From Kutzneria viridogrisea (lineage in GTDB: Bacteria > Actinomycetota > Actinomycetes > Mycobacteriales > Pseudonocardiaceae): DNA of 64,000 nucleotides. The position numbers and the translations under genes are program-made. Under the pieces are notes generated by a model. That model saw only the letters and a list, made by a program, of their open reading frames with translations, was not told where the DNA came from and did no database searches. The DNA lies in the NCBI GenBank assembly GCA_014138725.1, contig JACJID010000002.1:758001-822000 (forward strand), read 5' to 3'. Every line of letters begins with the position of its first letter. Position 1 is the stretch's first letter. Below, piece after piece: positions 1-64,000 of the stretch.

Positions 1-408
1 GAGCGCGAGGTCGGCGAGATCGCGCCAGCCCAGCGCGTCCAGGATCGCGTCCTGGGTCGGCCGGGCGAAGCCGGTGGTGAACGCGACCTTCACGCCCCTC
101 GCACGCAGCCCGCGAATCGCCTGCTCGGCGCCGGGCACCGGCTCACACAGCCCCTGCCCCACCAGCCGCGAGTACGCCTGTTCGAAGGCGGAGTTCGCTT
201 GCTGGGCAAGGTCTTCCGCCAGCAGGGCGCGGAACACCACGATCTTGGACTGGCCCATGGTGGCCCGCACGTGTGCGAGCATGTCCGGGAATCGATCGTC
301 CCGTTCGGACACTCCGACCGCGCCGATCGCCTCGGTGAACGCCCGCTCGACCAGGCCGTCGTCGGCGACAGTGGTACCCGCCATGTCCAGCACTGCCAAG
401 CTAATCAC
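1..408 (-). CDS. HAD-superfamily phosphatase, phosphonatase-like (3' end outside window)
   Basis: 136 codons are visible, from a GTG start at 408 to the window edge, so the C-terminal part is missing. The N-terminus reads VISLAVLDMAGTT, the HAD motif I in its phosphonoacetaldehyde-hydrolase-like form (nucleophilic Asp, then AGTT). The motif II threonine pair lies in AFTTGF near residue 110. The GTG start overlaps the stop of the upstream FAD oxidase (GTGA), so the two genes are translationally coupled. From family knowledge, this PhnX-like group (TIGR03351 in my memory) travels with a DadA-like FAD oxidase (TIGR03364) and is proposed to cleave the C-P bond of an aldehyde made by oxidative deamination of an aminophosphonate. 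The substrate is inferred. A generic HAD phosphatase is the alternative. Confidence 0.8.
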   Translation of the reverse strand, partial: MISLAVLDMAGTTVADDGLVERAFTEAIGAVGVSERDDRFPDMLAHVRATMGQSKIVVFRALLAEDLAQQANSAFEQAYSRLVGQGLCEPVPGAEQAIRGLRARGVKVAFTTGFARPTQDAILDALGWRDLADLAL

Positions 409-1532
409 AGCCCAAGCTCCTCTGCCGTGCGTTCCGCGATCGCGGGCGAACAGGTCATGCCGCGCCCACCGGGTCCGGTGATCAGCACGGCGTTGTCGGC
501 AACTCGTTGCCGGTGCACGACTTCCGAGGTGTCCACGCACTGGGCGTAGACCCCGGCCCAGCGCCGTCGCACGGCGGGCAGCGGGCGGCCGAGGATCGAC
601 TCGGCGACCTCGACCAGGTGCCGGTACGGCTCCTCGACCACGTCGAATCCGTACGGCTCCTCGTACTCGTGCGTGTCGCCGATTGTCAGCGAACCGTCAA
701 GCCGTTGTACCACAAGCAGTTGCATCTTGTGCTCGGCGGCGACGGGCGGCTGCGGCTGCACCCGGTTGAGCTCGTCCAGCGCCGCGCCGCGGTAGGCCGG
801 GTAGTAGCGGAAGCTGTCCCCGTCGGCCACCGAGGTGCTGAGCCGGAACTCGGCGGGTACCGTCTGCATCATCTGCAACCGCACACGCCGCACCGGCACG
901 GCACCGGCGATTTCGCGCACCAACCCGCCCAGCGCTGCCCCGGTGCACAGCAGCACGAGGTCGGCCTCGTGCACCTCGCCGTGGTCGTCACGAACCCCGT
1001 TGGACAGCAAGGCCCGCACCTCGCGACCGGGTACGAAGCGGTACCGCCCGCTGGCGGCGAGGTGCTGCCGCAGCGCGGGTTGGGCCAGCCGCGGCTCGAC
1101 GGCCGCGTCCCGCTGGCACCACAACGCGCCAAGCGAGTCACCGGCCAACGCCGGGTTGACCTCGCGGACCTCGTTGGCCCCCAACAGGACCAGCCCGCGA
1201 CGCCGCGCGTCGGCCGCGGCGGCCACCTGTTTGGCCACCGCCAACTCGGCCTCGCTGCGTACGACCGTGAGCGAGCCGTTCGGCCGGAAGCCGATGCCGC
1301 CGACCTGCTCGCCGATCTCCTGCCACAGCTCACGCGCGCGTAACGCGGTGTCCAACTCCTCGCCCGCGGCTCGCCCGCCGACCCAGACCAGACCGAAGTT
1401 GCGCACCGAGGCGCCACGGGCCTCCAGTTCGCGTTCAACCTGCACAACCTCATGGCCGCGCCGCACGGCCTGCCACGCGTGCATGGTGCCCAGCACGCCG
1501 CCACCCACGATCAGAACTCGCACGGTCACCAC
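405..1532 (-). CDS. FAD-dependent amine oxidoreductase of the phosphonate-linked DadA-like group (TIGR03364 type)
   Basis: 375 residues. The N-terminus has a Rossmann FAD-binding motif, VLIVGGGVLG, followed by an acidic strand end near residue 35 (VVQVERE). The C-terminal GPGGRGMT segment is the second dinucleotide-contacting region of DAO-fold enzymes. There is no signal peptide, so the protein should be cytoplasmic. It is the first gene of a two-gene operon and overlaps the HAD phosphatase by 4 bp. That pairing is the main evidence for a role in aminophosphonate oxidation (deamination to a phosphono-aldehyde, then HAD cleavage). No phosphonate transporter is visible, but the operon runs off the window. 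A sarcosine or D-amino-acid oxidase with another substrate is possible. Confidence 0.8.
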   Translation of the reverse strand: MVTVRVLIVGGGVLGTMHAWQAVRRGHEVVQVERELEARGASVRNFGLVWVGGRAAGEELDTALRARELWQEIGEQVGGIGFRPNGSLTVVRSEAELAVAKQVAAAADARRRGLVLLGANEVREVNPALAGDSLGALWCQRDAAVEPRLAQPALRQHLAASGRYRFVPGREVRALLSNGVRDDHGEVHEADLVLLCTGAALGGLVREIAGAVPVRRVRLQMMQTVPAEFRLSTSVADGDSFRYYPAYRGAALDELNRVQPQPPVAAEHKMQLLVVQRLDGSLTIGDTHEYEEPYGFDVVEEPYRHLVEVAESILGRPLPAVRRRWAGVYAQCVDTSEVVHRQRVADNAVLITGPGGRGMTCSPAIAERTAEELGL

Positions 1533-1585
1533 CGTAACACGTGGACTAGAGCAGTTATCAATCCGTTACCAAGGAGAATCACCGC

Positions 1586-3916
<2,331 letters not shown>

Positions 3917-3933
3917 CGCGGAACTGCCTCACC

Positions 3934-3974
3934 CGCCCGAGTCGGCGAGCCCGCTGTGCTCGCCGACTCGGGCG
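3934..3974 (+). terminator. Rho-independent-type hairpin after tex
   Basis: A perfect 16-bp stem (CGCCCGAGTCGGCGAG / CTCGCCGACTCGGGCG) surrounds a 9-base loop, 18 bp after the tex stop. There is no clear T-run, as is usual in very GC-rich actinomycetes. Confidence 0.8.
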
Positions 3975-4075
3975 GTGCGGCTTGTGGTCCAGCCACCACT
4001 GCGCGATGAGCAGCGGCACCGTTCAGCCCAGCCAGGTCGTGATGCCGCCGATCGTCTCCCGGCCGGGCACCGCTA

Positions 4076-4247
4076 GCGCTGTGGCGAACGCGCATGGGCC
4101 GCCTCATCGAGGCCGAGCGCTTCCCCGCGCTGACCGACCTCCGGCACGTTCGACCAGCGCCCGAACGAGGACACCGGCTTCGAGTTCGGCTTCAACCGCA
4201 TGTTCGACAGCGTCGAACCGCTCACCCAGTCGCGCCCGGCCCGCTGA
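4076..4247 (+). pseudogene. Remnant of a TetR-family regulator (C-terminal ligand-binding end only)
   Basis: From 4076 the plus strand encodes LWRTRMGRLIEAERFPALTD. After a one-frame shift near 4140 it continues as GTFDQRPNEDTGFEFGFNRM and ends FDSVEPLTQSRPAR-stop at 4247. The pattern RFPAL followed by GxFD, FEFGxxRxxDxxE and a short basic end is typical of the C-terminus of TetR proteins with a TetR_C_1-type domain. The HTH half is absent, an in-frame stop lies at 4073, and the frame is broken, so this is a decayed fragment. Its last 26 bp overlap the end of the convergent GntR gene. The preceding 100 bp (3975-4075) contain nothing I can identify with confidence. Confidence 0.6.
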
Positions 4248-5004
4248 GCTGCGTCACGAAGCTGAACCGGTCGCCGCGGTAGAGCGCCCGCACGCGCTCC
4301 ACCGGCTCGCCCGCGCCATCGCGGGACACGCGGTGGACCAGCAGCATCGGCGTGGCCGGGTTGGTGCCGATGAGCAGCGCCTCGCGGGGTGTGGCGAGCA
4401 CGGTCTCCAGCCGCTCGTCGGCGTGCACGAGCACGACACCGAGTTCGTCGCGCAGACACGCGTAGAGCGAGGTCTCCGGGTCGAACACGTCGAGCAGTTC
4501 GGGGAAGCGCCGGGCGGACAGGTAGGTCGACTCCAGGCCGACCCGCTCCTCGTCGGCCAGCAGCACGCGCTCGATGTGGATCACCGGGTCGCCGGGCTCG
4601 ATGCGCAGGTCGGCGGCCAGCCGCCGGTCCGAGGGCAGGTGCTCACGGGTGATGAGGTACCGGCCCGGCCGCACGCCCTGGGCCCGCATGCCCTCGGTAT
4701 AGCTGACCAGCGCCAGCGGCTGCACGAGCTTGGGTGGCGCGACGAACGTGCCCGCGCCCTGCCGGCGCACGAGCTTGCCCTCCAGCACGAGCTCGCTCAC
4801 GGCCTGCCGGAACGTCACCCGGGACACCTCGAACCGCTCGGCCAGCTCGCGCTCCGAGGGCAGCACGGCCCCTTCGCCCAGCTCCTGGACCAGTGCCAGC
4901 AACTGGGTCTTGACCGCGTAGTAGCGGGGGATCCTGCCGTGCTCGGGAATACCGGCGCGGACCGGCTCACCGGCGAGGTGGGGCGGAACTGACACCTCCG
5001 ACAC
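4222..5004 (-). CDS. GntR-family transcriptional regulator, HutC/UTRA subfamily
   Basis: 260 residues. The winged HTH lies at residues 25-95, with the signature PSERELAERFEVSRVTFRQA and the wing LVRRQGAGTFVA. A UTRA effector domain fills the rest (LITREHLPSDRRLAADLRIE, then VIHIERVLLADEERVGLEST). HutC-type members often respond to sugars, GlcNAc-6-phosphate or amino acids. The ligand here is unknown because the neighbours are another regulator (TetR, 13 bp upstream, same strand) and the tex terminator region. It may sit in an operon with the TetR gene. Confidence 0.9.
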   Translation of the reverse strand: MSEVSVPPHLAGEPVRAGIPEHGRIPRYYAVKTQLLALVQELGEGAVLPSERELAERFEVSRVTFRQAVSELVLEGKLVRRQGAGTFVAPPKLVQPLALVSYTEGMRAQGVRPGRYLITREHLPSDRRLAADLRIEPGDPVIHIERVLLADEERVGLESTYLSARRFPELLDVFDPETSLYACLRDELGVVLVHADERLETVLATPREALLIGTNPATPMLLVHRVSRDGAGEPVERVRALYRGDRFSFVTQLSGPGATG

Positions 5005-5016
5005 CCTACCGACCGG

Positions 5017-5628
5017 TCACCGGCACCGAGCCTGGACGAGCAGCACGGCGGCGAGTTCGGCCGAGGAGTAGGTGGCGGCCAGCCGCTGGTAGCTCTCCGC
5101 CGACAGCGAGGCGAGCAGCACCTCGGCTCGCAGCCCCGGCTGTTCCAGCTTCAACTCCTCGAACAGGTGCACCAGGTGCTGGCGCCAGAACTGGTACGAG
5201 CCGGTGCCGAAGCGCGCGCCGACCGAGTTGCGCTCGGAGATCAGCACCAGGTCCGCGTTGACGTCCAGGAACGCGCAGTAGGCGCGAATGAACGCCTGGA
5301 GCCGCATGGTCGGCCCCGCGCCCGGCCCCAGCGGCGGGCGTCCCGACAGGATCTCGGACTGCAGGCGGCGCTCCTGCTCGTCCAGCAGTGCGATCGCCAG
5401 GCCGCCCTTGTCCCCGAAGCGGCGGTACAGGGTGCCCTTGCCGACCCCGGCCGCTGCGGCGATGTCGTCCATCGAGACGTTCGCCTCGCCCCGCTCGGTG
5501 AACAGCCGCCGGGCAGCTGCCAGCACTTTGCGGCGGTTCCGGGCCGCGTCGGCCCGCTCGGTCACCTCAGGCTGCCCCACCAGTGGCAGCTCCATCCCGG
5601 GTCGCGGCATATCCGGACTGTAGTCCAC
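5017..5628 (-). CDS. TetR/AcrR-family transcriptional regulator
   Basis: 203 residues from GTG 5628. An ATG at 5610 (197 residues) is equally plausible, because a 14-bp palindrome (5614-5627) would then lie immediately upstream of the start as an autoregulatory operator. The HTH is at residues 30-75 (RRLFTERGEANVSMDDIAAA, GVGKGTLYRRFGDK). The rest is an all-helical ligand domain of the type with LxAFIRAYCAFLD. It faces a 700-bp region containing at least three palindromes close to its promoter and a long periodic array further on, leading to an F420-dependent oxidoreductase operon. Regulation of that divergent operon is inferred. The C-terminus (AAVLLVQARCR) is ordinary. Confidence 0.9.
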   Translation of the reverse strand: MDYSPDMPRPGMELPLVGQPEVTERADAARNRRKVLAAARRLFTERGEANVSMDDIAAAAGVGKGTLYRRFGDKGGLAIALLDEQERRLQSEILSGRPPLGPGAGPTMRLQAFIRAYCAFLDVNADLVLISERNSVGARFGTGSYQFWRQHLVHLFEELKLEQPGLRAEVLLASLSAESYQRLAATYSSAELAAVLLVQARCR

Positions 5629-5697
5629 CTACCCCCGCGACAAAGCGGACCGCAGTCCGCTAAGCTCGGCGACATGAGCAAATCGGACCACGGTCCG
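5614..5697. promoter_or_regulatory. Candidate TetR operators: three palindromes at the tetR promoter
   Basis: Three copies of a dyad GGAC-N4-6-GTCC lie at the 5' end of the TetR gene: 5614-5627 (CGGACTGTAGTCCA), 5645-5660 (GCGGACCGCAGTCCGC, perfect 6-bp arms) and 5684-5697 (CGGACCACGGTCCG). Location at the regulator start plus dyad symmetry suggest TetR binding. This is inference. The same motif then recurs 13 times in the periodic array downstream. Confidence 0.55.
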
Positions 5698-5732
5698 CTT
5701 ATGGTGCGACCGGGTCCCACCCGACCTGTCAT

Positions 5733-5775
5733 GAAGGTGCCGTTCAGGACATTGAACGTCCCAAAGGGCACCTTC
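5733..5775. repeat. Dispersed hairpin element, GAAGGTGCC class
   Basis: Arms GAAGGTGCC (5733-5741) and GGCACCTTC (5767-5775) enclose an inner stem GTTCA/TGAAC. It is a degenerate relative of the perfect hairpins at 47671-47727 and 59962-60014, which share the core GAAAGTGCCGT. It lies between the TetR promoter and the palindrome array. Confidence 0.6.
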
Positions 5776-5832
5776 GCGGCAGTCAAGCCACACGGAGCCG
5801 ACCTTGAAACCCAGCCAGTGCCCGCCCCGGAT

Positions 5833-6304
5833 CGGATCACGGTCCGGATGTCGCCCACGATCGAGCGAAGCGGACTTCGGTCCGCACACAGACGGGGCGC
5901 AGACCAACCGGACTGCGGTCCGAACGCCGCTGGGCGGGCGCGGGCCAACTGGACCACGTTCCGAAAACGACCCAGGAGCGGGCCAACCCGACCACGGTCC
6001 TTAGACCGCTGGGCGCGCGGGCCAACCGGACCGCAGTCCGAAGACGGCTGGGGTGCGGCCACCTGGACCGCAGTCCGAACACCGTTGGGGGTGCGGATCA
6101 ACCGGACCGCGACCCAAAGACGGCCGGAGCCCGGGCAACTGGACCGCAGTCCGAAGACGGCTGGCCCCTGGGCCAACCGGACTTCGGTCCGAAGACAGCC
6201 GAGACCCGGGCAACCGGACCGCAGTCCGAACACAGGCGCACCCCGAGCCAACCGGACTTCGGTCCGGAACGTGCACCGTACAGACGAAAGCGGACTTCGG
6301 TCCG
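5833..6304. repeat. Tandem array: 13 copies of a 14-bp palindrome with a 38-bp period
   Basis: Copies of CGGACYDCGGTCCG-type dyads start at 5833, 5871, 5909, 5950, 5989, 6027, 6064, 6103, 6140, 6178, 6215, 6253 and 6291. Spacing is 37-41 bp, usually 38. The 24-bp spacers are also related (AAGACGGCTGG, then CGGGCCAAC), so the whole 38-bp unit was duplicated. Most copies are CGGACCGCAGTCCG or CGGACTTCGGTCCG. 5950, 5989 and 6103 have decayed arms. The last copy ends 20 bp before the start codon at 6324. No start codon with a ribosome site opens a convincing gene here. The dyad is the same as at the tetR start, so the array may bind that regulator. Confidence 0.85.
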
Positions 6305-6323
6305 ACGAGGGAGGAGGACGGGC

Positions 6324-6785
6324 ATGGCGGATCTGGACACAGTGCGGGAACTGGCCAGCCAGGAGCATTGGCTCGCAGTGCTGGTGACCACCAAGCGGAA
6401 CGGCGAGCCGGGCGTGTCGCTGGTCAACGCGGGAGTGCTGCCACACCCGGTGACGGGTGAGCCGGTGGTGGCCTTCGTGGCGAGGGGCCGCACGGCGAAG
6501 CTGACGAACCTGCGGGCGAATCCGCGGGCGACGTTGGTGTTCCGAGCAGGCTGGGAGTGGGTGGGCGTCACGGGCCCGGTGGAACTGGCGGGGCCGGACG
6601 ACCAGTTGCCGGGCACGGACCTGCCGGGGCTGCTCCGGGACGTCTACCACGCGGCGGGCGGCAGGCACTCGGACCTGGCCGCCTACGACCGCGAGATGGT
6701 CGCCGACCGACGGACCGCCGTCCTGCTGCGTCCGGTCAAGTTCTCCAGCAACCCACCCGGCACGGATCACGAGGAGCACGCATGA
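6324..6785 (+). CDS. PPOX-class F420-dependent oxidoreductase (Rv1155-like)
   Basis: 153 residues from ATG 6324, with GGGAGGAGG upstream at 6308-6316. The split beta-barrel flavin-type fold is indicated by WLAVLVTTKRNGEPGVSLVN at residues 16-35 and by RGRTAKLTNLRANPRATLVF in the cofactor-phosphate-contacting strand around residues 55-75. Small TIGR03618-type proteins like this bind F420 rather than FMN. The substrate is unknown. It is the first gene of a tight operon: its stop overlaps the DsbA-like start (ATGA), which in turn overlaps the metallo-hydrolase. It lies just downstream of the palindrome array and is probably controlled by the TetR protein. A classical PNP oxidase is unlikely at this length. 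Confidence 0.85.
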   Translation: MADLDTVRELASQEHWLAVLVTTKRNGEPGVSLVNAGVLPHPVTGEPVVAFVARGRTAKLTNLRANPRATLVFRAGWEWVGVTGPVELAGPDDQLPGTDLPGLLRDVYHAAGGRHSDLAAYDREMVADRRTAVLLRPVKFSSNPPGTDHEEHA

Positions 6786-7450
6786 GCAGGCCAGTCGTCA
6801 CACCGGGCACCATCCAGGTCTGGTCGGACCTGTTGTGCCCCTTCGCCTACGTGGCACTGCACCGGCTCGCCGCGGCGCGGGACCGCCTCGGGCTCACCGA
6901 ACGGGTGCGGCTGGACCACCACACGTTCGCGCTGGAGTTGTTCAACGGCCCGCACTCCCGGCCGGGCACGGACACGGAGGCGGTGGGCCTGGGCCAGATC
7001 GAGCCGGGTGCGGGCTTCCGGGTGTGGACAGCGCCGGAGTGGACGTATCCCTCGACGGTGTTGTTGGCGGCGGAGGCGGTGCACGCGGCGAAGGCGCAGG
7101 GGCTCGGCGCGTCGGAGGACCTGGACCTGGCGCTGCGCCGGGCGTTCTGGACGCGGTCCCGGTCGATCGGCCACCGCGAGGTGATCCTTGACGTGGCGCG
7201 GGAAACCGGCACGGTGGACGTGGCGGAGCTGGCCGCGGCGCTGGACTCGGGGACCAGCCGCGCCGCGGTGATGGCGGACCACGAGGTGGCCGGGTCCGAG
7301 GTGGTGCAGGGCAGTCCGCACCTGTTCCTCGCGGACGGCACGGATCTGCACAACCCCGGCATCACCGTGCACTGGGAAGGCCCGTGGGCGGCCGGTTTCC
7401 CGGTGGTGGACAAGGATGATCGGAGCTGGCTGACCGAGGTGCTGGGGTGA
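6782..7450 (+). CDS. DsbA-family (thioredoxin-fold) oxidoreductase/isomerase, FrnE-like
   Basis: 222 residues starting at ATG 6782, overlapping the previous stop by 4 bp. The N-terminus IQVWSDLLCPFAYVAL is the beta-alpha motif of DsbA/2-hydroxychromene-2-carboxylate isomerase folds, where CPFAY replaces CxxC, leaving one cysteine. The helical insertion includes WTYPSTVLLAAEAVHAAKAQ, and the C-terminal cis-Pro region is VVQGSPHLFLADG (residues 178-190). No signal peptide is present, so it is cytoplasmic. With a single active-site Cys it is more likely a glutathione/mycothiol-type transferase, isomerase or reductase than a disulfide oxidase. Co-translation with an F420 enzyme and a glyoxalase-II-like hydrolase suggests a small detoxification pathway, which is inferred. 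Confidence 0.85.
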   Translation: MSRPVVTPGTIQVWSDLLCPFAYVALHRLAAARDRLGLTERVRLDHHTFALELFNGPHSRPGTDTEAVGLGQIEPGAGFRVWTAPEWTYPSTVLLAAEAVHAAKAQGLGASEDLDLALRRAFWTRSRSIGHREVILDVARETGTVDVAELAAALDSGTSRAAVMADHEVAGSEVVQGSPHLFLADGTDLHNPGITVHWEGPWAAGFPVVDKDDRSWLTEVLG

Positions 7451-8121
7451 GGATCGACCGGGTGGCGGTGGGGCCGCTGCACACCAACTGCTGGGTGCTG
7501 GCCGACAGCGGGCAGGCGCTGGTGCTGGATCCGGGCGACGAGCCGGAGGCGGTGCGGGCGGCGGTCGAGGGCCTGGAGGTGATCGGCGTGGCGCTCACCC
7601 ACGCGCACGCCGATCACGTGCTGGCGCTGGAAGTCCTGGACGCACCGGTGCTGGGCCACCCGGCGGAACAGGCCGTCTGGCGTCACGAACTGGCGCACCT
7701 GGCTCAGCACGGGTACTTCGACGCGGGCACCGCGACCGAGGAGCTGCTAACAGCGGGAACGCCACTGGCGCCAGTGCCGGAAGTCCCTTTGTGGCAGGGC
7801 GAGTTCGACCGGGTACTCGGCGAGGGCGACCGGATCACCTTGGGGAGCCAGGAAGTCCGGGTGCTGCACACACCGGGGCACACACCGGGCGGACTGAGTT
7901 ACGCGGTACCGGGCCACTTGTTCACCGGGGACACGCTCTTTCCCGGTGGCCCGGGGCTGACCGGCTGGCCGCTGTCGGACTTCGACACGATCATCGGCTC
8001 GGTGCGCCGACTGCTCAGGGAATTCCCCGGCGACACACTGGTCCATCCGGGTCATGGCGCGAACACCACGATCGGGCAAGAACTCCCACACCTGGAGCAA
8101 TGGCGGCAACGCGGCTGGTGA
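7447..8121 (+). CDS. Metallo-beta-lactamase-fold hydrolase (glyoxalase II-like)
   Basis: 224 residues. GTG 7447 overlaps the preceding stop (GTGA). Zinc ligands are all visible: THAHADH (residues 55-61), HTPGHTPGG (about 139-147), FTGDTLFPGG (about 158-167) and VHPGHGANT near residue 197. This matches the GloB/YcbL group of hydrolases that cleave thioesters of glutathione or other low-molecular-weight thiols. In an actinomycete the thiol would probably be mycothiol, by inference. It ends the operon, with 94 bp to the next gene. The short length (no C-terminal glyoxalase II helical domain) favours the YcbL-like single-domain type. Confidence 0.92.
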   Translation: MRIDRVAVGPLHTNCWVLADSGQALVLDPGDEPEAVRAAVEGLEVIGVALTHAHADHVLALEVLDAPVLGHPAEQAVWRHELAHLAQHGYFDAGTATEELLTAGTPLAPVPEVPLWQGEFDRVLGEGDRITLGSQEVRVLHTPGHTPGGLSYAVPGHLFTGDTLFPGGPGLTGWPLSDFDTIIGSVRRLLREFPGDTLVHPGHGANTTIGQELPHLEQWRQRGW

Positions 8122-8215
8122 CCACCCGTACGGCGGAAGGGGTCCGGGCCCACGCAGCCGTGGATCGTGCTTGACTGGCCCACGCATGCCCGGACGGATC
8201 GCTGGGAGGCACTTG

Positions 8216-8749
8216 GTGGTCGAGCTGACGGTGGCGGCGGTGGCCGTCACGGTGGTGAACGAGGGGATCAAGTTCCTCTACAACCAGGTCACCGAGGCGG
8301 TGCGGCGCTGGCGTGAGCGCGCGCAGGAGGCCCCGCCGCAGATCGAGCCGCCCGAGGAGGTCTTCGAACCGGGCCTTGCCGGTGCGCGGATCGACCCGGC
8401 CGCGCTGCCCCGGCACGAGCAGCGGGTGGACGAGCTCATCGCCCAGTTGGCTCCCTATGCCTTGGCGGGCAGGGAGATCACCGCTGCCGACCCCGGCGCG
8501 CTGGAACTCGCCGACGCGCTGCGGGTGCTGGTGGAGGAGCTGACCGGGCGCCGCATCACCTTCCGGGGAGAACGACGCGAGGGCGAGGTGCGGCTGCACG
8601 GGATCGCCGCGGCCGACCACGTGGACGGGGCGCTGCGCGGGGTGCGGGTGGCGAAGGTGCGCGGCGGCACGGTACTGGGCGAGGCGCGGGCGGGCCGAGT
8701 GGGCGCCACGGGCAGCGTTGCCGGAGTGGAGGCCAACGAGGTCGGATGA
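8216..8749 (+). CDS. Small protein coupled to the NACHT-WD40 gene, unknown function
   Basis: 177 residues from GTG 8216, placed 7 bases after GGGAGG (8204-8209). TTG 8213 is an alternative. Residues 1-35 form a hydrophobic-to-amphipathic helix (ELTVAAVAVTVVNEGIKFLY) that may anchor or oligomerise. A Pro/Glu-rich linker follows, then a helical stretch rich in Leu/Glu (residues 65-110). The C-terminus is a run of short beta-like segments rich in Gly and Val (VRVAKVRGGTVLGEARAGRV). Its stop overlaps the start of the NACHT-WD40 gene (ATGA at 8746), so the two are made together. I recognise no catalytic motif. By analogy with actinobacterial NLR-like loci it may be a partner or effector-adaptor of the ATPase, which is inference only. 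Confidence 0.75.
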   Translation: MVELTVAAVAVTVVNEGIKFLYNQVTEAVRRWRERAQEAPPQIEPPEEVFEPGLAGARIDPAALPRHEQRVDELIAQLAPYALAGREITAADPGALELADALRVLVEELTGRRITFRGERREGEVRLHGIAAADHVDGALRGVRVAKVRGGTVLGEARAGRVGATGSVAGVEANEVG

Positions 8750-11700
8750 CCCGCCACGCCATCCTGCGGTGGACGGCGTTGCCCGAGATCAGTGACTGGT
8801 TCACGGGCACCGCGCGCTTCATGCTGGTGACCGGGGGCATGGGCACCGGCAAGACAACGCTCACCAAGCAGCTCCCGGGATACCTCGCACCACAGTCCTG
8901 GGCGGTGCACCACTGCCGGTCCGACGACGCCACGACGATCTCGGTCAACGGGCTGCTCAGCTCGTGGAGCACCCAACTGCTGCACCACCTCAAGCGGTAC
9001 GACCGGCACCTGGCCCAGCAGTGGCGCACGACCATCCAGGGCACGGCGCAGGGCCCTGGTTCAGTAGGTGTGCGCATCACGAACCTGAACCTGCACGTGG
9101 ACGAGCCGCCCGCGGACGTGCTGACGCGGGTGATCGCCGCGCCGCTGCGGGAGCTGGCCCGGCGCAACCGGCTGCCCGTCGTGCTGCTCGTCGTCGACGG
9201 GGTGGAGGAGGCCACCGACGCGGACGGCCGCAACCGGGTCTTCGACCTGCTGGCAAGCCTTTCCGGGGTGTCGCTGCCGCCCGAGGTCCGGTTCCTGGTG
9301 ACCTCGCGGCCGGATCCGGCCCTGGCCCAGGCGCTGTCCGGGGCACACCACCTGGACCTGGACGGGGTCAGCGAGCAGGACGTGGTCAACTACGTGGTGG
9401 CCCGCGCGGCGAACGACCCCGCGCTGGTGGGCAGGTCCCGGGTCCCCGGTGGGCTGCCCAGGTTCGCGCGCCTGCTCACCGAGCACGTGAAGGGCAACTT
9501 CCTCGTGGCGGCAAGGGTTCTGGACGACCTCGCGGGCACGCGCGAGCCGTACACCGAGTCCTCGCTGCGGGCGACGCCGAGCACGATGCCCCAGTTGTTC
9601 CGGGAACGGCTGCGACACCTGTTCGACTACCTGGACGAGCGGCAGCGGGACCTGTTGGGGCTGTTGGCGGTGGCCAGGGCCCCGCTGCGTGCGGAGGAGA
9701 TCGCCGATCTGCTGGGGGCCACCGACGGCTGGGTCCGCCGGTGCCTCACCAGGTTGCGGCCGGTGCTCGGCCTGGACAGTGGCCGCTACCGGCTGTTCCA
9801 CCGCTGCCTCGCGGACTTCCTGCACGACAGCGAGGAGAACCAGCTGTGGTGGCGCAGCGCGTCCGAGGACAACCTGGCACTGGCAAACAGGATAAGCGCG
9901 CAGTGGGCGCGGGACTGGGCGGCCTGCGATCACCCGTACGCCCTGAACCACGTGGTGGCCCACTTCACCAGCGCGATCACCGGACTGCGCGGCGGCAGGC
10001 GGCAGGACGCGCAACGCCAGCTCACCGAGATCCTGCTCGACTCCGGCTTCCTGCAGGCAAGAACCACGAGCTCGGGCGTTGACGGCCTCTACGCGGACCT
10101 GGGCTACGCGCAGTCGGTCCTGCCGGGGCCCGAGGTCGGCGCGCTGGCCAGATCCCTGCTGCGACAGGCACACCACCTCAGGAAGCACCCCGAACTCGTT
10201 GCGCGCCAACTGCACCACGACGCGGTGCTCACCGGTGACGCCGCACTGGCCGGGCGGCTCGACCCGCCTGGACTGCGGCTGGCGTGGGCCAGTTCCCCCG
10301 CGGCCGTCCCGGCGCTGCACACCCTGTCCGGGCACAGCGGTGCGATCACCGCCGTGGCGGCGGGCAGTCACGTCGTGACCGGCTCGGTGGACGGCACGGT
10401 CCGGGTCTGGGACGGCGAGACCGGTGCGCTGCGGCACGTCCTGTCCGGGCACGAGGGACCGATCAGCTCCGTGGTGCTGGCCGACCGGGTGCTCTCCGGC
10501 TCGGCGGACGGCACGGTGCGCGCGTGGGACCTGCGCACCGGGGAGCTGGAACTGGTGGTGGAGGGCCACGAGGGGCCGGTGACCGGGGTCGCGGTGGCCG
10601 GGACGCGCATCGTCAGCGCCTCCTGGGACCGGACCGTCCGGGTGTGGGACGGGCGGACCGGTGCCCCGCTGCGCGTGCTGCGCGGGCACCAGGGGCAGGT
10701 GGACGCCCTCGCCGTGGCCGACCAGACCGCGGTGACGGCGGGTGGTGACGGCACGATCAGGCTGTGGCACCTCAACTCCGGCAGGCAGCTGCACTCGCAC
10801 ACCGGGCAGAGCGCGCAGATCAGGTTGCTCGCGGCCTCGGCGACGCGCGTGGTGCTCGGGGCGGGCGACGGCACGGTGTGCGTGATCGACCCGCGCTCCG
10901 GGCTGGTGACCGGCACCCTGGACGGCAAGGCGGGCCGGGTGACGGCGATGTCCTTGGCGGGCAAGCTGATCACCGGCACCTCCGACGGCACGGTCCGGGT
11001 GTGGGACCTGGACACCGGTCAGAGCACGGCGCGGCTGCACACCGGCGGCCGGGTCACCGCGGTGGCGCTGAGCGCGGACGGGCACAGCGCGGTCACCGCC
11101 GCCGAGGACGGCACGGCGCGGGTGTGGAACCTCAGCGCCATGGGCGAGTCCACAGCGGACAGACACAGTGGACAGATCAACGCGGTGGCGGTGACCGGAC
11201 AGGGCAGGGCGATCACGGCCTCGGACGACAAGTCGGTGCGGATCTGGGACACGCGCACCGGGGAGCTGTTGAACACGCTGGAGGAGCACCAGGACTGGGT
11301 GACCTCCGTGGCGGTCAGCACGGACGGCGACCGGGCGGCAACCGCTTCCTACGACCGCACGGCACGGGTGTGGGACGTGCGGACCGGCGAGCAGTTGCAC
11401 GAGCTGGTCGGGCACGAGGACCAGCTCACCGCGGTGGCGCTGACCCGGGACGGGACCAAGGCCGTGACCGCCTCCTGGGACCGCACGGCGCGGGTGTGGG
11501 ACCTGCACACGGGCAATCCACTGTGGACACTGCGCGGGCACCTGGACTGGATCACGGCGGTGGCGGTGACGCCCGGCGGGGACCGGACGGTGACGGTGTC
11601 CGACGACGGGGCGGCCTGCGTGTGGGACCTGCGCACCGGCAGCCTGTACGTGACGCTCAGCGGCCACTGGGACAAGGTGGCGGCCGTCGCGGTGACCGAC

Positions 11701-12189
11701 GCGCTGGCTGTCACCGGGTCATGGGACGCCACGGCCCGGGTGTGGAGCGTGGAAGGCGGGCACCTGGTGCACGTGCTCGCCGGGCACCAGGGCGCGGTGA
11801 CCTGCGTTGCCGTGGACCCGAGCGGGGCGCGGGCGGCGACCGGCTCGGCGGACGGCACGGCGGCGCTGTGGGACCTGGCCAGCGGTCGGTGCCTGTTCAC
11901 CACGGAGAAGCACGACCGCAGGATCACGGCGGTCGCTGTAACGCCAGACGGCGCGGAAGTCGTTACAGCGTCGGAGGACCAGACGATCCGGGTGTCCGGA
12001 CCGGACCGTTCACTGCTGGTCGGTCAGCCCGAGCCGGCGACCTGCCTGGCACTGACCGAGACCGGTTTTGTGGTCGGCACCTCGGCGGGCGGCGTGCTGG
12101 GCTACGTCAACACCACCCCGTCAGCACCACCGCCCCAGCCCGGTGAGGGTGCGGCGGGTGCCGTCCGCGGCGGTGACCCAGCCCGCTGA
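8746..12189 (+). CDS. NACHT/STAND-type ATPase with 14 WD40 repeats
   Basis: 1147 residues. Residues 1-25 precede a Walker A GGMGTGKTT (about 29-38). Walker B is VVLLVVDGVEEA (about 144-155) and a sensor-like FLVTSRPDP follows (about 183-191). A winged-helix/helical arm occupies 250-510 (LLGLLAVARAPLRAEEIADL). From about 525 to 1125 I count 14 WD40 repeats, most ending in VRVWD or ARVWD and spaced 39-42 residues, enough for two seven-bladed propellers. STAND proteins of this build act as ligand-gated switches, and related actinobacterial loci are proposed in anti-phage or self/non-self conflict. No effector domain is fused at the N-terminus, so signalling presumably goes through the coupled 177-residue protein. 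The 3' end overlaps the convergent gene by 69 bp. Confidence 0.93.
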   Translation: MTRHAILRWTALPEISDWFTGTARFMLVTGGMGTGKTTLTKQLPGYLAPQSWAVHHCRSDDATTISVNGLLSSWSTQLLHHLKRYDRHLAQQWRTTIQGTAQGPGSVGVRITNLNLHVDEPPADVLTRVIAAPLRELARRNRLPVVLLVVDGVEEATDADGRNRVFDLLASLSGVSLPPEVRFLVTSRPDPALAQALSGAHHLDLDGVSEQDVVNYVVARAANDPALVGRSRVPGGLPRFARLLTEHVKGNFLVAARVLDDLAGTREPYTESSLRATPSTMPQLFRERLRHLFDYLDERQRDLLGLLAVARAPLRAEEIADLLGATDGWVRRCLTRLRPVLGLDSGRYRLFHRCLADFLHDSEENQLWWRSASEDNLALANRISAQWARDWAACDHPYALNHVVAHFTSAITGLRGGRRQDAQRQLTEILLDSGFLQARTTSSGVDGLYADLGYAQSVLPGPEVGALARSLLRQAHHLRKHPELVARQLHHDAVLTGDAALAGRLDPPGLRLAWASSPAAVPALHTLSGHSGAITAVAAGSHVVTGSVDGTVRVWDGETGALRHVLSGHEGPISSVVLADRVLSGSADGTVRAWDLRTGELELVVEGHEGPVTGVAVAGTRIVSASWDRTVRVWDGRTGAPLRVLRGHQGQVDALAVADQTAVTAGGDGTIRLWHLNSGRQLHSHTGQSAQIRLLAASATRVVLGAGDGTVCVIDPRSGLVTGTLDGKAGRVTAMSLAGKLITGTSDGTVRVWDLDTGQSTARLHTGGRVTAVALSADGHSAVTAAEDGTARVWNLSAMGESTADRHSGQINAVAVTGQGRAITASDDKSVRIWDTRTGELLNTLEEHQDWVTSVAVSTDGDRAATASYDRTARVWDVRTGEQLHELVGHEDQLTAVALTRDGTKAVTASWDRTARVWDLHTGNPLWTLRGHLDWITAVAVTPGGDRTVTVSDDGAACVWDLRTGSLYVTLSGHWDKVAAVAVTDALAVTGSWDATARVWSVEGGHLVHVLAGHQGAVTCVAVDPSGARAATGSADGTAALWDLASGRCLFTTEKHDRRITAVAVTPDGAEVVTASEDQTIRVSGPDRSLLVGQPEPATCLALTETGFVVGTSAGGVLGYVNTTPSAPPPQPGEGAAGAVRGGDPAR

Positions 12190-14244
12190 CCACACCGCGC
12201 CGCCGACCGGCACGGCGGCGCGCAGTTCGCCGCCCGGTTGGACGAGCGGCATGGCGGTGATGCCCGTGCCGTCCCAGTGTTCGAGCAACGGCTGGCCCGA
12301 GCCCTGGGAGCCGAGGAGCCACACGTCGTTGGCGGACAGGGCCGCGACGGCGTTGAGAGAGCTCTGCTCCGCGTTGGGAGCAGTGATCTCGTCCCACCGC
12401 GTGCCGTTCCAGTGCAGCACGAACTGGTTGCGCTGCTTGGTGGTGGGGTTCTGGGAGCCGCCGACCGCCCAGACGTCCCCGGGCGCGAGGGCGGTGACCC
12501 GGAGCAGGTCGGTGTTGGCCCCGGCGACGGTGGGGCTGGGCAGTTCGCGCCAGGTGCTGCCGTCCCAGTGCACGATCAACGGGCGGTCCACTCCGCCCTC
12601 AACGGTGTTGCCGACCGCCCAGACATCGGACGGGCTGGTACCGCCAACCCCGGTGAGCACCGTCCTGGCGGCGGTGTGACCGATGTCCGGCACGACCCGC
12701 TGCCACTTCGTGCCGTTCCACCGCAGCACCAACGGTTGTACGACACCGCTGCTGGACAGGCCCACCGCGAAGCCCTCGGTGCCGGTGGCCCACACGTCGA
12801 CCAGTTCGTTGAGCACGCTGCCGGGGTTGTCCGCCACGGCGGTGCTCCACGTGCTGCCATCCCACCGCTGGACCACGGCCTGGCGTTTGTTGCCGGGCGG
12901 CACGACAAATCCCACCGACCAGGCCAGGTCCCGGCTCGGCGCGGTGACGGAGCTGAGCTGGCCCCAGTTGGTCAGCAGCGGTGTGGGCACCGTGGACCAG
13001 GTGTGACCGTCCCAGTGCTCAATCAGGCCCTGGCGTGCACCGGGGCCGGAGACTCCGTCACCGACCGAGCCGACGGCCCACACGTCCTCGGGTGCGCTGG
13101 CGGCGATGCCGTTGAGGAATCCGTTGTGGTCGCTGGAGGTCTGCCAGGTGAAGGAACAGGGCTTGACGGTCTGCCGCGTGCTCACGACAGGTGTGGCCGT
13201 CGTGCCGGGCGGTGGCGGGGTTGGCAGGAGGCGCGATGTGGTCGTCGTGGTGGTGGGAATCGGCACGAGCGCCTCAGTGGTGCTCGCAGTCGTCGTGGGA
13301 GGGGACAGGGCGATGGCAGGCGGATTGGGCGGCACCGGCAGCGGTGGGATCACCGGCTGGGAACTGGCCGCCAGGGCGAACACCGACAGCAGTGAGGCCG
13401 CCAGCCCCACCACCCGTCCCGCCGGGGTCTGGGTGAGGAACGTGACGACCTGCGCGGCCTTGGGCACCGCGCTGAACGAGAACCAGGTTCGGGCTGCCCC
13501 GACCGTGCGCAGCGTGTCGGTGGTGGCGGCCGCCTCCTCGACGGCCTGCGCCAGCCGCTCGCGGAAACCCGCTGGCAGCAACAACAACGGGATGACCACG
13601 GGCAACCACTCCATGGGCCGCCAGTGCTCGTTGCGCTGGGCGGCGCACGCGGTACAGGCACCGAGGTGCGCGATCACCGTCAGGTAGAGCTTGCCGCACG
13701 GGAGCAGTGGCCCGCCGGTCCAGTGGGTCAGCTCCGCCGCCAAGGTGGCGCACTGGCTGCGCTGGGCCCTGGCCACGACCACGGCCTTGAGCGCGAGTTC
13801 CAGCTCGGCCTGCGCCTCGGCCACGAGCCGTTCCGCGCGGGCGAGGTCCAGTCCCATGACCTCGGCGACCTCGCGGTCGCTCAGCTCCCGCGGCACCTTC
13901 AGGCTCAGCACCTTGCGGTGGCTGAACCCCAGGCTGCCGATGCCGTGCCAGACCAGCCGGGCCCGGTCCAGGCTGGCCACCACGTGCGCCGGGTCCAGCG
14001 GCGGCACGGTACGGTCCGGGGCGACCAGCACCTGGTCCGCGCAGTGCCGGTAGGCAAGGCCCCGCAGCCACGGCCTGATCAGCTCGGGCGCCTCGCCCGC
14101 GTCCAGCGCCGACCGCGCCTCGGTCAGTGTGCGCGCCGCGGCGTCCAGTGCCGCGTCCTCGTTGCTCAGCAGGGCGTAGCAGGCGGTGTAAGTGCTTTGT
14201 CCGTAGCGTTCGCTGAACTCGTCGTGTTCCCACGCACCAGGCAT
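12121..14244 (-). CDS. Sigma-70/zinc-finger/TM/beta-propeller fusion protein
   Basis: 707 residues from ATG 14244. Residues 5-65 resemble ECF sigma region 2 (FSERYGQSTYTACYALL, then LIRPWLRGLAYRHCADQ). Residues 90-155 resemble region 4 (FSHRKVLSLKVPRELSDREV, AEVMGLDLARAERLVAEA). A Cys/His cluster (CGKLYLTVIAHLGACTAC, about 180-198) looks like the zinc-binding anti-sigma motif. A membrane helix (VVGLAASLLSVFALAA) lies near 278-294, followed by a Pro/Thr-rich wall-spanning linker. The outer part (about 365-707) has repeats built around DVWAVG and HWDGxxW every 50 or so residues, a propeller-like sensor. One chain thus joins promoter recognition, anti-sigma, membrane and external domain. The DNA-binding half may be degenerate. 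The fold assignment is by eye. Confidence 0.8.
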   Translation of the reverse strand: MPGAWEHDEFSERYGQSTYTACYALLSNEDAALDAAARTLTEARSALDAGEAPELIRPWLRGLAYRHCADQVLVAPDRTVPPLDPAHVVASLDRARLVWHGIGSLGFSHRKVLSLKVPRELSDREVAEVMGLDLARAERLVAEAQAELELALKAVVVARAQRSQCATLAAELTHWTGGPLLPCGKLYLTVIAHLGACTACAAQRNEHWRPMEWLPVVIPLLLLPAGFRERLAQAVEEAAATTDTLRTVGAARTWFSFSAVPKAAQVVTFLTQTPAGRVVGLAASLLSVFALAASSQPVIPPLPVPPNPPAIALSPPTTTASTTEALVPIPTTTTTTSRLLPTPPPPGTTATPVVSTRQTVKPCSFTWQTSSDHNGFLNGIAASAPEDVWAVGSVGDGVSGPGARQGLIEHWDGHTWSTVPTPLLTNWGQLSSVTAPSRDLAWSVGFVVPPGNKRQAVVQRWDGSTWSTAVADNPGSVLNELVDVWATGTEGFAVGLSSSGVVQPLVLRWNGTKWQRVVPDIGHTAARTVLTGVGGTSPSDVWAVGNTVEGGVDRPLIVHWDGSTWRELPSPTVAGANTDLLRVTALAPGDVWAVGGSQNPTTKQRNQFVLHWNGTRWDEITAPNAEQSSLNAVAALSANDVWLLGSQGSGQPLLEHWDGTGITAMPLVQPGGELRAAVPVGGAVWSAGWVTAADGTRRTLTGLGRWC

Positions 14245-14311
14245 TGACCCCAGCCCCCTTCGCCCCAGCATCGGGACGCCCGCGGATCGCGGTACGGGGT
14301 GGGCCGCACTA

Positions 14312-16947
<2,636 letters not shown>

Positions 16948-16948
<1 letters not shown>

Positions 16949-18099
16949 TAGTCCCTCGGATCGTCAGGATCGAGGCCGTGCAAGGGGAACACCGCTCGCC
17001 GGGTGTCCCTGATCGCCACGTCCACCGGTAGCGAGGCGTCCCCGCCCCAGTGCTCGAACAGGGTCTGCCCGCCGTCGCCCATGACCGCCTTGCCGGTGCG
17101 CTCGGCCCAGCCCTGCGGCAGCGCGGTCTCCGGTTCCAGGTCGCGGTCCAGCACCGTGGCGAGCAGGTGCGTCCACGAGCGCGGCACCACGCGGGCCAGT
17201 TCGTACCCGCCGCCGCCCAGCGCCAGCCACTTGCCCTCGGCATGACGTAACGCGAGCTCACGCAGCACGCGGTAGATCGCCCGGTGGCCGTCCACGGTCA
17301 GCGCGAGGTCGGCCAGCGGATCCTCGCGGTGCGAGTCCACCCCGCACTGGGTGACCAGCACCTGCGGGCGGAAGGCTGCCAGCAGTGAGGGCACCACGGC
17401 GTGGAAGGCGCGCAGCCACTCGGCGTCCTCGGTGCCCGGCGGCAGCGGCAGGTTCACCGAGGTGCCCATGGCCTGGCCCGAGCCCAGTTCGCGCGCGTAG
17501 CCGGTGCCCGGCCAGAGCGTGGTCGGGTGCTGGTGCAGGGAGATCGTGAGCACCCTCGGGTCGGCGTAGAACGCGGCCTGCACCCCGTCCCCGTGGTGCA
17601 CGTCCACGTCCACGTAGGCCACCCGCTCCACCCCGCTGTCCAGCAGGTACCCGATCGCGGCTGCGCAGTCGTTGTACACGCAGAAGCCCGCCGCGTGGTC
17701 GCGCATGGCGTGGTGCAGACCACCGGCGATGTTCACCGCGCGGTCGGCCGCCCCGGACACGATCTGCTCGGCCGCCACCAGCGAGGCGCCCACGACCAGG
17801 CTGGACGCCTCGTGCATGCGCTCGAAAACGGGGTTGTCCGCGGTGCCCAGCCCGTGGCCGACGCCCAGCGCCGAGCTCGGTGCCGCCCGCACCGCCGCCA
17901 GGTAGCCGGGCTCGTGCACCCGCTCGACCTCCTCGGCGCTGGCGAAGCGGGGTTTGAGCAGGTCAACACCGGTGAGCACCCCCAGCTCACCGGCCAGCCG
18001 CACAGTGAGGTCCAGCCGCACGGGATTGAGCGGGTGCTCGGCCCCCATGTCGTAGCCGAGCAGCGAGTCGTCCCACACAACGGCGGCAGGCTTGCCCAT
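16948..18099 (-). CDS. acuC: AcuC-type zinc-dependent protein deacetylase
   Basis: 383 residues from ATG 18099, preceded by AGGGTG at 6 bases. GTG 18108 is an alternative. Class I HDAC signature elements are present: AGGLHHAMRDHAAGFCVYND (tandem His charge relay, about residues 132-151), VAYVDVDVHHGDGVQAAFY (zinc Asp/His, about 165-183), STQ-equivalent SLHQHP, and GGGGYELARV near the C-terminus. AcuC removes acetyl groups from lysine of acetyl-CoA synthetase, opposing the GNAT enzyme encoded directly downstream. The two genes form an operon with a 1-bp overlap, and the sigma-like fusion gene 67 bp further on may be included. Cytoplasmic. Confidence 0.95.
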
Positions 18100-18175
18100 G
18101 TCGGACACCCTATGCGCACCCACCAACAGTGCGCTGGGGTTGCCGGGGCGGTGCTCACTGGTGGACGCTTCTAGG

Positions 18176-18514
18176 GTGAGTGAGGAAGTGATCCGCCTGG
18201 ACCTCGATGAGACCGGTGTCGGAGTGGACCTGCCCCGGCCCCAGGATCGCAGGGACCAGGTGCAAGGGGTCCCCTACCGCCCGGTCGAGTTCCGCGACGA
18301 CGACCTGGCTACGGCATTGGAGCGATCGGCCGCCTGGCTGAGGCAGGCGCAGCAGTGGCTGGGTGAGCCGATCGACGTGATCGCCATCCACCTGGACTAC
18401 GACGACAGCGACAACGCGCCGTACTACGACGTGAAGCTGCTGTGCAACGAGGAGGACCTCGCGGGTGCCCCGGTGGCGCTGCGGGAGATGACGGGGCGGT
18501 CCTCCCCGGCCTAG
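18176..18514 (+). CDS. Small conserved-looking acidic protein, unknown function
   Basis: 112 residues from GTG 18176 (MSEEVIRLDL). A second in-frame GTG lies at 18188. The gene is divergent from acuC, 76 bp away. The protein is acidic, with a central amphipathic helix (ATALERSAAWLRQAQQWLG) and a DYDDSDNAPYYDVKLLCNEE segment. No family is recognised. Codon use and third-position GC match neighbouring genes, and it is closed by a clear hairpin, which supports it being real. Confidence 0.65.
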   Translation: MSEEVIRLDLDETGVGVDLPRPQDRRDQVQGVPYRPVEFRDDDLATALERSAAWLRQAQQWLGEPIDVIAIHLDYDDSDNAPYYDVKLLCNEEDLAGAPVALREMTGRSSPA

Positions 18515-18533
18515 TACCAGCGTGGTGGGCCCA

Positions 18534-18568
18534 CCCGGCGAGTTCCCTCCGCAGAGGGAAGCGCCGGG
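18534..18568 (+). terminator. Two-tier hairpin terminator
   Basis: Outer arms CCCGGCG (18534-18540) and CGCCGGG (18562-18568) enclose a perfect inner stem TTCCCTC/GAGGGAA with loop CGCA. It lies 20 bp after the stop of the 112-residue gene and 28 bp before the next start. Confidence 0.7.
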
Positions 18569-18595
18569 CGGGGTCCGCACGCCATCGTTGACGTC

Positions 18596-19075
18596 ATGAT
18601 CCGCACGATCGGCAGGCCCCGCACGAGGCGGGGCCTGCTCACCGCGTCCGGATACGCCGCGGGCGCGTGGGCGGCCGTCTACACCGCGGCCAACGTGCAC
18701 TGGGCGCTGGGCGGCACCGCCGTGCTCGGCGACACGGCCCACCGCGGACTGCCGCTGTTCGGCCCCGCCCCGCTGGCCGCCGCGATGGGCGCACTGGGAG
18801 TCGTGCTGGCCCTGGCGCTGGTGCGGCCGTGGGGGCGTGGGGTGCCCCGCTGGCTGCTCACCACCCTGGGCTGGATCGCCTGCGTGGGGCCTGGCGCCCA
18901 CGCGATCAACGGGCTCGGCCAGGAGATGCTGCTGGACCTGGGACTGCTGCCCGCCGCGCTGCGCACCTGGTCGACCGGCCAGACCGCGCTGGTGGAGGGC
19001 TTCTTCCTGTGCGGGGCCGTGCTCTTCGGCGTCGCGGTCGGCGACTACCTGGCGAGGCAACCACAACAGAATTAG
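18596..19075 (+). CDS. DUF3995-like small integral membrane protein
   Basis: 159 residues. A basic N-terminus (RPRTRRG) precedes four predicted membrane helices: GYAAGAWAAVYTAANVHWAL, LAAAMGALGVVLALALV, WLLTTLGWIACVGPGAHAIN and VEGFFLCGAVLFGVAVGDYL. The AxNVHWALGG element in helix 1 is characteristic of the DUF3995 family. Function is not known. The two esterase genes follow 10 bp after its stop, so it probably shares their transcript. Confidence 0.75.
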   Translation: MIRTIGRPRTRRGLLTASGYAAGAWAAVYTAANVHWALGGTAVLGDTAHRGLPLFGPAPLAAAMGALGVVLALALVRPWGRGVPRWLLTTLGWIACVGPGAHAINGLGQEMLLDLGLLPAALRTWSTGQTALVEGFFLCGAVLFGVAVGDYLARQPQQN

Positions 19076-19085
19076 AGGGGGATTC

Positions 19086-20246
19086 ATGCGCACAGCGACT
19101 GCCGTGGTCGCTGCGGTGGCGGCTGCCCTGGTGACGGCGGCACCCGCCGCCGCGGCACCGGTGCGGCCGACACTGCCCGCGCCCACCGGACACGACCGGC
19201 TGGGCACCGTGGAGCTGCACCTGGTCGACCCGGCCAGGACCGATCCGTGGACCGACAGCCCCGCACACCGCGAGCTGATGGTCAGTATCACCTACCCGGC
19301 GCGGGACACCGAGCAGCACCCGGCCGCGCCCTGGCTGCCCTCCGGGGTCGCGCCCGCGTTCGTCCAGCTGGTCAGCCAATCGGGTATCGACCTCAGCGCG
19401 GTGCCGCTGCCCGACTCGCACGCGCACACCGGCGCACCGGCAGCGGGCCGTCACCCGGTGCTGCTGTACTCACCCGGTTACGGCAGTGTCCGCGAACTGG
19501 GCACGGCTCAGGTCGAGGACCTCGCCAGCCGCGGCTACGTGGTCGTCACCATCGACCACACCCACGAGGCGCCCGCCGTGCAGTTCCCCGGTGGACGGGT
19601 GGAACCGGGCAAGCAGCCGACGAACCCCGACATCGGCAAGGCGCTCGACGTGCGGGTGGCCGACACGCGGTTCGTGCTCGACCAACTCGCCGTGCTGGCC
19701 CGCGGCGGCAACCCCGACGCCGAACACCGCGCGCTGCCACCGGGTCTGGACCGTGCACTGGACCTGAGCCGCACCGGCATGTTCGGGCACTCGCTGGGCG
19801 GCAACACCGCCGCCTCGGTCATGGCCGTGGACGCACGCGTGGCGGTCGGGGCGAACCTGGACGGGGCGATCCACGGCCCCGTCGCGGACTCCGGTCTGGA
19901 CCGGCCCTTCCTGTTGGTGGCCAGCCAGGACCATGACCGCACGACCGATCCGAGCTGGGCCACGTTCTGGTCGCACCTGCGCGGCTGGCACGTGAACCTC
20001 AAGCTCACCGGCTCGGCGCACATCAGCTACACCGACCTGCAACCCGTGCTGGGCCAACTGGTCGCCGCGGGCACTGTGCCCGCCGACCGCGCCAAGCCCC
20101 TGATCGGCACCATCGACCCGGACCACTCGGTCGCCGCCCAGCGCGCGTACCTGGCGGCGTATTTCGACCTCCAGCTCAAGCACCGCGACAGCGGGCTGCT
20201 CGACGGCCCGTCACCGTGCTTCCCGGAAGTGGAGTTCCTCCGATGA
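19086..20246 (+). CDS. Secreted alpha/beta-hydrolase, PAF-acetylhydrolase/lipase-like (copy 1)
   Basis: 386 residues from ATG 19086, with GAGGGGG just upstream. Signal peptide MRTATAVVAAVAAALVTAAP has an AXA cleavage site near residue 24. The nucleophile elbow is GHSLGG (residues about 235-240). Oxyanion-strand VLLYSPGYGSVRELG precedes it, and GSAHISYTD probably carries the catalytic His. The repeated SRGYVVVTIDHTHEA is the hallmark of the PF03403-like esterase group. Expected substrate: short-chain lipid, PAF-like or polyester ester bonds outside the cell. Its stop overlaps the start of a close paralogue (ATGA at 20243), a recent-looking tandem duplication. Confidence 0.88.
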   Translation: MRTATAVVAAVAAALVTAAPAAAAPVRPTLPAPTGHDRLGTVELHLVDPARTDPWTDSPAHRELMVSITYPARDTEQHPAAPWLPSGVAPAFVQLVSQSGIDLSAVPLPDSHAHTGAPAAGRHPVLLYSPGYGSVRELGTAQVEDLASRGYVVVTIDHTHEAPAVQFPGGRVEPGKQPTNPDIGKALDVRVADTRFVLDQLAVLARGGNPDAEHRALPPGLDRALDLSRTGMFGHSLGGNTAASVMAVDARVAVGANLDGAIHGPVADSGLDRPFLLVASQDHDRTTDPSWATFWSHLRGWHVNLKLTGSAHISYTDLQPVLGQLVAAGTVPADRAKPLIGTIDPDHSVAAQRAYLAAYFDLQLKHRDSGLLDGPSPCFPEVEFLR

Positions 20247-21433
20247 GAACCGCACTCGGACTCGTCACGGCCATCACCGCCGTGCTGGCCACCGCCGTGC
20301 CCGCCTCGGCCGCGGCACCGATCCAGACCACACTGCCCGCGCCGACCGGCCACGAGCGGCTGGGCAGCGTGGAACTGCACCTGGTCGACCAGAACCGACA
20401 GGACCCGTGGGGCGGCACGGGCCGTCGCGAGCTGATGGTCACCGTGACCTACCCGGCCCGTGACACCGAGCGCTATCCGCTGGCGCCGTGGCTGCCCACG
20501 AACACCACCGAGGCCTTCCGCGCCGCGGTCGCCAAGGCGCTGGACGTCGACCTGAGCGCGGTGCGGTTTCCCGTGGGCCGCTCACACTCCGGCGCACCGG
20601 CCCGTCCCGGCGAGCACCCCGTGCTGCTGTACTCCCCCGGCTACGGGATGGAGCGCGGGCTGGGCGCGAGCCAGGTCGAGGAGTTGGCCAGCCGCGGCTA
20701 CGTGGTCGTCAGCATCGACCACCCCGGGGACGCGGGGGCCGTGCAGTTCCCCGACGGGCACCTGGAGCCGAGCCGGCAGCCGCCGATGCCCACCGATCCC
20801 GCCCAGCAGAAGCAGGTCATCGGCAAGGCGCTGGACGTGCGGGTGGCCGACACGCGGTTCGTGCTCGACCAACTCGCCGTGCTGGCCCGCGGCGACAACC
20901 CCGACGCGGAGCGGCGCCCGCTGCCGCGCGGACTCGGCCGGGCGCTGGACCTGAGCCACCCGGCCATGTTCGGGCACTCGCTGGGCGGGGCGACCGCCGC
21001 CCAGGTGATGACCGAGGACCGGCGCGTGGCCGCCGGGGTGGACCTGGACGGCACGCTGTTCGGCTCGGTGGCCGACAGCGGGCTGGACCGGCCGTTCCTG
21101 TTGATGGGCGCGGGCACGCACGGCCGGGGCGACGACCCGACCTGGGCGAGCTTCTGGTCGCACACCACCGGCTGGCACCGGGAGCTGAGCCTGCCCGCCG
21201 GTGCGCACATGGGCTACACGGACCTGCAACAGGTCGTGGCACAACTGGTGCGCGCCAAGGTGATCCCGGCCGAGAAGGCGGTCCCGCCGATCGGCACCGT
21301 GGACGCCGACCGGTCCACCTCGGCGCAGCGCGCCTACCTGGACGCCTTCTTCGACCTCCAGGTGCGGCACTGCGACTCCGGGCTGCTGGACGGGCCGTCC
21401 AGCAGGTACCCGGAGATCGAGTTCATCCCGTAG
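20243..21433 (+). CDS. Secreted alpha/beta-hydrolase, PAF-acetylhydrolase/lipase-like (copy 2)
   Basis: 396 residues from ATG 20243, overlapping the previous stop. Signal peptide MRTALGLVTAITAVLATAVP. It shares long identical blocks with copy 1 (GKALDVRVADTRFVLDQLAV, GHSLGG) and the same ending ([14 protein letters not shown] against DGPSPCFPEVEFLR). Copy 2 has an eight-residue insertion before KQVIGKALDV (TDPAQQ region) and a different catalytic-His surround (GAHMGYTD). The 3' end overlaps the convergent sseA by 11 bp. Divergence is concentrated in the early region (residues 60-110) and the lid-like segments, so the two may have different substrates. Confidence 0.88.
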   Translation: MRTALGLVTAITAVLATAVPASAAAPIQTTLPAPTGHERLGSVELHLVDQNRQDPWGGTGRRELMVTVTYPARDTERYPLAPWLPTNTTEAFRAAVAKALDVDLSAVRFPVGRSHSGAPARPGEHPVLLYSPGYGMERGLGASQVEELASRGYVVVSIDHPGDAGAVQFPDGHLEPSRQPPMPTDPAQQKQVIGKALDVRVADTRFVLDQLAVLARGDNPDAERRPLPRGLGRALDLSHPAMFGHSLGGATAAQVMTEDRRVAAGVDLDGTLFGSVADSGLDRPFLLMGAGTHGRGDDPTWASFWSHTTGWHRELSLPAGAHMGYTDLQQVVAQLVRAKVIPAEKAVPPIGTVDADRSTSAQRAYLDAFFDLQVRHCDSGLLDGPSSRYPEIEFIP

Positions 21434-22247
21434 CGACCGGGCGGCTCGGGTCGGTGCACCAGTGCGACCAGCTGCCCGCGTACAGGCTCGCCGGGCCCAG
21501 GCCCGCCAGCTCCAGCGCCAGCACCACCGAGGAGGCCGTCACCCCGGAGCCGCAGTAGGCACCCACTGGCTGGCCGTCGCGCACCCCGATCTCCCGGAAG
21601 CGCGCGGCCAGCTCGGCCGGGGCCAGCCAGCGGCCGTCCGGTCCGAGGTGGCCGGAGAACGGGGCGTTGAGCGCGCCGGGCACGTGCCCGGCGCGCGGGT
21701 CCACCGGCTCGACCTCACCCCGGTAGCGCTGCGGGGCCCGCGCGTCCAGCAGCACCCCCCGTTCCGCCAGCGCCGCGGCCTGCTCGGCGTCGAGCACCGG
21801 CATGCCGCCCGGCACCACCGCCACGTCCCCCGGCTCCGGGTCGGGCAGGTCCGTGGTCACCGGCAGGCCCAGCGCCGTCCACGCCGCGTAGCCGCCGTCG
21901 AGCACCGCCACCTGCTCGTGGCCCGCCCAGCGCAGCAGCCACCAGGCCCGCGCCGCCACCGAGCCGTCGGCCCCGTCGTATGCCACGACCGGGTGATTCG
22001 CCCGCACGCCCGCCGCGCGCAGCACCTCCCGCAGCCGCGCGGGCTCCGGCAGCGGGTGCCTGCCGCCCGCGCCGGGCTCGGCCGCCAGCTGGGTGTCCAG
22101 GTCAACGAACACGGCGCCGGGCAGGTGGCCCTCCTGGTAGGCCTGCACGCCCGGCGGCCCGGTCAGGCTCCAGCGCACGTCGAGCAGCACCGGCGGATCG
22201 GTGCGGAGCAGGTCGGCCAGGGACTCGGGGGAGATCAGCTGCTGCAC
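21423..22247 (-). CDS. sseA: Thiosulfate/3-mercaptopyruvate sulfurtransferase (two-domain rhodanese)
   Basis: 274 residues from GTG 22247 ([14 protein letters not shown]). Upstream in-frame codons would cross into the ideR promoter and are unlikely. Two rhodanese domains are visible: an inactive N-terminal one ([28 protein letters not shown]) and a catalytic C-terminal one with the active-site loop YCGSGVTAS near residue 238. CGSGVTA is the mercaptopyruvate sulfurtransferase form of the loop. It transfers sulfane sulfur to thiols or cyanide in the cytoplasm. It is divergent from ideR, with 82 bp between the starts. Confidence 0.9.
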
Positions 22248-22329
22248 GGCCCCATCCTGCCCGGTACCGGTGGCCAGGGACTTGTCGGTGCCTGCGACTA
22301 CTATTGTTCTCGACGTTAGGGGAACGGTT

Positions 22330-23028
22330 GTGAACGACCTCATCGACACCACCGAGATGTACCTCCGCACGATCTACGAGCTCGAAGAGGAGGGCGTGGT
22401 ACCGCTGCGCGCCCGCATCGCCGAGCGGTTGGCGCAGAGTGGTCCCACGGTGAGCCAGACGGTGGCCAGGATGGAACGCGACGGGCTGCTGGTGGTCGCC
22501 GATGACCGGCACCTGGAGCTGACCGACGCGGGCCGGGACCTGGCCGTGGCCGTCATGCGCAAGCACCGGCTGGCCGAGCGCCTGCTCGTGGACGTGATCG
22601 GCCTGGAGTGGGAACAGGTGCACGCCGAGGCCTGCCGGTGGGAGCACGTGATGAGCGAGGCCGTGGAGCGCAAGCTCGTGGCGCTGCTCGGCCACCCCAC
22701 CACCTCGCCCTACGGCAACCCGATCCCCGGCCTGGACCGGCTCGGTGAGGGCGGCCGCCCCGCCCCGCCCGCCGAACCGGGGCTGGTCCGGGTGGACGAG
22801 GTCGCCCGCCGCGGCGGCGGCCAGGTCGAGGTGCGCCGGATCGCCGAGCACGTGCAGAGCGACGAGTACCTGATGGCCGAGCTGAAGTCGGTGGGCCTGC
22901 TCCCGGGCAACGTGGTCCGCATCGAGGGCGGCCCCGCCGCCGCGGCCATGGTCGAGGTGCACGGCGCGGGCAACGTGGCCAAGTTGGACGCCGCCATCGC
23001 GCACGCAGTGCTGGTCCACGCGCGGTGA
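22330..23028 (+). CDS. ideR: DtxR/IdeR iron-dependent transcriptional repressor
   Basis: 232 residues from GTG 22330. The start gives the canonical N-terminus ([20 protein letters not shown]). HTH residues 27-50 read [20 protein letters not shown], nearly family-invariant. The metal-binding and dimerisation domain (about 70-140) has Cys and His/Glu ligands in [20 protein letters not shown] Pro-rich linker leads to an SH3-like FeoA domain (about 150-230). It represses siderophore and iron uptake genes when Fe2+ is bound. It overlaps galK by 4 bp (GTGA), and galE follows. A dtxR-galE neighbourhood is also known in corynebacteria. Confidence 0.96.
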
Positions 23029-24293
23029 TCAGCTCCTCGGATCGTCCGACCGGCATGTCCACCGAAAGCGCGGACCACAACGCCCGAGGGAGCGCCCCCT
23101 GGGGGCAGGGCCCCCAGGGTCCACCCGCGGAGCGCGCCGAGAAGGCCTTCACCGAGCTGCACGGCCACGCCCCCGAGGGGGTGTGGTCCGCGCCGGGCAG
23201 GGTCAACCTGATCGGTGAGCACACCGACTACAACAACGGCTACGTGCTGCCCTTCGCGCTGCCGCACCGGACGGCCGTGGCCGCCCAGCGCCGCGAGGAC
23301 GGCCTGCTGACCGTGGCCAGCCTCGGCGACGACGGCCAGTTCCAGCAGGCCGAGCCGGTGCGGGTGGCCGACCTGCGCCCCGGCTCGCCGCGCGGCTGGG
23401 CCGCCTACCCCGCCGGGGTCGCCTGGGTGCTGGCCGCCGAGGGCGTGCCGGTCACCGGGGCCGACCTGGTCATCTCCGGCACGGTGCCGACCGGCGCGGG
23501 CCTGTCCTCCTCGCACGCGCTGGAGTGCGCCACCGCGCTCGCCCTGCTCGGGCTGGCCGGTATCGACCCCGACCAGCCGGGTGGCCCCGGACGCCCGCGC
23601 ATCGCGCGCTGGGTGCAGCGCTGCGAGAACGAGTTCGTCGGCGCCCCGACCGGGTTGCTGGACCAGACCGCCTCGCTGTGCTGCGTGCGCGGGCACGTGC
23701 TGTTCCTGGACGTGCGCTCCGGCGAGTCCGAGCAGGTGCCCTTCGACGCCGAGGCCGCGGGGCTGGAGGTGCTGGTGATCGACACCAGGGCCAAGCACGC
23801 GCTGGTGGAGTCGGCCTACGGGGACCGCAGGCGCGGCTGCGAGCAGGCCGCGCGACTGCTGGGCCTGCCCTCCCTGCGCGAACTGGAGCCCGCCGGGCTG
23901 GCCGGTGCGCTGGACCGGCTGCCCGAGCCGCTGCGCCCCCTGGTGCGGCACGTGGTGACCGAGAACCAACGCGTGCTGTCCACTGTGGACAAGCTGAGAT
24001 CGGGGCGGCTGGACGAGATCGGCGGGGAGCTGACCGCCTCGCACGCCAGCCTGCGGGACGACTACCAGGTGTCCTGCCTGGAACTGGACGTGGCCGTGGA
24101 GGCCGCGCTGGCGGCGGGCGCGCTGGGCGCCCGGATGGTCGGCGGCGGCTTCGGCGGCTCGGCCATCGCGCTGGTGCGGGCCGGGCAGCGGGCCGAGGTG
24201 GAGCGCGCGGTCACCGCCGCCTACGCGCGGCACGAGCTCACCGCGCCGCGGCTGTTCGTCGCGGTGCCCTCCCCCGGCGCGGGCCGGGACTGA
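23025..24293 (+). CDS. galK: Galactokinase (GHMP kinase)
   Basis: 422 residues from GTG 23025. ATG 23055 would give 412. The galactokinase signature [19 protein letters not shown] is at about 58-76, the GHMP ATP-binding loop [17 protein letters not shown] at 155-171, and the C-terminal [14 protein letters not shown] near 373. It phosphorylates alpha-D-galactose at C1. About 38 residues precede the conserved [10 protein letters not shown] start. That extension spans a perfect 10-bp hairpin (23097-23119) and reads [13 protein letters not shown], so it looks like an inserted palindrome that stayed in frame. No galT lies in the window. Probably cotranscribed with ideR and galE. Confidence 0.95.
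23097..23119. repeat. Palindrome inside the galK 5' coding region
   Basis: CCCTGGGGGC (23097-23106) and GCCCCCAGGG (23110-23119) form a perfect 10-bp stem with a 3-base loop. It lies about 75 bp into galK, inside the non-conserved extension. Confidence 0.7.
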
Positions 24294-24335
24294 CACACAC
24301 CCCTTGCCGTACAACGAGAATCGAGGAACCTCGCG

Positions 24336-25310
24336 GTGAAGCTGCTGGTCACTGGCGGAGCGGGCTACGTGGGCAGCGTGAGCGCCGCCCGGATGCTGGA
24401 GGCGGGCCACGAGGTGGTCGTGGTCGACGACCTGTCCACCGGCCACGCGGACGCGGTCCCGGCCGGTGCCCGGTTCGTCGAGGGCGACCTGGCCGAGGTG
24501 GCCGGTCCCCTGCTTGCCGAGGGCTTCGACGGGGTGCTGCACTGCGCGGCCAAGTCCCTGGTCGGCGAGTCCATGCAGCAGCCCGGCCTGTACTGGAACG
24601 GCAACGTGGTGACCTCGCTGCGGCTGCTGGAGGCCATGCGGGACAACGGGATCGGCCGCCTGGTGTTCTCCTCGACGGCGGCCACCTACGGCGAGCCGGA
24701 GCAGGTGCCGATCCTGGAGACCGCGCCGACCCGGCCCACCAACACCTACGGGGCCTGCAAGCTGGCCATCGACCACGCCATCACCTCCTTCGCAGCGGCG
24801 CACGGGCTGGGCGCGGTGAGCCTGCGCTACTTCAACGTGGCCGGGGCGTACGGCAACTACGGCGAGCGGCACGCGGTGGAGACCCACCTGATCCCGATCG
24901 TGCTACAGGTGGCGCTGGGCCAGCGCGCGCAGGTGCAGATGTACGGGACGGACTGGCCCACCGAGGACGGCACCTGCGTGCGGGACTACATCCACGTGGT
25001 GGACCTGGCCGAGGCGCACCTGCTGGCGATGGAGCACGCCACCCAGGGCGAGCACCGGATCTACAACCTGGGCAACGGTTTCGGCTTCTCCGTCAAGCAG
25101 GTCATCGACACCTGCCGTGCGGTGACCGGGCACCCGATCCCGGCCGAGGTGGCCCCGCGCCGCGCCGGGGACCCGGCCGTGCTGGTGGCCTCCAGCGAGC
25201 GGGCCCGCGAGGAACTGGGCTGGAAGCCCACCCACACCGACCTGGCCTCGATCGTGGGCGACGCCTGGGAGTTCACCCGTGCGCGGGCGGGGGTCGCCGA
25301 CAATGACTGA
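24336..25310 (+). CDS. galE: UDP-glucose 4-epimerase
   Basis: 324 residues, GTG start 24336, with GAGGAA upstream. Extended SDR features: NAD-binding GGAGYVGS (residues 7-14), catalytic Ser/Thr in FSSTAATYG (about 110-118) and YGACK (about 135-139) with Tyr and Lys, then [12 protein letters not shown]. The substrate-binding [20 protein letters not shown] is typical of GalE. It interconverts UDP-galactose and UDP-glucose for Leloir metabolism and wall polysaccharides. Its last 8 bp overlap the following peptidase gene. Confidence 0.96.
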
Positions 25311-27342
25311 GCACCCCTTCAACGACCTGGACAGCTACAACGCCCTGCCCCGGCTGGCTTCGCTGGCGCTGTCCCCGGACGGCACCCGCCTGGTCACGGC
25401 CGTCAGCGAACTGGCCCCGGACGGCAAGTCCTGGCGCAGCGCGCTGTGGCAGGTCGACCCGGCTGGTGAGCGGCCCGCGCAGCGGCTGACCCGCGCCGCC
25501 AAGGGCGAGGGCGGCGCCGAGTTCACCCCGGACGGCTCGCTGCTGTTCGTCACGGCCCGCGCCGACACCGAGGCCAAGCCCGGCGAGGAGAGCGACAAGA
25601 GCGCGCTGTGGCTGCTGCCGCCCACCGGGGAGGCCAGGCAGGTCTACGGCCCGGCGGGCGGGGTGTCCGGCTTCGCCGTGGCCGAGCGGACCGGCGCGCT
25701 GGTCGTGGCCACCGACGGCCTGGTCGGCGCCGAACTGGGGCAGCAGGACAAGGATCGGCGCAAGGCCCGTGAGGACGCCGGGGTGACCGCGATCCTGCAC
25801 GAGGACTACCCGGTGCGGCACTGGGACAGCGACCTCGGGCCGGACCGCACGCGGCTGGTGTCCCTGCCCGCGCTGGAGCAGACCAGCGGCCGGGCCGGGG
25901 AGGCCACCGAGCTGGCCGCCAGCGGGCAGCGGCGGGTCTCCGGCGGTGCGGCGATCAGCCCCGACGGCCGCTGGGTCGCCTACGTGGCCGACGTGGACGT
26001 CAGCGCGGCGTACGGGGAGCGCTCCACCGTGCGGCTGGTCGGCACCGACGGTGCGGGCGACCGGCTGCTGGCCGGTGACGTGGCGGACCGGCCTGGGACC
26101 GTCTACTCCTACGTGTCCCCGGTGTTCATGCCGGACTCGAACTCCGTGCTGTGCATGCGCTGCACCGAGTCCACCGCGGACGGTCCGCCGCGCTACGCCC
26201 TGGTCCGGGTGGAACTGGACGGCGGGCAGATCACCGAGCTGGCCCCGGACTTCCCGCACTGGCCGGAGGAGCCGGTGCCCGCGCCGGACGGCAGCGCGGT
26301 GTACTTCGCCAGCAACGAGCGCGGTCGCCGCCCGCTGTGGCGGCTGGACCTGGGCTCCGGCGAGATCACCCGGCTCACCGAGGGCGGGGCGTTCACCGAC
26401 CTGTGCGTCGCGGCGGACGGCTCCGCCCTGTACGCGCTGCGGGCCACCATCGCGCACCCCGCCCAGCCGGTCCGGCTGGACCCGCGCCAGGCGGACCAGA
26501 CCGGTCAGGTGCTGCCCGCGCCGGGCGCGGTGGACCGCGTGCCGGGCACCCTCACCGAGGTCGAGACCACGGTCGCCGACGGGCGCACCGTGCGCGCCTG
26601 GCTGGCCGTGCCCGAGGACGCCTCGGCGGACAACCCCGCCCCGCTGCTGCTGTGGGTGCACGGCGGTCCGCTGATGAGCTGGAACTCCTGGTCCTGGCGG
26701 TGGAATCCGTGGCTGGCGGTGGCCCGCGGCTACGCCGTGCTGCTGCCCGACCCCGCGCTGTCCACCGGGTACGGCCAGGAGTTCATCGAGCCGGGCTGGG
26801 GTGCCTGGGGCGGCGCCCCGTTCACCGACCTGATGGCCGTCACCGACGCCACCGTGGCCCGGCCGGAGATCGACGCCACGCGCACGGCGGTGATGGGCGG
26901 CTCCTTCGGCGGCTACATGGCCAACTGGATCGCCACCCAGACCGACCGGTTCAACGCGATCGTCACGCACGCCTCGCTGTGGAACCTGGACGCGTTCACC
27001 GGCACCACGGACTACTCGTACTACTGGATCCGCGAGATGGGCGACCCGCTGCGCGACCAGGAGCGGATCGCCGCCAACTCCCCGCACCTGCGGGTGGCCG
27101 ACATCGTGACGCCGATGCTGGTCATCCACGGGGACAAGGACTACCGGGTGCCGGTCGGTGAGGGAATGCGGCTGTACTTCGACCTGCTGCGGCACGGGGT
27201 GCGGTGCAAGTACCTGTACTTCCCCACCGAGAACCACTGGGTGCTGACCCCGGGCAACTCCAAGGTCTGGTACGAGACCGTGTTCGCCTGGCTGTCCCAG
27301 CACGTACACGGCAAGGACTGGCAGCGCCCCGACCTGCTCTGA
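25303..27342 (+). CDS. S9-family prolyl-oligopeptidase-like serine peptidase
   Basis: 679 residues from ATG 25303. Residues 1-430 form a beta-propeller (repeats such as [41 protein letters not shown]). The C-terminal alpha/beta-hydrolase domain has [13 protein letters not shown] (oxyanion), catalytic Ser in [11 protein letters not shown] (about 531-541), Asp in GDKDYRVPV and His in TENHWVL. This matches acylaminoacyl-peptidase/dipeptidyl aminopeptidase members. No signal peptide is present, so it is cytoplasmic, cleaving short peptides. It is co-directional with galE, with an 8-bp overlap. A 21-bp repeat array begins 10 bp after the stop. Confidence 0.93.
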
Positions 27343-27352
27343 CCCCCAACCC

Positions 27353-27990
27353 GCGAGTCCCGGCCCGGGGCACGCGAGTCCCGGCCATCGGCTCGCGAGT
27401 CCCGGTCAGCCGCAGGCTCCCGGCCTGGGGCCCGCGAGTCCCGGTCAGGCGCAGGCTCCCGGCCAGGGGCCCACGAGTCCCGCGCTGGGGCGCACGAGTC
27501 CCGGTCCGGGACACGCGAGTCCCGGCCAAGGGCAAGCGAGTCCCGGCCAGGCGCAGGCTCCCGGCCAGGGGCCCACGAGTCCTGCGCTGGGGCGCACGAG
27601 TTCCGCGCTGGGGCTCGCGAGTCCCGCCGAGCCGGGACGGGGTCGGTCGACCGCGCAGAAGTCCCGGTCTGGGGCAGGCGAGTCCCGGCGGCTACCGGCG
27701 CACGAGTCCCGCTTTGAGGCAGGCGAGTCCCGGCCAGGCGCACGCGAGTCCGGGTACGGGACAGGCGAGTCCCGCTCTGAGGCGCATGAGCCCCGGGCGG
27801 CCGCACACGAGTCCCGCTCTGGAGCAGGCGAGTCCCGCCGAGCCGGGACGGGGTCGGTCGACCGCGCACGAGTCCCGGCCTGGGGCAGGCGAGTCCGGGC
27901 GGCTACCGGCGCACTAGTCCCGCTTTGAGGCAGGCGAGTCCCGCTCAGCCGCACGCTAGTCCCGGCCAGGGGCAGGCGAGTCCCGGCGGG
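27353..27990. repeat. 21-bp tandem repeat array (GCGAGTCCCGG family), about 29 units
   Basis: The whole space between two convergent genes is filled by units of about 21 bp with the core RCGAGTCCCGS followed by a GC-rich variable half. Early units start at 27353, 27374 and 27395. Some cores are decayed (AGGCTCCCGG, CACTAGTCC). A 116-bp block (27617-27732) is repeated at 27828-27943 with five differences. The last unit ends at the TAG stop of the minus-strand SGNH gene. Open frames through the array are low-complexity and not credible proteins. The same family recurs at 41096-41273. Confidence 0.92.
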
Positions 27991-28752
27991 CTAGGCCGTC
28001 AGTGGGGTCAGGTCGGGCCGCTTGGCGACCCGGCCGTCCCCGCTGGAGACCCCGCGCACCCGCCGCCACAGCCACGGGCCGAGGAAACCGCCGAGCCAGC
28101 GCAGTTCGGTGACCACCGTGGTGGCGGGCGCCGGGCCGGGCAGGGGCAGGCGCCAACTGTCGTCGCTGCCGGGCAGGTCCAGTGCGTGCGCCAGGCCCGC
28201 GGCGATGCGGGCGTGGCCCAGCGGGCTGGCGTGGATGCGGTCGGCGCTCCAGATGCGCAGGTCGGTGGTGACCGAGTACGGGAACGCCTCGAACAGCGCG
28301 ACCCCGTGCCGCGCGGCGGCCTCGCGGATCCTGGCGTTGAGCTCGAGCACCCTGGGCCGCAGTGAACGCGCGACCGGCGCGATGCGGGCGATATCGGGGA
28401 AGGTCACCGAGGCCACGCGGGCCCCGATCCCGGTCAGGCCAGCGAACATCGCCTCCAGGTCCGAGGCCACCTGGGCCGCGTCGAACTTGGGGCGCATCAC
28501 GTCGTTGAGCCCGGCGATGACCGTGGCCACGTCGGGGCGCAGCGCCAGCGCGGGCGCCAACTGCTCGGCGCGCACCTCGCCCGCGAGCCGGCCGCGCACG
28601 GCCAGGTTCGCGTAGAGCAGGCCCGGTGAGCTCGCCGCGATCTGCTCGGCAAGCCGGTCCGCGAAGCCCCGGTAACCGCTGAGCTCGTCGCCGTCGCCGA
28701 TCCCCTCGGTCTGGCTGTCGCCCAGTGCCACGTAGCGCGTGTACTCACCCAT
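27991..28752 (-). CDS. SGNH/GDSL-family esterase
   Basis: 253 residues. Block I is YVALGDSQTEGIGDGD at the N-terminus (nucleophilic Ser in GDSQTEG), block III is AGLNDVMRP (Asn, about 80-88), and block V is DRIHASPLGHARIAAGLAHA (Asp and His, about 180-199). No signal peptide, so cytoplasmic. It resembles the actinobacterial SGNH proteins with a C-terminal WLxxFLGPWLWRRVRGVSSGDG tail. The substrate is unknown (small esters or acyl groups). It is downstream of and overlapping padR by 8 bp, so it is likely under PadR control. Confidence 0.9.
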   Translation of the reverse strand: MGEYTRYVALGDSQTEGIGDGDELSGYRGFADRLAEQIAASSPGLLYANLAVRGRLAGEVRAEQLAPALALRPDVATVIAGLNDVMRPKFDAAQVASDLEAMFAGLTGIGARVASVTFPDIARIAPVARSLRPRVLELNARIREAAARHGVALFEAFPYSVTTDLRIWSADRIHASPLGHARIAAGLAHALDLPGSDDSWRLPLPGPAPATTVVTELRWLGGFLGPWLWRRVRGVSSGDGRVAKRPDLTPLTA

Positions 28753-29314
28753 CCCGGTGTGCTCCCAGTCTCGCGTTGAGCAGGTCCGCGGTGTCGCGGC
28801 ACCAGTCGCGGTTCTCCTGCTCGAACCGCCTGCCCCGCAGGCAGGTCAGGTACGGTCCGACGCGCTCGCCCTCGTGCAGGAACCGCTGCTCGTCCAGGTC
28901 CCCGCGCAACTGCCGGAGCAGGCCGTCGAACATCTCGATCTTGGCCTCGGCCTGTTCTGCGCGCTCCGCCAACTGGGCCAGCACCGCCGACACCGTGGTG
29001 CGGTCCACGGCGTGCACCTTGACCAGCAGGTCGTCACGGATGAACGAGGGCTTGGACTGCGCCTCGGTGAACCGCACAAGCTCGGCCAGACCGGCCTCGG
29101 TCACCGTGTAGACCCGCTTGTTGGGCCGGTCGAGCTGGATGACCCTGCGGCCGGTGACCAGGCCCTCGGCCTCCAGCTTGGTCAGCTCCGCGTAGAGCTG
29201 CTGGGGCAGGGCGTGCCAGAAGTTGGCCACCCCCGTGTCGAACACCTTGGCCAGCTGGTAGCCGCTGTACTCGCTGTCCAGCAGCGTGGCCAGTACCGCG
29301 TGCCGCAACGCCAT
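28745..29314 (-). CDS. PadR-family transcriptional regulator
   Basis: 189 residues from ATG 29314, with a strong GGGAGGT ribosome site. The N-terminal winged HTH fits PadR: MALRHAVLATLLDSEYSGYQ, then FWHALPQQLYAELTKLEAEG and the wing RVYTVTEAGLAELVRF. The C-terminal helical VirR_alpha-type dimerisation domain covers residues 90-180. PadR proteins sense small aromatics or drugs. It is divergent from the SnoaL-like/LLM operon, with a dyad in the shared promoter region, and it overlaps the SGNH gene by 8 bp. Confidence 0.93.
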   Translation of the reverse strand: MALRHAVLATLLDSEYSGYQLAKVFDTGVANFWHALPQQLYAELTKLEAEGLVTGRRVIQLDRPNKRVYTVTEAGLAELVRFTEAQSKPSFIRDDLLVKVHAVDRTTVSAVLAQLAERAEQAEAKIEMFDGLLRQLRGDLDEQRFLHEGERVGPYLTCLRGRRFEQENRDWCRDTADLLNARLGAHRDG

Positions 29315-29361
29315 CCGCCCACCTCCCTTGACCGGAGAACATTGTCTAGGCAAGACTGCGA

Positions 29362-29381
29362 CTAGTCAATTTTCTGACTAG
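29362..29381. promoter_or_regulatory. Candidate PadR operator
   Basis: CTAGTCA (29362-29368) and TGACTAG (29375-29381) are perfect 7-bp inverted arms separated by 6 bp, between divergent padR (start 29314) and the GTG start at 29391. A partial half-site, GTCTAGGCAAGAC, precedes it at about 29344. It overlaps the ribosome site AGGAGGG of the plus-strand gene, so binding would block that gene's expression. Confidence 0.6.
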
Positions 29382-29390
29382 GAGGGCATC

Positions 29391-29804
29391 GTGTCCGCAG
29401 CCGCCCAACTCCGCGCCGCCGTGCAGGACCGCGACCTCGATGCGGTCACCGCGCTGTTCGCGCCCGACATCCAGTTCTTCAGCCCGGTGAAGTTCCGCCC
29501 GTTCGAGGGCGTCGCCGCCGTCACCGCCCTGTTCCGGGTGCTGCTGCGCACCTTCGAGGACTTCCGCTACGTCGGGGAGTTCGCGGGCAGCCTGGACGAG
29601 GGCGATCCCGAGTCGCACGTGCTGGTGTTCCGCACCAGGGTGGGACAGACGCAGATCCACGGCATCGACATGGTGCAGGTCAACTCGGACGGGCTGATCT
29701 CCACGTTCACCGTGATGGTCCGCCCGCAGTCGGCGGCCACCGCACTGAGCGAGGCGGTACTGGCCGGACTGGTGGCCGACGGCGTCGTGCCCGCCCAGGC
29801 GTAG
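29391..29804 (+). CDS. SnoaL-like/NTF2-fold small protein
   Basis: 137 residues, GTG 29391, preceded by AGGAGGG. The NTF2-like pattern is clear: an N-terminal helix pair (QLRAAVQDRDLDAVTALFAP), DIQFFSPVKFRPFEGVAAV, then strands HVLVFRTRVGQTQIHGIDMV and LISTFTVMVRPQS. This fold gives ketosteroid-isomerase-like or polyketide-cyclase-like pockets, but the substrate cannot be read. It forms an operon with the LLM F420 oxidoreductase (11-bp gap) opposite PadR. Confidence 0.85.
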   Translation: MSAAAQLRAAVQDRDLDAVTALFAPDIQFFSPVKFRPFEGVAAVTALFRVLLRTFEDFRYVGEFAGSLDEGDPESHVLVFRTRVGQTQIHGIDMVQVNSDGLISTFTVMVRPQSAATALSEAVLAGLVADGVVPAQA

Positions 29805-29815
29805 GAGGAGACGAG

Positions 29816-30841
29816 ATGAAGCTGGGTTACCACACCGGGTACTGGTCGGCCGGGCCGCCCGCGGGGGTGGCCGAGGCGGTGCTGGAGGCCGACCGGCTGG
29901 GGTTCGACTCGGTGTGGACCGCCGAGGCGTACGGCTCCGACGCGCTGACCCCGCTGGCCTGGTGGGGCGCCGCCACGAAGAACATCCGGCTGGCCACCAA
30001 CATCATGCAGATGGCCGCCCGCACGCCCACCGCGGCGGCGATGGCCGCGATCACCCTGGACCACCTGTCCGGCGGCCGGTTCGTGCTGGGGCTGGGCGCC
30101 TCCGGCCCCCAGGTGGTGGAGGGCTGGTACGGCCAGCCCTACCCGCGCCCGCTGGCCCGCACCCGGGAGTACGTGGAAATCATCCGCAGGGTGGTGGCCC
30201 GCGAGCGGCCGGTGGAGTTCCAGGGCGAGTTCTTCACCCTGCCACACCCCGGCGGGGCCAAGCTGGGCAAGCCGCTGAAGCCCACGGTGCACCCGCTGCG
30301 CCCCAGCATCCCGATCTTCCTGGCCGCCGAGGGCCCGAAGAACGTGGCGCTGGCCGCCGAGATCGCCGACGGCTGGCTGCCGCTCTTCTTCTCCCCCAAG
30401 GCCGACGCCTTCTACCGTGAGGCACTGGCCCAGGGCTTCGCCAAGCCCGGGGCACGGCACACCCTGGCCGACTTCGAGGTGGCCGCCAGCGTGCCGGTGC
30501 TGGTGCACGAGGACGTGGAGCAGGCGGCCGACCTGATCCGGCCGTTCATCGCGCTGTACGTGGGCGGCATGGGGGCCAAGGGGGCCAACTTCCACCGCGA
30601 CGTCATCGCGCGCCTTGGCTACGAGAAGGAGTGCGACCTCATCCAGGAGCTCTACCTGGCGGGCAACAAGAAGGACGCCATCGCCGCGGTGCCCACCGCG
30701 CTGGTGGAGGACGTGGCGTTGATCGGTCCGGCCGACAAGATCCGCGCCGAACTGCCCGCCTGGCAGGAGACCGTGATCACGACCCTGCTCGTGCAGGGTG
30801 ACGTGACCGCGATCAGGAAGATCGCCGAGCTGGTGTCCTGA
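29816..30841 (+). CDS. LLM-class F420-dependent oxidoreductase (Rv3520c-like)
   Basis: 341 residues from ATG 29816, with GGAGGAG upstream. The luciferase-like TIM barrel is visible in LGYHTGYWSAGPPAGVAEAV, FDSVWTAEAYGSDALTPLAW, LATNIMQMAARTPTAAAMAA and LDHLSGGRFVLGLGASGPQV. The strand MAARTPTAAAM and the GLGASGPQVVEGWYG segment mark the TIGR03559-type F420 group rather than FMN luciferases. It reduces or oxidises an unidentified hydrophobic substrate. Its 3' end overlaps the convergent epoxide-hydrolase-like gene by 29 bp. Confidence 0.92.
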   Translation: MKLGYHTGYWSAGPPAGVAEAVLEADRLGFDSVWTAEAYGSDALTPLAWWGAATKNIRLATNIMQMAARTPTAAAMAAITLDHLSGGRFVLGLGASGPQVVEGWYGQPYPRPLARTREYVEIIRRVVARERPVEFQGEFFTLPHPGGAKLGKPLKPTVHPLRPSIPIFLAAEGPKNVALAAEIADGWLPLFFSPKADAFYREALAQGFAKPGARHTLADFEVAASVPVLVHEDVEQAADLIRPFIALYVGGMGAKGANFHRDVIARLGYEKECDLIQELYLAGNKKDAIAAVPTALVEDVALIGPADKIRAELPAWQETVITTLLVQGDVTAIRKIAELVS

Positions 30842-31232
30842 GCACCGCTCGCACCGCCCCGCGCAGCCAGCTGAACAGGAATGTCGGCCAGTCGAAGTAG
30901 TCGCGCCACAGGGTGATGCGGCCCTCGTGCACCTCAAAGGTGCCGCACACCCAGAACTCGGCGGCCACCGGGCCCACCTTGAGCACGTCCGTGCGCTCGG
31001 TGAGCACGGTGGTCCCCTTGGTGGCGATGCTGTGCATGCGCACCTCGAAGCCGCTGCCCACCTTGGCCATCGCCCGCAGTTGCCCGCCCACGGCGCGGAT
31101 CCCGCGCGCGGCGGGCAGCGGCACGTTCTGGTAGACGATGCCGGGCGCCGCGTAGCTGAGCGCTCGGTCCACGTCCAGGTCCTCCAGCGCAGCCAGGAAC
31201 GCGGTGACGGTGTCCTCAGCGGAGTCGGTCAT
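30813..31232 (-). CDS. Limonene-1,2-epoxide hydrolase-family protein
   Basis: 139 residues. The NTF2-like LEH fold is indicated by VTAFLAALEDLDVDRALSYA, YQNVPLPAARGIRAVGGQLR (residues 33-52) and FEVHEGRITLWRDYFDWPTF (about 98-117), where the RDYFD Asp and an upstream Arg correspond to the LEH catalytic Asp-Arg-Asp set. Mycobacterial EphG is a close type. It probably opens epoxides of lipids or terpenoids in the cytoplasm. It converges with the LLM gene and overlaps it by 29 bp. Confidence 0.9.
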   Translation of the reverse strand: MTDSAEDTVTAFLAALEDLDVDRALSYAAPGIVYQNVPLPAARGIRAVGGQLRAMAKVGSGFEVRMHSIATKGTTVLTERTDVLKVGPVAAEFWVCGTFEVHEGRITLWRDYFDWPTFLFSWLRGAVRAVLRTPARRSS

Positions 31233-31350
31233 GGCGCCTCACCTCACGTTGCCGATACCTACTCGACAGTAGCAAGTATCCGGCCAAACCGAACCCGGTC
31301 ACTCACCCGAACGCAGCCACACAGGTGCCCGTGGAGGTCGAGGAGAGCCA

Positions 31351-31670
31351 TGCCCGTGCTGGCGCGCGACCTGACCGCTGTCGTGGCGGTGGCCCTCGCC
31401 CGCGGCCCTGCTGTGGATGTTGCGGCCTCGCGCCCCCGCTGGCCGTGCTCGGACTGCTCGCGGCCACAGCAGAGTTGGCAGCCAGGGCCTGGGTGCGGCA
31501 GGCATTCACCGGCTTGGGCGGCTTCCTGCGCACGCGGCGCCCCGGCCCGGGCCGCACGAGTACCGGATCCCCACCCGTGACGGCGAGGAGCTGCCACTGG
31601 GCCTGTGGCTGCCCCCGGCAGACCCTGTGTGCGGGCATGGCCCGGTTCCTGGACACCCACCTGGTCCGCC
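31351..31670 (+). pseudogene. Decayed N-terminal part of a membrane-anchored hydrolase
   Basis: Fragments in three frames read as one protein: VLARDLTAVVAVALA, then LLWMLRPRAP, then LAVLGLLAATAELAARAWVR (hydrophobic), then HEYRIPTRDGEELPLGLWLP. The last segment is the first strand pair seen in esterases that start after a membrane anchor. At least three frameshifts are needed, and no nucleophile motif follows. This explains why the region has no continuous gene. Identification is tentative. Confidence 0.4.
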
Positions 31671-31671
31671 G

Positions 31672-32190
31672 ATGACCAGGGTGGACGTGACCTTCCGCAG
31701 CCACGGCACCGGGTGCGCGGCCTGGCTGTACCGGCCCGAGCGCACCGACCCGGCGCGATGCGCGGTCATGGCGCACGGTCTCGGCGCGGTGCGCGGCACC
31801 CGGTGCGCGAGGCCGGGCTGGATGCCTGCGCCCGCCGGTTCGCCGAGGCGGGCATGGCCGTGCTCGCCTTCGACTACCGCGGCTTCGGCGCCAGCGAAGG
31901 CCTACCGCGCCAGGTGGTCGACGTACCGGAGCAGCTCGCCGACTGGCGGGCCGCGCTGGGGTTCGCGCGCGACCTGCCTGGGGGTCGACGCCGAGCGTGT
32001 TGCCCTGTGAGGCACCTCGTTCAGCGGCAGCCACGTGCTCACCCTGGCCGCCCGGGATCCCGGGGCGCGGGCAGTGGTGTCGCAGGTGCCCTACCTCGGC
32101 CTGGTGCGCAAGCGCTTGCTACCCCAGCTCAGGGCGCTGGCGGCCCTCGCCCTGCGGATCGGCTGCGCGGCTCGTCCCACCGGTGGGTGA
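31672..32190 (+). pseudogene. Inactivated alpha/beta-hydrolase gene (two frameshifts, one nonsense codon, truncated)
   Basis: ATG 31672 opens MTRVDVTFRSHGTGCAAWLY, then VMAHGLGAVRGTR. Near 31800 the frame shifts and continues REAGLDACARRFAEAGMAVL, AFDYRGFGASEGLPRQVVDV. Near 31980, at a GGGGG run, it shifts back to VDAERVAL. A TGA at 32008-32010 replaces what is almost certainly Trp, because the same frame goes straight on with GTSFSGSHVLTLAARDPGAR, the nucleophile elbow. It ends at TGA 32190, well short of the expected length of about 300 residues. 32191-32328 holds nothing I recognise. Confidence 0.8.
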
Positions 32191-32328
32191 GCCCGACTCG
32201 GGTGCCCTGTTGCAGGCCCACGGCGCAGAGCGGCAGTTCCACTGCGCCGCCCTGGTGCACCAGAGACCGCTGTTCGAGCAGGCGGCGGCCGACCAGATCG
32301 GGTTCCTCACCCAGCACCGGGGCGCTGA

Positions 32329-33336
32329 TCAGATCGTGCCATCAGCCTCCCGCAGATCCAGTTCGGCGTCGGCGGCGGTGTCGGCCACGATGGTGCGGAT
32401 CCGGTGCGGCGGCAGCCCCAGCACGATGGCCTGGTTCAGCAGGATGGCGAGGTTGTGGTCGGGCAGTGCTTCCTCTGCCCGGTCCAGGGCGATGGCGGCG
32501 GTGGTGCAGTCACCGCGCAGGTAGGCGCACACGCCGTAGAGCAGGGCGGGCTCGGCGAGTTCGGGCGCGGGCAGGGCGCGGGCGAGCGCCAGCCACAACC
32601 GTTCGGCACGTGAGGAGTCCTCACCTAGGCAGAAGCCCAGACATGCGTCGCGAACCCGGTAGTCGGACAGCGCCATGCCAAGGGCGACCACCTCCTCGTC
32701 CGCAGTGGGCAGGCTGTCACCGGCGAGCGCGCGGCGCACCCGGGCGAAGTGCTCGGCCGGGGTGGAACTGTCCTCGGCGATCGCGAGGTCGAGCTGCTGA
32801 CCGCGACGGCGCAGGACGTCCTCGTCCTCAGGGTCGAGCATCCTGGCCAGTGCCTCACGGGAGCTGAAGGTGACCTTGCCCGCGGCGGTCAGCGCGGTGG
32901 CGAGCACCGAGCTGTCCGGCTCGGTCAGCGTGCCGCCGCACAGGCAGTCCCCGTAGCAGCCCCACGCCGCCCCGTGCCGGACCGAGTTCGCCCACAGCAT
33001 TCGCACCGGGCGGATCCCGGCCTCGGCCAGGGCCGCGCGCAGTTCGTCGGCGACCTGGCGGTGGCGGTCGGGGGCGTGCTCGCTGACCACCACGGCCACG
33101 ACGGAGCCCACCGACTGCGAGCGCAGCGGGAGCAGCAGGCGCTCCAGCACGCGCGGGCACTCCTGCGGCGGTGGCAGGTCCACCCGCAGGACGAGTTCGA
33201 CCACGCACGGGTCACGACCGCGCATGCCGAGCAGTACCAAGGACTCCTCGGGGTGGAAGCCCACCAGGGCGGGCAGGCCGGAGAGCAGCCCGCCCAGGTC
33301 GTTCAGGTGGACGCTGGCTCGCAGTGGAGTGGTCAT
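32329..33336 (-). CDS. DUF4192 domain protein
   Basis: 335 residues from ATG 33336 (MTTPLRASVHLNDLGGLLSG). Typical DUF4192 features: ALVGFHPEESLVLLGM near residue 23, conserved strand VVAVVVSEHAPDRH, then AWGCYGDCLCGGTLTEPDSS, and a helical C-terminal half with TPR-like character (LLYGVCAYLRGDCTTAAIAL, ALPDHNLAILLNQAIVLGLP). The family is widespread in actinobacteria and has no assigned function. It has no membrane segment. It is a single gene on its strand, divergent from the membrane protein at 33610. Confidence 0.9.
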   Translation of the reverse strand: MTTPLRASVHLNDLGGLLSGLPALVGFHPEESLVLLGMRGRDPCVVELVLRVDLPPPQECPRVLERLLLPLRSQSVGSVVAVVVSEHAPDRHRQVADELRAALAEAGIRPVRMLWANSVRHGAAWGCYGDCLCGGTLTEPDSSVLATALTAAGKVTFSSREALARMLDPEDEDVLRRRGQQLDLAIAEDSSTPAEHFARVRRALAGDSLPTADEEVVALGMALSDYRVRDACLGFCLGEDSSRAERLWLALARALPAPELAEPALLYGVCAYLRGDCTTAAIALDRAEEALPDHNLAILLNQAIVLGLPPHRIRTIVADTAADAELDLREADGTI

Positions 33337-33477
33337 GCCTCCACGGTCCGCCGGGGGCACGGCGGGCGCAGGGGGTGATCCGGGAACTGTGGACGAATCG
33401 GGTGGGTGTGGACAACTCGGGGTTCCGCGGGGCTGGACGGGGCTGGTTGTCGGTGGCCTGGGCTACGCTGCCGCGCT

Positions 33478-33591
33478 CTCCACCCCAGGGTGGAGGTCGC
33501 GGTTCCACCTCGGTCCCACCCGGGGACCGAGGATTTCCGCGCCCCCGCCGAGCAGTCTTGGTGCAGTGCCGCTCCCACCTGGGGAGCAGCG
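33478..33591 (+). other. Cluster of three short hairpins in the leader of the membrane protein/two-component operon
   Basis: Three perfect stem-loops follow one another: CTCCACC-CCAG-GGTGGAG (33478-33495), CGGTCCC-ACCCG-GGGACCG (33511-33529) and GCTCCC-ACCTG-GGGAGC (33575-33591). They lie in the 273-bp space between divergent genes, the last ending 8 bases before the AAGGAG site of the gene at 33610. They could form a structured 5' leader. No known riboswitch class is matched convincingly. Confidence 0.45.
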
Positions 33592-33609
33592 GAGTTCCAA
33601 GGAGTCACG

Positions 33610-34101
33610 ATGTCCTCGCTCAACCTGGTCCCGGCGATCCTGATCGGCGCGTTCGTCGTGATCCGGGTGATCGGCAAGCAGGTGGTGGGCGCCCCGGTGA
33701 CGCAGCGCTCGCTGGTGCTGATGCCCGCGATCCTGGTCGCCATCGGCCTGTTCTCGGCCAGCACCGCGATGAGCACGGCCTCCGCCGGCGAGTTGGGGTT
33801 CTTCGCGGTGGACGTGCTGCTGCTGATCGGCCTGGGCGCGGCGCGCGGGGCCAGCACCCGGCTGTCGATCAGGGACGGCGGGCTGTACCAGAAGGGTTCG
33901 CCGCTGACCCTCGTGCTGTGGCTGAGCACGATCGCGGTGCGGGTGGGCGCCGGGTTCCTGGCCGCGGCACTGGGCGTGAGCGGCACGCTGACCACGGCCT
34001 CGATGCTGCTGACCTTCGGGCTGAGCATCGGCGTGCAGAACCTGATGGTGTTCTACCGCGCGCAGCAGCTGAGGATGCCGCTGGCCGCGCGCCGTGCATG
34101 A
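33610..34101 (+). CDS. Small integral membrane protein, DUF1453-like
   Basis: 163 residues from ATG 33610, preceded by AAGGAG. About five membrane helices: LVPAILIGAFVVIRVIGKQV, LVLMPAILVAIGLFSASTAM, FFAVDVLLLIGLGAARGAST, LTLVLWLSTIAVRVGAGFLA and TASMLLTFGLSIGVQNLMVF. RGAST with a charged loop and a final YRAQQL resemble the CcdC/DUF1453 group. Function unknown. It precedes the histidine kinase, overlapping its GTG start by 8 bp, so it may be an accessory membrane component of that system. Confidence 0.8.
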   Translation: MSSLNLVPAILIGAFVVIRVIGKQVVGAPVTQRSLVLMPAILVAIGLFSASTAMSTASAGELGFFAVDVLLLIGLGAARGASTRLSIRDGGLYQKGSPLTLVLWLSTIAVRVGAGFLAAALGVSGTLTTASMLLTFGLSIGVQNLMVFYRAQQLRMPLAARRA

Positions 34102-35278
34102 TGGTGCCGTGACCGGACGACCGTGGCAGGGCTTCGTTCCCCATGGCAGGGCGAACGTGGCCCTGCTGACGCTGTTGCGGCTGGCCCCTTCACTGCTGGT
34201 GCTGGGCACGACCTGGCCGCTGCTGCGGATCGCCGAGTTCAGGTTCGCCAACCAGGGCGTGGCGATGGCGCTGATGGTCCTGGTGGTGCTGTCCAACCTG
34301 ACGCTGGTGCCCCTGCCGGTGCGTGCCCCGGCCTTGCTGTCCTCGGTGGGGCTGCTGGTGTTCGTCGGCTCGGGCGCCCTGCTGTGGATGATCACGCCAG
34401 TGGGCGGCACCGTGGCGGTGCTGTTCTGGGCGGCCCGGGTCGCCGTGCGCTACCAGCAGCCCAGGGTGGTGGGCCTGGTGGCTGTCGGCATCGCGATCGT
34501 CGGTGCGGGACTGCCGTTCCTGGTGTTCGACAACCAGCCGGTGCTGGCCGCCGGGATGGGCGCCAGTGTGCTGGTCCTAGTGCTGGCGGCCACCAACCGG
34601 CGGGCCCGCGAGGAGCAGCTGGAGCAGGCCGAGGTTTCCTTGGCGCGCAAGCAGACCGCGATCGAGGAGCACACCAGGGCGGCGGCGCTGGCCGAGCGGG
34701 CGCGCATCGCCCGCGAGGTGCACGACGTGCTGGCGCACTCGCTGGCGGGCCTGTCGCTGAACCTACAGGGCGCGCGGCTGATGCTGGTGCGCGACGGGGC
34801 GAGCCAGGAGGCGGTCGACCAGGTGACGCGGGCGCAGAAGCTGGCCGCCGACGGGCTGGCGGAGGCGCGCCGGGCGGTGGCGGCGCTGCGTGAGGACACG
34901 GTGCCCGACGAGCGGGCGATCGCCGACCTGGTGACGGCGTTCCGGCTGGAGTCCGGGGCTGCGGCGGAGTTCGCGGTGCACGGCACGCCCCGTGCGCTGC
35001 CCGCTGAGGCCGCGACCGCCCTGTACCGCACCGCGCAGGAGGCGCTGACCAACGCGCGCAAGCACGCGCCGGGCGCTCCCGTCCGCGCGGAGCTGGACTA
35101 CCAGGACGGGCGCACGGTGCTGACGGTCGCCGACCGGCCGGGGCGTCCCGCGCCGACCGGGACCAAGGGCGGCTACGGTCTGCTGGGCATGCGCGAACGC
35201 GCCGAGCTGATCGGCGGGCAGTTGTGGACCGGACCGAAGGAGGACGGGTGGGAGGTTCGGCTGGTGGTCCCGGCGTGA
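34094..35278 (+). CDS. Sensor histidine kinase (NarL-type two-component system)
   Basis: 394 residues from GTG 34094, or 389 from GTG 34109. Four or five membrane helices occupy residues 20-170. A HisKA_3 dimerisation domain follows with the phospho-acceptor His in ARIAREVHDVLAHSLAGLSL (about 205). The HATPase part carries TAQEALTNARKHAPGA (N box, about 313-328) and GGYGLLGMRERAELIGGQLW (G box). The sensory input is unknown and has no large external loop, suggesting a membrane-stress or ligand-in-membrane type. It overlaps the response regulator by 4 bp. Confidence 0.95.
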   Translation: MHDGAVTGRPWQGFVPHGRANVALLTLLRLAPSLLVLGTTWPLLRIAEFRFANQGVAMALMVLVVLSNLTLVPLPVRAPALLSSVGLLVFVGSGALLWMITPVGGTVAVLFWAARVAVRYQQPRVVGLVAVGIAIVGAGLPFLVFDNQPVLAAGMGASVLVLVLAATNRRAREEQLEQAEVSLARKQTAIEEHTRAAALAERARIAREVHDVLAHSLAGLSLNLQGARLMLVRDGASQEAVDQVTRAQKLAADGLAEARRAVAALREDTVPDERAIADLVTAFRLESGAAAEFAVHGTPRALPAEAATALYRTAQEALTNARKHAPGAPVRAELDYQDGRTVLTVADRPGRPAPTGTKGGYGLLGMRERAELIGGQLWTGPKEDGWEVRLVVPA

Positions 35279-35928
35279 CGGCACTGCGAGTGGTGCTGGC
35301 CGATGACCAGACCGTCGTGCGGGAGGGGCTGACCACCCTGCTGGGGCTGCTGCCGGGCATCGAGGTGGTGGGCGCGGCGGCCGACGGCGAGCAGGCCCTG
35401 GAGCTGGTGGCCCGGCTCCAGCCCGACGTGCTGCTGGTGGACCTGCGCATGCCACGCACCGACGGGGTGGCGGCCACCACGCGAGTGCGCGCCGAGCACC
35501 CGGGCACGGAGGTCGTGGTGCTGACCACCTACACCGACGACGAGTCGGTGCTCGCGGCTTTGCGCGCTGGCGCACGGGGTTTCCTGACCAAGGACGCCGA
35601 CGCGGAGGCGATCGCCCGCGCGCTGCACGCGGCGGCGGCCGGTCAGTCCACACTGGACGGTGAGGTGCAGCGCAGGCTGGTCGAGGCGGCCGCGGGCGGG
35701 CCGTCCCGCAAGCCCGCCGCTGAACCCGCCGACGGGCTCACCCCGCGTGAGGTGGACGTGCTGCGGCTGATCGCGGCCGGGCTGTCCAACACCGAGATCG
35801 CCCGTCGGCTCGTGGTCAGCGAGGCCACGGTCAAGACCCACGTCAACCACCTGTTCGCGAAGGCGGGCCTGCGCGATCGCGCGCAGGCCGTCGCCTACGC
35901 CTACCGGGCGGGGCTGGTCGCCGACTGA
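35275..35928 (+). CDS. NarL/LuxR-type response regulator
   Basis: 217 residues, GTG 35275, GTGA overlap with the kinase stop. The receiver domain has acidic pocket VLADDQ, phospho-Asp in DVLLVDLRMPRTDGV (about 55) and Lys in GFLTKDADAEAI. The LuxR HTH at 150-210 reads LTPREVDVLRLIAAGLSNTE, then VSEATVKTHVNHLFAKAGLR. It is the output of the adjacent kinase. The nearby convergent S15 peptidase (28-bp 3' overlap) is not obviously a target. Confidence 0.96.
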   Translation: MTALRVVLADDQTVVREGLTTLLGLLPGIEVVGAAADGEQALELVARLQPDVLLVDLRMPRTDGVAATTRVRAEHPGTEVVVLTTYTDDESVLAALRAGARGFLTKDADAEAIARALHAAAAGQSTLDGEVQRRLVEAAAGGPSRKPAAEPADGLTPREVDVLRLIAAGLSNTEIARRLVVSEATVKTHVNHLFAKAGLRDRAQAVAYAYRAGLVAD

Positions 35929-37664
35929 AGCGCGGCGGCCCCGCCGACCAGCGGCAGGGTCAGCGCCGTCCCCGCCAGGTCCACCGACAGCCCGGTACCC
36001 GGCTTGGGCCGCAGCGTGAAGTCGTGGTCGCTGGACAGCAGCACCAGCCCGAACCGGTGCCCGGCGGGCAGCACGTAGTCCTTGGGCTGCAAGCGGATCT
36101 GCAGGGAATAGGACTCGCCGGGCCGCACCGGCTGGCTGTCCCAGAGGCTGTCGCGGTTCTGCGGGTCGGTCCAGCCCCTGGTGATGATCTTGTTCTTGCC
36201 GTCGGGGCCGCGGTCGACCAGCAGTGCGGTGAGGTTGGCCGCGGGCTTGTCGAAGGCCACCTTCACGCGCAGGCCAGGCGTTCCGCTGACGCGCAGCGGC
36301 TTGCTGGTCGCCGCGGTGGCGTAGGACAGCCGGTTGACCGAACTCGCCGCGTCGGTGAGCTGCTCGGCGGTCTTCGTGGCGTCATCGGTGAGCTGTTCCA
36401 CGGCGTGGCCCGAGCGCTGGGCCGCGAGCCCACCCTGGGTCCGGCCACCCGCCGAGGGGCGCAGCACCGCGTCGGCGGCGGCCGGGTTGGGCCACTCGGC
36501 CTCGTCGGTCCAGCTCAGATCCTCGCGCTGGATGGTGAGGCGCGGCTCCGCCTCGACGTTGTTGCGCTGTCCGTAGACGTACCGGGTGAACCAACGGTTG
36601 AGGGCCTTGAGCCACTCGTCCTTCCGCAGGCTGATCGGGTCGGTGTGCGCGCTCTGGTGCAGCCAGAGCTTGTGCGGCACACCGTGTTCGCGCAGCGCCG
36701 CGTACCACTGGGCGGCCTGCTTGAGCTTGACGTTCCAGTCGTTGAGCCCGTGCGCCTCCAGCACGGCGGCGTGCACGGAGCCGACCTCGTTGAGGTAGTT
36801 GCGCTCGTCCCAGAACTCGTTGTAGTCACCGGTGATCCGGTCCTGCTCGCGCTCCAGCTTGGCCATCACCGGCTTGCAGATCTCGCGGTCGGCCCTGGTG
36901 TAGACGTAGCGGGCCAGCACGTCGGCGTCCTCGCCCTGGTAGCCGCCCGCGGCCACGACGGCCCCGGAGTCGCGGTAGTAGTCGTACCAGCTGGAGATGG
37001 CGGCGATGGGCACGATGGCCTCCAGGCCCTGAACCCCGGTGGAGGCAACGGCGTTGGGCAGTGTGCCGTTGTAGGAGGTGCCGATCATGCCGACCTTGCC
37101 GGTGGACCAGGAGGCGGTCACCGGCCTGCCCGCCGCGTCGCGCGCGGTGGCGCGGCCGTTGAGCCAGTCGACGACGGCCTTGCCGCCCGCGGTCTCGTTG
37201 CGGCCGCCGGTGGTCGGGCAGCCGGTGGACTGGCCGCTGCCCAACGACTCCGCGTAGACCATCGCGAAGCCGCGGGCCAGGAAGTAGGCGTCGTAGCGGG
37301 AGGAGATCGGGCCCGCGTTGGGTCCCGGAACGTGCAACTCCACGTCCACGTTGTGGTTCGCGACCTCATTGCCGCCCGCGAAGTACGGGCTGATCTGGTA
37401 CACCGAGGGCACCTTCAGGCCCTGCTCGGTGGCCCTCGGCCGGGTCAGCTGCACGTGGATCTCGTCGGGCTTGCCGTCGGCGTCGCTGTCCACCGGCACG
37501 CGCACGAACACGTCCTGGCGCACCACGTCGTTGGGGTCGAACACCGGTTGTGCCTGGCCGTCGGCGAAAACCGGTCCGGGCGGCGCCGCGGCCGCCGCGA
37601 GCGGGGCGGCCAGCGGCAAGGCGACGAACGCGGCCAGCACGGCAACCATCCGAGAAGTTCTCAC
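35901..37664 (-). CDS. Secreted Xaa-Pro dipeptidyl-peptidase (S15/CocE-NonD family)
   Basis: 587 residues from GTG 37664. This start yields a proper signal peptide, MRTSRMVAVLAAFVALPLAA, with AAAAPP cleavage region. Farther upstream starts would destroy it. The catalytic Ser is in KVGMIGTSYNGTLPNAVAST (about residue 200). His and Asp lie in LWLHQSAHTDP and VLEAHGLNDWNV. The C-terminal jelly-roll XPDxC domain starts near 440 (LRVSGTPGLRVKVAFDKPAA). It removes Xaa-Pro dipeptides from peptides outside the cell, which could feed the dipeptide importer at 50-55 kb, by inference. Convergent with the response regulator. Confidence 0.93.
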   Translation of the reverse strand: MRTSRMVAVLAAFVALPLAAPLAAAAAPPGPVFADGQAQPVFDPNDVVRQDVFVRVPVDSDADGKPDEIHVQLTRPRATEQGLKVPSVYQISPYFAGGNEVANHNVDVELHVPGPNAGPISSRYDAYFLARGFAMVYAESLGSGQSTGCPTTGGRNETAGGKAVVDWLNGRATARDAAGRPVTASWSTGKVGMIGTSYNGTLPNAVASTGVQGLEAIVPIAAISSWYDYYRDSGAVVAAGGYQGEDADVLARYVYTRADREICKPVMAKLEREQDRITGDYNEFWDERNYLNEVGSVHAAVLEAHGLNDWNVKLKQAAQWYAALREHGVPHKLWLHQSAHTDPISLRKDEWLKALNRWFTRYVYGQRNNVEAEPRLTIQREDLSWTDEAEWPNPAAADAVLRPSAGGRTQGGLAAQRSGHAVEQLTDDATKTAEQLTDAASSVNRLSYATAATSKPLRVSGTPGLRVKVAFDKPAANLTALLVDRGPDGKNKIITRGWTDPQNRDSLWDSQPVRPGESYSLQIRLQPKDYVLPAGHRFGLVLLSSDHDFTLRPKPGTGLSVDLAGTALTLPLVGGAAALQSATSPAR

Positions 37665-37734
37665 GACTGACGATCCTGCCCAGCGCTCACCCAGGTGGAC
37701 AACCGACGAAAGAACTAGGCCGCTCGCCACTCGG

Positions 37735-38403
37735 TCAGCGGGTCGGCGCGACCAGCCCCGACTCGTAGGCCACGATCACCGCCTGCGCCCGGTCCCGCAG
37801 CGCCAGCTTGGTGAGCACCCGGCTGACGTGCGACTTGACCGTCTGCTCGGCCAGCACCAGCTCGGTCGCGATCTCGGCGTTGGACAGGCCCTGCGCGACC
37901 AGCACCAGCACCTCGGTCTCCCGCGCGGTCAGCGCGCTGAGCGAGTCCGGCCTGGCCCGCAGCGCCCGCCCGGTGGGCTGGGCCCGCACGAAGTCGTGGA
38001 TCAGCCGCCGGGTCACCGAGGGCGCCAGCAGGGCCTCGCCCTCGGCCACCACCCGCACGGCGGTGACCAGTTCGCTGGCGGGCGCGTGCTTGAGCAGGAA
38101 CCCGCTGGCCCCCACCCGCAGCGCCTCGTACACGTAGTCGTCCAGGTCGAAGGTGGTCAGCATCAGTACCTTGGCCTGGCAGCCGTGCGCGAGCAGGATG
38201 CGCTCGGCGGCGCGCAGCCCGTCCAGCACGGGCATGCGCACGTCCATCAGCACCACGTCCGGCAGCCGCTCGGCCACCAGCCGCACGGCCTGCTCCCCGT
38301 TCTCGGCCGTGCCGACCACCTCGATGTCCTCCTGCGCCGCCAGCAGCGCGGAGAAGCCCTCGCGGACCATCGCCTGGTCGTCGACCACGAGCACCCGGAT
38401 CAC
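37735..38403 (-). CDS. NarL/LuxR-type response regulator (second two-component system)
   Basis: 222 residues, GTG 38403. Receiver: VLVVDDQAMVREGFSALLAA, phospho-Asp in DVVLMDVRMPVLDGL (about 54), Lys in GFLLKHAPASELV. LuxR HTH: LTARETEVLVLVAQGLSNAE, LAEQTVKSHVSRVLTKLALR (about 155-210). GTGA overlap with the upstream kinase stop. The system faces away from the first one, with the S15 peptidase gene between them. Confidence 0.96.
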   Translation of the reverse strand: MIRVLVVDDQAMVREGFSALLAAQEDIEVVGTAENGEQAVRLVAERLPDVVLMDVRMPVLDGLRAAERILLAHGCQAKVLMLTTFDLDDYVYEALRVGASGFLLKHAPASELVTAVRVVAEGEALLAPSVTRRLIHDFVRAQPTGRALRARPDSLSALTARETEVLVLVAQGLSNAEIATELVLAEQTVKSHVSRVLTKLALRDRAQAVIVAYESGLVAPTR

Positions 38404-39644
38404 TTCGGCACCTCCAGCAAGATCGTGGCACGCAGCACGAAGCCGCCGTCCTCGGTGGGCCCGGAGTGCACGACCCCGCCGTGCAGCTTGACCCGTTCGG
38501 TGATGCCGACCAGCCCGTGGCCCCCGGTCTGCTGCTCGGCCACCGGGCGCGGGCTGATCCCGTTGCGCACCGTCACGGTCAGCACCGTGCCCTCGCGCCG
38601 CACCTCCACCGAGACCGGCGCGCCCGGCGCGTGCTTGCCCGCGTTGGTGAGCCCCTCCTGCACCACCCGGTACGCCGTGAGCCCGACCGCGGCAGGCACC
38701 TCGCCGTCCACGGACACCTCCAGCGCGACGTCCACCCCCGCGCCGCGCGCGCTGTCCACCAGCTCGGTCAGCTCGGTCAGCCCCGGCTGCGGGGCCATGT
38801 CCGGGGCCTGGTCCGCGCCCCGCAGCACACCGAGCAGCCGCTGCATGTCGGTCATCGCGGAGCGGGCCGCCTCGCCGATGCCCGTGAACTCCTCCACGCA
38901 GGGCTCCGGCACGTCCGCCAGCCGGTAGCGAGCCGTCTCGCAGCGCACGACGATCATCGACATGTGGTGCGCCACGATGTCGTGCATCTCGCGGGCGATG
39001 CGGGCCCGCTCCTCCAGCCGCGCCCGGTCGGCGTCGGACTGCGCCGAGGCCCGCTGGTGCAGGGCCAGTTCCCGGCGAGTGCGGTTCAGCGAGCCCGCCA
39101 GCGTGCCCACGACGATCGGCAGGACGATGGCGAACAGCACGCCGGTGGGACTGTTGCGTCCGAGGAGCGTCATGCTGAACAGCAGCACCACCCCGGACAG
39201 CACGCCGGTGGCCCCGACGATCCAGGGTTTGTGCAGGTAGGCGACGAACGCCAGCACGTACATGTAGACCAGCCAGAGCAGCAGCTCGGCGTCCCCGCCG
39301 ACCACCGTGCCGACCAGCACCAGCAGGCTGCAGATCCGCCAGGCCATCAGCGGCTGCTGCCGGGCCACGAAGCCCGTGTAGATCGCCGCCGCCAGCAGGC
39401 AGAACATCGCGCCGAGCTGGGTGGCCGCCCGGAAGAACCCGTTGAGCCCGAAGGCCGCGATCCCCAGCATGCCCGCCATGGCCGCGGCCGCCCCGAGGAA
39501 CAGCAGTTGCCGTTGGCTGAGCTGCGGAACGGTCAGCTTCATCCGGTCCCGGTCGGCCTGGTCGCCCTCGACCCCGGTCCAGACCACCACCCGTACCGCG
39601 TCCAGGCCCTTGTCCAGCCAGTCCTGGACCTCCACCTTCTCCAT
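38400..39644 (-). CDS. Sensor histidine kinase (NarL-type, second system)
   Basis: 414 residues from ATG 39644. A TTG six bases upstream is less likely. An N-terminal amphipathic segment precedes about six membrane helices (residues 45-195, for example LLFLGAAAAMAGMLGIAAFG, LLWLVYMYVLAFVAYL). HisKA_3 motif ARIAREMHDIVAHHMSMIVV puts the acceptor His near 232. The HATPase part shows YRVVQEGLTNAGKHAPGAPV and GGHGLVGITERVKLHGGVVH. The kinase lacks a large external sensor. Paired with the response regulator by a 4-bp overlap. Confidence 0.95.
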   Translation of the reverse strand: MEKVEVQDWLDKGLDAVRVVVWTGVEGDQADRDRMKLTVPQLSQRQLLFLGAAAAMAGMLGIAAFGLNGFFRAATQLGAMFCLLAAAIYTGFVARQQPLMAWRICSLLVLVGTVVGGDAELLLWLVYMYVLAFVAYLHKPWIVGATGVLSGVVLLFSMTLLGRNSPTGVLFAIVLPIVVGTLAGSLNRTRRELALHQRASAQSDADRARLEERARIAREMHDIVAHHMSMIVVRCETARYRLADVPEPCVEEFTGIGEAARSAMTDMQRLLGVLRGADQAPDMAPQPGLTELTELVDSARGAGVDVALEVSVDGEVPAAVGLTAYRVVQEGLTNAGKHAPGAPVSVEVRREGTVLTVTVRNGISPRPVAEQQTGGHGLVGITERVKLHGGVVHSGPTEDGGFVLRATILLEVPK

Positions 39645-39684
39645 GGCCAAGACCGTATTGCCCGGGCAGGTGCCCGGTCGTCAC

Positions 39685-40314
39685 TCAGCGGAGCGATCCC
39701 TCGACCCGTACCGGGGTATCGGTCACGACCTCCCCCGGTAGCGGATTGCGCCGCAGCCAGCGCCGGGCCACCAGCACGAGCAGCACCAGCAGGCCCGCCG
39801 CCACCACCGCCAACACCCAGGACACCCGCTGGTACGCCTCGCCCGCCGCATACCCCAGTAGCACCATGACGGTCCCCCACACCGCCGCCGACGGCAGGTT
39901 CCAGGGCAGGAACCGCCGGTAGGGCAGCCCCGAGGCCGCCGCCAGCCGGGGCGTCAGGGTGCGCGCGCCGACCACCCACTGCCCCAGCAGGACGGCCGCC
40001 CCGCCGAACCGCGCCAGCAACTGCCTGGCCCTGGCCGCGCGCGGGTGCGCCAGCCAGCGGTTGCTCAACGCGTGCGGTCGCCACCGGCCGAACGCGTAGG
40101 CCGCCTGGCTGCCCGCCAAGGCCGCCAGCGCCCCCGTCACCACGGAGACCGGCAGCGGCACGAGCCCGGCCTGGGTGAGCACGCCCAGGGTGAGCAGCGC
40201 GCTGGCCCCCGGTAGCACCACGCCGATCACCAGCGCCGCCTCCACCACCACGAAACCGCCCGCGACCAGCAGCACCAGCGGGGCGGGCAAGCCGCCGAGC
40301 AGGTCAGCCGGCAT
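39685..40314 (-). CDS. DedA-family membrane protein (VTT domain)
   Basis: 209 residues with about five membrane segments: VLLVAGGFVVVEAALVIGVV, LPVSVVTGALAALAGSQAAY, the re-entrant region GGAAVLLGQWVVGARTLTPR, PWNLPSAAVWGTVMVLLGYA and VLAVVAAGLLVLLVLVA. The DedA signature around VVGARTLTPRLAAASGLPYRRF is present, including the conserved Arg and Pro. DedA/VTT proteins translocate undecaprenyl phosphate or phospholipids. It overlaps the upstream methyltransferase gene by 11 bp, forming a two-gene operon. Confidence 0.9.
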   Translation of the reverse strand: MPADLLGGLPAPLVLLVAGGFVVVEAALVIGVVLPGASALLTLGVLTQAGLVPLPVSVVTGALAALAGSQAAYAFGRWRPHALSNRWLAHPRAARARQLLARFGGAAVLLGQWVVGARTLTPRLAAASGLPYRRFLPWNLPSAAVWGTVMVLLGYAAGEAYQRVSWVLAVVAAGLLVLLVLVARRWLRRNPLPGEVVTDTPVRVEGSLR

Positions 40315-40927
40315 CGGTCCGCACGACTGGCCGCCGACAGATGTAGCTGATCGCGGGCGGCACGTTGGCCCACACCACCCTGGTCACGATGACCTCGTCG
40401 AAACTCTCCGCGAGCAGCGCGCGGAACCGCCTCGCCCGGCCCATCGGCAGGGCGTGCACGTAGGCGAAGGTCGCGAACGCCCCGCCCGGCGCCAGCACCG
40501 CACCGACCTGTTCCAGGATCGCCCGCTGCAACTCCTCCGGGAACAGCGCCCAGGGCAGGCCGCTGATCACCGCGTCCACCTGCTGCACGTCCCGCTCCGC
40601 CAGCAGCTTGGCCAGGTGCGCCGCGTCACCGTGCACGACCTCCAGGCCGGGGTGCGCCGTGCGCAGGTGCTCCACCAGTTCACCATCGATCTCCACGGCC
40701 AGGTGCCGTGCCGTGGCGGGCAGCCTGCGGCCCAGCGCCCTGGTCGCCGAGCCCGTGCCCGGCCCCAGCTCCACGACCACCGGCTCCCCTGTGGACGGTG
40801 CCACCGAGGCCAGCAACCCGGCCAGGGTCGGACCGCTTGGTGCGATCGCACCGATGGCAGCCGGTCTGCGGCGCAGCGCGCTGAGGAACACCCGCAGGTC
40901 GTGCAAGGGCTTGGTCATGCCGACCAT
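40304..40927 (-). CDS. Class I SAM-dependent methyltransferase, PmtA/KsgA-like (copy A)
   Basis: 207 residues from ATG 40927. ATG 40918 gives 204. SAM motif I is VVVELGPGTGSATRAL (residues 47-62). Motif II ends with LAVEIDGELV, and motif IV is DAVISGLPWALFP, the DxxxSGLPW form seen in phospholipid N-methyltransferase PmtA-like proteins. A VVWANVPPAISYICRRP ending is shared with the gene at 45027, its paralogue. Substrate probably an amine-bearing lipid or small molecule, by inference. Operonic with dedA, which fits a membrane-lipid role. 40928-41095 holds no identifiable element. Confidence 0.88.
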   Translation of the reverse strand: MVGMTKPLHDLRVFLSALRRRPAAIGAIAPSGPTLAGLLASVAPSTGEPVVVELGPGTGSATRALGRRLPATARHLAVEIDGELVEHLRTAHPGLEVVHGDAAHLAKLLAERDVQQVDAVISGLPWALFPEELQRAILEQVGAVLAPGGAFATFAYVHALPMGRARRFRALLAESFDEVIVTRVVWANVPPAISYICRRPVVRTDAG

Positions 40928-41095
40928 CGTGCCTGCGATCCCGCGCGGGCGCGTCGGCTTCTGGGACCGAGGTACTGACCAAAAGTGGGATTGCAGATCA
41001 TCCTGGAGGATGAGTCGACGCCCTGACCAGCCACTTCAGCGCGCCTGCGCGGTCGTGCCCGGCTTCCCGGTGGGTGTGACTCATGCACCTGAGAA

Positions 41096-41273
41096 CGGGA
41101 CTCGCGCAACTGTGGGCGGGACTCGCGCTCCCCAGGGCGGGACTCGCGCGCTGGAGAGCGGGACTCGCGGGTGGGGGCGGCTTGTCGCGGGCGAGCACCG
41201 GCGAGTCCCGCCCAGCCGTCGGCGAGTCCCGCTCTGGCGCGGGCCAGTCCCGCTCACCCGTGGGCGAGTCCCG
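41096..41273. repeat. Symmetrical 21-bp repeat array: four direct plus four inverted GAGTCCCG units
   Basis: CGGGACTCGCG cores start at 41096, 41117, 41138 and 41158/9. The complementary GCGAGTCCCG cores start at 41201, 41222, 41243 (decayed, GCCAGTCCCG) and 41264. Period is 21 bp on both sides around a centre near 41184, so the array is one large inverted repeat. The family is the same as the 27353-27990 array. The final unit abuts the TAG stop of the APH-type gene. Confidence 0.9.
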
Positions 41274-41274
41274 G

Positions 41275-42183
41275 CTAGAGGATGCTCCAGCGGTGGGGTT
41301 CGGCGCGGCCCCAGCGCTGCACCCGGTTGACCACCTCGGCGGCGCCAGGGCTGCCCGGGGTGCACTTGCGCGCGTTGGTCGTGATCATCCGCAGTTCGCG
41401 CAGGTCGCGGATCGTGTCGAAGTGGGTCCACTCGCGGATGTCCAGGCCATAGGCGCGGGCGAAGTCGGTGTACTCCTGCTCGGGGTAGCCGAACCGGCGG
41501 CAGTGGATCTCCACCGTGGCCAGGTCCCACTCCAGCTGGCCGTACCGGGCGCTGTCCCAGTCGCACAGCACCGGGCCGGTGGCGGTGTGCAGGGCGTTGC
41601 GGTGCTGGGGGTCCCCGTGCACCAGGCCCGGCGGGAACAGGTAGCGCACCGCCTGGAGGCGGGCGGCCAGCCGGTCGCAGCGGTCGAGCAGGTGCTCGCG
41701 CTGGTCCTCGGTGAGGATGCGGCTGGCGTGCAGGGAGCAGCGGATCGCGCCCACCATGTTCAGCGGTGGCAACGGGTTCGGCGGCGCGGGCGAGCGGTGC
41801 AGTTGGCGCAGCGGGACGGCGAAGTCGGCGGCGGCCATCGGCGCGGTCTGCGGCAGGTAGTCCCAGAAGGTGACCGCGCTGTCCGCGACGAACAGCGGCT
41901 GCGGCACGCCCCTGGACAGTCCGACAGTGGGAAAACCCTGCCCGGACAGCCACTTCACCAGGCTGACCGTCCTGCTGACGGTGGTCAGCTCCCCGCCCGG
42001 CCTGGCGATCTTGGCGACGATCCCCGCGCCGCGCAGCAGGTACACGGCGTTGGTCTGGTGGCGCAGCAGCATCGCGTCGCTGTCGTCGATGCCCGCGTGC
42101 AGGCAGGCCAGCGCCAGGGTCCGCCGCGTGGTCGGTTCGGTGAAGTCCACCTCGGCCAGCGGCGGCATGTGCGTCGCACTCAT
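41275..42183 (-). CDS. Aminoglycoside-phosphotransferase-like kinase (APH family)
   Basis: 302 residues. The APH fold is shown by YLLRGAGIVAKIARPG (ATP-binding Lys, about 48-63), the catalytic loop GLVHGDPQHRNALHT (Asp and Asn, about 187-201) and VLCDWDSARYGQLEWDLA (metal Asp, about 206-223). Genes of this type are frequent beside XRE/TPR regulators in actinomycetes and usually do not confer drug resistance. The substrate is unknown. It lies 25 bp downstream of the XRE/TPR regulator on the same strand and likely forms an operon with it. Confidence 0.88.
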   Translation of the reverse strand: MSATHMPPLAEVDFTEPTTRRTLALACLHAGIDDSDAMLLRHQTNAVYLLRGAGIVAKIARPGGELTTVSRTVSLVKWLSGQGFPTVGLSRGVPQPLFVADSAVTFWDYLPQTAPMAAADFAVPLRQLHRSPAPPNPLPPLNMVGAIRCSLHASRILTEDQREHLLDRCDRLAARLQAVRYLFPPGLVHGDPQHRNALHTATGPVLCDWDSARYGQLEWDLATVEIHCRRFGYPEQEYTDFARAYGLDIREWTHFDTIRDLRELRMITTNARKCTPGSPGAAEVVNRVQRWGRAEPHRWSIL

Positions 42184-42208
42184 CGCCGCACCTCGCTCGC
42201 GAGCTCGC

Positions 42209-43741
42209 TCATCGTGCGGCCACCGACGTGGCCAGCAGGCCGCGCAGTTCGTCCACCGAGCGGTGCCGTTCGTAGCGGTGCGGCACAGCCTCGATCACGT
42301 CGCGCACCCGCGTGTAGACGATGCTGGTCCGGTGCTGCTCGGGCAGCGTGGCCAACGTGTGCGTGGTGAGCTGGGCCGCGTCGGCGACCTCGCCGTCACT
42401 GGCCAGGCACACGGCGCGGTCCAGCTGCACCAGTGCGGGGTCGAGCACCCCGCCGGTCCCCCGGTAGAGCTTGAGCGCCTGGTGCTGCACCTGGTCGGCA
42501 CGGCGGGTCTGGCGCAGGTAGGTCAACGTGCCCGAGAGGTAGAACAGCAGCCGCTTCTCGGAGAACACGAACGCCTCGTCGGTGTCGGCGGACCCGGTGC
42601 GCTCGAACAACTCCTGTGCCCGGCGCAGGGCCTGCTCGGCCCGGTCGTGCTGCCCCATGCGCGCCAGGGCCCTCGCCTCGGCCGCGGCGGCCAGCGTGGT
42701 CGCCGAGCAGGGGCTGGCCGCCGAGATGGTCTGCGCCTCGCGGGCCAGCCGGATGGTGTCGGTGAGGCTGCCGAAGTAGTAGGGCAGCATCGCCGCCTGC
42801 GCGCGGACCTGTGCCCGCAGCCGGGGGTTGCCCGCGTCGTCGGCGGCCAGCCTGGCGGTGCCGTACCAGGCGTGCGCGTCGGCCACCTGCCCGCACTTCA
42901 TCAGCGCGTCGGCGGCCAGCGTGGCGAGCATGGAGGTGACCTGGCTCAGTCGCACCTGGATGCTCGCGGGCTGGCGCACCGAGGACAGGTGCCGCACCTC
43001 AAGGAAGTCGGCGATGATCATGCCGAGCATGGGCAGCGGCGGGGTGTGCGTGTAGGCGCGCAGGTGGTTGGCCACGCCCTCCTCGATCAGGTCGATCTTG
43101 GTGACCGAGACCGTGCCCAAGCAGAGCGTGTCGTCCATGGCGCGGCGGGCCTGCTCCACGGCGTCGAGCAGCGGCGGGGCCAGGGTGGTGCCGGTGCTGC
43201 TGAGCAGGCGCTGCAACAGGGCGCGACGTCTGCCCGCGTCCTGCTCGGGCTCCGAGTCCTCGATCACCGGTGGCGGCGGCGTGACCGAGCGCGGCAGCGG
43301 GATCGAGGACAGGCCGTGAACCGGTACGGCCCGCGGGGGACGCGGCGGGGCGTCCAGCCCCAGCACCAGTCGGTCCACCGCGGGCAACTTGCCCACGTCC
43401 GCGGCCGCGACCAGTCGGCAGGGCTGGGTGCCGTACGCCTCGGCGAGCACCGCGAGGTTGTGCACGGTGGGCCGCTTGCCGCTGATCGCGGGCCACTGCT
43501 CCAGCTTGGACAGCACGCTGGCGTCCATGCGGGCCGCGGAATCGCCGGTGATCTCGTTGTAGCGGCGGGCCACCTCGGTCTGGGTCAGTCCGAGCGCGTA
43601 GCGGTAGGCGGCCAGCGGGGAGAACCGCCAGCGGGCGCGGAACTCGTCCGCGACCTCTTCCATTGTGCGACGCTGGGAAATCATCAACTCGCGAAGTGCA
43701 TCCCGATCCGACTTGTCGCCAGGCCGCTTGGACTGCGCCAC
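42209..43741 (-). CDS. XRE-family regulator with C-terminal TPR-like domain
   Basis: 510 residues from GTG 43741, preceded by AAGGGGAG. An N-terminal HTH region spans about 20-80 (MEEVADEFRARWRFSPLAAY, LGLTQTEVARRYNE). It is followed by a Pro-rich linker and then helical repeats from about 180 to 500 (ATLAADALMKCGQVADAHAW, AAAAEARALARMGQHDRAEQ). This layout is typical of actinobacterial regulators that pair with small divergent genes. Ligand unknown; such proteins often sense peptides. The upstream divergent region holds several palindromes. Confidence 0.9.
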   Translation of the reverse strand: MAQSKRPGDKSDRDALRELMISQRRTMEEVADEFRARWRFSPLAAYRYALGLTQTEVARRYNEITGDSAARMDASVLSKLEQWPAISGKRPTVHNLAVLAEAYGTQPCRLVAAADVGKLPAVDRLVLGLDAPPRPPRAVPVHGLSSIPLPRSVTPPPPVIEDSEPEQDAGRRRALLQRLLSSTGTTLAPPLLDAVEQARRAMDDTLCLGTVSVTKIDLIEEGVANHLRAYTHTPPLPMLGMIIADFLEVRHLSSVRQPASIQVRLSQVTSMLATLAADALMKCGQVADAHAWYGTARLAADDAGNPRLRAQVRAQAAMLPYYFGSLTDTIRLAREAQTISAASPCSATTLAAAAEARALARMGQHDRAEQALRRAQELFERTGSADTDEAFVFSEKRLLFYLSGTLTYLRQTRRADQVQHQALKLYRGTGGVLDPALVQLDRAVCLASDGEVADAAQLTTHTLATLPEQHRTSIVYTRVRDVIEAVPHRYERHRSVDELRGLLATSVAAR

Positions 43742-43859
43742 AAGGCTCCCCTTCCCGACATCACCACAACCAGGATCACCCAGCGGGTTATGCAGTACAA
43801 GATCCGAACCAGCGTTCACAGGAATTCGCCAGGTACGCATTCACCGACGTCTCGGCGAC

Positions 43860-43983
43860 GTGTTCAACACAGAGTGATATGCACGACACAGCGCGTTCAA
43901 CATGAAGGATCCGCAGGTAGAGAGCGTCTCCGGGTCGGTTCGTGCATGGCGGCCACCGTTCTTGTGCACAGCGTGCACAAGAA
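43860..43983. promoter_or_regulatory. Palindromes in the XRE/TPR divergent intergenic region
   Basis: GTGTTCAACAC (43860-43870) is an 11-bp palindrome. TTCTTGTGCA (43959-43968) and TGCACAAGAA (43974-43983) are perfect 10-bp inverted arms around CAGCG. The 387-bp stretch between the regulator start (43741) and the first small gene (44129) is more AT-rich than its surroundings, as expected for regulatory DNA. Binding by the XRE/TPR protein is inferred. Confidence 0.6.
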
Positions 43984-44077
43984 TCCTCAACCCATTGACG
44001 TTGCCGCAGCTCGACGGCTCATTGATTAGCCCAGCGGAAATCTCCTCCGCCGCTCGTGACCAATGCCGGGGTGAGGA

Positions 44078-44099
44078 GGTTGGCTGTTTACCGCCAACC
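44078..44099 (+). other. Hairpin just upstream of the small-gene pair
   Basis: GGTTGGC (44078-44084) and GCCAACC (44093-44099) pair perfectly around an 8-base loop, 30 bp before the ATG at 44129 and ahead of its GAGGAG site. It could be an mRNA leader structure or part of an operator. Confidence 0.45.
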
Positions 44100-44128
44100 C
44101 CACCACCTGGCAACCCGAGGAGAACACG

Positions 44129-44266
44129 ATGACCCGCGACTTCCACTGCGGCTACCGGCCCGCGTTGCAGACCCCGCCCAGCGGCCCGGTCAAGCCGGGG
44201 CCGATGGGACCTGGACCGCTCAGTCCCGGGCCGCTGCGGCCCAGGCGGCCCGCCGACCCGCGATGA
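44129..44266 (+). CDS. 45-residue Pro-rich small protein
   Basis: ATG 44129 follows a good GAGGAG site. The protein reads MTRDFHCGYRPALQTPPSGP and then a Pro/Gly-rich tail (PGPMGPGPLSPGPLRPRRPA). Its TGA (44264-44266) overlaps the next ATG (44263) in the ATGA manner, which supports translation. No family recognised. It stands at the head of a small cluster divergent from the XRE/TPR regulator and may be a peptide partner of it, by inference. Confidence 0.6.
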   Translation: MTRDFHCGYRPALQTPPSGPVKPGPMGPGPLSPGPLRPRRPADPR

Positions 44267-44421
44267 GACGGCAAGCGCGCCAGGCGGGCACCGCCACCGC
44301 CTCGGCCCACCGGTGGCCGTACCCGTGGCACCGGACCGTGTCCGACCCGTTCCTGCTGGCCGACGCGATCGCCGGGCGACGGCGCGCGCTGGCCCACCTG
44401 CGCGGTGAGGACGTGCGGTGA
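44263..44421 (+). CDS. 52-residue basic small protein
   Basis: ATG 44263 overlaps the previous stop. The sequence is Arg-rich at the N-terminus (MRRQARQAGTATASAHRWPY) and then PWHRTVSDPFLLADAIAGRR, ending RALAHLRGEDVR. The W-P-Y-P-W-H segment and the helical DAIAGRRRALAHL tail are distinctive, but I cannot assign a family. Tight coupling suggests a functional pair. Confidence 0.6.
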   Translation: MRRQARQAGTATASAHRWPYPWHRTVSDPFLLADAIAGRRRALAHLRGEDVR

Positions 44422-44469
44422 TCCAGTCCAACCCCTTGTGCGTTCGACCTCAGGAGTCGGTGAGCGATC

Positions 44470-44958
44470 ATGACGTTGACGGATGAGACCAAGCAGGGCG
44501 CTGTGTCACGCCAGCGGCTGACCGAGATCGCGGAGACCTACCAGCGGCTCTACGGCTGGCCGGCCAGGTACGAGGCGCACACCGGCACGGTGGTGCTGCG
44601 ACTGGGCGAGGTCGTGGACGCGATTGCCATGCGGGCCGGTTTCGCCGCCGAGGTGCAGGCGATGCTGGGCATCGGCATGCTGGCCGGCCCGGTGCTGGCG
44701 GTCGCCCACCACCGGCCGAGGTGGGTGCTGCTCACCCAGCTCGCGACCAGGACCTCCACCCGGCAGCTGGTTCAGGCCGAGTTGGGGCACCCCGGCGTGG
44801 ACATGCAGTTCCTGACCGGGACGTTGACGCTGCCCGCACCGATCGCGAGCACCGAGGACACCCGCTGGGTGATCCACCCGACCGTGGGCGGCGACCTGCC
44901 GCCCTGGTCGGCGGTGGTGGCGGTGGCCCGATCGCTGCGCGCGGGGCGCAACTGGTGA
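44470..44958 (+). CDS. Hypothetical protein associated with XRE/TPR loci
   Basis: 162 residues from ATG 44470. The N-terminus contains LTEIAETYQRLYGWPARYEA, then TVVLRLGEVVDAIAMRAGFA and VLLTQLATRTSTRQLVQAEL. The pattern of a YGWP entry, a G-x-VVLR-L strand and an isolated aVEVDAI segment is common to small proteins found next to regulators in actinomycetes and recalls the N-terminal fold of bifunctional primase-polymerase proteins, without a catalytic DxD that I can see. Function not assigned. It is the third gene of the divergent cluster, 48 bp after the 52-residue gene. Confidence 0.7.
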   Translation: MTLTDETKQGAVSRQRLTEIAETYQRLYGWPARYEAHTGTVVLRLGEVVDAIAMRAGFAAEVQAMLGIGMLAGPVLAVAHHRPRWVLLTQLATRTSTRQLVQAELGHPGVDMQFLTGTLTLPAPIASTEDTRWVIHPTVGGDLPPWSAVVAVARSLRAGRNW

Positions 44959-45026
44959 GCTGATCCGCGGGGGCGGGGGGTGGGGCCGTGGGAGCGTGCA
45001 GGGACGCTCCCACGGCCCTGCGGTCT

Positions 45027-45635
45027 TCAGGACCGGTGCGGCCTGCGGCAGACGTAGGTCAGCGCGGGCGGGAAGTTGCGCCACACCACACGGGTGGGCA
45101 GCACCTCGTCGAAGGTGGCCTCCAGCAGTTCGCGGAACGACCGCGCGCCGCCCAGCGGCAGGGCGTGCAGGTACGCGAAGGTGGTGAACGCCCCGTTCGG
45201 GGCGAGGACCTTGGCCACGTGGTCGAGGATGCGCTGCTGCTGGGGCGGCCCGATCAGCGACCAGGGCAGTCCGCCGACCACCGCGTCCACGCTGTCCAGC
45301 CCGCGCTCGCCCAGCACGGTGTCCAGGTGGATGGCATTGGCGTGCGCCACGTCGATGCGCGGGAACGCCTCCTGCAGGTGCGCGGCCAACTCGCCGTCCA
45401 GCTCCACGGCCACGTGCCTGCCCGACTCCGGCATCCTGCGCGCGATCGCGGTGCTCACCGCGCCGGTGCCCGCGCCGAGCTCCACCACCACGGGGGACTC
45501 GGTGCTGGGCACGACCGCGGCCAGGCGGCGCGCGAGGGCGGGCGAACTCGGGATGAGCGCGCCGATGACCTTCGGCCTTCGCACCACCGCGGACAGGAAC
45601 ACGGGAAGGGCACCACGCGAACTGGACACGCGCAC
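45027..45635 (-). CDS. Class I SAM-dependent methyltransferase, PmtA/KsgA-like (copy B)
   Basis: 202 residues from GTG 45635. GTG 45629 is possible. SAM motif I VVVELGAGTGAVSTAI, then HVAVELDGELAAHL, motif IV DAVVGGLPWSLIG, and the C-terminal VVWRNFPPALTYVCRRPH align throughout with copy A at 40304-40927, from the N-terminal RPKVIGALIPSSPALARRL (copy A: RPAAIGAIAPSGPTLAGLL) to the end. Copy B stands alone rather than with dedA. The two differ in about half their residues, so they are older paralogues, possibly acting on different lipids. Confidence 0.88.
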   Translation of the reverse strand: MRVSSSRGALPVFLSAVVRRPKVIGALIPSSPALARRLAAVVPSTESPVVVELGAGTGAVSTAIARRMPESGRHVAVELDGELAAHLQEAFPRIDVAHANAIHLDTVLGERGLDSVDAVVGGLPWSLIGPPQQQRILDHVAKVLAPNGAFTTFAYLHALPLGGARSFRELLEATFDEVLPTRVVWRNFPPALTYVCRRPHRS

Positions 45636-45696
45636 AGCTTGCCCTGTCCGCCGTGAAATTCACACTTCGGTGCCCAGGTGACGGCAACGGTGCAGG

Positions 45697-46280
45697 TCAG
45701 AGCAATCCGGCCAGCCGGTGGGCGACCAGCGAGCCCGCGACGGCCACGGTGAGGCTCAGCCTGGTGCCCACCATGGGGATCTCCACCACCTGGTGCACCA
45801 AGCGCAGCGCCTCGGGTGGCACGCCGTGTTGCTCGTGACCGAGCAGCACCACCGTGCGTCCCCGTGCCGCAGACAGGTCAGCCAGCGGCGCCCTCCGCCA
45901 GTCCACCGCCACCAGCGTGGTCCCGGCCGCGCGCTGATCGGCAAGCCAGCGCCCCGGGGCGTTGACCCAGTGCACGCAGCTGCGGTGCCGCAGGGTGTGC
46001 CCCTGGCCAGGGCCTCGGGCACCCACGGGTACCTCGGCACGGCCAGGCAGGCGCCGACCGCGTCGCAGGTGCGCAGCAGGGTGCCCAGGTTGGCGCCGTG
46101 CAGTGGCCAGAGCGGGGCGAGCAGCAGGTGGTCCCAGCAGGAGTGCGGCCCGCGGCGGCGACTGCGGCGCAGGTCGCGACGACCGGTGGGTTCGGACGGA
46201 TGGGTTGCCTGTGCGGCATGATCCACGGTGTGGGGCGCTTCGCGGCGCGCCCGAGCCATCGACGACTGGCTGACGGCCAC
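45697..46280 (-). pseudogene. SpoU/TrmH-family RNA 2'-O-methyltransferase broken by a frameshift
   Basis: From GTG 46280 the frame reads AVSQSSMARARREAPH, then LLAPLWPLHGANLGTLLRTC (SpoU motif 1: N-x-G-x-x-x-R-T) and VPRYPWVPEALARG. Near 46000 the homologous continuation moves by one frame to HTLRHRSCVHWVNAPGRWLA, VVLLGHEQHGVPPEALRLVH (motif 2) and IPMVGTRLSLTVAVAGSLVA (motif 3), ending at 45697. All three SAM-knot motifs survive on either side of the break, and the shift falls in an AGGGGCAC run. That is what a one-base loss in a G tract, or an assembly error, would look like. If real, this is a very recent pseudogene. Confidence 0.8.
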
Positions 46281-46350
46281 GCGTCCCGCCCGACCACCGC
46301 CAGGCTACCCCGCACCACCCAATACGCGACTGTCTACTGTGGACTAATTG

Positions 46351-47190
46351 TCACGCGGCCTCCCGTTCCCCTGCGAGGTGGCGCTGGAACCATTCGGTGA
46401 CGGCCTCGTCCACGCGCAGGGCGTCCTCGTTCTGCGGGGCGGGTTCCACACCGGGTTCCTCGGCGAAGGAGTGCCCCATGTCGGGAATCACCGTGTGCCG
46501 CGTACGCCGCCCGAGTGAACCGGGCAGGACCGAGTGCAACTCGGCCAGCGGCTCGCGGAACTCGGGGTCGTCGAGTTCGCCGCCGAGCAGCAGCAGCGCC
46601 AGGCCCGGGTGCCGCCGCGCGATCTCCTCCGCGCGGGCGATCACGTCCAGGCGCGCGGCGGCGGCCTCGGCGGCTTCGGTCCACACGTAGGTGAAGCCGA
46701 AGACCTTCTCGGCGCTGTCCACCACCGGCTCGACCCGCACCACCGGGTTGATCACGGCGGCGGCCGTGACGGGCAGGTCCTGCTCCGCCAGCACGCGCAG
46801 CACGACCGCTCCGCCCGCGGAGCCGCCGACCAGCCCGAGCGGCCCTTCGCCGAGACCCAACTGAGCGCGGACCGCGGCGAGCGCGAGTGGGAACTCGGCG
46901 GCCGCCTGCCCCACAACAGGTTCCAGTAACCGCAGCACGTAGTCCTCGGCGGCCAACTCGCGCAGCGCGTCGAACCCGCCCGAGGGCAGCCGGGCACCGA
47001 ACAGGGGCAGGCCGAAGTAGACCCGCCACGCGTCCACTCCGGACAGTGGCAGCGCGGCTGCCAGCGCCGCCTCGCTGCGCGGGCTGTCCATCAGGTGCCA
47101 GGCCGCCACCAGAGGCGTGTCCTCGGCTGGGTTGTCAGGCGGCAGCACCACGTACGGCACCCCCGCGGCCATGCCCTCCTTGACGTTCAC
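46351..47190 (-). CDS. Alpha/beta-hydrolase (esterase/dienelactone-hydrolase-like)
   Basis: 279 residues from GTG 47190, with AGAGGGGA upstream. It starts MNVKEGMAAGVPYVVLPPDN, has a nucleophile elbow GLVGGSAGGAVVLRVLAEQD (Ser about 128) and the acid/His region LLLLGGELDDPEFREPL (Asp) and HTVIPDMGHSFAEEP (His, near the end). No signal peptide. Substrate unknown; the lid region (residues 40-95) is typical of small-ester hydrolases. It is convergent with nothing and stands alone, 70 bp before the TrmH remnant on the same strand. Confidence 0.85.
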   Translation of the reverse strand: MNVKEGMAAGVPYVVLPPDNPAEDTPLVAAWHLMDSPRSEAALAAALPLSGVDAWRVYFGLPLFGARLPSGGFDALRELAAEDYVLRLLEPVVGQAAAEFPLALAAVRAQLGLGEGPLGLVGGSAGGAVVLRVLAEQDLPVTAAAVINPVVRVEPVVDSAEKVFGFTYVWTEAAEAAAARLDVIARAEEIARRHPGLALLLLGGELDDPEFREPLAELHSVLPGSLGRRTRHTVIPDMGHSFAEEPGVEPAPQNEDALRVDEAVTEWFQRHLAGEREAA

Positions 47191-47358
47191 CGCAGTCCCC
47201 TCTCTCTCGTACGACGAGCCCTGGGACCACAGTGGCACGGGGGTCTGACAATTCCCGGCGCGCTCGCTGTGGGCGGACGGCCGATGCCCCTCCGGCCAAG
47301 CCTGCCGTGATCATCGATAGGGTGACGTCGTCACGCAACGAGAACGGGAGCTCACCGA

Positions 47359-47631
47359 ATGTCGATGCTGGGTCACGCAATCAGGTCCCTCGGAACGGTG
47401 ACGGTGGTGGCGGGCGTCACCGCGGTCGCACTCAGCGGGACCGCTCAGGCAGCGCCGTACGGGGGCGAGGCCGGGGGCAACACCAGCGGGCTCGGCGGCC
47501 TGATCGTGATCAACCCGCAGGGCAGCGACAGCCTGATCGAGATCGACCGCACCGCGAACATCAACCTCAGCCTGATCACCATCGGCAACCCGAGCGCGGG
47601 CAGCGACCACGACGGGGACGAGGCGGAGTAG
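47359..47631 (+). CDS. Small secreted protein, unknown function
   Basis: 90 residues from ATG 47359, GGGAG upstream. A signal peptide (residues 1-31: IRSLGTVTVVAGVTAVALSG, cleaved after AQA) leaves a mature chain of about 58 residues. It is rich in Gly, Asn and Ile with one repeat of short strands (LGGLIVINPQGSDSLIEIDR, INLSLITIGNPSAGSD) and an acidic end. No cysteines. It does not fit a chaplin. A palindrome GTGACGTCGTCAC (47322-47334) lies just upstream in the promoter region. Two hairpins follow its stop. Confidence 0.75.
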   Translation: MSMLGHAIRSLGTVTVVAGVTAVALSGTAQAAPYGGEAGGNTSGLGGLIVINPQGSDSLIEIDRTANINLSLITIGNPSAGSDHDGDEAE

Positions 47632-47645
47632 GCCCTCGGGCCAGC

Positions 47646-47662
47646 GCCGCACCGGGTGCGGC
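47646..47662 (+). terminator. Short terminator hairpin
   Basis: GCCGCAC-CGG-GTGCGGC forms a 7-bp perfect stem 15 bases after the stop of the small secreted protein gene and directly before the long palindrome. Confidence 0.6.
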
Positions 47663-47670
47663 GGCGCAGC

Positions 47671-47727
47671 ATGTCATGAAAGTGCCGTATGAGACATCTG
47701 GTGTCTCATACGGCACTTTCATGACAT
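47671..47727. repeat. Long perfect palindrome, dispersed GAAAGTGCCGT hairpin family
   Basis: The arms 47671-47696 and 47702-47727 are 26 bp each and perfectly complementary, around the loop TCTGG. The core ATGTCATGAAAGTGCCGTAT is shared with 59962-60014. It is placed between a gene end and the next promoter, where it could act as a bidirectional terminator. Confidence 0.9.
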
Positions 47728-47849
47728 TAGGGGTGCCCACCAGTGTCCGGCCGGTGACACGGCGTCCGCGAAGCTGAGAGGTACTTGAGGGAACCCAGTC
47801 TGTTCTGGCAGGTCAGGGACCGATCGGGGACCGGTGCCGTTCACCGGGT

Positions 47850-48770
47850 ATGAAGCGCCTGCCGACGACACTGGGACTGCTGGCCACCACCGCGGTCGTG
47901 GCGGTCGCAGTGAGCGTGTCCTCCCCCGTCGCCACGACGTTGGCCGCCGTCAAGCAGCCCGCGACGCCAACGACGACCAGCACCAGGCCGTCCGCGACGA
48001 CGACTCCACCGCAGACCACGACCACGACGACCACACCCCCGCGGGTGGACCCCGGTGTGCTGGCGCAGCAGGTGGTCTCGGCGGTGCAGTCCACGGCGCC
48101 GGGCAGCAAGGTGGGCCTGCTCGTGGTGGACACCAGCACCGGCACGACCCTGGCCTCGGCCAACGCCTCCGAGCAGTTCTACACCGCCTCGGTGGTGAAG
48201 CTGCTCATCGCGCTGGACCTGCTGAGCAGCCAGAACTGGGCGCCGGACGCGGACACCCAGGCCCGGGTGCACCAGATGCTGGCCTACAGCGACGACTCGA
48301 TCGCCGACGCGCTGTGGGACGCCGACGGCGGCAACTCGATCGTCAGCAGGGAGGTGGCCAGGATTGGCCTGACCGGCACCCAGCCACCGGATGACGAGAC
48401 GCAGTGGGGCGAGACCCTGATGACGGCGCAGGACGTGGCTGCGGTCTACCACTACATCACCACCGCCGTGCCGGAGCCCTCGCGCGGCCTGCTGCTGACC
48501 GCGTTGAGCGGGGCCGCGCAGACCGCGGCGGACGGCACCGACCAGTACTTCGGCATCCCGGACGCCCTGCCCGGCACCTCGTGGGCGATCAAGCAGGGCT
48601 GGATGCAGCTGTACACGGAGTCGGTGCTGAACACCACCGGCCTGGTCGGGCCGAACCTGCGTTATGCCTTGGTGCTGCTGGGATCCCTGCCCGCCGGGAC
48701 GAGCACCGCCACCGGTGACGCCGCACTCACCGCGGGTGTCGCCGCGCTACGCAGCACGGTCACGTCGTGA
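47850..48770 (+). CDS. Secreted serine hydrolase of the beta-lactamase/PBP-like fold
   Basis: 306 residues. Signal peptide MKRLPTTLGLLATTAVVAVA is followed by a Thr/Pro-rich wall linker (residues 35-66, long TTTTTT tract). The catalytic domain has SxxK in FYTASVVKLLIALDLL (Ser about 114), YSDDS in place of SDN (about 149-153) and IKQGW where KTG is expected, so the third motif is altered. Class A beta-lactamase-like members with non-canonical KTG include lipoprotein LppW-type proteins, which may not hydrolyse beta-lactams. Its 3' end overlaps the convergent MFS gene by 24 bp. Confidence 0.85.
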   Translation: MKRLPTTLGLLATTAVVAVAVSVSSPVATTLAAVKQPATPTTTSTRPSATTTPPQTTTTTTTPPRVDPGVLAQQVVSAVQSTAPGSKVGLLVVDTSTGTTLASANASEQFYTASVVKLLIALDLLSSQNWAPDADTQARVHQMLAYSDDSIADALWDADGGNSIVSREVARIGLTGTQPPDDETQWGETLMTAQDVAAVYHYITTAVPEPSRGLLLTALSGAAQTAADGTDQYFGIPDALPGTSWAIKQGWMQLYTESVLNTTGLVGPNLRYALVLLGSLPAGTSTATGDAALTAGVAALRSTVTS

Positions 48771-50120
48771 CAGCCACGCCACGGCTCCCGTTGCCAGCAA
48801 AGCGAAAACGCCCAGTCCCACGCACACGGTGCGCAGCGCCGAGGTGTACCCGGTGCCGGTCAACGCCCCGCCGCTGAGCCCGGCCAGCACCGCGCCGACC
48901 AGTGCGATGGCCACGGTCTCGTTGGCCAGCCGGGCGGTGTTGAACATGCCCGAGGCGGTACCGGACTTCTCCGGCGGCACGCTGCCGATGGCCAGCCCGT
49001 CATTGAGCCCGATGGACAAACCGAGTCCGGCACCGGTGAGCAGGAACGGCACGAGCAGCGCGAGCGGGGTGCTGTCCGGGCCGATCGTCACCAGCAGCAG
49101 CGCGCCGATGCCCGTGATGGCAACGGAACCGACCACCAGCGCGATCGGCGGCACGCGCGTGGCGAGCAGCCCGCCCAGTGTCGGCAGCACCACGGACGGC
49201 CCGGTCAGCATGAGCAGCCAGATCCCGGTCTGGCCCGCGCTCAGGTGCACCACCTCGATCAGGTAGGAGGGCAGGTACACCATCAGCGGGACCAGCACGA
49301 TCACGATCGCCCCCGCGGCGGCCGACAGGGCGAGGAACCGGCGGTTGGCGAGCAGGCCGAGGTCGAACAGCGGGTCCGGCTTGCGGCGTTCCACCCGCGT
49401 GAAGGCGAAGCCGAGCAGCAGCACAGCGGCGAAGGAGCCGAGGATCACCGGGCTGGTGAAGCCCAGGTCAGCGCCCTGCACCAGGGCGAAGATGAGCAGC
49501 AGCAAGGAGGTCGTGAACAGCGCGGCACCGGCCCAGTCCACGCGACGGCCCGGTTCCACCGGCACGACGGGCAGGGCGGGCACCAGCAGCAGCGCCACCA
49601 GTGCGAAGGCCGCGGGCACGCCGAACACCGCGCGCCAGCCCAGGCCGTCGACCAGCAGGCCGCCGATCGTCGGGCCGAAGGCCAGCCCGATGCCCAGAGC
49701 GGTGCCGAACAGCCCGAACACGCGGGCCCGCGCCGGACCGTCGAAGGTGGCGGCCAGCATCGAGGTGCCGCCGGTGACCGCCGCCGCGGCACCGATCCCG
49801 CCCAGTGCACGCACGAGGTCGAGCAGCAGGATGTCGCCCGCGAAGGCGCTCACCGCCCCGCACAGGCAGAACAGCGCCAGCCCGCACGCGTAGATCCGGC
49901 GTTTGCCGACCACGTCGGCCAGCGAGCCGGTGAACACCAGGAAGGCCGCGAAGCAGGCGTTGTAGCCGTTGACGACCCACTGCGTGGCGGCCAGTTCGGC
50001 GCCGAGATCGGCTCGGATCCCGGTCAGCGCGACGGAGGCGCCCGCGATGGTCAGTGGGAACATCACCGAGGACAGCAGGACCGCGGTCAGTACCAGTCCT
50101 GGCTTTCCCTTGTGGGCCAA
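48747..50120 (-). CDS. MFS multidrug transporter, DHA2 (EmrB/QacA) family
   Basis: 457 residues, TTG start 50120 with GGGGAG eight bases upstream. An out-of-frame GTG nearby is excluded. Around 14 membrane helices are visible, with the DHA2 motif A in loop 2-3 (GSLADVVGKRRIYACGLALF) and the antiporter motif C-like GIGLAFGPTIGGLLVDGLGW (helix 5). The substrate is a drug or metabolite exported with protons. It is a single gene. The upstream region to 50199 has no obvious TetR neighbour. Confidence 0.92.
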   Translation of the reverse strand: MAHKGKPGLVLTAVLLSSVMFPLTIAGASVALTGIRADLGAELAATQWVVNGYNACFAAFLVFTGSLADVVGKRRIYACGLALFCLCGAVSAFAGDILLLDLVRALGGIGAAAAVTGGTSMLAATFDGPARARVFGLFGTALGIGLAFGPTIGGLLVDGLGWRAVFGVPAAFALVALLLVPALPVVPVEPGRRVDWAGAALFTTSLLLLIFALVQGADLGFTSPVILGSFAAVLLLGFAFTRVERRKPDPLFDLGLLANRRFLALSAAAGAIVIVLVPLMVYLPSYLIEVVHLSAGQTGIWLLMLTGPSVVLPTLGGLLATRVPPIALVVGSVAITGIGALLLVTIGPDSTPLALLVPFLLTGAGLGLSIGLNDGLAIGSVPPEKSGTASGMFNTARLANETVAIALVGAVLAGLSGGALTGTGYTSALRTVCVGLGVFALLATGAVAWLSRRDRAA

Positions 50121-50198
50121 GTCACTCGCTCCCCAGGTCGACGTCGACCGGAGGCTAGCGAACGACGTTCGCCGCTGTCGCGTGATTTTTCGCCCGCC

Positions 50199-51008
50199 TC
50201 ACGGGGTGAGGTCGGCCGCGGTGATCCCGGCCAGCGCCCCGCGCAGCGTGGGCACCGCGCGCACGAGCTGCCGCGTGTACGGGTGCCGCGGGCGGCGGTA
50301 GACCTGCTCCACCGCACCCAGCTCCACCAGCTGCCCCGACTTGAGCACCGCCACGGTGTCGCACACGTGGCGGACCACCGACAGGTCGTGCGAGACGAAC
50401 ACCAGCGTGAGCGAGTAGCGATCAACCAGGTCCGACAACAGGTTCAGCACCTGCGCGCGTACCGAGACGTCCAGCGCGCTGACCGGTTCGTCGGCGATCA
50501 GCACCTGTGGGCGCGGGGCCAGCGCCCTGGCCAGGCAGATGCGCTGGCGCTGGCCGCCGGAGAACTGGTGCGGGTAGCGGTCCGCGGCGCTCGCGGGCAG
50601 CCCGACGGCGGCCAGCACCTCGGCCACCCGCTCGGCACGTCCAGGGATGCGCTGCGCCACAAGGGGTTCCGCGATGATGTCGGCGACCCGCATCCTCGGG
50701 TCGAGCGAGCCCATCGGGTCCTGGAACACCACCTGCAGGCGGCTGCGCAGGAAGTCCAGGTCCCGCTGGCGACGGCCGGAGACCAGCTGCCCGTCGAACC
50801 GGACCGCTCCGCTGCTGGGACTGTCCAGACCAGCCAGCAGACGGACCAATGTGGACTTTCCCGAACCGGACTCGCCGACCACGCCAAAGCGTTGTCCCGC
50901 AACGACTTCGAAGGACACCTCGTGCAGGGCGCGCACCTGCGGGCGCGGCCCGAACGGGGTGCTGCGCGGGCGGCGGTAGCTGCGGCTGAGCTCCTCGGCG
51001 ACGATCAC
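50199..51008 (-). CDS. Peptide ABC transporter ATPase (DppF/OppF-like)
   Basis: 269 residues, GTG 51008, last gene of the importer operon. Walker A GVVGESGSGKSTLVRLLAG (about 43-61), ABC signature FSGGQRQRICLARALAP, Walker B VLIADEPVSALDVSVRAQVL and switch His in LVFVSHDLSVV. The Pep-type C-terminal end, YTRQLVRAVP, is present. It overlaps dppD by 4 bp. Pairs with the DppD-like subunit to energise uptake. Confidence 0.95.
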   Translation of the reverse strand: MIVAEELSRSYRRPRSTPFGPRPQVRALHEVSFEVVAGQRFGVVGESGSGKSTLVRLLAGLDSPSSGAVRFDGQLVSGRRQRDLDFLRSRLQVVFQDPMGSLDPRMRVADIIAEPLVAQRIPGRAERVAEVLAAVGLPASAADRYPHQFSGGQRQRICLARALAPRPQVLIADEPVSALDVSVRAQVLNLLSDLVDRYSLTLVFVSHDLSVVRHVCDTVAVLKSGQLVELGAVEQVYRRPRHPYTRQLVRAVPTLRGALAGITAADLTP

Positions 51009-51961
51009 GAGTCACCGCCGACCGGGTGCCAGCAGGCGTGGCCGTGGTCGGGGACGCCGGTCCACGGGGGCAGGTCCGCGCACTGCTCGTCGGCGCGACC
51101 GCAGCGGGTGCGGAACACGCAGCCGGACGGGAATTCCCCTGCCGCGGGAACGGTTCCGGGGATCGCGTGCAGGCGGCCGTGCTCGTCGGTGGACTCCAGG
51201 TCGGAGGCGTCGAGCAGGCCGCGCGTGTAGTGGTGCCGAGGCTCGGTCAGCACCTCGCGGACCGGACCCGCCTCCACGACGCGCCCGCCGTACATCACCA
51301 GCACCCGCTCGCACACCGTTGCCACGACGGCCAGGTCGTGCGTGATGAACAGCAGGGCCGCGCCGCGTTCGGCGACACCGGCCAGGATCAGCTCCAGCAA
51401 CTGCGCCTGCACCGTGACGTCCAGCGCGGTCGTGGGCTCGTCGCAGACCAGCACGTCCGGGTCGTTGGCCAGCGCCATGGCCAGCAGCACGCGCTGGCGC
51501 TGGCCGCCGGAGAGCTGGTGCGGGTAGGCCCTGGCCAGGGTCGCGACCTCGGGCAGGCGCACCTGTTCCAGCAGGCGCAGGGCATCGGCCTCGACCAGCA
51601 CGCGGTCCCGGCCCGGGTGGTGCACCTCGCGGGCCTCGGCGACCTGGTCGATGACCCGCATCGCCGGGTTCAGCGCGGTCATCGGCTCCTGGAACACCAT
51701 GGCCAGCCGCGAGCCGCGCAGCTTCGTCAGCAGACGTTCCGGTGCGCCAACGAGTTCGTGCTCCACCCCGGCCACGCGGACCGAGCCACTGGCGGTCAGC
51801 TCCTCGGGCAGCAGGCCCAGCAGGGCGGTGGCAGTCAACGACTTGCCCGAGCCGGATTCCCCAATCAGGCCAACGCGTTCGCCCGCACTGACGGTGAACG
51901 AGACCTCGGTGACCAGGTCCAGTTCACCCGCGCGCACGCCGAGCCGGTCAACGGCCAGCAT
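51005..51961 (-). CDS. Peptide ABC transporter ATPase (DppD/OppD-like)
   Basis: 318 residues, ATG 51961. Walker A GLIGESGSGKSLTATALLGL, signature LSGGQRQRVLLAMALANDPD, Walker B VLVCDEPTTALDVTVQAQLL, switch His in LFITHDLAVV. The C-terminal oligopeptide-transport extension has the Cys-rich FPSGCVFRTRCGRADEQCAD that can hold an Fe-S cluster in DppD/OppD proteins. It overlaps dppC by 14 bp and dppF by 4 bp. Confidence 0.95.
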   Translation of the reverse strand: MLAVDRLGVRAGELDLVTEVSFTVSAGERVGLIGESGSGKSLTATALLGLLPEELTASGSVRVAGVEHELVGAPERLLTKLRGSRLAMVFQEPMTALNPAMRVIDQVAEAREVHHPGRDRVLVEADALRLLEQVRLPEVATLARAYPHQLSGGQRQRVLLAMALANDPDVLVCDEPTTALDVTVQAQLLELILAGVAERGAALLFITHDLAVVATVCERVLVMYGGRVVEAGPVREVLTEPRHHYTRGLLDASDLESTDEHGRLHAIPGTVPAAGEFPSGCVFRTRCGRADEQCADLPPWTGVPDHGHACWHPVGGDS

Positions 51962-52766
51962 CGCCCACCCCCTTCAGCCTCGGGTCCAGCCGGTCCCGCA
52001 GCCCGTCGCCGAGCAGCGAGAAACCCAGCACCGCCAAGGCGATCGCCACACCCGGCACGACCACCAGCCGGGGCTGCACGGCCAACAGCTCCTGGGACTC
52101 CTGCAACATCCGGCCCCAGGACGGGGTCGGCGGCTGGGTGCCCAGCCCCAGGAAGGACAGCGCGGCCTCGGCCAGCACCGCGATGCCGAAGGACACCGAG
52201 GACTGCACGATCAGCAGCCCGGCGACGTTGGGCAGCACGTGCCGCACGGAGATCGCCAGCGGGCGGCGCCCGGCGGAACGGGCCGCCAGCACGTACTCGG
52301 TGGTGAGCACCTGCATCGCCGCCGCCCTTGCCACGCGGGCGAAGGAGGGCACGGTGGCCACCCCGATCGCGATCATCGCGGTGCCCGTGCTCGCACCGAA
52401 CCCGGCCCCGAGCATGATCGCCAGCAGCAGCGCGGGAAAGGCCAGCACGAGGTCGTTGACGCGGGCGACCAGCTCGCCCAGCCAGCGCGGGCCGCTCGCC
52501 GCGAGCAGCCCGAGCGGGGTGCCCACGAGGGCCGCCACGCCCACGGCCACGAGGCCCACGTACAGGGTGGTCCGGGCGCCGACCATCAGCTGGCTCGCCA
52601 CGTCCCGCCCGAACCGGTCCGTGCCCAGCCAGTGCGCCCAGTCCACGCCGCGCAGCCGCAGCGCCGCGTCGACCAGGGTCGGGTCGTACGGGGTCCACAG
52701 GAAGGACAGCAGGGCCGCCAGCACGATGAGGCCGACGAGCGCGCCGCCCAGGACCAGACTCCTCAT
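51948..52766 (-). CDS. Peptide ABC transporter permease (DppC-like)
   Basis: 272 residues from ATG 52766, which overlaps the dppB stop (ATGA). It has six membrane helices, an early cytoplasmic segment HWLGTDRFGRDVASQLMVGA typical of DppC/OppC, and the EAA loop RSAGRRPLAISVRHVLPNVA that contacts the ATPase. Mid-protein motif AALSFLGLGTQPPTPSWGRM is characteristic of the family. Confidence 0.95.
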   Translation of the reverse strand: MRSLVLGGALVGLIVLAALLSFLWTPYDPTLVDAALRLRGVDWAHWLGTDRFGRDVASQLMVGARTTLYVGLVAVGVAALVGTPLGLLAASGPRWLGELVARVNDLVLAFPALLLAIMLGAGFGASTGTAMIAIGVATVPSFARVARAAAMQVLTTEYVLAARSAGRRPLAISVRHVLPNVAGLLIVQSSVSFGIAVLAEAALSFLGLGTQPPTPSWGRMLQESQELLAVQPRLVVVPGVAIALAVLGFSLLGDGLRDRLDPRLKGVGDAGR

Positions 52767-53701
52767 GCACGCCTCAACTTCGGGTCCAGGACCGCGTACA
52801 GCACGTCCACCAGGAAGTTCACCAGCAGCACGGCGACCACCAGCAGCATCACCACGTCCTGCACCACGACCAGGTCCCTGGTCCCCACCGCGTCCAGCAA
52901 CAGGCTGCCCAGCCCCGGCACGACGAACACCCGCTCGATGATCACGGCACCGACCAGCAGGGTGGCCAGTTGCAGGCCCAGCACGGTGACCACCGGCACG
53001 GCCGCGTTGCGCAGCCCGTGCCGGACGAGCGCGCGGACCGGCCCGAGCCCCTTGGCGCGCGCCGTGCGCAGGTAGTCCGCGCGCAGCACGTCCAGCACGG
53101 CGGACCGCACGTAGCGGGTGAGCACGGCGGCCTGCACCAGCCCGAGGGAGAGCGCGGGCAGCACGAGCCCGCGCAGGAAGGCGCCGAAGTCGGCGTTGGG
53201 CGGGGTCCAGCCGCCGGAGGGCAGCAGGCGCAGGTGCACCGCGAACACCTCGACGAGCAGGATCCCGGCGAGGAAACCCGGCACGGCGGCGCCGAGCTGG
53301 CTGGCCGCCGACACGAGCACCCCGCTGGTCCTGCGGTGCCGCACCGCCGCGAACGCGCCCAGCGGCACGGCCACCAGCGCCGCGATGACCATCGCCGTAC
53401 CGACCAGCCAGAGCGTCACCTCGAACCGGTCCAGCAGGCGCGGGGCGATCGGCTCGCCGGTGACGTAGGAGCGGCCCAGGTCCCCGCTGAGCAGCCCGCC
53501 CAGCCAGTCCGCGTACTGCACCGGCAGCGGCCGGTCGGTGCCGAACTCGTGGCGTGCCTTGGCCAGCAGCTCCGGTGTGGCGTTCACGCCCAGTGCGACC
53601 TGCGCCGGGTCGCCGGGCAGGACCGCGAGCAGGGCGAAGACCACCAGCGAGGCGACCGCCGTCGTCACCAGCAGGATCACCGCCCTGCGCAGCACGATCA
53701 C
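52763..53701 (-). CDS. Peptide ABC transporter permease (DppB-like)
   Basis: 312 residues, GTG 53701, overlapping the substrate-binding protein stop by 4 bp. Six membrane helices, a large periplasmic loop after helix 1 (LPGDPAQVALGVNATPELLA), LGRSYVTGEPIAPRLLDRF, and EAA loop TARAKGLGPVRALVRHGLRN. The ending LVNFLVDVLYAVLDPKLRRA is the standard DppB C-terminus. Confidence 0.95.
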   Translation of the reverse strand: MIVLRRAVILLVTTAVASLVVFALLAVLPGDPAQVALGVNATPELLAKARHEFGTDRPLPVQYADWLGGLLSGDLGRSYVTGEPIAPRLLDRFEVTLWLVGTAMVIAALVAVPLGAFAAVRHRRTSGVLVSAASQLGAAVPGFLAGILLVEVFAVHLRLLPSGGWTPPNADFGAFLRGLVLPALSLGLVQAAVLTRYVRSAVLDVLRADYLRTARAKGLGPVRALVRHGLRNAAVPVVTVLGLQLATLLVGAVIIERVFVVPGLGSLLLDAVGTRDLVVVQDVVMLLVVAVLLVNFLVDVLYAVLDPKLRRA

Positions 53702-55185
53702 GAGGCCCTGCCGAGGTTTGACAGGTCAAAGGAGTCACTGACCTGGTCGCGGGCCAATCCGGTGATGCCCGCCTTGGCCACGACCAGGTTCGGCAGCAGG
53801 AACAGCCAGTCCGCCGCGGCGTCCTCGCTGATCGTGCTCGCGACCTGACGCAGCCCGCTGACCTGCTGCTCGGGCGTGCCCGCGTCGGCCTGGGCCAGCA
53901 GGGCGCCCACCCTCGGGTTGCGGTAGCCCCAGTAGTAGTTCGGGTTGCCGAACGTGGCCAGGTCGTGCGGTTCCACGTGGGCCACGATCGACATGTCGTA
54001 GTCGTGACCGGAGAAGACCTCCTTGAGCCAGACGGCCGGGAAGTCCAGTTCCTCGATGTTCGCGGTGACCCCCACCTTCGCCAGGTCCGAACGGATCACC
54101 TGCGCGCTGTCCACGGCGTAGGGCAGGTTCGGCACTCGCAGGCGCAGCACGGGGTGCGGCTGCCCGGCCTGCGCGAGCAGCTCGCGGGCGCGGTCAGGGT
54201 CGTACGGGTAGCGGTTGGACAGGTCCTCGTACCAGGGGTCCGAGGGCGGCACCATGCTGCCGATCAGCAGCCCCTTGCCCGCCCAGGCAGTGGCCAGCAG
54301 GGCGCGGCGGTCGATGGCGTAGGTCAGGGCCTGCCGCACCCGCTTGTCCGACAGCGGGGCCCGCGCGTTGTTGAACGACAGCACGACCTCGCCGGTGGTC
54401 GTGCCCTGCACCACCGTGAACCGGTCGTCGGTCTCGAAGCGGGACAGCGAGTCCGGGGTCTGCACCGAGCTGATCACGTCGATTCCGTTGCTGAGCAGGG
54501 CGTTGTTCAGCGCCGTCGGGTCGGCGAAGTACTTCAGCACGACCGTGCCGAAGGTCGGTTTCGGACCCCAGTAGCGCGGGTTCGCCTTGAGCACCAGGGA
54601 ATCGCCCCGGTTGAACCGGTCGAGTTGGTACGGGCCCGTGCCGATCGGGGTGGTGCGGAGGTCCGCTGTGCCGGTCGGGGTGAACATGGCCCCGACCCGG
54701 CCCGCCATGGCGAACAGCCAGTTGTTGCTGGGCTTGGACAGGACGACCCGGGCGTGGTCGGGCGCGACCGCGTCCACGTGGTCGACCACGTCCATCGACG
54801 CCTTGGTCGACACGGTCCACGCGGTCTTGACCCGGTTGATGCTGAACTTCACGTCCTCGGCGGTGAAGTGCGCGCCGTTGGTGAAGGTGGCGTCGTCACG
54901 GAGTTGGAAGTCGTAGGTGCGGCGGTCCTCGCTCAGCGTCCAGGACTTCGCCAGCAGCGGCACGACCTTGCCCTGGGCGTCGAGCCGGACCAGGCCCTGG
55001 TACACGTTGTAGAGCAGCGCCTGCGGGATGGCCGCGCCGTCCGTGCTGGTGAAGTCCAGGTTGGCGGGTTCCGCACTGAAGCCGATCGTGATCGTGGCGG
55101 CACTCGGCGAGGAGTAGGCGGTGGAGCCCGCCGAGCACGCCGTGAGCGTGATCAGCACCGCGATCGCCAGCAGGGCTCGGAGCAC
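53698..55185 (-). CDS. Peptide-binding lipoprotein of the ABC importer (SBP_bac_5)
   Basis: 495 residues from GTG 55185. This start gives LRALLAIAVLITLTACSAGS, a lipoprotein signal with lipobox LTAC (Cys near 17), so the protein is anchored outside. Longer in-frame starts would spoil the signal. SBP_bac_5 features include ITIGFSAEPANLDFTSTDGA, LYNVYQGLVRLDAQGKVVPL, LSFNNARAPLSDKRVRQALT and AIDRRALLATAWAGKGLLIG. First gene of the five-gene operon; divergent from the HNH gene. 55186-55318 probably contains both promoters, but I see no clear boxes. Confidence 0.94.
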   Translation of the reverse strand: MLRALLAIAVLITLTACSAGSTAYSSPSAATITIGFSAEPANLDFTSTDGAAIPQALLYNVYQGLVRLDAQGKVVPLLAKSWTLSEDRRTYDFQLRDDATFTNGAHFTAEDVKFSINRVKTAWTVSTKASMDVVDHVDAVAPDHARVVLSKPSNNWLFAMAGRVGAMFTPTGTADLRTTPIGTGPYQLDRFNRGDSLVLKANPRYWGPKPTFGTVVLKYFADPTALNNALLSNGIDVISSVQTPDSLSRFETDDRFTVVQGTTTGEVVLSFNNARAPLSDKRVRQALTYAIDRRALLATAWAGKGLLIGSMVPPSDPWYEDLSNRYPYDPDRARELLAQAGQPHPVLRLRVPNLPYAVDSAQVIRSDLAKVGVTANIEELDFPAVWLKEVFSGHDYDMSIVAHVEPHDLATFGNPNYYWGYRNPRVGALLAQADAGTPEQQVSGLRQVASTISEDAAADWLFLLPNLVVAKAGITGLARDQVSDSFDLSNLGRAS

Positions 55186-55318
55186 GGTGATCAGCTTAGT
55201 GGGCCGGGGTGTGGTGGGCGGCGTAGCCCATCGCCTCCCCCAGAAAAACCACTCCCGAGATTCGGCCAACACCCCTTTTCACTCTTCCGTGTCCGCTATT
55301 CGGAGTAGAATCGGTGGC

Positions 55319-56401
55319 ATGGGGAAAGTGGAGATCGCGCGGGCAGTCTTGGCGGCCGAAGTCGCCAAGCGCGTGCTCGACCACGCCCAACTCCGATTGA
55401 TCGCGGAGTTGGACGATCCCCACGAGCTGGCATTGCTGCTACACATTCCGTTGGGCGCCGCCCGACGGAAACTCGAACAGGCCGCCGCGCTGGATCGACT
55501 TCCCGTTGTGGCCGGACTGCTGCGCGACGGACGGATAGACCTGGACCGGTTCGAGGTCGTGTGCAAGCGCACCGAAAACCTCGATGCCGGACAGGCCCGG
55601 GCAGTGGATACCGGACTGACCGGAGCCGCCGAGTGGACCACTCAGGAACTCAAGTCCGAAACCGATCGCCTGATCTGCCTGGTGGACCCGGCAGGTGCGG
55701 AGCGGCGACACGTGCGGGCGGTACGGAAATCCTCGCAGGTCAGCTACCAGTCCATGCCCGATGGGATGGCGTTGCTGACCGCCTACCTGGACGCCGTGCC
55801 CGCGCGGGCGATCTTCGACCAGATCACCGCCGACGCGGAGACCCTCGATGACGACCGCACCTGGGGTGAGAAGCAGGCCGATGTGTTCCTCGAGCGGATG
55901 CTCGGCAGCGGCCGACCGGTCACCGTGCACACCGATCTCACGATTTCCGCGAAAACGCTCATCGGACTGACCGAGGAGCCCGGCCACATTTCCGGGGTCG
56001 GGCCGGTCGATGCCGCCACCGCCCGGGAGATCGCCGCCCAGGGCGACTGGCGGAAAGTCCTCGTCGATGAGGTCGGGATGCCGATCGGAGTCGGGCGACA
56101 ACGCTACCGACCACCGGAAGCACTCAAGGAATTCGTTCGGGTCCGGGATCGAGTGTGCCAGGCACCGGGATGCATGCGGCCTGCGGCGCAGTGCGAGATC
56201 GACCACGCGCGGGGGTTTGCCTCGGGTGGGGTGACGGATGCCTGCAATCTGGGGCCGTTCTGCGCACTACACCATTACCTGAAGACCATCGGGCTCTACC
56301 GGTTCACCCGAGAACTGGACGGCACCCGACACTGGACCACCCCTCTCGGGTTCGTCCACACGACCCGGCCCAAGCCGATCGCCGAACCCGACCCGCCCTG
56401 A
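55319..56401 (+). CDS. 13E12/DUF222-type protein with HNH endonuclease domain
   Basis: 360 residues from ATG 55319 with GGAGTAG upstream. The N-terminal and middle helical region (residues 1-240) matches DUF222-like 13E12 proteins (RLPVVAGLLRDGRIDLDRFE, GMALLTAYLDAVPARAIFDQ). The HNH part, about 275-320, is CQAPGCMRPAAQCEIDHARG then NLGPFCALHHYLK, with two Cys pairs and the two His. Such genes recur in actinobacterial genomes and are linked to mobile or duplicated elements, with unknown DNA substrates. Codon use is normal. The 3' flank carries an unusual tandem repeat. Confidence 0.92.
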   Translation: MGKVEIARAVLAAEVAKRVLDHAQLRLIAELDDPHELALLLHIPLGAARRKLEQAAALDRLPVVAGLLRDGRIDLDRFEVVCKRTENLDAGQARAVDTGLTGAAEWTTQELKSETDRLICLVDPAGAERRHVRAVRKSSQVSYQSMPDGMALLTAYLDAVPARAIFDQITADAETLDDDRTWGEKQADVFLERMLGSGRPVTVHTDLTISAKTLIGLTEEPGHISGVGPVDAATAREIAAQGDWRKVLVDEVGMPIGVGRQRYRPPEALKEFVRVRDRVCQAPGCMRPAAQCEIDHARGFASGGVTDACNLGPFCALHHYLKTIGLYRFTRELDGTRHWTTPLGFVHTTRPKPIAEPDPP

Positions 56402-56502
56402 CCGGGCGGGCGAGGGGGCGGGACGAAACAACTCCACAGCGGACCAACCGGCCACCGAACCGGCGCGGGACAACGGAAGCGGCGCCCCGCCTCCCGTCCA
56501 AA

Positions 56503-56760
56503 GCCATCAGCAAAAGCAACCAACGGCTCCACCGGCAGCGGACACCGAACGACGAGAACCGCCTCATCGAGGCCATCAGCAACGGCAACCAACCACCCAA
56601 CCGGCAGCCAGGCAACAAAACCGAGCCCCACCCCCTGTCCAAAGCCATCAGTAAAAGCAACCAACGACCCAACCGGCAGCGGACACCAAAACCCGAGAAC
56701 CACCTCACCGAGGCCATCAGTAAAAGCGCCCCGTCACCCAACCGGCGGCAGGCCATCCAG
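56503..56760. repeat. Tandem repeat, four units of 69-72 bp, phased in codons
   Basis: GCCATCAG recurs at 56503, 56572, 56644 and 56713, spacing 69, 72 and 69 bp. Units resemble GCCATCAGYAAAAGCAACCA followed by an ACCGGCAGCGGACACC-type block. In one plus-strand frame they read KAISKSNQRLHRQRTPNDEN, EAISNGNQPPNRQ, KAISKSNQRPNRQRTPKPEN and EAISKSAPSPNRR. All spacings are multiples of three, as for a protein repeat, but no credible start precedes them and the HNH gene upstream is in another frame. 56402-56502 and 56761-56889 contain nothing further that I recognise. Confidence 0.7.
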
Positions 56761-56889
56761 CAGCAGGCAAATCGACGCGGCAACCGCAGGCAACCCGCCC
56801 GACCGATGCCCAGCGAATGTCCCAGCCTTTCTCGGCACGACACTTCTCGATCTTGTGCAGTGGGGCGCGGGACACGGAGGCCAGGGCGG

Positions 56890-57255
56890 TCAACCACTTG
56901 TGCCCTCCCGTGGCGCGCGCTTCTCCCAGGGCAGACCGGGCAGCAGGGCGAAGCTCATCGCGACACCACCGACAGCGAGCAGGACCACCATCGAGGGGGT
57001 GACCCAGGCGGGCACCAAGTCGACTGTGCCGTAGCCGCGCCACGCGCAGCGCGCACTGGGCGGGAACACCTGCTCGGCGTAGTCCACGCGCATCCCGGCA
57101 GGCGGCGAGGGGAATGCCGTGCCGATCGCGGCGCGGCACTCCTCTTCCTGGTGCAGCGGCAGGAACCCGACCAGCGCGCCCAGGTGCAGGAGCGCCGCGG
57201 CGAACACCGCCAGCACGGCCACCAGCACCCACCTCAGGCGCAACCGTCTGCTCAC
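56890..57255 (-). CDS. Small two-helix membrane protein, unknown function
   Basis: 121 residues, GTG 57255, which overlaps the lacI-type stop (GTGA). Helix 1 is VLVAVLAVFAAALLHLGALV and helix 2 is PSMVVLLAVGGVAMSFALLP. The exterior loop between them has two Cys (EEECRAA and SARCAWRGYG) that could form a disulfide. No family recognised. It is co-directional with and downstream of the LacI regulator, and ends in a short charged tail (KRAPREGTSG). Confidence 0.75.
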   Translation of the reverse strand: MSRRLRLRWVLVAVLAVFAAALLHLGALVGFLPLHQEEECRAAIGTAFPSPPAGMRVDYAEQVFPPSARCAWRGYGTVDLVPAWVTPSMVVLLAVGGVAMSFALLPGLPWEKRAPREGTSG

Positions 57256-58262
57256 CCGCGGCCCACGGTGCTCTCCCGCGCGACCAGCCGGTGCCCGGCG
57301 ACCAGTTCCCTGGGCGGGCCGACGTACCCGTTGACCCGCTCCAGCAGCATCGTCACGGCTGCCTCGGCGATCTGCTCCTTGTCCGGGGCGATCGTGGTGA
57401 GTGTCGGTGTGCTGAACCGGCCGTCCTGGATGTCGTCGATCCCGGCCAGGGCCACGTCCTGCGGTACCCGCACCCCGCTGGACAGCAGGGTGCGTAGCGC
57501 GCCGAGCGCGAGCAGGTCGTTGAAGCAGAACACCGCGTCGGGCGGCTCGGGCAGGGTGAGCAGTCTGCGCATCGCCTCGGCCCCGTCGGGCCGGTGGTAG
57601 GACATCGCGGGCAGCACGAGCGCGGGGTCTGGCGCGATGCCTGCCTCGGCCAGCGCCTCGCGGTAGCCGCGCAGCCGCACCTCGGCCGTGCCGGCGTCGG
57701 AGTTGTGCTGGTCGCCGATGGCCGCGATGCGGCGGCGCCCCAGCGCGATCAGGTGCCGGGTGGCGTCCCGGGCCGCGGCCACGTTGTCGATCACGACGTG
57801 GTCCGCGGTGCCGGGCCGTACCCGCTCGCCGAGCAGCACCAGCGGCAGGTCTTCGCGCAGCCCGGCCAGGTAGGAGGCGTCCAGGGTGAGCGGGCTCAGG
57901 ATCAGCCCGTCCAGGGTCTGCGCCCTGGGCCCGGACACGGTCTGCCGCTCGCGGTCGCCTCGCCCGTCGGTCTGGTCGATCAGCACCGACCAGGACTGCT
58001 GCTCGGCGACCCCGATCACGGCCTTGGCCAGTTCGGCGAAGTACGGGATGTCCAGTTCGGGCAGGGCGAGCCCGATGATGCCGGACCGGCCGTAGCGCAG
58101 GTGACGCGCGGTCAGGTTGGGTTGGTAGCCCAGTTCGTCGATCGCGCTGCGTACCCTGGCCCGGGTCGCCGCGCTGACGTAGCGGTAGTCGTTGACCACG
58201 TTGGAGACCGTTTTCACTGACACACCAGCCAGTTTCGCGACGTCCTTCAGGCTGGCACTCAC
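57252..58262 (-). CDS. LacI-family transcriptional repressor
   Basis: 336 residues from GTG 58262 with AAGGAGG seven bases away. An upstream in-frame start adds a tail with no ribosome site. The HTH is SLKDVAKLAGVSVKTVSNVV (residues 3-22), then hinge YVSAATRARVRSAIDELGYQ. The sugar-binding domain shows GIIGLALPELDIPYFAELAK and RIAAIGDQHNSDAGTAEVRL. It is divergent from the arabinofuranosidase gene, so L-arabinose, arabinan oligomers or a derivative is the likely inducer. Confidence 0.92.
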   Translation of the reverse strand: MSASLKDVAKLAGVSVKTVSNVVNDYRYVSAATRARVRSAIDELGYQPNLTARHLRYGRSGIIGLALPELDIPYFAELAKAVIGVAEQQSWSVLIDQTDGRGDRERQTVSGPRAQTLDGLILSPLTLDASYLAGLREDLPLVLLGERVRPGTADHVVIDNVAAARDATRHLIALGRRRIAAIGDQHNSDAGTAEVRLRGYREALAEAGIAPDPALVLPAMSYHRPDGAEAMRRLLTLPEPPDAVFCFNDLLALGALRTLLSSGVRVPQDVALAGIDDIQDGRFSTPTLTTIAPDKEQIAEAAVTMLLERVNGYVGPPRELVAGHRLVARESTVGRG

Positions 58263-58340
58263 GAGCGTCCTCCTTGTCCGCGGCACGGACATCTTCCCTA
58301 CTACAGGACGCGGCTACTACCCTCAGTGTTCAACCGACCC

Positions 58341-58379
58341 CGTGACGATCTTGTCACGGATCGGGTTTACAACGTTGTA
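58341..58379. promoter_or_regulatory. Candidate LacI-type operators in the lacI/abfA intergenic region
   Basis: TACAACGTTGTA (58368-58379) is a 12-bp perfect palindrome with the central CG typical of LacI/GalR operators. A second dyad, CGTGAC-N6-GTCACG (58341-58358), lies 10 bp before it. Both fall between lacI (start 58262) and abfA (start 58457). Confidence 0.65.
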
Positions 58380-58456
58380 CATCGATCAATCGGCCGTCCG
58401 GCCGCACCGCCCTGCTCGGTGGCCGGGCAACCCAGGCAGAGGGAGAGCACAGCACC

Positions 58457-59959
58457 GTGAAGCAGGCACAACTCAAGCTCGACCCCGACTTCGCGATCGG
58501 CGAGGTGGACCGGCGGCTGTTCGGTTCCTTCGTGGAGCACATGGGCCGCTGCGTCTACACCGGCATCTACGAGCCGGGGCACCCCACCGCCGACCACGAG
58601 GGTTTCCGCGGGGACGTGCTCGACCTGGTCCGTGAACTGGGTGTGAGCGTGGTGCGCTACCCGGGGGGCAACTTCGTGTCCGGCTACCGCTGGGAGGACG
58701 GCACAGGCCCGCGCGAGGACCGGCCGACCCGGCTGGACCTGGCCTGGCGGTCCATCGAGACCAACGAGGTGGGCGTCAACGAGTTCGCGACCTGGGCCCG
58801 CCGGGCGGGGGTCAGCCCGATGATGGCGGTCAACCTGGGCACCAGGGGCGTGCGGGAGGCCGCCGACCTGGTGGAGTACTGCAACCACCCGGGCGGCACG
58901 TACTGGTCGGACCTGCGGGTCAAGCACGGGCAGGCCGAGCCGCACGCGATCTCGTTGTGGTGCCTGGGCAACGAGCTGGACGGCCCCTGGCAGACCGGGC
59001 ACAAGACGGCGCAGGAGTACGGGCGGCTCGCCGCCGAGGCGGCCAAGGCCATGCGGCAGGTGGACCCCGGCATCGAACTGGTGGCCTGCGGCAGTTCCAA
59101 CAGCGCCATGCCCACCTTCGGCGCGTGGGAGGCCACCGTGCTGGAGCACACCTACGACCACGTGGACTACGTGTCCCTGCACGCCTACTACGAGGAGTTC
59201 GACGGGGACCTGGACAGCTTCCTGGCCTGCGCGCAGGACATGGACCAGTTCATCGGCGCGGTCGTGGCCACCTGCGACCACGTCGGGGCGAAACTGCGGC
59301 GGCGCAAGAAGATCCGGCTGTCCTTCGACGAGTGGAACGTCTGGTACGCGCGGCGTTTCCCCGGCCACGAACACCTGGAGTCCCAGCATGCGCCCCGGCT
59401 GATCGAGGACAACTACCACGTGGCCGACGCGGTGGTCGTGGGCAGCCTGCTGATCACCCTGTTGCGGCACGCCGACCGCGTGTCGGTGGCCTGCCAGGCG
59501 CAGTTGGCCAACGTCATCGCGCCGATCCTGACCGAACCGGGCGGCGGGGTCTGCCGCCAGACGATCTTCTACCCGTTCGCGCAGGCCGCCCGCTTCGCCC
59601 GGGGCACGGTGCTGCGCGTGGAGCCCACCTCACCCCGGTACGACACGGCCCGGTTCGGGGAGGTGCCGTTGCTGAGCGCCGTGGCGACCCAGGACGGTGA
59701 GGAGGTGACGGTGTTCGCCGTGAACCGGTCGACCACGGAGTCGTTGGGGCTCACCGCGAACCTGCGCGCGGTGCCCGGGCACGAGGTGGTGGAGCACCTG
59801 GCGCTGGCCGAAGCCGACCACAGGCTGACCAACACCGTGGCCGAGCCCGACCGGGTGCGACCGCGCGTACTGGCCGGGGCCTCGGTCACCGGGGACGTGC
59901 TCACCGCCGAGCTGCCCGCCCTGTCCTGGAACGTGATCCGCCTGCGCCGCCGGGCCTAG
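58457..59959 (+). CDS. abfA: Intracellular alpha-L-arabinofuranosidase, GH51
   Basis: 500 residues, GTG 58457 after GAGGGAG. The GH51 barrel shows ADHEGFRGDVLDLVRELGVS, RYPGGNFVSGYRWEDGTGP, acid/base Glu in LWCLGNELDGPWQ (near 174) and the nucleophile Glu in LSFDEWNVWYARR (near 293), followed by HAPRLIEDNYHVADAVVVGS. A C-terminal beta-sandwich covers 390-500. No signal peptide, so it acts on imported arabino-oligosaccharides. No transporter is adjacent. Control by the divergent LacI protein is strongly suggested. Confidence 0.96.
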   Translation: MKQAQLKLDPDFAIGEVDRRLFGSFVEHMGRCVYTGIYEPGHPTADHEGFRGDVLDLVRELGVSVVRYPGGNFVSGYRWEDGTGPREDRPTRLDLAWRSIETNEVGVNEFATWARRAGVSPMMAVNLGTRGVREAADLVEYCNHPGGTYWSDLRVKHGQAEPHAISLWCLGNELDGPWQTGHKTAQEYGRLAAEAAKAMRQVDPGIELVACGSSNSAMPTFGAWEATVLEHTYDHVDYVSLHAYYEEFDGDLDSFLACAQDMDQFIGAVVATCDHVGAKLRRRKKIRLSFDEWNVWYARRFPGHEHLESQHAPRLIEDNYHVADAVVVGSLLITLLRHADRVSVACQAQLANVIAPILTEPGGGVCRQTIFYPFAQAARFARGTVLRVEPTSPRYDTARFGEVPLLSAVATQDGEEVTVFAVNRSTTESLGLTANLRAVPGHEVVEHLALAEADHRLTNTVAEPDRVRPRVLAGASVTGDVLTAELPALSWNVIRLRRRA

Positions 59960-59961
59960 GT

Positions 59962-60014
59962 GCCATGAAAGTGCCGTTCGTGGCGTCAGGTGCCAGGAAC
60001 GGCACTTTCATGGC
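59962..60014. repeat. Perfect hairpin, dispersed GAAAGTGCCGT family, between convergent genes
   Basis: GCCATGAAAGTGCCGTTC (59962-59979) pairs perfectly with GAACGGCACTTTCATGGC (59997-60014) around a 17-base loop. It fills the 63-bp space between the abfA stop and the tmsB stop, so it probably terminates both. The core is shared with 47671-47727. Confidence 0.9.
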
Positions 60015-60022
60015 GTTCTCGG

Positions 60023-61252
60023 CTACCAGGTGGGTCGCAGCGGCATGTGCGAGCTGGTGCCGTCCAGCTTGACGCCCAGGATCTGGTGCAGCTGCACGTT
60101 GTTGATGTCGAACCCCCACTGGCAGCCGGCCAGGTAGAGCCGCCAGATGCGCGCCTTGGGCAGGCCGACCTCCCGCACCGCCTCGTCCCAGTGCTCGTCG
60201 AGGTTGGCGCACCACGCGTCCAGGGTCATGGCGTAGTGCTCGCGCAGGTTCTCCGAGTGCCGGATCTCGAACCCGGCCCGGTTCATCGAGGACATCAGGA
60301 AGCCAGGGCCCTCCAGCTCCCCGTCCGGGAAGATGTACCGGCTGATGAAACCGCCCGCCTTGAACGGATGGTCGTCGCTGGGCCGGGTGATGCAGTGGTT
60401 GAGCAGCCGCCCGCCGGTGCGCAGCTTCGAGTACAGCGAGTCGAAGTAGGAGGGCAGGTTGCCCGCGCCGATGTGCTCGGTGAGCCCGATCGAGCTGATC
60501 GCGTCGAACCCGGTCTCCGCCAGGTCGCGGTAGTCGCAGAACCGGACCTCGGCCACATCCTGGAGCCCGCGCTCGACGATCGCCTTCTGCGCCCACTCGG
60601 CCTGCGCCCGCGACAGGGTCACGCCCAGGGCCTTGACCCCGTAGTGCTCGGCGGCGTGCATGACCATGCCGCCCCAGCCGCAGCCCACGTCCAGCAGCCG
60701 CATGCCCTCGTCCAGCCCCAGCTTGCGGGCCACCAGGTCGTGCTTGGCGTACTGGGCCTGCTCCAGGGTGGACTCCGCCGTGGGGTACACCGCGCAGGTG
60801 TAGGCCATGGACGGGCCGAGCACCCACTCGTAGAACGTGTTCGACACGTCGTAGTGGTGCGAGATCGCCTGCGCGTCACGGCCCTTGGAGTGCCGCCAGC
60901 CGCGCGGGCGCGCCTCCTGCGGCGGCGGGCTGACCGGCCACCACAGCCTGCGCTGCACCAGCAGCCCGAGCAGCCTGGCCTTGGTGCCGCGGTCCATCTT
61001 GCCCAGGTCCAGGTCGCCGAGCAGGTGGAACATCCGGTGCAGGTCCCCGTGCACCTCGATGTGGCCGGCCACGAAGGCCCTGGCCAGCCCCAGCTCGCCC
61101 GGCGCGGAGGCCAGGTGGGACAGCGCGAACGGAGACCTGATCTCGATGGTGACCTCGGCGTCCGGCGGTCCGCTGCGGCTACCGTCATAGGCGACGAACC
61201 CGATCAGGTCGTCGGCACTGAGCGCCCGGCTGAACAGCTCCGCCAGTTGCAT
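60023..61252 (-). CDS. tmsB: CFA-synthase-like SAM methyltransferase for 10-methyl fatty acids (TmsB/UfaA1-like)
   Basis: 409 residues. An N-terminal domain of about 100 residues precedes the SAM-binding motif LLDVGCGWGGMVMHA (about 186-200). Also HHYDVSNTFYEWVLGPSMAY (about 133-152) and SIGLTEHIG (about 256-264), the CFA-synthase active-site region that holds bicarbonate in that family. The adjacent FAD oxidoreductase identifies the 10-methylstearic acid pathway: this enzyme methylates oleoyl-phospholipid at C10 to a methylene intermediate, and TmsA reduces it. It is transcribed after tmsA with a 12-bp gap. A plain cyclopropane synthase is less likely, because of its partner. Confidence 0.92.
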   Translation of the reverse strand: MQLAELFSRALSADDLIGFVAYDGSRSGPPDAEVTIEIRSPFALSHLASAPGELGLARAFVAGHIEVHGDLHRMFHLLGDLDLGKMDRGTKARLLGLLVQRRLWWPVSPPPQEARPRGWRHSKGRDAQAISHHYDVSNTFYEWVLGPSMAYTCAVYPTAESTLEQAQYAKHDLVARKLGLDEGMRLLDVGCGWGGMVMHAAEHYGVKALGVTLSRAQAEWAQKAIVERGLQDVAEVRFCDYRDLAETGFDAISSIGLTEHIGAGNLPSYFDSLYSKLRTGGRLLNHCITRPSDDHPFKAGGFISRYIFPDGELEGPGFLMSSMNRAGFEIRHSENLREHYAMTLDAWCANLDEHWDEAVREVGLPKARIWRLYLAGCQWGFDINNVQLHQILGVKLDGTSSHMPLRPTW

Positions 61253-61264
61253 CGCGATCCCCTC

Positions 61265-62650
61265 TCAACGCCCTCGCACGCACTTCTCGTAGAGGTCCGG
61301 AAGTCGCTTCTCCGCATCGTATTCCCGCTTGAGCCCCTGGTAGACGTCTCCGTTGTAGAAACGCCAGAACTCCTGTTCCGGGTAGTACGAGTCGGAGTAG
61401 AGCGACTTGTGCCCGCCCAGCTTGGCGACGACTTGCTCGATCCGCCTGTTGTAGGTGCCCATCTCCTCGCCGAAGCCCAGCCGCACCCCCGACCAGAAGC
61501 CCACGTTCACGTAGAGCGTGTCCGGGTCCAACGGGTACAGCGGCCACGGGGTGGCGTCGCGGACCTTCAGCGGGCACAGCCACACCGGGCTGATGCCGAT
61601 CTCGTCGTCGAAGAACTCCAGGAACTCGGCGAGCCGGTCCACCGGCACCTCGATGTCCTGGATGACCGGTTCGGTCGGGTACGCGTTGCGCAGCGACTCC
61701 AGCCTGCGGCTCAGCCCGTAGCGGCGGTCCAGCGCGACCAGCCTGCGGTACACGTCCGAGCGCAGCAGGCGGCGCGGCCAGAACCGGCGCACCCACGGGT
61801 CCTGCACACCCAGCGCCTTGGAGCACCAGAACCAGTCGGTGTCCCAGCGCCACAGGTAGTCCCGCACGGTCAGGTGGTCGACCTGCTTGAACGGGATGGA
61901 CTTGTAGTAGATGTGCATGCCGGTGTAGTCGCTGACCGAGGGCGCGTGGTCCACGAAGTCGGCCAGGGTCAGGAACAGGGCGCCGCGGCTGAACACCGTG
62001 CCGTCGATGAAATCGACCGGTTCGCCCTGGTACGACCGGTCCGCGCAGATCCGCGCGATGGCCGCGGCGCAGTCGGCGGCGTTGCCGAACCGGACGTGCC
62101 GCAGCCGCACGAAGGGCTTGACCGGCTCCAGGTCGATGCGCAGCCGCAGCGCGTAGCCCAGCGTGCCGTAGGAGTTGGGGAAGCCGTGGAACAGCTCGCG
62201 GTGCTCGTTGTCGGCGGTGGCCACCACGACCCGGCCGTCCCCGGTGAGCACCTCCAGCTCGCGGACCGCCTCGTGCGGCAGGCCGTTGCGGAACGAGGAG
62301 GACTCGATGCCCAGCCCGGACACCGCCCCGCCCAGGGTGATCGTCTTGAGCTGGGGCACCACCGAGGGCATCAGGCCGTGCGCCAGCGTGGCGTCGGCCA
62401 GGTCCTCGTAGGTGGTCATGCCGCCGACCTCGGCGGTGCGGGTCACCGGGTCCACGTGCAGCACCCGGTTGAACCGGGACACGTCCAGTCCGGGGTGCGC
62501 GTTGGCCTCGCGGAAGCGGAACAGGTTCGAGGTGGGCTTGGCCAGCCGGACCGGCGTGCCCGGCGGCAGGGCCGAGTACTGCGCCCGCAGCGCGGCCACC
62601 TCGGCCACGTGGTCATCCGGCACGGAAGTCACACCTCGTTGGTTGCCCAC
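61265..62650 (-). CDS. tmsA: FAD-linked oxidoreductase for 10-methyl fatty acid formation (TmsA-like)
   Basis: 461 residues from GTG 62650. GTG 62623, nine bases after GAGGT, is an alternative (452 residues). The FAD_binding_4 domain shows GTPVRLAKPTSNLFRFREAN, TAEVGGMTTYEDLADATLAH and PQLKTITLGGAVSGLGIESS (the flavin loop). The C-terminal half includes YRRLVALDRRYGLSRRLESL, RLPDLYEKCVRGR at the end. KTSNLFR-type segments mark the actinobacterial TmsA/Rv0449c group that reduces the 10-methylene group to 10-methyl. No tmsC-like third gene is seen in the window. Likely first in the operon. Confidence 0.9.
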   Translation of the reverse strand: MGNQRGVTSVPDDHVAEVAALRAQYSALPPGTPVRLAKPTSNLFRFREANAHPGLDVSRFNRVLHVDPVTRTAEVGGMTTYEDLADATLAHGLMPSVVPQLKTITLGGAVSGLGIESSSFRNGLPHEAVRELEVLTGDGRVVVATADNEHRELFHGFPNSYGTLGYALRLRIDLEPVKPFVRLRHVRFGNAADCAAAIARICADRSYQGEPVDFIDGTVFSRGALFLTLADFVDHAPSVSDYTGMHIYYKSIPFKQVDHLTVRDYLWRWDTDWFWCSKALGVQDPWVRRFWPRRLLRSDVYRRLVALDRRYGLSRRLESLRNAYPTEPVIQDIEVPVDRLAEFLEFFDDEIGISPVWLCPLKVRDATPWPLYPLDPDTLYVNVGFWSGVRLGFGEEMGTYNRRIEQVVAKLGGHKSLYSDSYYPEQEFWRFYNGDVYQGLKREYDAEKRLPDLYEKCVRGR

Positions 62651-62778
62651 GACAACCGACTCTAGGGTGCGGTCACGCGCTCGTCACCCGGGTTTCACCC
62701 GATCAACTGTCATCCTCGCCACACGGTCTGCCCACGGGGGCGCAGACCGCCCCCACCCCGTCGGGCTATCGTCGTCAC

Positions 62779-63261
62779 ATGGCCGATTTGCACGAGATCG
62801 CACCCAGTTTTGTCGAGATGGCCCACCAGATCGTGTGGTGCACCGTCTCCACGGTGGACAGCTCCGATCGGCCGCGCAGCCGGGTGCTGCACCCGCTGTG
62901 GGAGTGGCAGGACGGCGAGCTCACCGGCTGGATCCTCACCGGGGCGACCCCGGCCAAGCGGGCGCACCTGGCCCGCAGCCCGCACGTGGCCTGCAACTAC
63001 TGGACGCCCAGCCACGACACCTGCCTGGCCGAGTGCCACGCCGAGTGGGTGGCCGACCTGGACACCAAGACCCGGATCTGGAACCTGTTCCGCGAGGCCC
63101 CCGAGCCGCTGGGCTACGACCCCGGCGGCATCGGCGTGCCCGGCTGGACCGGCCCGGACGCGCCCACCGTCGCACTGCTCAGGCTGCGGCCCTGGCGGCT
63201 GCGCGTGCTGCCCGGCGAGAACCTGGCCAAGGGCGTACCGGCGACCTCCTGGCGGGCCTGA
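62779..63261 (+). CDS. PPOX-fold flavin/F420-binding protein
   Basis: 160 residues. The N-terminal helix-strand EMAHQIVWCTVSTVDSSDRP and RSRVLHPLWEWQDGELTGWI (residues 34-53), then RAHLARSPHVACNYWTPSHD form the split barrel of pyridoxamine-phosphate-oxidase-like proteins. A C-terminal EPLGYDPGGIGVPGWTG loop is distinctive. Cofactor not certain (FMN or F420). It lies 128 bp after the divergent tmsA start and its stop is 6 bp before the next GTG, so it forms a small operon with the repeat protein. Confidence 0.85.
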   Translation: MADLHEIAPSFVEMAHQIVWCTVSTVDSSDRPRSRVLHPLWEWQDGELTGWILTGATPAKRAHLARSPHVACNYWTPSHDTCLAECHAEWVADLDTKTRIWNLFREAPEPLGYDPGGIGVPGWTGPDAPTVALLRLRPWRLRVLPGENLAKGVPATSWRA

Positions 63262-63267
63262 GCCGAG

Positions 63268-63981
63268 GTGGAGCCCGAGCCGGAGGACCTCAACCGCTGG
63301 GTGGCTGCCGGGTTCGCCCGCGGCGAGGCGGCCTCGTGGCGGCGCTGGCGGTTCACCATCGACCTCGCCCGCTCCTGGATCAGCGCGGGCGTGGGCACCG
63401 GGCTGAGCGCCGCCCAGTGGGCGATCGCCGGGGTCAACCCGGACACCGTGGGCCAGTGGCGGGAGGCGGGCATCCAGCCGCAGGACGCGGTGCGCTGGCA
63501 CGAGTTCGGCATCGGCCTGGAGCAGGCGCGCCGCTACCGGGCGCAGGGCGTCACCCCGGACCAGGCGTGGCAGCGCGGGCAGCAGGCCGAGCCGGGTGCC
63601 GACGCCGAGCAGGCCACCCGCCGGTTCCGCGAGGCGGGGGTCACCGGGGCGCTGCTCAGCTCGTACGTGCTGCGGCAGTGGCTGGACGAGCAGGCGCTGG
63701 AGTGGGCCCGGCACGGGGTGGACGCCGGGGACGCGCGGGCCTGGCTGGACCTGGGGCTGACCCCGGCGGAGGGCGCGGAGCTGTCCCGCGCCGGGCAGGA
63801 GCCGATGGCGGTGATCCGCGCCTGGTGGCGCACCGGCGTGCCCTTCGAGGAGGTCGCCGACTGGCTCGGCGCGGGCTTCGACCCGGAGGAGGCCGCACGC
63901 CGCCGCGCCGCGGGCATCACCGCGCGGCAGGCCGCCGCACTGCGCGAGCTGCGCCGTCACCAAGGGTTGCCTGAGGTCTAG
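63268..63981 (+). CDS. Helical-repeat protein, unknown function
   Basis: 237 residues, GTG 63268. From about residue 30 to 225 it consists of short units close to AxxWxxAGIxPxDAxRWxxxG, repeating every 19 to 22 residues (WAIAGVNPDTVGQWREAGIQ, PQDAVRWHEFGIGLEQARRY, GVTPDQAWQRGQQAEPG). Conserved Trp, Gly and Ala positions suggest a right-handed alpha-solenoid. No catalytic motif, no signal peptide. Such repeats usually mediate protein contacts. It shares an operon with the PPOX protein. I do not recognise a named family. Confidence 0.8.
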   Translation: MEPEPEDLNRWVAAGFARGEAASWRRWRFTIDLARSWISAGVGTGLSAAQWAIAGVNPDTVGQWREAGIQPQDAVRWHEFGIGLEQARRYRAQGVTPDQAWQRGQQAEPGADAEQATRRFREAGVTGALLSSYVLRQWLDEQALEWARHGVDAGDARAWLDLGLTPAEGAELSRAGQEPMAVIRAWWRTGVPFEEVADWLGAGFDPEEAARRRAAGITARQAAALRELRRHQGLPEV

Positions 63982-64000
63982 AGCATCCCTCAGCCCGGCG

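Follow-up and report, generated by a model that had tools for sequence, protein, structure and literature searches.

Sixteen candidate TetR operators, thirteen of them in a periodic array, in the intergenic DNA separating tetR from a PPOX-DsbA-MBL operon of Kutzneria viridogrisea

What could sixteen copies of one short palindrome be doing between a tetR gene and the operon beside it? This question is raised by 713 bp of intergenic DNA located in what is from now on referred to as the window, the whole stretch of 64,000 nucleotides from the Kutzneria viridogrisea genome (10.25 Mb in 11 contigs) that was analysed. The dyads are of the form CGGACYnnRGTCCG and lie in DNA of high GC content (72% for the window), with a TetR-family gene on one side and a PPOX-DsbA-MBL operon on the other (Table 1). 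We hypothesize that they represent an expanded operator array of the adjacent TetR which tightens repression, mainly as a barrier to elongating RNA polymerase, and assign this reading as a whole a probability of roughly 0.6.

Successive dyad starts are separated by 32, 38, 149, 38, 38, 41, 38, 39, 37, 39, 37, 38, 37, 38 and 38 bp. Both 5-bp arms are perfect in 9/16 dyads and at least 9/10 arm bases match in 13/16. Dinucleotide shuffles of positions 5600-6320 (n = 500) yielded a mean of 0.15 sites with at least 9/10 arm bases and a maximum of 2. In the entire 64-kb window, 18 sites reach that level, 13 of which are found in the 5614-6304 region together with all perfect sites (9/9). The weak members of the array are those at 5950 and 5988, matching 8/10 arm bases, and the one at 6103, matching 7/10. 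As shuffles yield 9.9 matches at the 7/10 level, the dyad at 6103 can be recognised solely via its place in the array. The sixteen copies, thirteen of them with a period near 38 bp, had been noted in a preliminary description of this DNA, and starts, steps and shuffle control all bear this out; its further statement that the tetR-side dyads and the array follow one common consensus holds as well. The consensus it proposed, CGGACYDCGGTCCG, is too narrow: 4 of the 13 array copies have CGCA as their centre, which makes CGGACYnnRGTCCG the better choice. Open frames of 405-406 aa cross the array on both strands. A coding array was rejected based on codon-position GC, which is flat (0.66/0.67/0.71) compared with 0.75/0.50/0.88 in the PPOX gene.

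The product of the regulatory gene (5017-5610) contains a TetR_N domain (PF00440, E = 7.6e-17, 61.3 bits against a cut-off of 24). Translation had initially been placed at GTG 5628; a leaderless start at ATG 5610 is the more likely of the two. Because the likely tetR start is ATG 5610, the first dyad would be promoter DNA. On the + strand between 5600 and 6330, the predicted operon promoter contains the sole TANNNT with at least 4/6 matches to TTGACA at a distance of 16-19 nt. Its -35 element, GCGACA, is weak with two mismatches to TTGACA, and a stricter consensus promoter scan of 5580-6340 found none. The putative start of the PPOX transcript would lie at this predicted promoter, from which about 650 bp of DNA and 14 extra dyads extend to the PPOX gene. 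The PPOX, DsbA-like and MBL-fold genes form a run of three overlapping genes on the + strand, and the same order recurs at four other loci (L095, L096, L098 and L105). The PPOX protein had been labelled an F420-oxidoreductase. It comes near TIGR03618 (F420-dependent PPOX oxidoreductase), but its score of 74.3 bits lies under the curated cut-off of 79.05; PF01243 is passed. Downstream of the operon, a 1147-aa protein with many WD40 repeats is encoded at 8746-12189, in which an N-terminal P-loop, GGMGTGKTTL, can be seen by eye.

Table 1 Features of the tetR-PPOX locus (window coordinates; dyad starts in the 14-mer register) and dyad positions at two related loci.
Feature	Position	Strand	Comment
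tetR, TetR-family regulator	5017..5610	-	197 aa from likely leaderless ATG 5610; ORF reaches GTG 5628
Dyad 1	5614..5627		on the - strand, likely tetR -10 TACAGT inside, 6 nt before ATG 5610; same geometry in relatives
Predicted divergent operon promoter	5637..5666	+	GCGACA-18-TAAGCT, dyad 2 in spacer; aligns with TTGACG-18-TANNNT of relatives
Dyad 2, CGGACCGCAGTCCG	5646..5659		in spacer of predicted operon promoter
Dyad 3	5684..5697		first extra dyad downstream of predicted divergent promoter
Dispersed palindromic element	5727..5783		inverted repeat I1; within the 149-bp step from dyad 3 to the array
Array, 13 dyads	5833..6304		37-41-bp steps; starts 5833, 5871, 5909, 5950, 5988, 6027, 6064, 6103, 6140, 6178, 6215, 6253, 6291
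PPOX-class oxidoreductase	6324..6785	+	presumed first gene of regulated operon; PF01243, E = 2.7e-7
DsbA-like thioredoxin-fold protein	6782..7450	+	PF01323, E = 2.2e-14; overlaps PPOX stop
Metallo-beta-lactamase-fold hydrolase	7447..8121	+	third gene; PF00753, E = 3.4e-21
Dyads of locus L060	1051, 1082, 1473, 2131, 2164		around tetR relative
Dyads of locus L056	1369, 1402, 2060, 2451, 2482		around tetR relative

Whether the dyad belongs to the neighbouring regulator was assessed by comparison with loci encoding related TetR proteins. The sample comprised 31 other loci whose TetR matches that of the window at 51% identity or more, namely 29 of 58 matches (the window's own aside) as well as L009 and L015. 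A strict dyad is present within 260 bp upstream of tetR at 25/31 of these loci, compared with 0/8 loci whose TetR match is below 51% identity, and 19 further distant TetR loci lack a strict dyad anywhere in the stretch examined (0/19). Four of the 19 (L016, L025, L026 and L034) carry pairs of a similar palindrome whose centre is one base longer, for example GGACCGGCGGTCC, which suggests that related sites serve the distant TetR relatives. Among the six misses in the closer group, GGACTACAGTCC is seen in L064 and L067 immediately within the aligned start, and at L058 two dyads precede an adjoining PPOX gene. Relatives of this TetR share at most 69% identity with it and have a similar HTH, and the helix GKGT[LV][YF]RRFGDK is mostly kept in those bearing the dyad. 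Other palindromes are found at L012, L013 and L018, where the helix reads GRATLYRRYPD or GVGTVYRRYPD. The link between helix and dyad has exceptions: the helix is kept at L052, L058 and L061, but the strict dyad is missing upstream of tetR, and L015, L019, L024 and L031 encode GKGT helices that differ further on.

The position of the dyad relative to predicted promoters is also conserved. In 13 of 17 dyad-bearing loci, chosen by us from the 31, a GGACTA...GTCC dyad with a -10-like TANNNT inside is followed within about 10 bases by an in-frame tetR start codon, and 11/17 have a divergent TTGACG-18-TANNNT promoter whose 18-bp spacer is taken up by a dyad. In the module usually seen in relatives, a first dyad covers the -10 of a leaderless tetR and a second is placed inside the divergent TTGACG-18-TANNNT promoter. 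The window appears to keep both parts as dyads 1 and 2, with 14 more dyads between the predicted promoter and PPOX. Relatives as a rule possess one or two dyads, with in-row counts of one to three. L056 and L060 each have five, distributed over some 1.1 kb around tetR as two flanking pairs and one single. Judged from their arrangement, this is a different way of adding candidate operators, and such gain is apparently not confined to the window's genome. Among the divergent genes in relatives are those for a flavodoxin-fold protein (L045, PF02525) and a rhodanese (L066, PF00581) as well as PPOX genes.

Starting from the target gene instead, 29 other PPOX loci (L091-L119) were inspected, 21 of them orthologs and 8 more distant (L112-L119). 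One or two dyads are located just upstream of 4/21 orthologs (L095, L096, L098 and L102), beginning 36-84 bases before the aligned PPOX start, and in three of these four the gene for the TetR relative is found in the same locus. Such a dyad is lacking upstream of the remaining 17/21 orthologs and of all eight more distant genes (8/8). Further, a class-wide search was carried out in which the TetR protein was not used as a query, with three copies of GGACNNNNGTCC sought in 394 class genomes. Nine genomes matched compared with six for the reversed control, and because of this small difference the loose triple pattern alone proves little. However, L127 and L128, from two distant genomes among these nine, have three dyads 33-35 bp apart beside a relative of this TetR at 53-57% identity. 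Apart from the window itself, the other matches are tandem repeats, tightly packed with units of 17-30 bp in four genomes (G335, G658, G594 and G492) and of ~43 bp in two (G494 and G407). The previously proposed assignment of the dyad to the adjacent TetR gains support from these comparisons (25/31 against 0/8 and 0/19, and L127 and L128). We conclude that the TetR encoded alongside very probably uses this dyad as its operator, and binding of the protein to it can be expected with considerable confidence.

The array is rare. In a sample of 297 family genomes, one per species, a strict dyad pair at 36-41-bp steps was found in one only (1/297), which is the window's own genome, and there at the array locus only; three dyads GGACYNNRGTCC in a row were likewise confined to this genome (1/297), with reversed controls at zero in both cases. 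The array DNA (5800-6323) has no second copy in its own genome among the 40 of 94 candidates scored, the next best match having E = 0.03 over 20 bases. The preliminary description had named one finding that would speak against it, namely arrays of this kind scattered over many unrelated places that have no tetR gene. These were sought in the own genome (the same 40 of 94 candidates) and, as dyad pair or triple, in the 297 family genomes, and were not found. A scan of viral_contigs for three strict dyads returned none, and a natural TetR operator array of comparable size did not turn up in searches of an open-access library. The strict dyad CGGACYNCRGTCCG occurs at 18 places in the genome, 9 at the locus and 9 elsewhere, all of the latter within ORFs that span 220 aa or more. 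If one mismatch is tolerated, the dyad motif is no commoner than its reversed control (348 against 351 matches). A wide regulon was rejected on the grounds that the nine outside strict sites all lie in such ORFs; these are weak evidence of coding in GC-rich DNA, so that a few distant targets may exist.

Built on the observed sites, their rarity, the conserved module and the better-kept arms described below, the proposed reading is as follows. All 16 dyads would be operators of the TetR encoded alongside. Dyads 1 and 2 would constitute the ancestral pair, one over the leaderless tetR -10 and one between the operon -35 and -10, and since they cover both promoters, TetR would repress itself as well as the operon. 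The remaining sites, dyad 3 together with the thirteen of the array, would be additions downstream of the promoter, within a leader that extends for about 650 nt up to PPOX. They would have arisen via tandem duplication of a 38-bp unit, with the arms kept while the spacers drifted. Provided that the promoter has been predicted correctly, transcription of the operon would start before dyad 3 and continue across the array. TetR dimers bound to the leader could then hinder elongating RNA polymerase and at the same time hold a local repressor reserve, so that the operon would open only once most TetR has bound ligand. As to the cooperative regulatory chromatin that the preliminary description also suggested, a step of 38 bp corresponds to about 3.6 helical turns, and neighbouring dimers would therefore not sit on the same face of the DNA. 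The elongation barrier itself is a possibility to which we give somewhat less than even odds. Still more tentatively, we suggest that a local TetR coats about 600 bp of its own target operon's leader as a graded elongation barrier, in which case operator copy number would be an evolvable dial of tightness. It should be noted that intergenic regions of TetR-family regulators range from 0 to 1123 bp with 79% at or below 200 bp according to PMC3511530, and that three of four TetR-family proteins with intergenic regions above 200 bp left the divergent gene unregulated there, with exceptions of up to 898 bp. The distance found here is 713 bp, which argues against regulation of the operon to that extent.

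Alternatively, the array may bind TetR away from promoters and only reduce the free repressor pool, with a shifted or buffered response as the result. In E. coli, titration of TetR by synthetic tetO arrays is described in PMC7686491, and most dyads (13 at 5833-6304) lie far from both predicted promoters. However, all sites are located in a single intergenic region beside the presumed regulator, and the apparent autorepression of tetR compensates for decoys in a toy model. This model describes an autorepressed TetR with arbitrary parameters and can rank ideas but proves nothing. With pure decoys, 16 sites in place of 2 gave a leak that was 1.2-2.0-fold higher, and the Hill slope stayed at 1.33-1.46; with sites acting as weak roadblocks (10-30% each), basal output fell and slopes of 1.57-2.19 were obtained. 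The original suggestion that the array acts as a sponge setting a sharp threshold was not supported, and as roadblocks and not decoys steepen the response in the toy model, we regard it as the weaker mechanism. Titration by the array as the whole explanation is unlikely in our view, if still worth considering.

A second possibility is neutral expansion: in a genome rich in repeats, slippage would have multiplied an operator unit of 38 bp, and the resulting array would by itself do nothing. The 13 units have a mean pairwise identity of 0.86 in the arms and 0.51 in the spacers (Mann-Whitney p = 6e-5, a guide value as columns are not independent), and arms were retained against spacer drift as previously claimed. 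In the 10 core units the difference is smaller, 0.84 against 0.61 (p = 0.011, likewise a guide as columns are not independent), and this weaker result favours neutrality. The spacers are still related, with CCAAC preceding the dyads and GAAGACGGC following them, which indicates that the array grew via duplication of the 38-bp unit; the arm test carries less weight as spacer likeness reflects shared descent. Core spacers of units two apart are slightly more alike than those of neighbours (0.68 against 0.63), and this would fit partial growth in 76-bp pairs. Occurrence in 1/297 genomes and the presence of many other tandem and dispersed repeats in the genome are also in line with a neutral origin. 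In contrast, steps of 37-41 bp are held throughout, which together with arm retention speaks against it. We find neutral expansion rather improbable and favour the expanded operator array.

Other repeats are present in the same DNA. The palindromic element at 5727-5783 is dispersed, with at least 115 matches in the own genome besides itself (both strands), all in query positions 5702-5791 (40 of 206 candidates scored). Some copies are arranged in rows with ~95-bp steps, e.g. at C2:518632-519109 and C3:863424-863861, and a short repeat at 59958-60016 resembles the element by eye. Elsewhere in the window, 27352-27987 and 41096-41273 are arrays of CGAGTCCCG with a 21-bp period (two DNA turns). 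Pairs of CGAGTCCCG match 338 times in forward and 352 times in reverse orientation in the own genome, with no match for the reversed control, and constitute a large dispersed array family. A tandem repeat with periods of ~70 and 141 bp is located at 56484-56753.

The array might also function as RNA, that is, as a row of hairpins in the transcript. The + strand loops read UUCG or UGCG in 5/13 copies, and the + strand folds at -264.6 kcal/mol compared with -226.3 kcal/mol for shuffles (z = -5.5). However, any row of DNA palindromes yields better folding, and dyads in relatives sit on the tetR -10 and between the divergent -35 and -10. Further, no Rfam family matches at gathering threshold, so that a known RNA family was also rejected. 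Taken together, an RNA function appears very unlikely. Other repeat classes, namely CRISPR, a REP-like dispersed repeat or a partition site, can practically be set aside despite the periodic palindromes and near-constant spacing, as neither Cas nor ParA was detected among eight neighbouring proteins scanned, the spacers are alike and the own genome showed no further copy of the array DNA among the 40 of 94 candidates scored. Specifically, a CRISPR array was rejected on account of spacers sharing 51-61% identity on average and three degenerate dyads, and a REP/MITE-like repeat on account of the single-copy array (5800-6323, 40 of 94 candidates scored), only 5727-5783 being dispersed.

Having preferred the expanded operator array over these readings, we can compare it with known systems. 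Dyads 1 and 2 look like an ordinary TetR/tetA-type layout, with a divergent tetR and target, palindromes at both predicted promoters and likely autorepression, as in the pairs described in PMC3511530. For TetR itself two operators are given there, with up to three palindromes in the cases listed (ActR, SCO7222), in contrast to the sixteen of this locus, of which all but two follow the predicted promoter of the target. Sixteen candidate operators in one region would exceed the cases met in the literature searches. Like the synthetic tetO arrays and DNA sponges described in PMC7686491, the locus presents multiple candidate operators of a single TetR-family protein, set apart by spacers; unlike them, it is natural and chromosomal, has diverged spacers and is located between a predicted promoter and its presumed target gene, not on a separate plasmid. 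By its sequence, the array looks like a natural version of laboratory-built operator arrays. Loci of the same TetR subfamily (L009 of Fodinicola feengrottensis, L042, L048, L102, L127, L128 and others) share dyad and promoter geometry, but their rows comprise one to three dyads, or there are five that lie scattered (L056 and L060).

Operator arrays and DNA sponges have so far been familiar as laboratory constructs. A natural array with one dedicated regulator, and with relatives that carry one, two or three copies, would allow asking what effect operator copy number has. If the array is indeed of this kind, it could further be asked whether evolution tunes the copy number of a bacterial switch. 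For work on actinomycetes, the locus offers a compact regulator together with a candidate operator that is well defined and a promoter geometry that is conserved.
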